This document shows, piece by piece, positions 1 through 33,735 of a DNA stretch of 33,735 nt. Positions within the stretch are counted from its first letter, which is position 1. Every line of letters starts with the position of its first letter. A model generated the notes under the pieces. It was not told where the DNA came from and did not search any database. It saw only the letters and a program-made list of their open reading frames with translations. The position numbers and the translations under genes were made by a program. The DNA lies in the NCBI GenBank assembly GCA_014860455.1, contig JACZJQ010000142.1, positions 1-33,735 of the forward strand. Reading direction: 5' to 3'. The stretch comes from Bryobacteraceae bacterium. Its GTDB lineage: Bacteria; Acidobacteriota; Terriglobia; Bryobacterales; Bryobacteraceae.

Positions 1-544
1 GATAGAAACAGCAGGTTTCGACGACGCCGATCTTGCCGAGTTTGCCATCGCGGATGAGGTTGCGGGCTTCGATCAGATGGGGAGTGGAGCGGCGCTGCAT
101 GCCGACCTGGACCACCTTCTTATACTTGCGGGCGGCGGCGAGCATGGCCTGGCCTTCGACGACGTCGAGCGAGATGGGCTTCTGGACCCAGACGTGGGCG
201 CCGGCCTTGATGGCCTCGATGGTGGGCAGGGCGTGCCAGTGGTCAGGGGTGCCGACGATGGCGATGTCGATGTCACGTTCGGCGAGGAGTTTGCGATAGT
301 CGCCGTAGGTGCGGGGACGTTTCTTGGATTTCTGGCGTTCGGCGATGCGGTCGGCGGCATCGGCGAGCATGTTCTTGTCGACATCGCAGACCGAGACGAC
401 CTCGACGGGGGCGACCTGGATGAGGCGGAGGAGGTCGCATTTGCCGTACCAGCCGGCGCCGATGAGGGCGACGCGTTTGGGGGTGTCGTCAAGGTAGGCA
501 AGCGAGGCTGCGGATGAGGCGAGGAACTGACGGCGGTTGATCAT
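1..544 (-). CDS. Gfo/Idh/MocA-family oxidoreductase, Tat-type N-terminus (3' end outside window)
   Basis: Reading leftward from the ATG at 542-544 gives an uninterrupted 181-residue frame that leaves the window. An AGGAG ribosome site lies 5 bases upstream. The protein opens with a twin-arginine stretch (NRRQFLASSAA), followed at about residue 25 by a Rossmann fold: VALIGAGWYG, then VCDVD, then VGTPDHWHA. This is the NAD(P)-binding half of the Gfo/Idh/MocA family, whose members oxidise or reduce sugars, cyclitols and related compounds. The family's usual EKP motif, whose lysine is catalytic, reads QKP here (HVWVQKPIS); the lysine is kept. The C-terminal substrate domain is missing, so the substrate cannot be told. 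It is divergent from the FAD monooxygenase gene. The family call is firm; export is inferred from the twin arginines only, and the hydrophobic stretch is short. Confidence 0.9.
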   Translation of the reverse strand, partial: MINRRQFLASSAASLAYLDDTPKRVALIGAGWYGKCDLLRLIQVAPVEVVSVCDVDKNMLADAADRIAERQKSKKRPRTYGDYRKLLAERDIDIAIVGTPDHWHALPTIEAIKAGAHVWVQKPISLDVVEGQAMLAAARKYKKVVQVGMQRRSTPHLIEARNLIRDGKLGKIGVVETCCFY

Positions 545-620
545 GGCGTCTCCTGATGGGGGGTGTGGCGTCAGGTCGATTATACAGGCACGGGCGGGGC
601 GATTTGTAAGCTCTTCGGTG

Positions 621-626
621 TATACT
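621..626 (+). promoter_or_regulatory. possible -10 element (TATACT) for the FAD monooxygenase
   Basis: TATACT matches the sigma-70 -10 consensus at five of six positions and lies 44 bases upstream of the ATG at 671, in the divergent intergenic region. No convincing -35 hexamer is seen 16-18 bases upstream, so this is only a candidate. Confidence 0.3.
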
Positions 627-670
627 GATGCCGGTTCATATCTTTTTGTCCGATTTAGGAGGTGGCGGCT

Positions 671-1975
671 ATGTTCGATGAAAGCAATCCTCAGGTGTTG
701 GTGGCGGGCGCGGGTCCGGTGGGGCTGTTTGCGGCGCTGAATCTGGCGCGGCGAGGGGTAAGAACGGCCGTTGTGGATACGGGGGTGTGGCCGTGCAAGC
801 ACAGCTATGCGCTGGCGCTGCATCCGGAGTCGGTCAGTTTGCTGGAGCAGGCGGGGATTGCGAAACAGGTGCTGGAAGGGGCGAGGCTGGTGAGGAGCGT
901 GGCGGTGTGCGACGCATCGGGCACTGTGGCCGAGGCGCGGTTGGACGATCTGCCGGGTTCAGATACGCCGCTGGCGGTGACGCGGCAAGACCATTTGGAA
1001 TCGGCGTTGGAGGCGGCGTTGAAGGCGCAGGGGGTGGAGGTGAGGTGGCGGCACGAGGTGTCGGCACTGACGCAGGGCGACGAGGCGGTAAAGGTGGTGT
1101 TGGGGCGGCTGGAGAAGGAGTCGAGGGGGTATATCGTCGCGCATACGGAATGGGTGATCGGCAAAACGATGGAGGTGGAAGCGCCGTTTGTGGTGGGGGC
1201 GGACGGCTATAATTCGCGGGTGCGGCGAGCGATGCAGATCGATTTTCCGGAGGTGGGCGGGGCGGAGTATTACGCGGTGTTTGAGTGCCAGTGCGCGGGC
1301 GATGGGGGGGATCAGTTGAAGTTGGTGGTTGGAGATGGGACGGCGGATGTGATGTGGCCGTTGCCGGGCAACGCGGTGCGATGGAGTTTTCAGTTGACTG
1401 ACTATGCCGATGAGGAGGCCGAGATCCTGAAGGACAAATTGCTGGCGGCGGGGTTTGGGTATTTTCCGACGGAGCGGGCGAAGGACCGTGTGGCTGGCGG
1501 AGGCGATCAGGGGATGGAGATGTTGTCGGACGAGCATTTCCGGAAGCTGCTGGCCGAGAGGGCGCCGTGGTTTAAGGGTGAGATTGAGGGGATCAGGTGG
1601 CGGACGGTGGTGCGGTTTGAGAGAAGGCTGGCGCAGTCGTTCGGGCAGGGTCGGATGTGGCTGGCGGGGGACAGCGCGCATTTGACGGGTCCGGCGGGGA
1701 TTCAGAGCATGAATGCGGGCCTGGCTGAGGCGGCCGATTTGAGCGGTGAATTGGCGGCTGTGGTGATGCAGGGTGCGCCGGCGGCGGGTTTGGAGGCGTA
1801 TTCGGCGCGGTGGCAGGCGACATGGCGGAAACTGCATCAAGTGGGCGGCGCAGCCTCGGCGAAACCCGGCGCGCCGGAACTGATCCATAGCAATGCGGCG
1901 CGGCTGGTGTCGTGTCTGCCGGCGAACGCGAAGCACATCGGGGTGCTGGCGGGGAGGTTGGGGATCAGGATCTGA
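671..1975 (+). CDS. FAD-dependent aromatic-type monooxygenase (PHBH/UbiH fold)
   Basis: 434 residues. The ATG at 671 is preferred over the in-frame GTG at 662, because an AGGAGG at 657-662 sits 8 bases before the ATG and would overlap the GTG. All three flavin signatures of the p-hydroxybenzoate hydroxylase class are present: the N-terminal dinucleotide fold GAGPVG at residues 13-18, the DG motif in GADGYNSRVRR near 178, and the GD motif in LAGDSAHLTGPAGIQSMN near 331-348. Family members use NAD(P)H and O2 to hydroxylate aromatic rings, quinones or polyketides. The substrate cannot be told. There is no signal peptide, so it should be cytoplasmic. The coding strand is strongly G-rich. Its 3' end is convergent with the methyltransferase gene, and the 92 bases between them hold only an imperfect hairpin (2011-2035). 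Confidence 0.9.
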   Translation: MFDESNPQVLVAGAGPVGLFAALNLARRGVRTAVVDTGVWPCKHSYALALHPESVSLLEQAGIAKQVLEGARLVRSVAVCDASGTVAEARLDDLPGSDTPLAVTRQDHLESALEAALKAQGVEVRWRHEVSALTQGDEAVKVVLGRLEKESRGYIVAHTEWVIGKTMEVEAPFVVGADGYNSRVRRAMQIDFPEVGGAEYYAVFECQCAGDGGDQLKLVVGDGTADVMWPLPGNAVRWSFQLTDYADEEAEILKDKLLAAGFGYFPTERAKDRVAGGGDQGMEMLSDEHFRKLLAERAPWFKGEIEGIRWRTVVRFERRLAQSFGQGRMWLAGDSAHLTGPAGIQSMNAGLAEAADLSGELAAVVMQGAPAAGLEAYSARWQATWRKLHQVGGAASAKPGAPELIHSNAARLVSCLPANAKHIGVLAGRLGIRI

Positions 1976-2067
1976 GACGCCGGGTTCGATGAGTCAACAG
2001 TGAAGCGGGTCGCCTGGCTGTGTGTAAGCAGGGCGTCTGATTTCCTGGAGGTGCGAGCGGCCGCAGC

Positions 2068-2712
2068 TCAGGCAGGAGAAGCGAATTCCGCGTCGGGTTT
2101 GCGGACGGCGACGAGTGCGGGGACGATGCGGAGTTCGGCGATTTCGGGCAGGCGATGGGGGGAGATGCCGAGTCCGGGGAAGGTGATGTCGCCGGCGCCG
2201 CATTCGTCGATGAGTTCCTTGACGAATCCGACCATACCGTGAAGGTGGTTGGAGCCCTTGTAGTGGCGGCCGTCGGGCCATGATTTCCAGTAGCCGGTGC
2301 CCCAATCCTCGATGAAGTACCAGCCGCCGGGTTTGAGGTGGTTCCGAAAGAGGCGCCAGAAGGATTTGCGGGTGAAGTCGGCTTCATGGGAAGCGTCGTC
2401 GATGATGACGTCGAAACCGTCGGGGGCGACTTCGGCGCGGATGCGGTCGAGGAGGCGGGGATCCTGTTGTTCGCCCTGGTAGAGGTGGAGGCGGCCGGAG
2501 GGGTCGTCGAGGGAGACGGGGAGAAAGTCGAGGCCGGCGATCTGGCCGCGCTCGAAGTAGTCGAGCCACATGAACATGGAGCCGCCGCGGTGGATGCCGA
2601 GTTCGAGCAGGCGGATGTCCTGGCCGGCGAGCGGGGCGAGGAGTTCCTCGTAGACGCGGACCATGTATTTGGACTTGTCGGTATCGTAGTTCTTTGAGTT
2701 GAGGGATCGCAT
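2068..2712 (-). CDS. class I SAM-dependent methyltransferase, MycE/TylF-like
   Basis: 214 residues from the ATG at 2712. The frame stays open to a TTG at 2748, but the extra residues look unlike the family. Related proteins begin with a short lead ending in a TDK motif, seen here as YDTDKSKYMVRVYEELL. SAM-binding motif I is LLELGIHRGGS, the acidic loop is GLDFLP, and IIDDASHE is followed by LKPGGWYFIEDWGTGYW. That combination resembles the sugar O-methyltransferases of macrolide pathways (MycE, ElmMI) and the wider Methyltransf_24 group. The likely reaction is O-methylation of a sugar or small molecule in the cytoplasm; the substrate is unknown. No ribosome site is visible. It is a single gene, divergent from the isomerase-like gene, with about 280 bases between the start codons in which I see no other gene. 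Confidence 0.8.
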   Translation of the reverse strand: MRSLNSKNYDTDKSKYMVRVYEELLAPLAGQDIRLLELGIHRGGSMFMWLDYFERGQIAGLDFLPVSLDDPSGRLHLYQGEQQDPRLLDRIRAEVAPDGFDVIIDDASHEADFTRKSFWRLFRNHLKPGGWYFIEDWGTGYWKSWPDGRHYKGSNHLHGMVGFVKELIDECGAGDITFPGLGISPHRLPEIAELRIVPALVAVRKPDAEFASPA

Positions 2713-2995
2713 AGGACGGGTCCGGGTCTGGCCGTGTTCAAAGTGCAACGGCGCCGGTTGAGACCAGACAGGACCAAGTGTATCTCAGACGCGGAGACGG
2801 GCCGGATGGGGTTAGGGCTACGCTTCTGCGAGCGGGAAGAGGGCGGCGATCATGACGGTGGCGCGGGCAATGGCGCTGATGGGCGCGGGCTTCAGAGCAA
2901 TGGACATTCAGATCTTATAGGCGTAGATTGGTCCTGATGAATTGCGGCCGCAGAGCGGCGCGGCGTTCACGACACTGTGGCGGGAGGTAGCCAGG

Positions 2996-4489
2996 ATGAG
3001 CGGATTCGACAAGTTGAATCGCAGGATGTTTCTGGGCACGAGCGCGGCGGGGATGACGCTGGCGGCGCGGGCCGAGGCGCAAGCGGCGCTTGCGGCCGAG
3101 CGGGATGAGTGGCCGAAACTAAAGCCGGCGACGATCCACAAGATTTACATTGGACGGGCTGGCTCGACGGTGAACGCGGCCGGGCGGACTGTGCAGTATC
3201 TCACCTGGGGCCAGGATGAGATCAAGAAGATGGACGCGTATCTGGACGGGCTGGAAAAGCGTTTGGGGGATGTGAAGTTTGTCGGCGGCGAGACGATTCC
3301 GCCGGCCGATGCGGGCGAAATCGCGGCGCGGGCCGAAGGGGCGGATGGGATTTTGTTGGTGTGGCTGTCGGGCCATGGCGGCGATTACGCAACGCTTGAG
3401 AAGTTGAGCTTCGGGTTGAAGAAGCCGGCGGTGAGCTTCTTCCAGCCGTTCAGCGGGCATGGCTGGATGTGGCACCAGCAGTGGAAGGGCCGGAAGGTGT
3501 TGCTGCTGTCCACCACGGACAAGAAGGAGTTGGACGAGGCTGTGGCGCTGCTGAGGGTGCCTGCGCTGATGAAGCAGACGCGGATCCTGGCGATCGACGG
3601 GCCGCGGGGAACCAAGGCATCGTGCGATGCGGCGCTGGTGAAAGCGAAGCTGGGCGCGGATCTGATTTCGATCAAGAACGCCCAGGTGCTGGCGATGGCC
3701 AAGGCGATCGACATGAAGCACGCCGTGGCCGAAGCGGAGAATTACTGGATCAAGCCGGCGATCGGGATCCTGGAGCCGACGCGGGACGAGATCATCGATT
3801 CGGCGCGGTACTACCTGGCGGTGAAGAAGCTGATGATCGAAGAGCGCGTGCAGGGCGTCTGCAGCACGGCTTGCATGGGGACGCCGCGGGCGTGTTTAAC
3901 GTTCAGCAAGTTGTGCGATCTGGGTCTGGTGGGGGCGTGCGAGGGCGACATCGATTCCACGCTGACGATGCTGCTTTTCGCACATGCGTTCCGCGAGCCG
4001 GGATTCATCACAGACCCGGTGGTGGATGAATCGAAGAACGCGCTGGTGCAGTTCCATTGCACGTCGTTCACGCAGCGGGCCGATGGCAGCCGGATGCCGT
4101 TTCTGATCCGCAACCAGACCGACAGCGGCGGCGGCGTGGCCCTGCAGGTGCAGTGGCAGGTGGGCGAACCGGTGACGATGGCGAAGCTGGTGAACCTGGA
4201 CACGATGCTGGCGGTGCCGGGCAAGATCCTGGAGACGGGGACGAGCCCGCTGGCGTGCAGGACGCAGTTCACGCAGTCGGTGCGCGACGCACGGCACCTT
4301 TTCCTGAACTGGGGCGGCGGAGCGATCGTAAACCCAGGGAGCCCTGGCGATCTTTCGCAGTACGCCGGGGCGATGCCGATGCTGCACCGGGCGGTTTTCT
4401 ACGGCGACCACATGCGAGGCATCAAGCGTCTGGGCGACCTGATGGGCTTCCGGGTGCTGGAAGAGGATCTGCCGTCGCGGGAGAGTTAG
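2996..4489 (+). CDS. L-fucose/L-arabinose isomerase-fold protein with Tat signal
   Basis: 497 residues. The ATG at 2996 has GGGAGG 8 bases upstream (2982-2987); the longer reading from a TTG at 2942 lacks this. The N-terminus carries a Tat-like signal (NRRMFLGTSAAGMTLAARA). The body matches the fucose/arabinose isomerase fold: GILLVWLSGHGGDY in the N-terminal domain, VCSTACMGTPRACLTFS and GACEGDIDSTLTMLL in the middle, and a C-terminal domain with LVQFHCT, SGGGVALQVQW and CRTQF. Family enzymes interconvert aldoses and ketoses using Mn2+. An exported isomerase is unusual, so it may act on a periplasmic sugar or have another role; that part is inference. It ends 18 bases before a strong terminator. 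Confidence 0.8.
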   Translation: MSGFDKLNRRMFLGTSAAGMTLAARAEAQAALAAERDEWPKLKPATIHKIYIGRAGSTVNAAGRTVQYLTWGQDEIKKMDAYLDGLEKRLGDVKFVGGETIPPADAGEIAARAEGADGILLVWLSGHGGDYATLEKLSFGLKKPAVSFFQPFSGHGWMWHQQWKGRKVLLLSTTDKKELDEAVALLRVPALMKQTRILAIDGPRGTKASCDAALVKAKLGADLISIKNAQVLAMAKAIDMKHAVAEAENYWIKPAIGILEPTRDEIIDSARYYLAVKKLMIEERVQGVCSTACMGTPRACLTFSKLCDLGLVGACEGDIDSTLTMLLFAHAFREPGFITDPVVDESKNALVQFHCTSFTQRADGSRMPFLIRNQTDSGGGVALQVQWQVGEPVTMAKLVNLDTMLAVPGKILETGTSPLACRTQFTQSVRDARHLFLNWGGGAIVNPGSPGDLSQYAGAMPMLHRAVFYGDHMRGIKRLGDLMGFRVLEEDLPSRES

Positions 4490-4507
4490 TTCAACCGCAG
4501 AGGTCCG

Positions 4508-4540
4508 AAGAGCGGGGCGGTTGGTGCGCCCCGCTCTTTT
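4508..4540 (+). terminator. Rho-independent terminator
   Basis: A perfect 12-bp stem (4508-4519 with 4527-4538), GC-rich, closes a 7-base loop and runs into TTTT. It lies 18 bases after the isomerase stop and 14 bases before the end of the convergent giant gene. On the - strand only two U follow the stem, so it mainly serves the + strand. Confidence 0.9.
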
Positions 4541-4554
4541 GCTGTTTGAGGGCG

Positions 4555-7500
4555 CTATTGGACGGCGGCCGGAGCGGCGGGCTGGCGGCGTTTCCAGACG
4601 GACTCGCCCTTGAATTGAAGCGTGAGGGGCTCCCGTGTGCGCGGCGACATGGGGACGAGACGCCACTCGAGCCGGTCAGCGGATTCGAGCCAGCGGAATT
4701 CGAGCGGGCCGGCGGGGCCGGTGAGGGCGGCGTCGAAGCGGGCGCTGCCGCTGACGGGCGCGTTGAAGCGTAGGCGGATGACGCCGTCCTCATCCTCATC
4801 GACCGCAACGATTTCGGCGGGTGCGGAGACTTCGGCGAGAGTGAAGGCGAAATCGGCTCCGGCGAAGCGTTCCTCTGAAGACGAGCGAAGGGCGGCGCCG
4901 GCGGTGAGCACGATGGCGCCGTCATCGGGCAGGGGCTCGAAGAGCTGGAAGCGGATGAGGCGGTCATCGACGAGGGCGGTTTGGCCCTGGACGAGGCGGG
5001 CGCCGGCGCGCGCCCAGACCGAGCCGTCGTGGACCGAAGCCGGGTCGAGGGGTTGAGAGAATTCGATTTCGAGCGCCGGGTAACGGGAGTCGCTGCTGGC
5101 GACGACGTTTTTGCGCACCACTTCGAGAGCCGTGGGTGAGGGGGCGGGGCCAACGAGGAAGCGGCTGACGAAGTTCTGCGGGAGGCCAACGCCGTCGACA
5201 TCCATGGCGGATGAAAGTACGAAGACATCGACCCTGGACCCGGGCTTGAAGGCGCGGGCGGGCAGGAAGCGGAGGCGCCGGCGGACATCGTCCAAGGAGA
5301 CCTCGCCGTCGACCCATTGGCCGTCTTCGGAGACGCGGATGGCGGCAAGAGTGGAGTCCGGGTCCATCGGGCGCGAAAAGTCGAGCAGGATTTCGACCAC
5401 GCCTGCGTGAACTGAGGCATGGTTGGCGGGGGTGACGGAAGAGACCTGGACCTGGCTGTAGAACTCGGCGGCAAGAGAGGTCCAGGTGAACTGCTGCGGC
5501 TTGAGCGGATTGCCGGCGAGGTCGGTGATGCGGTCGCCGAGCAGCATGGTGATATTGGAATCGGGCGGGATGTCGGCCAGGAATTCAATGTTACGGGCGT
5601 CGGCCGACAGCAGCGGGGTGAACGAAAAGGCCTGTGTGCCGGCGAACAGAGTGATGGCGTCGCGGCGCATGACGACGGGTTCGGAGAACTGGAGAGTGAA
5701 GCGGGAGCGGATTGCTCGCAGTTGCGAGTCCGGGGCCGGGGTGACCGAGACGAGGCTGGGCGGGTCGGAATCAGGCAGGGCCGCGGTGCGGAAAGAGTAC
5801 TGGGTCTGGCGTTCGATGCCGTTGCCGGCCAGGTCGGAGAGCGAGGGAACGGCAGCGTAAGTGGTTGGCTGGATGAGGAGGCTCAAGGCGGAGGCGGCCG
5901 GCCAAAGCGGGCTTTCCCTGATGATGACGTCGGAGCCGGAGACTGACACGGCGCCGCGGAAACCCCAGACCAGATCGGGCATGGAGAGGACGATTTCAGG
6001 AGGGTTGGCGGCGAGCTTGCGCATGGGCTCGTTGAAGCGGATGGTGACAGGCGAGGCGGGATCGAGTCCGGCGGAGCCGGAGACGGGATCGGTGGAGACG
6101 ACCTTGGGCCGGGTGTTGTCGGAGACAGTGGTGTCGGCGACGGTGAATGAGACCTCGAAGGGCTGGCTGCGATTGCCGGCGTAGTCCTCGAAGGCGGGAA
6201 TCTCCATGCGGCATTGAGCGGCGCGAGGCAGCAGGCCGGAGCCGTCGGGGACATAGTTAATGGAGTAGAAGTCGCGGACCAGCGGGATCTCCTCTCCATC
6301 GCAGAACAGCCGCAACGCCGGCGAGGAGATGGGCAGAACGGGTGAGGAGGTGATAGCGGAGAGCCGGGTGTTCAGCGGCACGGCGGTGGCGCCGTCCTGC
6401 GGCCAAGTGGTGATGGCGGGCGGATCGAAGACGGCGGGACCGGCGCCGAACGTATAGGAGGCGGTGTATCCGGAAGAGCAACCGGCGCCGGAGTAGTCGC
6501 GCATGTCGGTGCCGCGGAGGACGTAGCTGGCGCCGGGTTCAAGCCCCGATTCAGGCACGAGCGTGAGCCGTTTGCCATCAGAGCTAAGCAGGACCCGCGC
6601 GGGCACGGGCACCGAGGCGTAGCTGCCGGAGGCGGCGCTGAGCTTGTGGATGGCGACTGAGTTCAGTACCGTGGCCGGGGCGATGGGGCGGGAAAAAGTG
6701 AGGTGGATCCTGGCGTTGGCCGGCAGGACGAGCGACTGGGGACCGGAACAACTCAGGGCTGCGGTTTCGAGCACCGGAACAACCTGGAAGGCGGCCTCAC
6801 GGCTGCCGTCCATGGGGTTGCCCCAGATGTCCCTGACACCCTCGACGACCAGGAGGTAGCTTTCTCCGGGGGTGAGCAATCGCTCGGGACGGAGGAAGAC
6901 CATGTTCTGGACGCCGGGCTGGGATTTGAGACGGATCGGCTGGCCGCCCCAAAGCAGCCGGATGGAGGACAGGGAAGCGGCATCGACGGGTTCGTTGAAA
7001 CTGATGGCGATCTGGACATTGACCGGCGCGGCGGCCAGGCCATCCCACGGGAAGATGTCGAGAAGCCGCGGCGGCTCGGAGTCCTCGACGATGCCGGTGG
7101 TGTAGTAAAGCGAGAGGCCCTGGTTGGTGTTGCCGCTTTGGTCGCGCAGCGAGCGCAGAGGGGGGTAGACGGTTTGGCCGCGGTCGCGGGGCGATGGCGG
7201 GGTCAGGGTGAGCGTGCGCAGATCTGCGCTGAGGGCGATGGCCCAGACCTGCAAGCCGTAGGCGTTATCGAGCACAGAGGCCGGATCGAGAGGTTCGGAG
7301 GCCTCGACGGCGAGGCTGGCGCCGGGGGCGAGGGTACGGTAGTAGCCGTAGGCTTGGGCCGAGGAAGTGTATTGCGGGGCCTCGAAGTCGAGGTGGCTGC
7401 CGGTCTGGAACCGCCATTCGGGCAGTTCGACGCGCCGGCCGCGCTGGTCCTCGACTCCGTCCAGCACAACCTGGTATTCGGTTTCGGGCCGCAGTGGAAC

Positions 7501-10500
7501 CAGCGGCGTAAGGCGTACGCCGCCGGCCTTGACGGTTTCGATGACGGCGGGCACGGTTTCGCCACCCCTAATGAGCCGCACCGTGTTGCGATCGAGGGTA
7601 AGGCGGTTGACGGCCTCATCGAACAGGATGCCGATCTGCGATGTCAGCGCGACGCCGGAACTGCCGCGCACCGGAGCGGCGTGCAGAGCCGCCGCCGCGG
7701 CATCGGGCCGGTTGGCGACGGTGAAGGTGTTTGTGTAGCCGTGGAATGTGCCCTGCGGTTGGGACGTTTCGATGATGATGCGGTAGAGGCCGTCATCGAG
7801 GGCGGATTCGGGTGTGGCGCGCAGCCTGCGTTCACCTGACGTTGAGACGCGAAGGGCGACCGGGGCCGCGCCGAGGCCGCCGCCGTTGGTCATGAGGGTG
7901 AAATTGAGCAGAGCGGGATCTACTGCTTCAGGGAAAGCGAATTCGAGGACCGGCTGTGCGGGCATCGGAGTTTCGGGGTCAAACGACGCTTCAAAGGCGG
8001 CCGTGCTTTGGACAACGAATTCGGCCAGAACCTGGTTGACTTCGAACTGCCGGAGGTCATAGACGGTGATCTTCGCGCCGGCCGGGTAGGGCTCGGATGG
8101 GCGGAAAGAGAGGGCATAGCCCTGGGCTCCGGTTTCGAGTTCGCCGGGCCACTGGATGCCGTTGACCGAAACCAGTGCCCAGGCGGGCGGGCCGGCGGGG
8201 TCGAGCGGCTGGGGGAAGAAGAGGGTAAAGGGATCGGTGGGTCTGAGGAGCGTGTAGAACGAGGGGCGGGCGAGCGGGCGTCCAGGAGAATTGATCTGGC
8301 CCTGCAGCGCGGCGGTGACGGAATAGTCGATCATGCGCGGTTCCAGAGACGCGCCGCTGATGCTCTTGATCTGGTTGGTGGCGAAGACCGAATAGATGGG
8401 GGAGGCGGGGGTTTGGACGAATACTTCGCGGAAATCGGCTGAGAAGTAAAAAGTGGGATTGACGCGGGATGTGCCGTTGTCGATCGCGAGAGTGGAGCTG
8501 TTGACGGTAGCCGGATTCACCGGCTGCTGGAAGCGGAGCTTCAATTCAAACTGGCGGCCGGAGGAGATGGCGCCGGGCTCGGGAGAGACCGATTCGAGTT
8601 GGAACGTGCCAGCGTCGGCGGCGGGCGCTGTTTGAAACTGCATGCTCGAAAACGCCTCGCGGGCACGCGAGTCCAGGGCCGTGACCGCCACCAGGATGGT
8701 CTGGCCGGGCGGCAACGGCCCGGCCGGGATGACGCGGACCTGGACGCCGGAGACTTCGGTGAGGCAATCGAGCTCTGGGCCGGTGCTGGAGCCCACTGTG
8801 AGTGACGTTGCCGGTTGCACACCGGCTACGGGCAGGGTGAAGGTGAACTCGATGGGCACTGCCGGATCGACGTTGACGGCGCCGGCCGCGGGCTGCCTGG
8901 CGGTGGAATAGAACTGCGGCGCGGAGCCGGACGCCTCGACTGTGCGGAACTCGAACGATGTTTCGGGCAGCAGGTTGCCGGCCACATCGGCGAGGCCATT
9001 GAGACGGACCGTATACGTCGAATCCTGGACCAGCGGCTGGTCCGGACGAAGCCGCAGCGACTGAATGCCGCGGACGATCCGGAACGGGACCGGCTTGCCG
9101 TCCTGCGTCAGGACAATGGCGTCGGGGAGCAGCGCGGTTCCCATTTGTTCAGAGAAGCCGAGCACGATTTCCGAGCCCGCCGGGACATCCAGCGAGCCTG
9201 AGGCCGGGACGGTCATTGTAAGCGCGGGCGGCTCGGTGTCGGCCTGTTCCTGGTAGCGGATGCTGAGGCCAGGTGAAGTGAGTTGCTCGCCGGTGATGTC
9301 CCACAGGCCCAGGCCGTAGGAGTTTGACTTGACCTCATACAGCAACCTGGGTTTGAGCGGCGCACTGGCGCGAAAAATCAGCCCCGTGCCGCCGGCGAAG
9401 AACTCCGGTGCGGCTGAGGCCTGATGGAGATCTCCTTCGGCCCAGCCCACGAACACGAACGGCTGCGCGGCCGCGACGGGATGGATTCGCCGGCTGTAAC
9501 GCAGTCGCGGCCAGGCGTTCGACGGCGCCTGCAGAAGGATGGAGGTAACAGGAGACGACTCGACGAGCCCGGATGGCCGGATCTCCGGGCCGTCGGCGGT
9601 GGTGAATGAGGCGGTGAACGCGGGCGCGGCAAACCCGTGCTGGTCAGTGATGCCTGAGCCGATCGACCACTGGCAACTGCTCGATGGCGGCAGCAGTTGC
9701 GAGGCCTTCACGCCAAGCACCTGCCCATAGGCGAGCATCAGGACCTGGACGGGAATCGGCGTCTCGCCGCAGCGCAGGCTGGCGGTGTAGTCCTGCTGCG
9801 GATACAGCACCGGACGGCTGTAGAGGATCTGGGGCTGAATGTTGGTGGGCACCCCTTCATCGCCGTTGCCGGGATAGGCGGCGAGAGTTTCGAAAGCGGT
9901 GGAAGGCGCAAGAATGGTCTGAAACGATGCCTGCTGAGGCGGGCCGGAGCCGGAGATGCCGCGCTGGTCGACCAGCCGTTCGACGTCGACGGCGACGCGG
10001 TAGAGCGTGGGGCCGGAGTTGGAAACAGGCGGAGTGAGCTCGACCGACAGCCTGTCATCAGCGACCTTGAGTGTGTGATAGACGCCGTATCCCTTGCCAT
10101 CGAAAAGCTGAATTGCCCGCCAGATTGGCCGTGCGGAACTGTTCAACACCGCCCGGTTAAAACGGATACGGAAAGGCCCGAAGATGTTGGCGCCGGTGGA
10201 GCCGGCCGCGGGATTGAATTCGGCGACCTGAATGGTGTCGAGGGCGGGCGCGGCGCCGGTGGTGAAGTTGTATTCAAAGGCGCTGCCGATCCATGCCGAA
10301 GGGGTGATGCGGACGGTGTAGGTGGTGGATGGCTCGAGCGGCTGCTTGGGGACAAACAGCGCGTCTTGGCCATCGGAGTGCATCGTGAGTTCGATCTGCT
10401 GGCCGGCCTGGGTCTGGAGCGTGGTTGCCCAGTGCGAGGCGTAGTAGGCCTCGGTGGGCATGAGGACGATGCCCGAATTCAGCGCCACCCCGGTAGCCCC

Positions 10501-10608
10501 GGGTTGGGGAACGGCGGCGCCCAAATATTTCGGCAGCGGCTGTTGCGCCGTCAGAGGTAGGGCGAGAATCAGGACGAACAACAAGGATAATAATTTCGGA
10601 CATCGCAC
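4555..10608 (-). CDS. giant secreted protein of tandem bacterial Ig-like (Big_5/SbsA-type) domains
   Basis: About 2017 residues from a GTG at 10606-10608. The frame stays open further upstream to a TTG at 10701, but from the GTG the protein begins with a clean signal peptide (MRCPKLLSLLFVLILALPLTA, cut before QQ). The rest is a chain of roughly 15-18 diverged domains of about 100 residues. Each has the Big_5 pattern: a P..G..G.....I.I.F.EP(V/M)D start, then a strand ending in a basic-acidic L.P, then (T/S)Y.V.(L)..(V/L).D..GN, then a closing FRT strand. Examples are ISFNEPVDAASL with DIWGNPMDG, and IRFNEPMRK with SDLAGNG. No sorting signal, membrane anchor or enzyme domain is seen at the C-terminus, so it is probably released or held at the surface by others. 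A structural or adhesive role is inferred. A promoter-like pair lies just upstream. Confidence 0.85.
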   Translation of the reverse strand: MRCPKLLSLLFVLILALPLTAQQPLPKYLGAAVPQPGATGVALNSGIVLMPTEAYYASHWATTLQTQAGQQIELTMHSDGQDALFVPKQPLEPSTTYTVRITPSAWIGSAFEYNFTTGAAPALDTIQVAEFNPAAGSTGANIFGPFRIRFNRAVLNSSARPIWRAIQLFDGKGYGVYHTLKVADDRLSVELTPPVSNSGPTLYRVAVDVERLVDQRGISGSGPPQQASFQTILAPSTAFETLAAYPGNGDEGVPTNIQPQILYSRPVLYPQQDYTASLRCGETPIPVQVLMLAYGQVLGVKASQLLPPSSSCQWSIGSGITDQHGFAAPAFTASFTTADGPEIRPSGLVESSPVTSILLQAPSNAWPRLRYSRRIHPVAAAQPFVFVGWAEGDLHQASAAPEFFAGGTGLIFRASAPLKPRLLYEVKSNSYGLGLWDITGEQLTSPGLSIRYQEQADTEPPALTMTVPASGSLDVPAGSEIVLGFSEQMGTALLPDAIVLTQDGKPVPFRIVRGIQSLRLRPDQPLVQDSTYTVRLNGLADVAGNLLPETSFEFRTVEASGSAPQFYSTARQPAAGAVNVDPAVPIEFTFTLPVAGVQPATSLTVGSSTGPELDCLTEVSGVQVRVIPAGPLPPGQTILVAVTALDSRAREAFSSMQFQTAPAADAGTFQLESVSPEPGAISSGRQFELKLRFQQPVNPATVNSSTLAIDNGTSRVNPTFYFSADFREVFVQTPASPIYSVFATNQIKSISGASLEPRMIDYSVTAALQGQINSPGRPLARPSFYTLLRPTDPFTLFFPQPLDPAGPPAWALVSVNGIQWPGELETGAQGYALSFRPSEPYPAGAKITVYDLRQFEVNQVLAEFVVQSTAAFEASFDPETPMPAQPVLEFAFPEAVDPALLNFTLMTNGGGLGAAPVALRVSTSGERRLRATPESALDDGLYRIIIETSQPQGTFHGYTNTFTVANRPDAAAAALHAAPVRGSSGVALTSQIGILFDEAVNRLTLDRNTVRLIRGGETVPAVIETVKAGGVRLTPLVPLRPETEYQVVLDGVEDQRGRRVELPEWRFQTGSHLDFEAPQYTSSAQAYGYYRTLAPGASLAVEASEPLDPASVLDNAYGLQVWAIALSADLRTLTLTPPSPRDRGQTVYPPLRSLRDQSGNTNQGLSLYYTTGIVEDSEPPRLLDIFPWDGLAAAPVNVQIAISFNEPVDAASLSSIRLLWGGQPIRLKSQPGVQNMVFLRPERLLTPGESYLLVVEGVRDIWGNPMDGSREAAFQVVPVLETAALSCSGPQSLVLPANARIHLTFSRPIAPATVLNSVAIHKLSAASGSYASVPVPARVLLSSDGKRLTLVPESGLEPGASYVLRGTDMRDYSGAGCSSGYTASYTFGAGPAVFDPPAITTWPQDGATAVPLNTRLSAITSSPVLPISSPALRLFCDGEEIPLVRDFYSINYVPDGSGLLPRAAQCRMEIPAFEDYAGNRSQPFEVSFTVADTTVSDNTRPKVVSTDPVSGSAGLDPASPVTIRFNEPMRKLAANPPEIVLSMPDLVWGFRGAVSVSGSDVIIRESPLWPAASALSLLIQPTTYAAVPSLSDLAGNGIERQTQYSFRTAALPDSDPPSLVSVTPAPDSQLRAIRSRFTLQFSEPVVMRRDAITLFAGTQAFSFTPLLSADARNIEFLADIPPDSNITMLLGDRITDLAGNPLKPQQFTWTSLAAEFYSQVQVSSVTPANHASVHAGVVEILLDFSRPMDPDSTLAAIRVSEDGQWVDGEVSLDDVRRRLRFLPARAFKPGSRVDVFVLSSAMDVDGVGLPQNFVSRFLVGPAPSPTALEVVRKNVVASSDSRYPALEIEFSQPLDPASVHDGSVWARAGARLVQGQTALVDDRLIRFQLFEPLPDDGAIVLTAGAALRSSSEERFAGADFAFTLAEVSAPAEIVAVDEDEDGVIRLRFNAPVSGSARFDAALTGPAGPLEFRWLESADRLEWRLVPMSPRTREPLTLQFKGESVWKRRQPAAPAAVQ

Positions 10609-10614
10609 TCCCTT

Positions 10615-10644
10615 ACGATACAGCGTGCGGAAATTCGATGGCAA
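10615..10644 (-). promoter_or_regulatory. candidate sigma-70 promoter of the giant Ig-like gene
   Basis: On the - strand TTGCCA (10644-10639, 5/6 match to TTGACA) and TATCGT (10620-10615, 4/6 match to TATAAT) are separated by 18 bases. The -10 end is only 6 bases from the GTG at 10608, so transcription would begin at or next to the start codon and give a leaderless or near-leaderless mRNA. This agrees with the absence of a spaced ribosome site for that GTG. Confidence 0.4.
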
Positions 10645-10790
10645 TACCCCAAAAGTGGGACGGCCTAAGAGGTCCAGCCCATTCAGCCCGCTCCGCTTCA
10701 ACCCTTGAGAGGCATGGAGCGGAGACGGCGGCCGGAGCCGTGGAATTGGGCGTTGGCCATGGCCGGGGCGACGGCGATGATGGGGGTTTC

Positions 10791-11226
10791 GCCGGCGCCG
10801 ACGGCTCCTATGGCGGTTACATGGTGAACTGGATTCTCGGCCACTCGCAGCGCTTCAAGGCTCTGGTCTCCCACGCCGGCGTTCACGACCTGCGCTCGAT
10901 GGGTGGCGAAACCGAGGAGTTCTGGTTCTCCACTTGGGAAATGAAAGGCCTCAGTGGCAGACGCCCGATTCGCACGAGAAAGGGTCGCCCTCGAGCTATG
11001 CGGCCGACTTCAAAACGCCGACTCTGGTCGTCCATGGCGAACTTGATTTCCGCGTTCCCTGCGGCCAAGGGCTTCAATTGTTCACCGCCTTGCAGGCCAC
11101 AAAGTCCCGTCCAAGCTCCTCATCTACCCCGACGAAGGCCACTGGATCCTCAAGCCCCAGAACGCGATGCTCTGGTACCAGACCTTCCCCGACTGGGTCG
11201 GGGATTGCCCTTCCAACAAAGAGTAG
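10791..11226 (+). pseudogene. remnant of an S9-family prolyl oligopeptidase/acylaminoacyl peptidase (C-terminal catalytic part, two frameshifts)
   Basis: Three reading frames in succession encode consecutive pieces of one S9 alpha/beta-hydrolase. First piece, from 10791: GSYGGYMVNWILGHSQRF, then VSHAGVHDLRSMGGETEEFW. Second piece, after a 1-base loss near 10946-10950: PQWQTPDSHEKGSPSSYA, then FKTPTLVVHGELDFRVP and QGLQLFTALQ. Third piece, after another loss near 11103: VPSKLLIYPDEGHWILKPQN, ending at the TAG 11224-11226. The serine (SYGG), aspartate (ELDFR) and histidine (EGHW) regions of the triad are all present but in different frames. The beta-propeller and the start of the catalytic domain are missing, and upstream of SYGGY the similarity stops abruptly (AGADGSYGGY, where the family has AGASYGGY). 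A non-functional, truncated gene is the best reading. Confidence 0.85.
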
Positions 11227-11264
11227 GACCGTCAGATCTGTAACCGCCCGCTGAACCTCCCGGG

Positions 11265-11294
11265 GCTTGACCTCTCAGCCCGCTTCGGTCAAGC
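11265..11294. repeat. 8-bp inverted repeat in the 175-base gap before the GT-C gene
   Basis: GCTTGACC (11265-11272) and GGTCAAGC (11287-11294) are perfect inverse complements around a 14-base loop. No T-run follows on the + strand, so it is not a typical terminator; an operator or a decaying relic is possible. The rest of the gap from 11227 to 11402 holds no gene I can support. A TTGACA at 11352-11357 has no matching -10. Confidence 0.4.
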
Positions 11295-11402
11295 TCTCTC
11301 TCGGAGGAACTCCCCCGCTCCGCCGATCCCGGCTCCGGCGGTTGCAGGTAGTTGACAGGTTTGGGGAATCCTGACCCTCGCGCCGTCGTGTTCGGTTCGC
11401 CC

Positions 11403-12632
11403 ATGCGGACGGGCCTGATCATTTTCCTTGTCTCCGCGGCAGTTCGATTGGTACTGCTTCAGTTTGTCCCGCTCGACCCAGCTTTTACCATGCGCTGGGA
11501 AACCGCCAAAGTCGCCAGTCAACTCCTCCAGACCGGCGAGTACTCGAATCCCTACATCCTGCCAACCGGACCCACCGCGCACGCAATTCCCTTTCATACA
11601 GCGCTGATGGCGGCGATCTTCTCGCTGTTCGGAACCAGCATGGCCTCGGAATACGCCCGCTGCGCCCTGACCATCGCCAGTTTCTCAACTATGTACGCCC
11701 TGATGCCCTGGTTCGGTGTGAAACTGGGCCTGGGCCTGCGGGCAGGCGTGATTGGCGGCCTGATCGGCGCGCTCAACCCGGTGCACTTCTACATAGGCAC
11801 GGCCGGGGGGATTGGCGAGGAGTTTGCCGCCATTGCCCTCGGGCTCCTCATGGTCGCCTCTCTCACCGGTTGGCGCACGCCTGGCTGGAGCCAGACTCGG
11901 TGGTTTCTGCTCGGCTGCGGTTGGGGTGCGGCGTTTCATGTTTCGCCCGTTCTACTTTCGGTGATGGCGGGGTTCATGATCTTTCAGGCGAAAGAAGGCG
12001 CGGCACGCCGCACCTGGTCCCATCTGGCCCTGCTCGCTCTTGGCGCGACGCTGGTCTGCAGCCCCTGGACTTACCGCAACTACAAGGCACTCAACGGCTT
12101 CGTCTTCATCCGCAGCAACTTCGGCCTGGAACTCCGCATGGGTAACCATCCGCATGTCGCCCCGACGATGGAGCAGACCGACCGCCGCCGGCCGGGCCTC
12201 CATCCCACCACCCACCGCGAAGAGGCCCTGCTGGTCGCCGAACTCGGCGAACTCGCCTACATGCGTCGGTCGCGGGACGAAGCCCTGACCTGGATCTCCG
12301 CCAACCCACGCGAGTTCGCCCGCCTCACCGTCTCAAGGTTCGCCCACCTTTGGCTCGGCCCGCCGCAAGACCCGTTCTCCATGAGCGTGACCACGCTGCT
12401 CACCGTCCTCGCCCTGTTCGGCGCCCGGCGCGTCTGGCCTCGGCTGCAATCGCCCGAAAGGGCCGCTCTTCTTCTACCGCTGCTAGCTTTCCCATCGATT
12501 TACTACATCCTCGCTTACATGCCCCGGTATCGCATCCCGGTGGATTGGATCGTCATGCTTCTGGCTGGCCTCGCCATCTCGGATTGGCTCAGCCGCCTGG
12601 AAGCCTCCAGCAGCGACTGCGCTATGATCTGA
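11403..12632 (+). CDS. GT-C fold membrane glycosyltransferase (GT39/ArnT-like)
   Basis: 409 residues from the ATG at 11403. A TTG at 11352 would extend the frame, but the added residues are not hydrophobic and the ATG leads straight into the first membrane segment (LIIFLVSAAVRLVLLQFV). About nine to ten hydrophobic segments follow. Features of polyprenyl-phosphate-sugar GT-C enzymes are the acidic position in the first periplasmic loop (FTMRWETAKVA, where DxxxY/E motifs sit), a lumenal segment NPYILPTGPTAHA, and the phrase SNFGLELRMGNHP after PWTYRNYKALNG, typical of this group. It probably transfers a sugar from a lipid carrier outside the inner membrane. The GT2 gene begins 4 bases after its stop, so the two are likely co-transcribed. 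The coding strand is C-rich, unlike the genes to the left. Confidence 0.75.
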   Translation: MRTGLIIFLVSAAVRLVLLQFVPLDPAFTMRWETAKVASQLLQTGEYSNPYILPTGPTAHAIPFHTALMAAIFSLFGTSMASEYARCALTIASFSTMYALMPWFGVKLGLGLRAGVIGGLIGALNPVHFYIGTAGGIGEEFAAIALGLLMVASLTGWRTPGWSQTRWFLLGCGWGAAFHVSPVLLSVMAGFMIFQAKEGAARRTWSHLALLALGATLVCSPWTYRNYKALNGFVFIRSNFGLELRMGNHPHVAPTMEQTDRRRPGLHPTTHREEALLVAELGELAYMRRSRDEALTWISANPREFARLTVSRFAHLWLGPPQDPFSMSVTTLLTVLALFGARRVWPRLQSPERAALLLPLLAFPSIYYILAYMPRYRIPVDWIVMLLAGLAISDWLSRLEASSSDCAMI

Positions 12633-12636
12633 AGCG

Positions 12637-13563
12637 GTGCCACCCTCCGATTCCCTCCCAGAACCAAACGAACCTCGCGTCAGCGTCGTTCTGGCTGCAC
12701 AAAACAGTCACGATAGCCTCACCGGTTGTCTGGACTCCCTGTCCGCAGCTGGCGCCGGCTCGAATGACCTGGAGATTGTCTTGGTCGATCTGGGCAGCCG
12801 CGACGGTTCAGATTCGCTCGACGCCGCCTACCCCTGGCTTGTGATGATGCGCCTGCCGCTCAATTTCGGCCTTACCCGCGGCCACAACGTCGGAATCCGC
12901 GTGGCCAAGGGCGAGTATATTGTCATCATGAATCCTCGCGTCCGGGTTGAGCCGGAGACGCTTTCCACTATGGTCAGAGCGCTTGACGGGCGGGCCGATG
13001 CCGCTGCCGCCATCTGTCAAATCATTGATGATAAGGGAGAAAGCCTGCCACAGACGTTCCCCCTGCCGGTTCGTTCGGTACTGGCCGAAGCGTGCCGGCA
13101 GAACCAGGACCCGCCAGCCGCCATTCCTTCCGGCGAGTTCGTGGAAGCCGCCCGTCCCTGGCTCATCATGGTTCGGCGGAGGTTTATCGCGGGCATGAAC
13201 TATCTTGACGAAAAGCGGTATTGGAACTCCTGGTCTGAGGTGGACATGTTCCGCCAGGTGCGCAGCTCGGGCAAGAAAACGCTCTTCGTCCCAGGAGTAA
13301 GAGCGGTGATTTCGGGCGCTGAACGCCGGCCGTCGACCGCGGCCGGCAGGGCCCTGGCGGCAGCCGACCGCGCCGCCGGAGCTTGCTCCTATCTTGCTAA
13401 ACAGGAAGGGTTTATGGCCGGACTTGGGCTGAAGGTCAGCCTCCTGCTGAGTTCGTTTGGTCGGGTTCTTACGTTCCGTGAACCCGGCTATCATCTCCGT
13501 CTGTTCGCCAACCTGCTCGGCGGCGTAGCCGTAGATGGAACACAGGGTGGAGAACTAAGTTGA
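12637..13563 (+). CDS. glycosyltransferase family 2 protein with atypical metal motif
   Basis: 308 residues from a GTG at 12637, 4 bases after the preceding stop; no clear ribosome site, so coupling with the GT-C gene is likely. The N-terminal GT-A fold is recognisable: VSVVLAAQNSHDSLTGCLDS, then EIVLVDLGSRDGS, NFGLTRGHNVGIRVAKGEY. Canonical members then read NPD; here it is NPRVRV (residues 99-104), so the usual metal-binding aspartate is an arginine. The later ED(V/A)DL motif reads SEVDMF. A hydrophobic stretch near 270 (GLKVSLLLSSFGRVL) could touch the membrane. Family members move sugars from nucleotide donors. With these changes it may be metal-independent, regulatory, or inactive. A role in polysaccharide or glycolipid assembly with its GT-C neighbour is inferred. 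Confidence 0.75.
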   Translation: MPPSDSLPEPNEPRVSVVLAAQNSHDSLTGCLDSLSAAGAGSNDLEIVLVDLGSRDGSDSLDAAYPWLVMMRLPLNFGLTRGHNVGIRVAKGEYIVIMNPRVRVEPETLSTMVRALDGRADAAAAICQIIDDKGESLPQTFPLPVRSVLAEACRQNQDPPAAIPSGEFVEAARPWLIMVRRRFIAGMNYLDEKRYWNSWSEVDMFRQVRSSGKKTLFVPGVRAVISGAERRPSTAAGRALAAADRAAGACSYLAKQEGFMAGLGLKVSLLLSSFGRVLTFREPGYHLRLFANLLGGVAVDGTQGGELS

Positions 13564-13618
13564 AATACTGAACTAAAGCTTCAGCGCTCTAAGTCCGATA
13601 CATAGGGAGGTGCAAGCT

Positions 13619-14110
13619 ATGGCTTCAATGCTCTGGATCCTTCTCCCGGTCTTCGTGGCCGCCGGTTCGGCGCTTCTGGCGTTCTACATCATGCAGGCGA
13701 AATTGGAGGTCGCAGTCTCCAAGGAACGCGAGACGCTGGCCGAGGCCAACGCCATCATCCGCTCGCAGGAGAAGATCGTCGAGGAAAAGGTGAAGTCGGC
13801 CGAGGAATCGGCCATGCGCAAGTCGCTCGAACAGTTCCTGGGCGAGTTCCGCGTCGAGGAGCGCCACTACATGCGCGAGAACAAGTCGATGTTCCTGAAC
13901 CGCAAGGCTTTGGTGCTTCAGGAGCGGCTCTTCTTCCGCAACATCCCGCTGTCGAACTGGGTCGAGCACGAGATGGTTGTCGAAGAGGGCAGCGATATCA
14001 AGGGCCTGGCCAAGCAGGCGTCGATCTTCGCCACGCGTTCGCTGTCGTCGGACGAGATGCGCCAAAACGCCCGCCTGCTCAAAGGCGGGGGCGAAGCCCG
14101 GACGGCGTAG
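13619..14110 (+). CDS. small membrane-anchored coiled-coil protein, function unknown
   Basis: 163 residues. The ATG at 13619 has GGGAGG 8 bases upstream (13605-13610). One N-terminal membrane helix (residues 4-24, LWILLPVFVAAGSALLAFYIM) is followed by a charged, Glu/Lys/Ala-rich stretch (about 28-70) that should form a coiled coil, e.g. KIVEEKVKSAEESAMRKSLE. It then has a more globular part with RVEERHYMRENKSMFLNRKA and an acidic-hydrophobic segment. I do not recognise the family. The 55-base gap after the GT2 gene could still allow a shared transcript. A scaffold or envelope role would be a guess. Confidence 0.7.
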   Translation: MASMLWILLPVFVAAGSALLAFYIMQAKLEVAVSKERETLAEANAIIRSQEKIVEEKVKSAEESAMRKSLEQFLGEFRVEERHYMRENKSMFLNRKALVLQERLFFRNIPLSNWVEHEMVVEEGSDIKGLAKQASIFATRSLSSDEMRQNARLLKGGGEARTA

Positions 14111-14119
14111 ACTCGGGGT

Positions 14120-14482
14120 CTATTTACCCCAGATCAGAATCCGCGCCGCCACGCACAGCAGGAAAACCGCGTACAGTTTCCGCACCACCTCCGGCGACAT
14201 GCCGAGCGTGATGCGTGCCCCGAAATAGGCTCCAATGAATAGGCCCGCCGCGATAATGGCGGCGTACTTGATATTTATGTGGCCGTTCCGGTAGTACTCG
14301 AAGGCGCCGAGCAGACCGACCGGCGGGATGAGAGCGGCGAGCGAGGTGCCAAGCGCGGAGAACTGCTCCATCTTGACGAGCAGCAGCAGCGCCGGCACGA
14401 TGATGAGTCCACCGCCGATTCCGAACATGCCGGAGAGCACGCCGGCCAACAGCCCGATAGCAATGAGAGTCAGGTGTATCAT
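14120..14482 (-). CDS. half-size TauE/SafE (TSUP) family permease
   Basis: 120 residues from the ATG at 14480-14482, with four hydrophobic helices. The N-terminal signature of the family is plain: GLLAGVLSGMFGIGGGLIIV, then LGTSLAALIPPVGLLGA, GHINIKYAAIIAAGLFIGAY and FGARITLGMSPEVVRKLYAV. Standard TauE/SafE proteins are about 250 residues made of two such halves; this is a single half, so it would have to dimerise to form a transporter. The family moves sulfite, sulfoacetate and related organic anions. Its stop lies 9 bases from the end of the convergent coiled-coil gene. It is divergent from the ECF sigma gene, with a shared intergenic inverted repeat. Confidence 0.85.
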   Translation of the reverse strand: MIHLTLIAIGLLAGVLSGMFGIGGGLIIVPALLLLVKMEQFSALGTSLAALIPPVGLLGAFEYYRNGHINIKYAAIIAAGLFIGAYFGARITLGMSPEVVRKLYAVFLLCVAARILIWGK

Positions 14483-14487
14483 TCCGT

Positions 14488-14515
14488 AGGGGAGAATATC
14501 AGATTCTTCTCCCCT
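14488..14515. promoter_or_regulatory. perfect 9-bp inverted repeat between the TauE/SafE gene and the ECF sigma gene
   Basis: AGGGGAGAA (14488-14496) and TTCTCCCCT (14507-14515) are perfect inverse complements around a 10-base AT-richer centre. The repeat sits 5 bases upstream of the permease ATG and 43 bases upstream of the sigma ATG, in a 76-base divergent gap. Either a dimeric regulator could bind it, or it forms a hairpin in the leader of one transcript. There is no T-run on either side, and its upstream position argues against a terminator. Confidence 0.55.
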
Positions 14516-14558
14516 GTCTGTAATCCTTCATTGGATGGTCCTCGTCCAGTGAATCAGG

Positions 14559-15164
14559 ATGGGCGCATTGGCCGACCAACTCGTCGCGGTAAGCGGAAAG
14601 GCGACCCCGGTGACTAACTTCACCGGATGGATGATCTCCGAGCAGCGGCGCATCTTCCTGCTTTGCCGGCGGATGCTAAACGATGCGGACGAAGCCGATT
14701 CCACCACGCAGGATGTTTTCTTCAAGGCTTTCAAGGCTTTACAGACGCAGCCGGATGCCATTGACGACCCTACGAAATGGGTGACGCGCATTGCAGTGAA
14801 CTCCTGCCTGGATAAGCTGCGCTCGAAGCGCTGGCAGTTCTGGCGCCGCCGGCCGGATTCGGAAGACGAAGAGCGGATCCTGCTGATGGCCGCATCGAGT
14901 TCGCCAGACGCCGAGGACCGTGTTCTGGCGGGCGAGATCGGCGGACGGATTGAAGCCGCGCTGGCGAAGTTGTCTGACCGCCAGCGAGCAGTGTTTACTT
15001 TGAGGCACTTTGAGGATCTGCGGCTGGAGGAGATCGCCGCGGTGCTTGGCCTGGATGTGGGCACGGTGAAGGCGCATATGGCGAGGGCGCTGGCAAAGTT
15101 GAGAGTGGAGTTGAGAGATCTGTACTCCACTGGTGGAGAAAGGACCGAGGTAGGACGGACATGA
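14559..15164 (+). CDS. ECF-type RNA polymerase sigma factor
   Basis: 201 residues from the ATG at 14559. Region 2 is seen at about residues 28-90: EQRRIFLLCRRMLNDADEA, then DSTTQDVFFKAFKA and WVTRIAVNSCLDKLRSKRW. After a variable acidic linker comes region 4: LAKLSDRQRAVFTLRHFED, followed by the helix-turn-helix LEEIAAVLGLDVGTVKAHMA. Region 3 is absent, as in all ECF (group IV) factors. The stop overlaps the next start as ATGA, so translation is coupled to the putative anti-sigma factor, the usual layout of an extracytoplasmic stress switch. Such factors often control their own promoter; the inverted repeat upstream may be involved, but this is inference. Confidence 0.9.
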   Translation: MGALADQLVAVSGKATPVTNFTGWMISEQRRIFLLCRRMLNDADEADSTTQDVFFKAFKALQTQPDAIDDPTKWVTRIAVNSCLDKLRSKRWQFWRRRPDSEDEERILLMAASSSPDAEDRVLAGEIGGRIEAALAKLSDRQRAVFTLRHFEDLRLEEIAAVLGLDVGTVKAHMARALAKLRVELRDLYSTGGERTEVGRT

Positions 15165-15637
15165 CTGAGAGAATGAACAACCAGACGGGCCGGCATTGGA
15201 GCCGTGACGAGATGGTTTCCCATCTCTACGGGCTGGACCCTGCCGAAGGTTTGAAGCCCGAGCACCTGGAGTCCTGCGAGCTGTGTCACTCCGCCTGGCT
15301 CGCCATGAATGAACGCCGCCGGGATTCGCTTTCCGGCATGGCGGTTTCCGAGGACCTGCTGCGGCGCCAGCGCCGGGCCGTGTTTGCCAGGATTGAGAAG
15401 CCCCGGCGGCCAGCGCCGTTGTGGGGCCTGGTCCCGGCGGCGATGACGGCGCTGCTGCTGGTTGGGGTTTCGTTCCAGTCGCGTGAACCGGTCGAACACA
15501 TCCAGACGGCGGCCATCACGGCCAGCGACCGCGAACTGTTCAATGAGCTCTCGGAGTTGATGCAGGAAGACACGCCCAGGGCGGCGGCGCCCATCCGGGC
15601 CTTGTTTGTGGAGCAGACTGACGGGGAGGCACAGTGA
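15161..15637 (+). CDS. putative membrane anti-sigma factor with ZAS-type zinc motif
   Basis: 158 residues, ATG at 15161 overlapping the sigma stop (ATGA). The N-terminal cytoplasmic part has H35-x3-C39-x2-C42 (HLESCELC), the pattern of zinc-binding anti-sigma domains, which hold the sigma factor inactive. One membrane helix lies at about 85-105 (LWGLVPAAMTALLLVGVSF), followed by a periplasmic tail of some 50 residues rich in Glu and Leu. The tail could sense envelope state or meet the secreted Spy-like protein encoded next. The order sigma / zinc-motif membrane protein / periplasmic protein supports the role, though the sequence is too diverged for certainty. Its stop overlaps the next ATG by one base. 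Confidence 0.75.
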   Translation: MTERMNNQTGRHWSRDEMVSHLYGLDPAEGLKPEHLESCELCHSAWLAMNERRRDSLSGMAVSEDLLRRQRRAVFARIEKPRRPAPLWGLVPAAMTALLLVGVSFQSREPVEHIQTAAITASDRELFNELSELMQEDTPRAAAPIRALFVEQTDGEAQ

Positions 15638-16191
15638 TGAAAAACCTGTTGTTGTGGATGCTGATGCTGGCCGCGCCGCTGATGGCGCAGATGCCCAGGG
15701 GTGCGTTCAACTGGTGGGAGTCGCCGCTGACGCGCGACATCAATCTCACCGAGGACCAGCGCAAGCAGATCCAAGAGGCGATCCGTGGCTTCCGGCCGAA
15801 GCTGATCGATCTGCGGGCGTCGCTTGAGAAAGCGGAACTCGAGACCGAGGACGCGCTGGACGCCGAGACGTTGGACATGAAGCGGGCCAACGAGGCCATC
15901 GAGCGGCTGGCCGCCTCGCGCGCGGATATGACGCGGACGATGTCGCAGATGAGTATCAAGTTCCGTTCGATCCTGACCGTCGAACAGTGGAAGGACCTGC
16001 AAAAGCGGCGCGCCGAGATGATGCGGAACCGGCCGGGCGCGATGGGTCCGGGTCAGCGCCCGGCGATGCAGCGGCGCATGGACCGACGCGACCAGAAGAT
16101 GCAGCAGCGCATGCCGGGTATGCCGGGTATGCCGCCGGGCCAGAATCCGCCCCCACCGCCTGAGGAGCAGCCCGAACTCGACCAGGAATAG
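15637..16191 (+). CDS. periplasmic Spy/CpxP/ZraP-like protein with Pro-Met-rich tail
   Basis: 184 residues. The ATG at 15637 is chosen because GGGGAGG (15623-15629) lies 7 bases upstream; a GTG at 15634 is also in frame. A signal peptide (MKNLLLWMLMLAAPLMA) is followed by two LTxxQ-type repeats, LTEDQRKQIQEAI near 37 and LTVEQWKDLQKRR near 112, within a long helical region. This is the mark of the Spy/CpxP/ZraP group, dimeric periplasmic chaperones or metal sensors that feed back on envelope-stress systems. The last 60 residues are rich in Met, Arg, Pro and Gln with a repeated PGMPGMP, and could bind metal (Met-rich) or be disordered. Co-translation with the sigma/anti-sigma pair suggests it tunes that switch. 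A terminator follows. Confidence 0.8.
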   Translation: MKNLLLWMLMLAAPLMAQMPRGAFNWWESPLTRDINLTEDQRKQIQEAIRGFRPKLIDLRASLEKAELETEDALDAETLDMKRANEAIERLAASRADMTRTMSQMSIKFRSILTVEQWKDLQKRRAEMMRNRPGAMGPGQRPAMQRRMDRRDQKMQQRMPGMPGMPPGQNPPPPPEEQPELDQE

Positions 16192-16207
16192 ACGGCCCTT
16201 GACTTCC

Positions 16208-16251
16208 AGCCGGCGTGCGGTCGTGGTGACCCGCGCCGGCTTTCTGTTTTT
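16208..16251 (+). terminator. Rho-independent terminator of the sigma operon
   Basis: AGCCGGCG (16208-16215) pairs with CGCCGGCT (16234-16241), extended by CGG/CCG across a 2-base bulge, and is followed by TTCTGTTTTT. It lies 17 bases after the Spy-like stop. Confidence 0.8.
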
Positions 16252-16304
16252 GGCCCGGCGGTGATCCCCGGTGCGCCAAGCGGGTAGGATATGGGGTTGG
16301 AGGT

Positions 16305-17492
16305 GTGAGTTTGAACCCACTCATTCTGGCCCTCGTCCTGTGCGGCGCCGCGATGGCCGCGCCGCCTTTCATCGAGAAGACCGACATCTTCCCGCTCGAC
16401 AAGGAGCATAACCACGCGTCGGCGATTGTTGAGTTGCCGAATGGCGACCTGATGGTGTGCTGGTACCGCGGTTCGGGCGAGCGCACCGCCGACGATGTCC
16501 GCATCATGGCGGCGCGGAAGAAAAAGGGCGCGGCGAAGTGGAGCGAACCGTTTGTGCTGGAGGACGTTCCGGGGTTCCCGGACACCAACCCCGTGATCTG
16601 GGTGGATTCAAAGCAGCGCCTGTGGTTCTTCTGGCAGACCATCGTCGCCAACCAGTGGGAGACCGCCGTCACCCAGGTCCGCATCTCGACCGATTACCTG
16701 AAACCCGGCGTCCCCAAGTGGGAAACGTCACAGGCGCTTTTCCTGCGCCCGGACGACATGAAGGCGCGTGTCGATGAGTGGGTGGCCAAGCGGCCCGAAC
16801 TCAAGGCGCATCCGCGTTACGCACAGTTGCTGAAGCGCGCCGAAGACAAGTACTTCTCGCGCATGGGCTGGATGGGCCGCGCCCACCCGACTGAACTGCC
16901 TTCGGGGCGGATTCTGCTGCCGCTGTACTCCGACGGGTACAGTTTTTCGCTGATGGCCATCACCGACGATGGCGGCCGGACGTTCAAGGCCTCGCAGGTG
17001 ATTGTTGGCGCGGGCAACATCCAGCCGTCGATCGCGCGGCGCAAGGACGGGTCGCTTGTGGCCTACATGCGCGACAACGGTCCGCCGCCGAAGCGGGTTC
17101 AATTCACCGAATCGAAGGACAACGGCGCGTCCTGGACCATTGCCCGCGACACCGACATCCCGAATTCAGGCACCGGCCTGGAGGTGATCGTTCTGAAAGA
17201 CGGCCGCTGGCTGATGATCAACAACGACACCGAAAAAGACCGCTATTCGCTGGCCCTGACGCTTTCCGACGACGAAGGCAAGACCTGGAATTGGAAACGC
17301 CACATCGAACTGGACACGCGCACCGAACGGCCGGGCTCGTTTCATTACCCGTCGATCGTTCAGGCCAAAGACGGCAGCATCCAGGCCAGCTACAGCGTCT
17401 TCATGAACCACATCCCGAACGGCGAGCCGCGCAAGACGATCCGGCAGGCGCGGTTCAACGTCGAGTGGGTGGAGGCGGAAGACCCGAAATAG
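16305..17492 (+). CDS. secreted exo-alpha-sialidase-like BNR-repeat protein
   Basis: 395 residues from a GTG at 16305. The TTG at 16311 is a real alternative, because GGAGG at 16299-16303 is 7 bases from the TTG but only 1 from the GTG. A signal peptide (NPLILALVLCGAAMA) is followed by a six-bladed propeller of the BNR_2 type. Asp-box motifs are TDDGGRTF, SKDNGASW and SDDEGKTW. The opening blade has HNHASAIVELPNGDLMVCWY then RGSGERTADDVRI, resembling the arginine-bearing first blade of sialidases; PSGRILLPLYSDGYSFS and SFHYPSIVQAKDGSIQASYS complete the pattern. Homologues cleave terminal sialic acids or act on other glycans. Actual sialidase activity is not assured from the fold. It is a single gene with a secreted product. 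Confidence 0.8.
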   Translation: MSLNPLILALVLCGAAMAAPPFIEKTDIFPLDKEHNHASAIVELPNGDLMVCWYRGSGERTADDVRIMAARKKKGAAKWSEPFVLEDVPGFPDTNPVIWVDSKQRLWFFWQTIVANQWETAVTQVRISTDYLKPGVPKWETSQALFLRPDDMKARVDEWVAKRPELKAHPRYAQLLKRAEDKYFSRMGWMGRAHPTELPSGRILLPLYSDGYSFSLMAITDDGGRTFKASQVIVGAGNIQPSIARRKDGSLVAYMRDNGPPPKRVQFTESKDNGASWTIARDTDIPNSGTGLEVIVLKDGRWLMINNDTEKDRYSLALTLSDDEGKTWNWKRHIELDTRTERPGSFHYPSIVQAKDGSIQASYSVFMNHIPNGEPRKTIRQARFNVEWVEAEDPK

Positions 17493-17558
17493 AACGGCTC
17501 CGAATAGGCTTGCATTTTCCGCCGCCGGCGTTACATTGGGGGCAGAAAGGATGCCGCC

Positions 17559-17840
17559 ATGACCACGCAGTTCGTTCTTCTCGCCTATCTTGGCGCGTTT
17601 CTCTTCGCGGTCCTCTGTATGTATCTGTTCGGGCAGGCGCGGTGGTACTGGCACGTCGCCGCCATCGCCGTTGCTTTGGGCATGGGTTTGATGCCGCCCG
17701 TTCAGGGCTGGCAGGGACCGCTGTTTGACATGACTGTCGGTTCGCTGTTCATCATCCTGTTCACTTGGGGTGTGGGGGAACCGATCTACGATGCGATGAA
17801 GTTGCCGCATTTCCACGATCACCACAAAGGCCACGCCTGA
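17559..17840 (+). CDS. small membrane protein with His-rich C-terminus, function unknown
   Basis: 93 residues from the ATG at 17559, with AAAGGA 7 bases upstream. Three hydrophobic segments are likely: residues 4-24 (QFVLLAYLGAFLFAVLCMYL), 29-47 (WYWHVAAIAVALGMGLMP) and 57-75 (DMTVGSLFIILFTWGVGEP). The protein ends in HFHDHHKGHA, a short histidine cluster that could bind metal. I do not recognise the family. It is convergent with menG, with 61 bases between the two stops. Confidence 0.65.
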   Translation: MTTQFVLLAYLGAFLFAVLCMYLFGQARWYWHVAAIAVALGMGLMPPVQGWQGPLFDMTVGSLFIILFTWGVGEPIYDAMKLPHFHDHHKGHA

Positions 17841-17901
17841 CGGGTGTGACGCTTCAGACAATCGCCCGCGCCCCCGGCTGAGCTAGGCTTCAGGGTGAGC
17901 C

Positions 17902-18657
17902 TTACTCCGCGGCAGTCCCGATGTGCAGCGCCACGATGCCCAAGGTCATGCGCGTGAACTCGACGCGGGCGAATCCGCGTTCGCGCATCGCCTCGGCAAG
18001 TTCATCGCAACCGGGGAACTTCCTGACTGATTCGGGCAGGTAAGTGTAGGCGTCGGCCGAGCCCGAGATGAGCGCGCCGATCCGCGGCAGCACGTTGCGC
18101 GAATACCAGTTGTAGGCGGCGCGGAAGACCGGGTTGGGCGGTTGTGAGAATTCGAGGATGGCCAGTTGGCCGCCGGGGCGGAGGATGCGGCGGAGTTCGA
18201 CGAGGCCCTTGCGGTAGTTGGCGAAGTTGCGAAACCCGAAGGCGACGGTGATGAGATCGAACGAAGCGTCGGGCAGCGGCAGATTCAGTGCGTCGGCTTC
18301 GAACAGGACCGATTGGCCGCAGCGGGCGGCCACCTTGCGGCCGGCTTCGACCAGCATGGGGTGGCAGAAATCCGAACCATAAACGCGGGCCGAGCGGCGG
18401 GACTCAAGCGCCAGCATCAGGTCGCCGGTGCCGCAGCAGAGATCGATGACGCGGGCGTCCGGGCGCGTCAGGATGGGCGCGACGCGGCTGACGGTGCGGG
18501 CGCGCCAATAGCGGTCGGTCTGGAACGACAGCAGGTGGTTCAGTAGGTCGTAACGCCGGGCGACATGCCCGAACATGTTGCGGACGTAGCCGGCGGCCTG
18601 GGCCTCGGTTTCCGCGCCGGGGGGCGTGGTGCCATGTGCTGGCTTGGGCTGGCTCAT
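17902..18657 (-). CDS. menG: demethylmenaquinone methyltransferase (UbiE/MenG)
   Basis: 251 residues from the ATG at 18655-18657, which overlaps the aroB stop as ATGA. The family opening is present near residue 26 (NMFGHVARRYDLLNHLLSF, then TDRYWRARTV). SAM motif I is VIDLCCGTGDLML, followed by EADALNLPLPDASFD, the signature TVAFGFRNFANYRKGL, and RILRPGGQLAILEFSQP. The C-terminal family signature is NWYSRNVLPRIGALISG, then YTYLPESVRKFP. The enzyme C-methylates demethylmenaquinol, the last step of menaquinone synthesis, on the inner face of the membrane. UbiE proteins can also serve ubiquinone; the menaquinone role is chosen from the presumed taxon. Co-translation with aroB links quinone and chorismate supply. 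Confidence 0.92.
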   Translation of the reverse strand: MSQPKPAHGTTPPGAETEAQAAGYVRNMFGHVARRYDLLNHLLSFQTDRYWRARTVSRVAPILTRPDARVIDLCCGTGDLMLALESRRSARVYGSDFCHPMLVEAGRKVAARCGQSVLFEADALNLPLPDASFDLITVAFGFRNFANYRKGLVELRRILRPGGQLAILEFSQPPNPVFRAAYNWYSRNVLPRIGALISGSADAYTYLPESVRKFPGCDELAEAMRERGFARVEFTRMTLGIVALHIGTAAE

Positions 18658-19727
18658 TGAAGCGAAAGCCGGATGGCTTCGAGGACCGTCGCGTCGTCGA
18701 TACCCGAGACCACCTCAGTGGTGCCAATGGCCGTGGCGAGGACGAAATGGACCGAGCCTTGCAGCGCCTTCTTGTCTTTTTTCAGATGCGACGCCACGCG
18801 CACGGGGTCGAGTGAGTCCAGGGCGGGGAAGGGCCCGTAGAGATCCACTGTCTCGACGATCGCCTGGCAGTCTGCCGGGCTTAGCCGGCCGGTGAGATGC
18901 GACAGGTGCGCCGCGGCCTTCATGCCGATGCCGACGGCCTCGCCGTGGAGGAAGTGCGTGTAGCCCGTTTCGGCTTCCAGCGCGTGGCCTACGGTGTGGC
19001 CGAAGTTGAGGATCTTGCGCAGTCCGCTCTCTTTTTCGTCGGCCGAGACCACCTCGCACTTGATGCCGACGCTTTCGGCGATCATCTGTTCGATTGTCGA
19101 TGAATCCTTGGCCAGCACGTCCGCGGGCCGCAAACGCATGAGCTCGAACAGCCCGGCGGAGCGAATGACGCCGCATTTGACTACTTCCTGGATGCCGGCG
19201 CGGTATTCGCGTTCGGGCAGGGTGGCGAGCAGGTCGGGGTCAGTGAGAACAACCAGCGGCTGATGGAATGCGCCGACCAGGTTCTTTCCGCTGGCGAGGT
19301 TGGCGCCGGTTTTTCCGCCGACGCCGGCGTCGACCTGGGACAGCAGCGTTGTCGGGATCTGAATCACCGGGACACCGCGCATGAAGATGGCGGCCAGGAA
19401 TCCGCCGAGGTCGTTCACAATGCCGCCGCCAAAGGCGATGACGATGCTCGACCGGTCGCCGCCCTGGGCGACCATCTCCTCGGCCATGGCTTCAACCGCC
19501 GCCATGCGCTTGTTAATCTCGCCGCCGGGAAACGCGATGCGGTGGAACGCTCGGCCTTTCATCGCCGCGGTGAATGCGGCGCCGTAAAGTGCCCAGACGT
19601 CATCAGTGGAGACCACGAAAACGCGGCCTGCACGCGCGGGGATGAACTCCGGGACGCGCGCCAGACAGCCGCGTTCGACATGCGCCTGGTAGCTTTGGGT
19701 TGCCGTCTTCACGGCAAAGGAGGCCAT
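18654..19727 (-). CDS. aroB: 3-dehydroquinate synthase
   Basis: 357 residues from the ATG at 19725-19727; the frame stays open further upstream, but that would run into nadB and adds Pro/Arg-rich residues foreign to the family. NAD+- and zinc-site motifs are in place: AFGGGIVNDLGGFLAAIF, RGVPVIQIPTTLLSQVD, AGVGGKTGANLASGKNLVG, AFHQP, GIQEVVKCGVI, KILNFGHTVGHALE and HGEAVGIGM. The enzyme turns DAHP into 3-dehydroquinate, step two of the shikimate pathway. The loop DAGVGGKT differs from the common DSSVGGKT; this seems a tolerated variant. It is first in an operon with menG. Only 14 bases separate its start from that of nadB, and no ribosome site is seen, so a leaderless transcript is possible. 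Confidence 0.93.
   Translation of the reverse strand: MASFAVKTATQSYQAHVERGCLARVPEFIPARAGRVFVVSTDDVWALYGAAFTAAMKGRAFHRIAFPGGEINKRMAAVEAMAEEMVAQGGDRSSIVIAFGGGIVNDLGGFLAAIFMRGVPVIQIPTTLLSQVDAGVGGKTGANLASGKNLVGAFHQPLVVLTDPDLLATLPEREYRAGIQEVVKCGVIRSAGLFELMRLRPADVLAKDSSTIEQMIAESVGIKCEVVSADEKESGLRKILNFGHTVGHALEAETGYTHFLHGEAVGIGMKAAAHLSHLTGRLSPADCQAIVETVDLYGPFPALDSLDPVRVASHLKKDKKALQGSVHFVLATAIGTTEVVSGIDDATVLEAIRLSLQ
19700..19717. repeat. 7-bp perfect inverted repeat at the start of aroB, upstream of nadB
   Basis: TTGCCGT (19700-19706) and ACGGCAA (19711-19717) flank a 4-base loop. It lies inside the first codons of aroB and 25 bases upstream of the nadB ATG, where an operator for either gene would fall. 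It could equally be coincidence of the coding sequence. Confidence 0.3.
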
Positions 19728-19732
19728 ATGAT
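19727..19732 (+). promoter_or_regulatory. candidate -10 element of nadB (TATGAT), implying a leaderless mRNA
   Basis: TATGAT matches five of six consensus bases and ends 9 bases before the nadB ATG at 19742, so transcription would begin at or within a few bases of the start codon. No good -35 is found 16-18 bases upstream (CGTCTT region). nadB also has no ribosome site, consistent with leaderless expression. Confidence 0.4.
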
Positions 19733-19741
19733 CGTTGTACC

Positions 19742-21301
19742 ATGTGGGGTATCGACAGCTTGACCGACAGCATACGGGTGGACTTCCTCGTCGTTGGCGC
19801 GGGCGTGGCCGGTCTGCGGGCGGCGATTGAGTTGGCGCCTCACGGCCAGGTGCTGGTTGTGGCCAAGGACAGCCTGAAGGAATCGTCATCGGAATACGCG
19901 CAGGGCGGCATCGCGGTGGCGTTGAGCGACGAGGACGAGGTGAGCCTGCATGAGTCCGATACGCTGGCCGCCGGCGACGGGCTTTGTGATCCGTCGGCGG
20001 TCAAGGTGCTTGTCGAGCAAGGCCCGGTGCGCATCCAGGAACTCATCGAGTGGGGCACGCAGTTTGACCGTGAAGGTTCGAAATTGCTGTTCGCCCGCGA
20101 AGGCGCGCACTGCCGCAGCCGCGTGCTGCATTCGCATGGCGATTCGACGGGACGCGAGATCTCGCGGGCCCTTTATCAAAAAGCGGCTTCGCTTCCCAAT
20201 GTCACGTTCAGAAGCTACTCGGCTGTGGTCGATCTGCTGACCTGCGAAGGGCGGGTGGCGGGCGCGTATGCGCTGGAGCGGGAGTCGGGCAAACTGGTTC
20301 CCATCCGGGCCAGGGCGGTCCTACTAGCCACTGGCGGCATGGGCCGGCTCTACCGTGACACGACCAACCCGGATGTCGCCACCGGCGACGGTGTGGCGAT
20401 GGCCTGGCGCTGCGGCGCAACCGTCGGCGACCTCGAGTTCATTCAATTCCACCCGACGGCGCTCCATGTCGAGGGCGCGCCGCGGTTTCTGCTGTCCGAG
20501 GCTTTGCGTGGCGAAGGCGCGAAGCTGTTGAACGCATCGGGCGAGCGCTTCATGCAGCGGTATCACCCGATGGCTGAACTGGCGCCGCGCGATGTGGTTT
20601 CGCGGTCGATCGTCGAGGAGATGCGGCGCGAGAACTCACGCCACGTCCATCTGGACCTGTCGGGCCGAGGCAATTTCGTCCGCGATCGTTTTCCGCGCAT
20701 CTACGAAACCTGCTTGAACCACGGCATCGATCTCGATCAGATGCCCGCGCCGGTGCTGCCGGCCGCGCACTACGCGATGGGCGGCGTAGTCACCGACCTG
20801 TGGGGCCGGACCGGCATCGATGGCCTGTATGCCGCCGGCGAAGCCGCCTGCACGGGTGTCCACGGCGCAAACCGGCTGGCCTCGAATTCGCTGCTCGAAG
20901 GGATCGTCTACGGCGCCCGCGCAGCACAGGTGATGACGGAAGCCAATCTCCTTTCCGGTCCGGCGGACCAGCCGCCCGATTTCCTGGTCCCCGACATCGG
21001 CGAAGACGACCTGCGCTGGTGGTGCTGGACCGAGGCCGGACTGCTGCGGTCGGGCGAGGGCTTGAACAAGCTGATTGCCCGCATGAATCGCGCGCCGCTC
21101 GCGCCGCGTTCGCGAATCACCCGCGCCGCCGCTGAGTTGCGGGGCATGCATCAGGTGGTGACGCTCATCGCCCGCAGCGCGCTGGCCCGGCAGGAAAGCC
21201 GCGGGTCACACCGCCGGATGGACTATCCTGGAAGTTCGGACGCCTTCAAGAAACATTCGCGCGTCCGGCTGTCCACCGATGAAATTACCTTCAGTTCCTA
21301 A
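19742..21301 (+). CDS. nadB: L-aspartate oxidase
   Basis: 519 residues from the ATG at 19742. FAD-binding GAGVAGL is at residues 19-25, with AAIELAPHGQVLVVAKD after it. The succinate dehydrogenase/aspartate oxidase signatures follow: SSEYAQGGIAVAL, HESDTLAAGDGLCD, HSHGDSTGREISRAL, ATGGMGRLYRDTTNPD, EFIQFHPTALH, FLLSEALRGEGAKLLN, HYAMGGVVTD and GVHGANRLASNSLLEGIVYG. The enzyme oxidises L-aspartate to iminoaspartate, the first step of de novo NAD synthesis (with NadA/NadC, not in this window). The fumarate-reductase relatives are longer and have membrane partners, so nadB is the better call. Its last 23 bases overlap the exchanger gene downstream. Confidence 0.95.
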   Translation: MWGIDSLTDSIRVDFLVVGAGVAGLRAAIELAPHGQVLVVAKDSLKESSSEYAQGGIAVALSDEDEVSLHESDTLAAGDGLCDPSAVKVLVEQGPVRIQELIEWGTQFDREGSKLLFAREGAHCRSRVLHSHGDSTGREISRALYQKAASLPNVTFRSYSAVVDLLTCEGRVAGAYALERESGKLVPIRARAVLLATGGMGRLYRDTTNPDVATGDGVAMAWRCGATVGDLEFIQFHPTALHVEGAPRFLLSEALRGEGAKLLNASGERFMQRYHPMAELAPRDVVSRSIVEEMRRENSRHVHLDLSGRGNFVRDRFPRIYETCLNHGIDLDQMPAPVLPAAHYAMGGVVTDLWGRTGIDGLYAAGEAACTGVHGANRLASNSLLEGIVYGARAAQVMTEANLLSGPADQPPDFLVPDIGEDDLRWWCWTEAGLLRSGEGLNKLIARMNRAPLAPRSRITRAAAELRGMHQVVTLIARSALARQESRGSHRRMDYPGSSDAFKKHSRVRLSTDEITFSS

Positions 21302-22568
21302 GCTCGCTCACCGCCCGCTCTCGACTCGCTCGGCAGTTATCGCATCGGGTTCATGCTTCGCTTTACTGGCCTCACTTGAGCTGATGCAGGTGGGACCGGA
21401 AACGGCCCTTTGGGCAACCCCGGCGATTCTGGTTGCGGCGATCCTGATCGCCTGGGCGGCCGAATCGGCGCAGTTCTATGTCGCGCAGGGCTTCGCGCTG
21501 GCCATCCTGGCTTGGCTCCAGACTTTGCCGGAATTCGCTGTCGAAGCCGTCCTGGCCTGGAGGCAGCAGGTGCCGCTTTTGCTCGCGGGGCTCACGGGCG
21601 CCCTGCGGCTACTGACCGGTTTGGGCTGGCCGATGATCTACTTCACGGCGGCCTTCTTCTACCGGCGCAAGTACGGCAAGGCGATGGGCACAATCAAGCT
21701 GCACGACGAGCATTGCGTCGAGGTCGTCGGATTACTGGTGCCGCTGCTCTACATGTTCGTGGTCTGGTACAAGTCGACGCTGGACCTGATCGACGCGGCG
21801 GTGCTGATTCTCATCTATGCCGCCTATCTGGTGGTGCTGTCGAGGATGCCTCCGCAGGGCGCCGAAGGGATCGAGGATCTGGACCGCGTTCCGAAAGCGA
21901 TTGTGACTGCGCGCCCGGCAATCCGCAATCTGGCGATCATCGGACTGTTCGCCGGCGGCGGCGCGCTGATTTACTTCACCGCCGAGCCTTTCCTGGGCAG
22001 TCTGCTAGCGGTTTCGGCCCTGATCGGCGTTCCCAGTTTCGTCTTCGTGCAATGGGTGGCCCCGTTCGTCTCCGAATTCCCGGAGAAGGTCTCGGCGTTC
22101 TACTGGGCGCGGACCATTGACCGTGCACCAATGGCGCTGATGAACATGGTGTCGTCCAACATCAACCAGTGGACCCTGTTGGCGGCCATGCTCCCCATCA
22201 TCTTCTCGATCAGCCGCGGCGCGCCCTCCGCCATTCCGTTTGATTCGCAGCAGGAACTCGAACTGCTCATGACCATCGGGCAGTCGCTGGTGGCCATGAT
22301 CTTCCTCCTCAACATGGAGATGATGTGGTGGGAAGCCGGGGCATTGTTCTCGTTGTGGTTCATTCAGTTCCTTGCTTCGCCCGTCCATCCGGGCGAGGAA
22401 TGGTGGCGGATTCTGGCGTCCCACACCCATGAATGGGTCACCTGGGCCTACTTCATCTGGTTCGGCATCGAAGTGTTGCGGGCGATCTTTGGAAACAGGT
22501 CGCCGGCAGCCTTCGTCCTGTTCGGCCAGATGTGGCGGACCCATATCCGTCCATCCCGTGCGGCGTAG
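21279..22568 (+). CDS. CaCA-superfamily (sodium/calcium exchanger-like) membrane protein
   Basis: 429 residues from the ATG at 21279, overlapping nadB by 23 bases. About ten to eleven hydrophobic helices. Two internal inverted alpha-repeats with conserved acidic centres are seen: ILAWLQTLPEFAVEAVLAW around 77-95 and WVAPFVSEFPEKVSAFYWA around 259-277, the second continuing into MVSSNINQWTLLAAMLP. In the family these glutamates bind the exported cation. LPEF/EFPE and the following SSNINQW are the parts most like the CaCA pattern (PE.., N..G.). A cation:H+ or cation:Na+ antiporter in the inner membrane is likely; which cation is unknown. The overlap with nadB implies a shared transcript but there is no known functional link. 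Confidence 0.75.
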   Translation: MKLPSVPKLAHRPLSTRSAVIASGSCFALLASLELMQVGPETALWATPAILVAAILIAWAAESAQFYVAQGFALAILAWLQTLPEFAVEAVLAWRQQVPLLLAGLTGALRLLTGLGWPMIYFTAAFFYRRKYGKAMGTIKLHDEHCVEVVGLLVPLLYMFVVWYKSTLDLIDAAVLILIYAAYLVVLSRMPPQGAEGIEDLDRVPKAIVTARPAIRNLAIIGLFAGGGALIYFTAEPFLGSLLAVSALIGVPSFVFVQWVAPFVSEFPEKVSAFYWARTIDRAPMALMNMVSSNINQWTLLAAMLPIIFSISRGAPSAIPFDSQQELELLMTIGQSLVAMIFLLNMEMMWWEAGALFSLWFIQFLASPVHPGEEWWRILASHTHEWVTWAYFIWFGIEVLRAIFGNRSPAAFVLFGQMWRTHIRPSRAA

Positions 22569-22606
22569 ACTAGAAACAAATGCAGACGAACGAGGGAAGC
22601 GGGCGC

Positions 22607-23134
22607 ATGCACGGAACCACCATCCTCTGCGTCCGACGGGCCGGGAAACTGGTGCTGGCGGGCGACGGTCAGGTGACGCTCGGCAGCGAGGTTCTCAAGG
22701 CCACCACCAACAAGCTGCGCAAGCTGTTCAAAGACAAGATCCTGGCCGGGTTCGCCGGCTCAACCGCCGACGCCTTTGCCCTGTTCGCGCGCTTTGAAGC
22801 GAAGCTGGAGGCCCATAACGGCAACCTGCCGCGCGCCGTCGTCGAACTGGCCAAAGACTGGCGCACCGACAAGATCCTCCGCCATCTCGATGCTCTACTT
22901 CTGGTGGCTGACGGCAAGAACATGTACATTCTCAGCGGGCAGGGCGACGTGATCGAACCGGATGGCGACTGCGCGTCGATTGGCTCGGGCGGCGGATTCG
23001 CCAAGGCCGCGGCCACGGCGCTGCTTGAAAACACCAAACTCGGCGCTCGCGATGTGGCCGAAAAGTCGATGAAGATCGCCGCCGACACCTGCATCTACAC
23101 CAACCACAACATCGTCTATCTGGAGCTGCCCTAA
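22607..23134 (+). CDS. hslV: HslV, proteasome-like peptidase subunit of HslUV
   Basis: 175 residues from the ATG at 22607, preceded 9 bases upstream by GAGGGA. An ATG at 22580 is also in frame but lacks a ribosome site. The chosen start gives [11 protein letters not shown], the usual short propeptide ahead of the N-terminal threonine nucleophile (MHG removed). Core motifs: [70 protein letters not shown] and [12 protein letters not shown]. HslV forms a double hexamer that degrades proteins fed by the HslU ATPase in the cytoplasm. hslU starts 3 bases after its stop, the standard pairing. Confidence 0.97.
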
Positions 23135-23137
23135 ACC

Positions 23138-24496
23138 ATGGTCATCTACCTTCCCGGCGACTCCAACCGCGACGAGCCGCTGCTCGACGAACTGACGCCC
23201 CGCCAGATTGTCGCCGAACTCGACAAATACGTCGTTGGCCAGGCCGAGGCCAAACGCGCCATCGCCGTGGCGCTGCGCAACCGTATCCGCCGCCGCAAGC
23301 TCGATCCCGAAATGGCCGAGGAGGTGCTGCCCAAGAACATCCTCATGATCGGTCAGACCGGCGTCGGCAAGACTGAACTGGCCCGCCGCCTGGCGCGGCT
23401 GGCGAACTCGCCGTTCCTCAAGGTGGAGGCCAGCAAGTTCACCGAAGTTGGCTATGTCGGCCGCGATGTCGAATCGATGATCCGCGATCTGGTGGAGATC
23501 TCCATCGACATGATCCGCGAGGAGAAGCTCGAAGAAGTGGCCGACCGGGCAGAGGACGCCGCCGAGGACCGTCTGCTGGACGTCCTGCTGCCTCCTCCGC
23601 CTGAACCTACCGAAAGCTACGACCGTTCGCGTGAGAAGATGCGCGAGAAGCTACGCGCCGGGCGGCTCGACGACCGGGTTGTCGAAATCGATGTCCGTGA
23701 GCGCCCGCCCAGCCTCGAAGTGCTCGCCAACACCGGAAACGAAGAGATGGACATGAACCTGCGCGAATTCCTGCCGGCGTTGTTCGGCAACCGTTCGCGC
23801 AAACGGACAATGAGGGTCGCCGAAGCGTTCGAGTACCTGACGCAGGAAGAAGAGCACAAGCTCATCGACATGGAGCAGGTCACGCGCATGGCCGTCGAGC
23901 GGGCTGAGCGTAACGGCATCATCTTCCTCGACGAGGTGGACAAGATCGCCGGGCGCGAAGGCGGCCACGGACCCGATGTATCGCGCGAAGGCGTTCAACG
24001 CGACATCCTGCCCATCGTCGAAGGCACCACGGTCAACACCCGCTACGGTTTCATCCGCACCGACCATATCCTGTTTATCGCCGCCGGGGCGTTTCACGTC
24101 AGCAAGCCGTCGGACATGATCCCGGAGTTGCAGGGCAGGTTCCCGATCCGCGTCGAACTGAAGCCGCTCACCGAGCAGGACTTCGTCCGTATCCTCACCG
24201 AGCCGAAGTCGGCGCTCACCAAGCAGTACACGGCGCTGATGGAGACCGAGGGCGTGCAACTGACCTTTACCGTGGATGGCATCGCCGAAATGGCGCGCAT
24301 GGCCGTGGTGGTGAACGACACGACCGAGAACATCGGCGCCAGGCGCCTGCATACAATCCTCGAATACGTGCTCGAAGAGATCTCCTTCGAGGGTCCGGAC
24401 CTGAAGAAGAAGAAGGTCACCATCGACGCGGCCTATGTCCGAGGCCGTCTGGCGAGCATCGTCGTCGATCAGGACCTGAGCCGCTACATCCTGTGA
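23138..24496 (+). CDS. hslU: HslU, ATPase/unfoldase subunit of HslUV
   Basis: 452 residues from the ATG at 23138, 3 bases after hslV. N-terminal [20 protein letters not shown]; Walker A GQTGVGKT at 72-79; pore loop GYVGRD at 105-110; Walker [13 protein letters not shown] with D265/E266; sensor region [20 protein letters not shown]; and the C-terminal tail ending DLSRYIL, which docks into HslV. Between about 130 and 230 lies the inserted I domain with a proline/glutamate-rich stretch ([11 protein letters not shown]). The length is normal (440-470). HslU hexamers unfold substrates using ATP and pass them to HslV. The stop overlaps the lipoprotein start (GTGA). Confidence 0.97.
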
Positions 24497-25485
24497 AAAC
24501 GACTCGCGTTCAGGCCGTTGTGCTACTCGCCGCCGCGCTCGGCGGATGCGGCTACGTCGGCGCACCGTTGCCGCCGGCGCTTTATATCCCCGTTCCCGTC
24601 AGCGGCTTCAGCGCGACGCAGCACTCCGGCAGGATCGAGATCCGGTTCACCCCATCGCTTGAATCCACCGACGGCATGGTGCTCGACCGGCTCTCAGCCA
24701 TCGAACTTAGGGTGGGCGAGAACACGGCAGGGCCGGAGTTTCAGATAGACCGCTGGGCTGCCGGCGCCAGGCGCATCGAGGTGGCCGAGATCAAGGCGGA
24801 ACAGACTCTAGTCGGTGTCCCGGTCGCCGGATGGGAAGGCAAGGACGTGGTGATCGCCGTCCGGCCGATTGGACCGCGCGGCCGGCCCGGTAACTGGTCG
24901 CCGCCCGTGGTGCTGCGTGTCGTGGCCGCTCCGGAGGCTCCAGCCGGTCTGAAGGTGGAATCGGCGCCGGGCGGTGTGCTGGTGACATGGAATCCAGGTG
25001 CTCCGGGTGTTGTCCGCATCTACCGCCGCGCCGCTCGGGACGAAGCCGAATCGCTGGCCGGAACGTCGGAGGAATCAGGATTCCTCGACGCCTCGGCGGT
25101 GGTCGGAAACGAGTACGTGTATAGGGCCCAGCGCGTGGTCGCGTCAGAGGGCAGCGCCGCGGAGAGTCCGTATACGGCCCCGGTTTCCATCACTCCTCAG
25201 GACACTTTCCCGCCCGCCGTGCCTGCCAACCTGGTGATCCAGGCAGGCATCGGCGCGGTGGAGTTGGCCTGGGACCGGAACGCGGAAGCCGACGTTGCAG
25301 GCTACCGGGTGTGGCGTGCAGAGGGCGATCAACCGCTCAAGCCGCTTGGCGAACAGGTGGCTACGGCGTCCTACAGCGACAAGTCTGTCGAGGCCGGCAA
25401 GCGGTACCGGTATGCCGTTTCGTCTGTCGACATGGCAGGCAATGAGAGCACGCCCTGCGAGGCGGCCGGAGTCCTGTATCAGTGA
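24493..25485 (+). CDS. lipoprotein with fibronectin type III domains
   Basis: 330 residues from a GTG at 24493 that overlaps the hslU stop. The signal ends in a lipobox, AALGGC, with the lipidated cysteine at residue 19, so the mature protein is membrane-anchored in the envelope. Three beta-sandwich domains follow: one diverged (about 35-145), then two recognisable FN3 domains, [20 protein letters not shown] to YVYRAQRV and [19 protein letters not shown] to [18 protein letters not shown]3 domains usually mediate binding. No enzyme motif is seen. The coupling to hslUV is physical, and a functional link is not established. Confidence 0.8.
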
Positions 25486-25509
25486 TAATGCGTTGAGGAA
25501 AGAGCCGCC

Positions 25510-26283
25510 ATGACCAGATACATCCGATTCACACGCGACACCGCGCTGCCGGTTTCGGCGCCCGATTCTCACCCGGCCGTGGAGCGCGGCATTCTGCTTG
25601 ACGGCGATGTAATCCGCACAGCCGAGGGCGGGGAACTGGCGCTGGCGAAGGTGCGCCTGCTGCCGTGCGTTTCGCCGTCGAAGATCGTCTGCGTCGGCCG
25701 CAACTACGCCGACCACGCCAAGGAACTCGGCAACGCCGTGCCCGACGAGCCGATCATCTTCCTCAAGCCGCCATCGTCGCTGAATGCGCACGGCGCGCCG
25801 GTCGTTTATCCGCAAATCTCGAAGTTGCTGTCGTTCGAAGGCGAACTCGGATTGGTGATCGGCCGGCGCAGCCGGAACCTGTCGCGGGACGAAGCCTGGC
25901 GGGCCGTGGCGGGTTTTACTGTCGTCAACGACGTCACCGCCCGCGACCTGCAGAAGAAAGACGGCCAGTGGACGCGCGGCAAGGGCTTCGACACGTTCTG
26001 CCCCGTGGGGCCGTGGTGGGTGCCGAAGGAAGAGGTTGAGTTCAGCGGCATCCGTGTCCGGACGACGGTGAACGGGGAGTTGAAGCAGGACGGACCGGTC
26101 GCCGACATGCTGTTTCCCGTCGATGCTATTCTCGAATACGTTACCCAGTTCATGACGCTAGAACCGGGCGACCTGATCGCCACCGGCACGCCGCCGGGGG
26201 TCGGGCCGCTGGTCGCCGGCGACTCGGTTTCGGTCGAGGTGACGGGGGTCGGAACGCTGGTCAACCCGGTCATCGGGGGCTGA
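25510..26283 (+). CDS. fumarylacetoacetate hydrolase (FAH) family protein
   Basis: 257 residues from the ATG at 25510, with GAGGAAA about 10 bases upstream. The FAH fold is clear: KIVCVGRNYADHAKELGN near 58, PIIFLKPPSSL, the metal-binding FEGELGLVIG with E110 and E112, and VVNDVTARDLQKKDGQWTRG with D141, followed by KGFDTFCPVGPWWV, DMLFPVDAILEYVTQFMTL and GDLIATGTPPGVG. Members with this short layout hydrolyse C-C bonds in fumarylpyruvate, acylpyruvates or homoprotocatechuate derivatives, or decarboxylate oxaloacetate, using Mg2+ or Mn2+ in the cytoplasm. The exact substrate cannot be told. It could lead a transcript with the two small genes that follow. Confidence 0.92.
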   Translation: MTRYIRFTRDTALPVSAPDSHPAVERGILLDGDVIRTAEGGELALAKVRLLPCVSPSKIVCVGRNYADHAKELGNAVPDEPIIFLKPPSSLNAHGAPVVYPQISKLLSFEGELGLVIGRRSRNLSRDEAWRAVAGFTVVNDVTARDLQKKDGQWTRGKGFDTFCPVGPWWVPKEEVEFSGIRVRTTVNGELKQDGPVADMLFPVDAILEYVTQFMTLEPGDLIATGTPPGVGPLVAGDSVSVEVTGVGTLVNPVIGG

Positions 26284-26293
26284 AGTTCAGGGC

Positions 26294-26758
26294 ATGGCCC
26301 GTGCGCCGGGACGCTACGCTCGAATCAATACAACCGTGCAGCACGCCTGGAATCCCAACCTCGCCGCCTTGCTCGCCGCCGCCGGCATCCTGCTGGCCGC
26401 GGCGCTCTGGATCATCTTCCGGCGCCGCTTGTCGCCCGAGGAAAAGGAACGGCGCCGCAGGTTGACGGTGAACGCCTACCGCAGGGCGATCGAGGGCGTG
26501 GTGGATGACGCGGACGGCGATTTCATCCATTTCCAATACCATCTGCGGGGCGTCACCTATTCGGCTTCGCAGGATGTATCGGCGCTCGCCGTTCTGCTGC
26601 CGGAAAACCGTGGCATGCTGCTGGGAACGGCCAGTATCCGTTTTGATCCACGCAATCCGGCGAATTCAATCGTCGTATGCGAGGAGTGGTCGGGGCTGCG
26701 CAACGGGACCGGCGGCGCGGCCATTGCAGTGGCACAGACAGGAATCAAGGAGGGATGA
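26294..26758 (+). CDS. single-span membrane protein of unknown function
   Basis: 154 residues from the ATG at 26294; a GTG at 26336 (giving an N-terminus VQHAWNPN) is a plausible later start, as the first 14 residues are poorly hydrophobic. One membrane helix (about 23-41, LAALLAAAGILLAAALWIIF) is followed by a basic patch (RRRLSPEEKERRRRL) and a soluble domain with GDFIHFQYHLRGVTYSASQD and ASIRFDPRNPANSIVVCEEW. The basic patch after the helix suggests the C-terminal domain stays in the cytoplasm. The pattern of a strand-rich domain converting a property of a coat or membrane protein resembles DUF3592-type proteins, but I cannot confirm a family. The stop overlaps the first ATG of the next gene. 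Confidence 0.65.
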   Translation: MARAPGRYARINTTVQHAWNPNLAALLAAAGILLAAALWIIFRRRLSPEEKERRRRLTVNAYRRAIEGVVDDADGDFIHFQYHLRGVTYSASQDVSALAVLLPENRGMLLGTASIRFDPRNPANSIVVCEEWSGLRNGTGGAAIAVAQTGIKEG

Positions 26759-26760
26759 TG

Positions 26761-27192
26761 ATGCACTGGAGACTGAATTTGAAATCGGCCGCCGCGGCGG
26801 CCGTACTGGTGGCGCTGGGAGCCGCCGCCGGCATCGCCGCTCAGCGTTACGGAAAGCCGAAGACCGTCGTTCATGTGGTGACCCTGGCCTATGTCGAAGG
26901 CACGACCGACGAGCAGAAGAAGGCGGTTCTGGACGGCGTCGAGAAGATGGCTTCCGAGATCCCGGGCATCCGCAACGTGTGGCTGAAACCGGCCAAGGTG
27001 CAGGGCTATCAGTACGAAAAGCTGGCCACCGGCAAGGACAAGTACCATCGCATGACCGACGCCTTCGTGATGGAGTTCGAATCCGCCGCCGCCATGGAGA
27101 CCTACGCCAACCACCCGGCGCATAAGGCCTGGGAGAAGCTTTACGTGCCGCTGCGTGCGCGCTCGGCGACGTCCGATATCACCAACGAGTAG
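26761..27192 (+). CDS. Dabb (stress-responsive alpha/beta barrel) domain protein, membrane-anchored or exported
   Basis: 143 residues. Three ATGs stand in a row (26755, 26758, 26761); the last is best spaced (7 bases) from GGAGG at 26749-26753. A hydrophobic segment at about 10-28 (AAAAAVLVALGAAAGIAA) is a signal or anchor. Next comes a ferredoxin-like Dabb domain: VVHVVTLAYVEGTTDEQKKA, IPGIRNVWLKP, DAFVMEFESAAAMETYANHP and HKAWEKLYVPL. Members form dimeric barrels; some are enzymes (polyketide cyclases), others are stress-induced with unknown function. Its overlap with the upstream membrane protein indicates co-translation. Confidence 0.8.
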   Translation: MHWRLNLKSAAAAAVLVALGAAAGIAAQRYGKPKTVVHVVTLAYVEGTTDEQKKAVLDGVEKMASEIPGIRNVWLKPAKVQGYQYEKLATGKDKYHRMTDAFVMEFESAAAMETYANHPAHKAWEKLYVPLRARSATSDITNE

Positions 27193-27249
27193 GGCCGGAG
27201 GCACTTCAGCGGGGGGCCTCGATCCGAGCCGCGCTATTCTGTAAGGAAT

Positions 27250-29994
27250 ATGCGCAGTGCTGTTGTCGCCCTCGTTCTGCTGGCGTTGCCGGCGTTCTCT
27301 CAGAAATTTGAATTCTGGCCCGGGGCTCAATACGATCCGGCCATCCCTAGCCCGGAAAAGGTCCTCGGTTACCCGACGGGGCAGAAGCACGCCACCCAAG
27401 CCGACATCTTGCGCTACTTTGAAGCGCTGGCCGCCGCCGCGCCGTCTCGCATCAAGGTGGTCGAGTATGCAAGCTCGTGGGAAGGCCGAATGCTGATCTA
27501 CGCCGTCATCGGTTCTGAATCCAACATTGCCCGCATCGGCCAGATCAAGGCAGGCGTCAAGCAGTTGACCGAACCGGGCAAGACCAACGAAGCCGCCGCC
27601 GCCAAACTGGTCTCTTCGCTGCCGGCCGTTATCGGCATCTCTGGCGCAGTTCACGGCAACGAGATATCCTCGCCCGAAGCGGCCATGCTCACCGCTTACC
27701 ACCTGCTGGCGGCCCGCAACGACGCACTGACCACGGCAGTCAGGCAAAACGTCGTGCTGCTGCTCGACCCGCTGCAGAATCCCGACGGCCGTGACCGTTT
27801 CGTCCACAACTACCGCACTGCGGCCGGTCTGGAACCCGATCCCAACGCCGCCTCCGCCGAGCGCGCCGAGCCCTGGCCCGGCGGCCGCTCGAACCACTAT
27901 CTGTTCGACATGAACCGTGACTGGTTCGCTCTCACGCAACCCGAGACCCGCGGCCGCATCGCTTACCTGAAGGAGTGGATGCCGCTCGTCTTCGTCGACC
28001 TGCATGAGATGGGGACCGACTCGACCTACTTCTTCGCGCCCGGCGCCGAGCCCTACAACCCGCACCTGACCAAGGAACAGAAGGACCTCGGCCCCCTGTT
28101 CGGCAAGAACAACGCCAAGTGGTTTGACCAGTTCGGCTATGTCTACTTCACGCGCGAGGTGTTCGACGAGTTCTATCCCGGCTACGGCGCTTCGTGGCCC
28201 TGGTATTACGGCGGCATGGGCATGACGTATGAGAACGCCTCGGTGCGCGGCCTCATCGCCCGCAAGTCCGACGAGACCCTCTACACGTTCGAGGAGAGCG
28301 TGAAGAAGCAGTTCATCGCCTCGGTCGCCACCTGCGAAACGGCGGCGTCGAACCGGGAAATACTGTTGAAGAACTTCTGGTCGTATTCGAAGTCGGCGAT
28401 CGAGGAGGGCCGCAAGGAGGCGGTGAAGGAGTACATCCTGCCCCGCCGCGGCGACACCTCGGCAGTCGACAAACTGGCCTACCTGTTGGCCGAACAGGGC
28501 ATCGAGGTCCGCCGCGCGCCGGCCGCGTTTTCGAACGGCGGAAAGCAGTATCCGGCGGGCAGTTACCTGATCTCCTCCGCCCAGCATCGCAAGAGGATGG
28601 TCCGAACGCTGCTGGATCCGGTCAGCGAGATGGACCCCGCTTTCCTCAAGGAGCAGGAACGGAGGCGGAAGAAGAACCTGCGCGACGAGATCTACGACGT
28701 CACCGCATGGTCTCTGCCGATGCTCTACAACGTCGAATGTGTCCACGCGTCGGAAGCGACCGCCGGCAACTTCGAAACCATCACCGGGACCTATCAGCCC
28801 AAAGGCGCCGCCCCGGCTCGCGCCACGGTAGCCTACCTGGTGCCCTGGGGATTCCAGGCTTCGGGCCGTTTCCTGGCCGCCGCCCTACGAGCCGACCTGC
28901 GGGTGACCTCCGCCGGCAAGCCTTTTGCGCAAAACGGGCGCAAGTACCCGGCCGGCACGCTGGTGGTCGGCGTCAAACAGAATGACTCCTCGGTTCACGA
29001 CAAAGTCGCCCGCATCGCAGTGGCCAGCGGCGCCGAGGTGATTCCGGCCAATTCGAGCTGGGTGGACGAGGGCATCGACTTCGGTTCCAACAACGCCCAG
29101 TTCCTGCGCAAGCCAGGGATCGCCATGCTCTGGGATACGCCGGCCTCTTCGCTCGCCGCCGGGGCTACGAGATACGTCATCGAGCGTATGTACGGCTACC
29201 CGGTCACCGCCATACGGCCGCAGGCTCTCGCCATGGCCGACCTGTCGAAGTTCCAGGTCCTGATCCTGCCCGACAGCATGGGCAACTACGGTTCCGCGCT
29301 TGGCGCCTCCACTGAACGGATCAAAACCTGGGTGCGTTCAGGCGGAACGCTGATTGGCATCGGAGGCGCACTTTCGTACCTCTCCAGCGGCCAGGTGGGT
29401 CTTCTCGGCCTACAGCAGGAAGCCCTTGCCGCCGCAACTGCAGCCCCCGCCGGACGGCCAGCGGATTCAGCCAAGCCCGCCGATGCCGCCAAGCCTGGCG
29501 CAGGCGCGCCTGGGCCACCGTCCGCCGCCGCAGCCGCGGGTCCGGTGCCAGGGAAGATCCTCACCAGCGAGGATGACTTCCGCAAGGCCATCCAGGGCGA
29601 CCGCGAAATGCCCGATGCCGTCGCCGGAGTGCTGCTTCGCGCCAAACCCGATCATGAGCACTGGATCGGCCATGGCCTGCCGGAGACCATTCATGTCCTG
29701 TACAACGGCCGGACGATCTACGCGCCGTTGAAGAAGGACAAGGGCGTCAACCCGGTCATCTTCGCCGGTCCGGACCAGATTCTCGCCGCCGGCGTGCTCT
29801 GGGAAGAGAACCGGAAGCAACTCGCCTACAAACCATTTATCGTCGTCCAGGGCGAAGGCAGAGGCACGGTGATCGGTTTCACGGCCGATCCCAACTTCCG
29901 CGCCTACATGGACGGGCTGAACATCGCCTTCCTCAACGCCGTGTTCCGCAGCCCGCTGGGCGGCGGCGGGCGGGGGCAGATGGCGGAGGAGTAA
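27250..29994 (+). CDS. large secreted M14-family zinc carboxypeptidase with C-terminal GATase-like domain
   Basis: 914 residues from the ATG at 27250. The signal peptide is MRSAVVALVLLALPAFSQ. The peptidase domain covers about 40-345: zinc ligands H135 and E138 in VHGNEISSPEAAM and H252 in VFVDLHEMGTDSTYF, the substrate-binding FDMNRDWFALTQPET, and a catalytic glutamate E328 in GMTYENASVRG. The second half has a region resembling a class I glutamine amidotransferase fold (RYVIERMYGYPVTAIRPQAL to VRSGGTLIGIGGALSYLSS), broken by an Ala/Pro/Lys-rich linker of about 45 residues near 720-765. This architecture is typical of large Acidobacteria/Bacteroidota M14 proteins. It probably trims peptides outside the cell. 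It ends at a bidirectional terminator. Confidence 0.9.
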   Translation: MRSAVVALVLLALPAFSQKFEFWPGAQYDPAIPSPEKVLGYPTGQKHATQADILRYFEALAAAAPSRIKVVEYASSWEGRMLIYAVIGSESNIARIGQIKAGVKQLTEPGKTNEAAAAKLVSSLPAVIGISGAVHGNEISSPEAAMLTAYHLLAARNDALTTAVRQNVVLLLDPLQNPDGRDRFVHNYRTAAGLEPDPNAASAERAEPWPGGRSNHYLFDMNRDWFALTQPETRGRIAYLKEWMPLVFVDLHEMGTDSTYFFAPGAEPYNPHLTKEQKDLGPLFGKNNAKWFDQFGYVYFTREVFDEFYPGYGASWPWYYGGMGMTYENASVRGLIARKSDETLYTFEESVKKQFIASVATCETAASNREILLKNFWSYSKSAIEEGRKEAVKEYILPRRGDTSAVDKLAYLLAEQGIEVRRAPAAFSNGGKQYPAGSYLISSAQHRKRMVRTLLDPVSEMDPAFLKEQERRRKKNLRDEIYDVTAWSLPMLYNVECVHASEATAGNFETITGTYQPKGAAPARATVAYLVPWGFQASGRFLAAALRADLRVTSAGKPFAQNGRKYPAGTLVVGVKQNDSSVHDKVARIAVASGAEVIPANSSWVDEGIDFGSNNAQFLRKPGIAMLWDTPASSLAAGATRYVIERMYGYPVTAIRPQALAMADLSKFQVLILPDSMGNYGSALGASTERIKTWVRSGGTLIGIGGALSYLSSGQVGLLGLQQEALAAATAAPAGRPADSAKPADAAKPGAGAPGPPSAAAAAGPVPGKILTSEDDFRKAIQGDREMPDAVAGVLLRAKPDHEHWIGHGLPETIHVLYNGRTIYAPLKKDKGVNPVIFAGPDQILAAGVLWEENRKQLAYKPFIVVQGEGRGTVIGFTADPNFRAYMDGLNIAFLNAVFRSPLGGGGRGQMAEE

Positions 29995-30041
29995 TCCGGC
30001 TGGCTGGTTCCTGCGACCAAACGAACTCCGCGTAAAACGCC

Positions 30042-30077
30042 ACTCGCCGCCTCTTTCGGGGCGGCGAGTTCGTTTTG
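30042..30077. terminator. bidirectional Rho-independent terminator
   Basis: A perfect 10-bp GC-rich stem (30042-30051 with 30060-30069) closes an 8-base loop. On the + strand TCGTTTT follows; on the - strand GGCGTTTT follows, so it can serve both the M14 gene and the convergent TlpA-like gene. An alternative 10-bp pairing (30019-30028 with 30066-30075) shares four bases of the right arm. Confidence 0.85.
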
Positions 30078-30107
30078 TAAGAGCTGATTCTACTGAAAAT
30101 AAATGAC

Positions 30108-30575
30108 TTAGAGCAGTTTCAGGACGTCGGCTTCAAGCTGTTTCAGGTCCACCTCGCCGAAGTAGGACTTCAACTTCCGGCCTTGCCTGTCATAGAGGAA
30201 CGTCGCAGGCAGGGCGCCAGACCATTTCGGGTCCAGCGAGTTGATGAACTTGTCGTCGTCCTTGGCGCGCTTGATGTAGACAGGCGCCGGGACGCGCGTC
30301 TTGTCCAGGAAGGCGGCGGCGTCTTTTTCCTGCTCGATCTCGTCGGCCGAGACCGTAATCAACTGAAATCCTTTGGCCGAGAGCCTCTGGTGCATCGACA
30401 CCAAGGCCGGCATCTCCTTGCGGCAGGGGACGCAGTAGGTGGCCCAGAAGTTGACCAGGACGACCTTGCCCTTCGACGCCGCGACCATTTTCGGATAGGT
30501 GGCCTCGCTTACCGGTTTCAGGTCGGCGGCGAACATCGTGCCCGCCGCCAGGATCAGAACTGCGAGAGTTTTCAC
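30108..30575 (-). CDS. TlpA/ResA-like thiol-disulfide oxidoreductase
   Basis: 155 residues from a GTG at 30573-30575 that overlaps the redoxin stop (GTGA). A signal peptide (MKTLAVLILAAGTMFA) precedes a thioredoxin fold: VVLVNFWATYCVPCRKEMPA with the redox pair C48/C51, LITVSADE, ALPATFLYDRQGRKL with the cis-proline, and a closing helix. The TlpA/ResA/DsbE group reduces disulfides in the periplasm, for example in cytochrome c maturation or in rescuing oxidised thiols. No cytochrome genes are near. It is the last gene of a five-gene leftward operon, next to a second thioredoxin-fold protein. Confidence 0.9.
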   Translation of the reverse strand: MKTLAVLILAAGTMFAADLKPVSEATYPKMVAASKGKVVLVNFWATYCVPCRKEMPALVSMHQRLSAKGFQLITVSADEIEQEKDAAAFLDKTRVPAPVYIKRAKDDDKFINSLDPKWSGALPATFLYDRQGRKLKSYFGEVDLKQLEADVLKLL

Positions 30576-31126
30576 GACTGTTTCTTGGCCCTCTTGATGG
30601 TACAGCCAAAGGCCTTCGACTCGGCCACCGGAACGGCCTTGCCAGCCAGGATCGCGTCCAGCGCGTCCTTCAGCGGGCGCTTGGTGATGCGCGCGGCGGC
30701 GCGCGAATCGTCGATCGAGCCGTGGTAGGCGATCTTGCCAGCCTTGTCGAAGACCAGCACTTCTGGCGTCACCTGGGCATTGAACCGGTCGGCGACCTTG
30801 TTGTCGAGGTCCTTATGCACGGCGAAAGTGAAGCCGTTGTCCTGGGCGTGTTTCACGACTTCGGCAGCCGGCTCGGTCGAGTTCGAATTCACGAAGACGA
30901 AATCGATACCCTTCGCCATATACTCGCTGTACAGCTCCTTCATGCGGGCGTTGTAGTCGTTCGAAACCGGGCACTGCGTGGCGACGAAGAAGACGGCCGT
31001 GGTCTTGCCTTCCAGTTTCACGGATACGGGCTTGCCGTCGGTCCCGGTGAGGGCCAGCGGTTCGGCGGCCGAGAGGATGGCCGCACAGGCTGCTAGGGCG
31101 AGTACTGCATGCCGGATGGATTTCAT
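30572..31126 (-). CDS. exported redoxin (AhpC/TSA-like thioredoxin-fold) protein
   Basis: 184 residues. The ATG at 31124-31126 overlaps the upstream stop (ATGA) and also has AAGGAG 8 bases before it. A signal peptide (RHAVLALAACAAILSA) leads into a thioredoxin fold with TAVFFVATQCPVSNDYNARM; C52 is in the peroxiredoxin-like position but the motif is CPVS, with one cysteine only. Further on are VFVNSNSTE and VTPEVLVFDKAGKIAYHGSI, and near the end FGCTIKR with C175, which recurs in such redoxin proteins and could be the resolving cysteine. A periplasmic peroxidase or thiol exchange role is likely. It is a likely redox partner of the TlpA-like protein encoded next. Confidence 0.85.
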   Translation of the reverse strand: MKSIRHAVLALAACAAILSAAEPLALTGTDGKPVSVKLEGKTTAVFFVATQCPVSNDYNARMKELYSEYMAKGIDFVFVNSNSTEPAAEVVKHAQDNGFTFAVHKDLDNKVADRFNAQVTPEVLVFDKAGKIAYHGSIDDSRAAARITKRPLKDALDAILAGKAVPVAESKAFGCTIKRAKKQS

Positions 31127-31530
31127 TCGCTGTTCTCCTTGTCCTTTTCCTTGTCTTTGTCTGTTGTCTTTGCCGCGAGCGGCAGGTTGATGACAGCGTC
31201 CAGTCGGGAGTCGAAGACGGTGAGCATGCGCTTGTCGCTGGACAGATCGTTGAAGTCGGCGCGGACTTCATAGTCGATGTTTGAGGACAGGTTATAGAAA
31301 CGGTACTTGCCGTCGGCGGGCGTGATGAAGGAAGTGACCTGGAGAGTCTTTAGATTCTTGATCTTAACAACGGCGCCGCGGGCCGGATTGCCGTCCGGCA
31401 GGGTGACAACGCCTTCGAGGTTGCGGATGTTGGGGTCGCGGCCCTTCTGTTTCTTCTGATTGGTCCACTGGGCCGAAAGCGGCAGAACCAGGCAAACGGA
31501 CAACAAAGCGAAGAAAAGGCGTCGAGCCAT
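31123..31530 (-). CDS. secreted carboxypeptidase-like regulatory domain protein
   Basis: 135 residues from the ATG at 31528-31530, with AGAGGAG 6 bases upstream. A signal peptide (RRLFFALLSVCLVLPLSA) is followed by one beta-sandwich domain of the carboxypeptidase-regulatory type: NLEGVVTLPDGNPARGAVV, then KNLKTLQVTSFITPADGKY, RFYNLSSNIDYEVRADFND. The C-terminus is basic-acidic and likely disordered (TTDKDKEKDKENSE). Such domains act as accessory or binding modules; no catalytic residues are present. It is the third gene of the operon and overlaps the redoxin start by 4 bases. Confidence 0.75.
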   Translation of the reverse strand: MARRLFFALLSVCLVLPLSAQWTNQKKQKGRDPNIRNLEGVVTLPDGNPARGAVVKIKNLKTLQVTSFITPADGKYRFYNLSSNIDYEVRADFNDLSSDKRMLTVFDSRLDAVINLPLAAKTTDKDKEKDKENSE

Positions 31531-31556
31531 ATCGGTCTCCTCTAGTATGGGATGCG

Positions 31557-31949
31557 TCAACGGGCGTACGGTTTCAGTGTAAGGTAAACGTCGATGCGTT
31601 CGCTGGCCGAGATCTCGACTTCGCGCTGCTCGGCGGCGAAGCCTGGAGCCGAGGCCTCGATCCTGTAACGCGCCGAGCCTGCGGGGACGCGGAACGAATA
31701 CTCGCCCCGGATGTCGCTCGTGGTCTTCATCGGTTTGAGCTTCTTCGCGCCGGGTGGAAGCGCAATGGCGGTGAGCGTCAACTCGACGCGCGGGAAGGCA
31801 AAGCCGGGGTCGCGGAATACCGTTCCGGCGATGACTGCCTGCGGTTTGTCCGCCGCCGAGGCGCCCTGAAGCAGTCCCGGCGGGCTGGCGAGAGACGCGG
31901 CGACAACAAGGGCTGACAGCAGGCGGCTAGCGCCAGTCTTCCTCTTCAT
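31557..31949 (-). CDS. secreted carboxypeptidase-like regulatory domain protein
   Basis: 130 residues from the ATG at 31947-31949; upstream ATGs at 31970 and earlier would add an odd Thr/Met/Arg-rich leader that is simply the acid-coding tail of the preceding gene read in another frame. Signal peptide: LLSALVVAASLASPPGLLQG then ASA. The domain has AVIAGTVFRDPGFAFPRVEL, SDIRGEYSFRVPAGSARYRI, EASAPGFAAEQREVEI and a closing IDVYLTLKP, the usual CarboxypepD_reg pattern. Its start lies inside the 3' end of the zinc-ribbon gene (23-base overlap), so its translation should depend on it. Distinct from, but parallel to, the next gene's product. Confidence 0.7.
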   Translation of the reverse strand: MKRKTGASRLLSALVVAASLASPPGLLQGASAADKPQAVIAGTVFRDPGFAFPRVELTLTAIALPPGAKKLKPMKTTSDIRGEYSFRVPAGSARYRIEASAPGFAAEQREVEISASERIDVYLTLKPYAR

Positions 31950-32172
31950 CCGCCTCGTCTTCTTCCTCATCCAGGTCGTCCTCGTCGTCGTCATCATCGA
32001 AGTCGTCGTCATCGTCGAAGCCGTCGGCTTCGTCGGCGGGTTCGAGTTCGATAGGATCGGTTTGGGTCACGATGAACTGGGCGCCACACTCGTCGCACAT
32101 CAGCTCTTCGCCTTCATCGAGTTCGCTTTCTTCCACGTCAATCACGGCGTCGCATTCAGGACAAGTCAGCAT
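31927..32172 (-). CDS. LysW-like zinc-ribbon protein with ultra-acidic tail
   Basis: 81 residues from the ATG at 32170-32172, which has GAGGG 8 bases upstream; a GTG at 32181 is in frame. The first 45 residues form a zinc ribbon with CPEC (4-7) and CDEC (26-29), then FIVTQTDPIELEP, very like LysW/ArgW, the carrier whose C-terminal glutamate holds lysine or arginine intermediates. The remaining 36 residues are almost wholly Asp/Glu with a single Phe, Leu and few Ala. LysW ends EDWGE; this ends EEDWR, so the acceptor glutamate is absent at the usual place. No LysX/LysZ genes are near. It may be a metal-binding or scaffold protein derived from the carrier. It heads a tight operon of envelope proteins. 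Confidence 0.8.
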   Translation of the reverse strand: MLTCPECDAVIDVEESELDEGEELMCDECGAQFIVTQTDPIELEPADEADGFDDDDDFDDDDDEDDLDEEEDEADEEEDWR

Positions 32173-32396
32173 GGAGTTCACCCTCGATCATTTGAATACG
32201 GCCAGGAGGCTCAATTCTGGATTGTCGCTGAACAGGCGGCAGGATGCAATGGCGGTTTTTCACCCAAATGAAGTCAGGGGGATGGCGCGAGGCCGGCCCA
32301 CCGGCTGAGTGACGCGGGCAGAGCCGGCCAAGCGGCCCGGCAGCCGCGCGGAATCGCATAGTAGGGCGGCGGAGCCGCATGGTAGCATAGGTACTT

Positions 32397-32503
32397 GTCA
32401 GGCCTCGGGCTCCGTGCAACGGCAGGCCGCAAACCCCGCCAGGTCCGGAAGGAAGCAACGGTAGTGGTTCGAACCGTGTGCCGCGGATCACCCGGGGTCT
32501 GGC
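32397..32503 (+). ncRNA. ffs: signal recognition particle RNA (4.5S type)
   Basis: The universal apical core is present: CAGGTCCGGAAGGAAGCA at 32440-32457, with the GGAA tetraloop (32447-32450) and the asymmetric and symmetric internal loops around it. The ends pair perfectly: 32397-32409 with 32491-32503 form 13 bp including G-U pairs. The 107-nt length fits the small bacterial SRP RNA without an Alu domain. It lies just before dnaX, as in several other bacteria. A weak -10 (TAGCAT, 32383-32388) lies 9 bases before the proposed 5' end. Confidence 0.93.
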
Positions 32504-32522
32504 ATTTTGAAAGGTCCTTCAC

Positions 32523-33735
32523 GTGGCCACAAGCGCTCCCGATCCCACTGCCCAGCCCTACCAGGTCAGCGCCCGCAAGTTCCGGCCACACGAGTTCGCC
32601 GGCATTATCGGCCAGGAACACGTCCGGGCCACGCTCGAAAACGCCATCAAGCAGGGCCGGGTCGCCCACGGCTACATCCTCTCCGGCCAGCGCGGCACCG
32701 GCAAAACCACCATCGCGCGCATCCTGGCCCGCTGCCTGAACTGCGTCGAAGGTCCGACGACGACGCCTTGCGGGGTCTGCTCGTCTTGCATCGAGATCCC
32801 CCAGAACAACGCCCCGGACGTCATCGAGATTGACGCCGCGTCGAACCGCGGCATCAACGAGATGCGCGAACTGCGCGAGAACGTGCGATACCGCCCGTCG
32901 CGCGACCGCTACAAGGTCTTCATCATCGACGAAGCCCACCAGATCACCAACGAGGCCTTCAACGCCTTGCTGAAGACTCTGGAAGAACCGCCCGAGTGGG
33001 CCGTCTTCCTGCTTTGCACCACCGAAGCGCACAAGATCCCGGCGACCATCGCCTCGCGCTGCCAGCAGTTTAGCTTCCGTTCGGTCGACTTCACCCAACT
33101 GGTCAGCCGCATGGAGTGGATCTGCCAGCAGGAGGGCATCGAAGCCGATGCCGAGGCGCTGGCCGTACTGGCCCAGGCCGGTGAGGGCAGCGTCCGTGAC
33201 TCTCTCTCCGCGCTGGACCAGGCCATTGCCTGCTGCGGCAACAAGCTGACCGGCGCCGATGTCCGCGGGCTGTTGGGCATGTTTTCGATCGAGTCGCTCG
33301 GCGCGGTGACCGCCGCTCTGGAAGCCGGATCGACGACTGCCATGTTGGAGATCGTCCAGGAACTGGAAACCACCGGGCGCAACCTGCAGCACTACTGCCG
33401 CGAACTGTCGCGCTACTTCCGCAATCTGCTGGTGGCCAGGATCACCGGCGAGACCACCCGGCTGATCTCGGCCGCCCCGCCCGAACAGGAGCGAATGAGG
33501 GAGACGGCCGCAAAGTTCTCCGAAGAGGATCTGACGCGCTGGCTGCAAATCACCATCGACCTCTATTCACAGATGCAGTACTCGCTCCAGCCGCGGCTGC
33601 ACCTTGAACTGGGCCTGCTGCGCCTGGTCCATGCCGGCCGTTTGCAGCCGATCGAGGAGGTGATCCGCGGCTTAAGCGCCGGATCAGCCACCCTGTCGCA
33701 GGCAGCGCCCGCCGCCCGTCTGTCAGCCCCGAAAC
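32523..33735 (+). CDS. dnaX: DNA polymerase III subunits gamma and tau (3' end outside window)
   Basis: 404 residues to the window edge, from a GTG at 32523 with GAAAGG (32509-32514) 8 bases upstream. Clamp-loader signatures are complete: RKFRPHEFAGIIGQEHV, Walker A GQRGTGKT (55-62), zinc cysteines C71, C74, C83, C86 or C89 (CLNC..PCGVCSSC), VIEIDAASNRGINEMRELRE, Walker B VFIIDEAHQIT, LLKTLEEPPEWAVFLLCTTE, and sensor ASRCQQFSF. The lid follows (GEGSVRDSLSALDQA), then domain III. The protein opens and loads the sliding clamp at the replication fork. The tau-specific part lies beyond the window. No frameshift slippery run is seen in the part shown. Confidence 0.97.
   Translation, partial: MATSAPDPTAQPYQVSARKFRPHEFAGIIGQEHVRATLENAIKQGRVAHGYILSGQRGTGKTTIARILARCLNCVEGPTTTPCGVCSSCIEIPQNNAPDVIEIDAASNRGINEMRELRENVRYRPSRDRYKVFIIDEAHQITNEAFNALLKTLEEPPEWAVFLLCTTEAHKIPATIASRCQQFSFRSVDFTQLVSRMEWICQQEGIEADAEALAVLAQAGEGSVRDSLSALDQAIACCGNKLTGADVRGLLGMFSIESLGAVTAALEAGSTTAMLEIVQELETTGRNLQHYCRELSRYFRNLLVARITGETTRLISAAPPEQERMRETAAKFSEEDLTRWLQITIDLYSQMQYSLQPRLHLELGLLRLVHAGRLQPIEEVIRGLSAGSATLSQAAPAARLSAPK

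Follow-up and report, generated by a model that had tools for sequence, protein, structure and literature searches.

A five-gene acidobacterial operon read as the relic of a lysine-carrier operon with two exported proteins and an added redox pair

The five-gene operon carried by the window (the whole stretch of 33,735 nucleotides analyzed here) is on balance best explained as a composite: the relic of a lysine-carrier operon with a repurposed carrier protein, two exported proteins, and an added redox pair. Its genes were labeled W (LysW-like), B and C (exported, with one CarboxypepD_reg domain each), R (redoxin) and T (TlpA-like). The W part receives a named origin from relatives in which lysX, lysY and lysZ lie in the same operon. 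Read in this way, five odd small genes would acquire a traceable history, the W protein would become a test case for reuse of a carrier protein after loss of its ligase, and attention would be drawn to C and its companion B as widely kept proteins. No published description of this gene arrangement was found in the consulted portions of the open-licence literature, and nothing usable was found among the expression data in the accessible part of an acidobacterial omics paper (PMC7074687).

Operon layout and surroundings

Five reading frames were identified, all on the minus strand (Table 1). An earlier note on this DNA had described the genes as tightly coupled, and every one of its boundaries was reproduced: W and B overlap, B and C are separated by a gap of 26 bases, and C/R and R/T are joined by an ATGA overlap (31126-31123) and a GTGA overlap (30575-30572), respectively. 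The start of W was placed from homologues at 32172 rather than at the GTG at 32181. The basic N-terminal start of B is an out-of-frame reading of the DNA that encodes the acidic tail of W. Among relatives, the W/B overlap recurs in 48 of 57 and the 4-base R/T overlap in 29 of 41 (simple start-codon rule); since these junctions recur, the five-gene arrangement is more than chance.

A consensus scan placed a hairpin in the interval that separates the operon from the convergent gene at 27250-29994, where it is a possible shared terminator of both. Sigma-70-like promoters were sought in 28500-33735, and none was found against 0.9 expected by chance, which counts for little either way. The divergent neighbors on the other side, a small SRP RNA and dnaX, lie outside the operon.

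Table 1. Positions of the operon genes and neighboring features in the window
Feature	Positions	Strand	Details
W, LysW-like zinc ribbon (CxxC...CxxC)	31927..32172	-	81 aa; poly-acidic tail ending EEEDWR; net charge -41
W/B overlap	31927..31949	-	23 bases; end of W and start of B
B, CarboxypepD_reg protein	31557..31949	-	130 aa; export-type N-terminus
C, CarboxypepD_reg protein	31123..31530	-	135 aa; export-type N-terminus
R, redoxin of 2ywi/2cvb type	30572..31126	-	C52 (CPVS), C175 (GCTIKR)
T, TlpA/ResA-like thioredoxin	30108..30575	-	C48-V-P-C51
Hairpin, between operon and convergent gene	30042..30069		12 pairs; consensus scan only
Bacterial small SRP RNA	32403..32500	+	72.9 bits; divergent, outside operon
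dnaX	from 32523	+	after SRP RNA; divergent, outside operon

Distribution of the genes

The family of the window (f1) was sampled with 101 genomes, 96 of which had a C match. Scoring was performed on 97 loci of these 96 genomes (the window, the top C locus from each of the 95 other genomes, and one second locus) with HMMs built from f1 members themselves; the second copies L130 and L131 stood outside the 97. A near relative is the Candidatus Solibacter locus L033, whose C is 96% identical to that of the window; NCBI places Candidatus Solibacter in Bryobacterales, Terriglobia, Acidobacteriota.

The gene order was not confined to one genome. All five genes, as W-B-C-R-T, were found at 36 of the 97 loci (2 near a contig end). 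The remaining patterns were W-C (29, 2 near a contig end), W-B-C (13, 1 near a contig end), W-B-C-T (5), W-C-R-T (4, 2 near a contig end), W-B-C-R (3, 1 near a contig end), three others containing W and C (one locus each), C by itself (3) and, at a contig end, B-C-R-T (1). W and C, with or without B, thus stood without R or T at 42 of the 97 loci, and neither R nor T gave a match in 20 fetched loci of another family, f2 (19 genomes). From these pattern counts W-(B)-C was taken as the core, and R-T as a patchy addition.

At class level, 151 genomes were searched by profile (C at E 1e-12, W at E 1e-8; weak members may be hidden), which located C in 143 and W in 128. In 120 of the 122 genomes in which both were placed, W and C shared a strand, with W at most 2.8 kb upstream. 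Their spacing was within 1 kb in 113 of the 122 and 2.6-2.8 kb in another 7; the last 2 had the genes on different contigs. C only was found in 17 genomes and W only in 6, the latter among the matches listed, so that some of the 6 may have C (G380 does). Such wide retention of C, with its companion B, suggests that these proteins are likely to matter. A sample of 247 genomes from across the phylum (C at E 1e-10, W at E 1e-6; weak members may be hidden) gave only two C matches outside f1 and f2, both weak and inside long frames, while W was found in 62 of 220 genomes outside f1 and f2. W proteins from outside the class are often acidic-tailed too, so that an acidic tail may predate the class. 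Whole-genome searches covered Acidobacteriota, plus 14 control genomes in the family searches.

These distributions bear on whether W, B and C are merely unrelated housekeeping neighbors, kept together by common descent and sharing no joint function. The 2 class genomes with W and C on different contigs, and the 17 with C and no W at the thresholds used, would fit such co-location. It is nevertheless unlikely: W is upstream of C at 93 of the 97 family loci, against 32 of 97 for the commonest other same-strand neighbor cluster (operon genes aside; simple linkage, which can split families), and in the class the two genes keep within 1 kb of each other as counted above.

The W protein and the lysine-carrier operon

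Relatives in two families of the class, f80 and f81, connect the composite operon to lysine synthesis. The seven W-C gaps of 2.6-2.8 kb contain lysX and lysY in the first six fetched and LysX in the seventh (G402). The order lysW-lysX-lysY-B-C-lysZ, on one strand, was present in all seven genomes examined (G351, G352, G364, G370, G380, G385 and G398), with DUF421 sitting between C and lysZ in G352. LysX exceeded its cut-off in 13 of the 151 class genomes (12/12 in f80 and 1/3 in f81), these seven included, with W directly upstream of LysX in 13/13 (positions compared by eye); two f76 genomes had weaker LysX matches (158.6 and 153.4 bits of 275.6). Scores over cut-off were obtained for LysW of G398 (73.2 bits over 53.2) and, in G352, for LysX (357.4 over 275.6), ArgC/LysY (386 over 233.6) and LysZ, the [LysW]-aminoadipate kinase (434.6 over 223). 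In G405, which belongs to f80, W and LysX were found but C gave no match at E 1e-12. LysW of lysX-bearing genomes ends EDWGE (6/6 inspected), and GSWGR was present in all six LysX proteins inspected. According to the available part of PMC10433800, EDWGE carries the substrate-bearing Glu and LysX-type ligases recognize the motif through GSWGR; carriers of the LysW kind are also described in the accessible portion of PMC9303977. The name lysW is applied, in the part of PMC5584792 that was available, to an unrelated transporter.

Two states of the operon were found at one chromosomal place within f81. Among its three sampled genomes, G352 has lysX, lysY and lysZ, and G359 and G365 are without them, with W-B-C only. 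The flanks match: to one side lie an OPT transporter, an M20 peptidase and DUF421, and to the other PheA and an AI2E transporter (our own names from sequence, except prephenate dehydratase and the M20/dipeptidase family). W of G359 is still over the LysW cut-off (55.8 bits; start residue assumed), and W of both G359 and G365 ends EEWEG.

The W of the window was confirmed as LysW-like, as had been read earlier, by PF21344 (40.1 bits, cut-off 27); it also exceeded the general MJ0042-type zinc-finger cut-off (28.2 of 20.9), and its profile matched only LysW chains in PDB (3/3 at E 0.01). It fell below the curated LysW equivalog TIGR01206 (33.6 bits of 53.2). Of 93 W proteins of the family, 92 have the four-Cys pattern. 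At the end of the window protein, EDWR, the EDW is kept and the terminal Glu of EDWGE is absent; a WGE ending was found in 0 of the 93 family proteins, whose Trp is the final or penultimate residue in 87 and is followed by K, R or H in 67. This placement of Trp occurs in 51/57 proteins where B follows W and in 36/36 where B is absent, and, being common to loci with and without B, it is not explained by the W/B overlap. Beyond residue 45 the family proteins have a median of 31 residues, 78% of them Asp/Glu, and the median net charge is -37 (window, -41).

The best LysX match in the window genome reached 46.9 bits of the 275.6 cut-off, in an assembly that is 95% complete and leaves a small chance of a missed gene. 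LysX, LysY and LysZ gave no match at E 1e-10 in 118 loci (L034-L151), and the window operon consists of its five genes only. The window genome encodes LysA (500.5 bits) and ArgJ (381 bits, over cut-off), which allow carrier-free synthesis of lysine and arginine. W was rejected as the working LysW of this genome on its score, its end motif and the absence of a LysX match, and is probably no longer a lysine carrier. The window operon resembles the LysW carrier operon in the zinc ribbon and EDW end of W and in that f80 and f81 operons hold B and C; it differs in having no lysX, lysY or lysZ nearby and in a W whose acidic tail is long and lacks the terminal Glu.

The difference between the two kinds of operon would be due to loss, not gain, of lysX, lysY and lysZ, because gain would need two insertions that rebuilt the lysW-X-Y-Z order as well as a W that regained EDWGE. 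Loss is the more economical reading and not proof. In the ancestral operon, lysW-lysX-lysY-B-C-lysZ, LysW would have carried aminoadipate for processing by LysX, LysZ and LysY, and the two small exported proteins would have been encoded among these lysine-carrier genes. Lysine supply would have moved to the diaminopimelate route (LysA), with lysX, lysY and lysZ lost and W retained with B and C. The tail of W would have lengthened into a run of Asp/Glu, its substrate-binding end EDWGE would have become, in the majority of family members, EDW followed by one residue or none, with loading probably lost, and W would now serve B and C. That in one large class of soil bacteria a LysW descendant with a poly-acidic tail outlived its pathway in this way, as the cytosolic partner of two exported proteins once in the same operon, is offered as a tentative account. 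LysA over cut-off was absent in 4 of 7 f80 genomes tested, which is consistent with lysine being made through LysW in f80, and present in the other 3 and in G352. ArgJ accompanies lysWXY in most f80 and f81 genomes; with LysA also present in 3/7 f80 genomes and G352, the pathway swap is not a clean one.

W might instead still be loaded as a carrier, with some enzyme in the place of LysX as its activator; in other parts of the phylum this could be LarE. LarE activates a carboxylate and inserts sulphur. Among the 62 genomes with W outside f1 and f2, at least 19 have LarE downstream of W, on the same strand and 9-173 bases away, and at least 4 more have it within 1.1 kb; several of these W proteins end WDE, WEE, WED or WNE, which resembles the LysW end. 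In 43 of the 62, however, LarE was not within 250 bases among the matches listed (LarE placed for 52/62), and the window genome has its LarE on a different contig (C19) from a W whose last residue is Arg; a loaded W is highly unlikely. The consulted portion of PMC8305020 names LarE and cites LysW papers, and no link between them was found there.

B, C and the redox pair

All four products other than W have export-type N-termini, and the domain calls for B, C, R and T agreed with those first made from the letters. B (34.1 bits) and C (35.4 bits) exceeded the PF13620 cut-off of 32.3. The CarboxypepD_reg fold is a beta-sandwich. A hydrophobic N-terminal stretch was found in 54/58 B and 86/99 C proteins by simple hydropathy, not by a signal-peptide program, and after residue 25 both are basic, with pI >8 in 91% of 58 B and 94% of 97 C. 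B and C share this Pfam domain with Oar-type TonB-dependent transporters, in which, according to the available part of PMC6434023, PF13620 forms an N-terminal extension; B and C differ from these in standing alone at 130 and 135 residues, with no plug or barrel. C is longer in f76 and f80, where an alpha/beta-hydrolase-like domain follows (identified by Pfam in one f76 protein and by eye in the rest), and weak C matches in the family sample fall within frames of about 800-1300 residues. Single-sequence AlphaFold gave a mean pLDDT of 43 and a pTM of 0.21 for C, and the model was left unused. A contig scan with C returned one locus only, its patterns coming from a single sequence and giving no measure of rarity.

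Because B and C persist with or without the lysine pathway, they would serve some independent purpose in the envelope. The likeliest service of W to them, though itself doubtful, would be that of a poly-acidic partner in the cytosol, where their basic precursors are made next to it; the charge of W and the summed charge of B and C are weakly related (rho -0.27, kinship uncorrected).

R exceeded the Redoxin cut-off (58.3 bits, cut-off 26.6), and T scored 59.2 bits against AhpC-TSA. C52 of R is kept in 46/46 R proteins and C175 in 42/46 (4 gaps), as are C48 and C51 of T in 58/58 and 57/58, respectively; a hydrophobic N-terminal stretch was found in 48/58 T proteins by simple hydropathy. T resembles TlpA/ResA in its W-A-T-x-C-x-P-C motif and in its best PDB match, TlpA 1jfu, and unlike them stays below the NCBIfam cut-offs (TlpA 82.7 of 230, ResA 65.2 of 170). 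R aligned with PDB 2ywi at E 3.5e-22 over residues 20-178; across the PRX-like structures 2ywi, 2cvb and 3u5r it aligned over 20-178 (2ywi) or 43-178, with both Cys and the C-terminal GC.IK, and it differs from them in having an export-type N-terminus and adjoining a TlpA-like gene. The peroxiredoxin catalytic motif is P-x-x-x-T/S-x-x-C. C52 of R is preceded by VFFVATQ, with Val at -7 and Ala at -3 where peroxiredoxins have Pro and Thr/Ser; with this motif absent, R was not accepted as a peroxiredoxin. By our own reading, R may belong to the PRX-like subfamily surveyed in PMC3514251, the available part of which describes cyanobacterial PRX-like proteins without the other peroxiredoxin-triad residues at the CXXC site and PRX-like1 members with a predicted triad in the C-terminal part.

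In the family sample, R was directly behind C at 44 of 48 R matches of at least 122 bits; at the other 4 R loci it was away from W and C, with T behind R in 4/4. Since R and T are found apart from the core, they form a unit able to stand alone, with a strong preference for the place behind C. All 4 fetched f76 loci have a TlpA/ResA-like gene upstream of C (directly in 3, with B between in 1), which, together with R-T in f1, puts a thioredoxin beside C in two lineages. In many f1 genomes the pair is attached behind C. As an envelope thiol-redox couple, possibly at the service of C or its surroundings, T with its CxxC would reduce a C52/C175 disulphide formed in R.

The earlier reading was borne out in the tight coupling of the genes and in an order that recurs in other genomes; an order unique to this genome would have spoken against it. 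Less well supported is its working idea of one periplasmic thiol or peroxide defence, in which B and C would be structural accessories and W, in a role added here to the original suggestion, a cytosolic sensor. The position of R behind C, and a thioredoxin beside C in two lineages, would fit such a defence. Against it, the core stands without R and T (42/97 f1 loci, and the 20 f2 loci without a match), R-T stands apart from W and C at 4 loci, and R is without the peroxiredoxin motif; overall such a defence is distinctly unlikely.

Gain and loss of the genes was also followed on an unrooted, weakly supported W+C tree, on which R changes state at least 16 times. In a shuffle test on 86 loci the number of changes was 16 for R against a shuffled mean of 29.0, 9 for T against 28.9, and 6 for B against 26.9; independent-pairs tests of B, R and T yielded few supported pairs. 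C had no match in plasmids, and R was matched in 107 plasmid records, every one at <60% identity.

The LysW-like protein and larE

The gene for the LysW-like protein W lay upstream of larE, no more than 250 bases away, in at least 19 of the 62 W-carrying genomes of the phylum sample other than families f1 and f2, and no more than 1.1 kb from larE in at least four more (LarE was placed for 52 of the 62). The larE assignment was made with TIGR00268 (319.6 bits; single member scored), and most of the LysW-like proteins encoded beside larE have acidic tails. W is a candidate substrate of LarE, a carboxylate-activating, sulphur-inserting enzyme. Outside the class Terriglobia, larE was found directly downstream of a LysW-like gene in L152, L153, L154, L157, L158, L159, L161, L163 and other loci.

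Overlap of the W and B genes

The genes for W and the exported protein B overlapped in 48 of 57 loci, and B starts were basic (mean of 4.2 Lys/Arg across residues 2–12; 58 proteins). The DNA encoding the acidic end of W encodes, in another frame, the basic start of B (window positions 31927–31949 and homologous loci).

Neighboring genes

A convergent lysA-like gene was located downstream of the operon in 14 of 97 clustered loci, a placement that may reflect a single inherited event. The G099 copy (L036) matched LysA by TIGR01048.

Loci with a lysA-like gene behind the operon
Feature	Loci
lysA-like gene	L035, L036, L038, L039, L042, L045, L049
lysA-like gene, remainder	L074, L076, L077, L091, L093, L118, L119

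Of the 20 loci retrieved from family f2 (L132–L151), 19 have a divergent gene for a rhomboid-like membrane protein close to W or C; one such protein, scored for Rhomboid, gave 42.5 bits.

Variants of the exported protein C

Second C-like loci were present elsewhere in genomes G007, G008, G279, G301 and G324; no W match was found beside the two examined (L130, L131). C continues into an alpha/beta-hydrolase-like domain in L179, L181, L185, L186 and L187, where the G-x-S-x-G site, read by eye, is GTGLG, GSGLG or GYDVG; its usual Ser thus seems to be absent.
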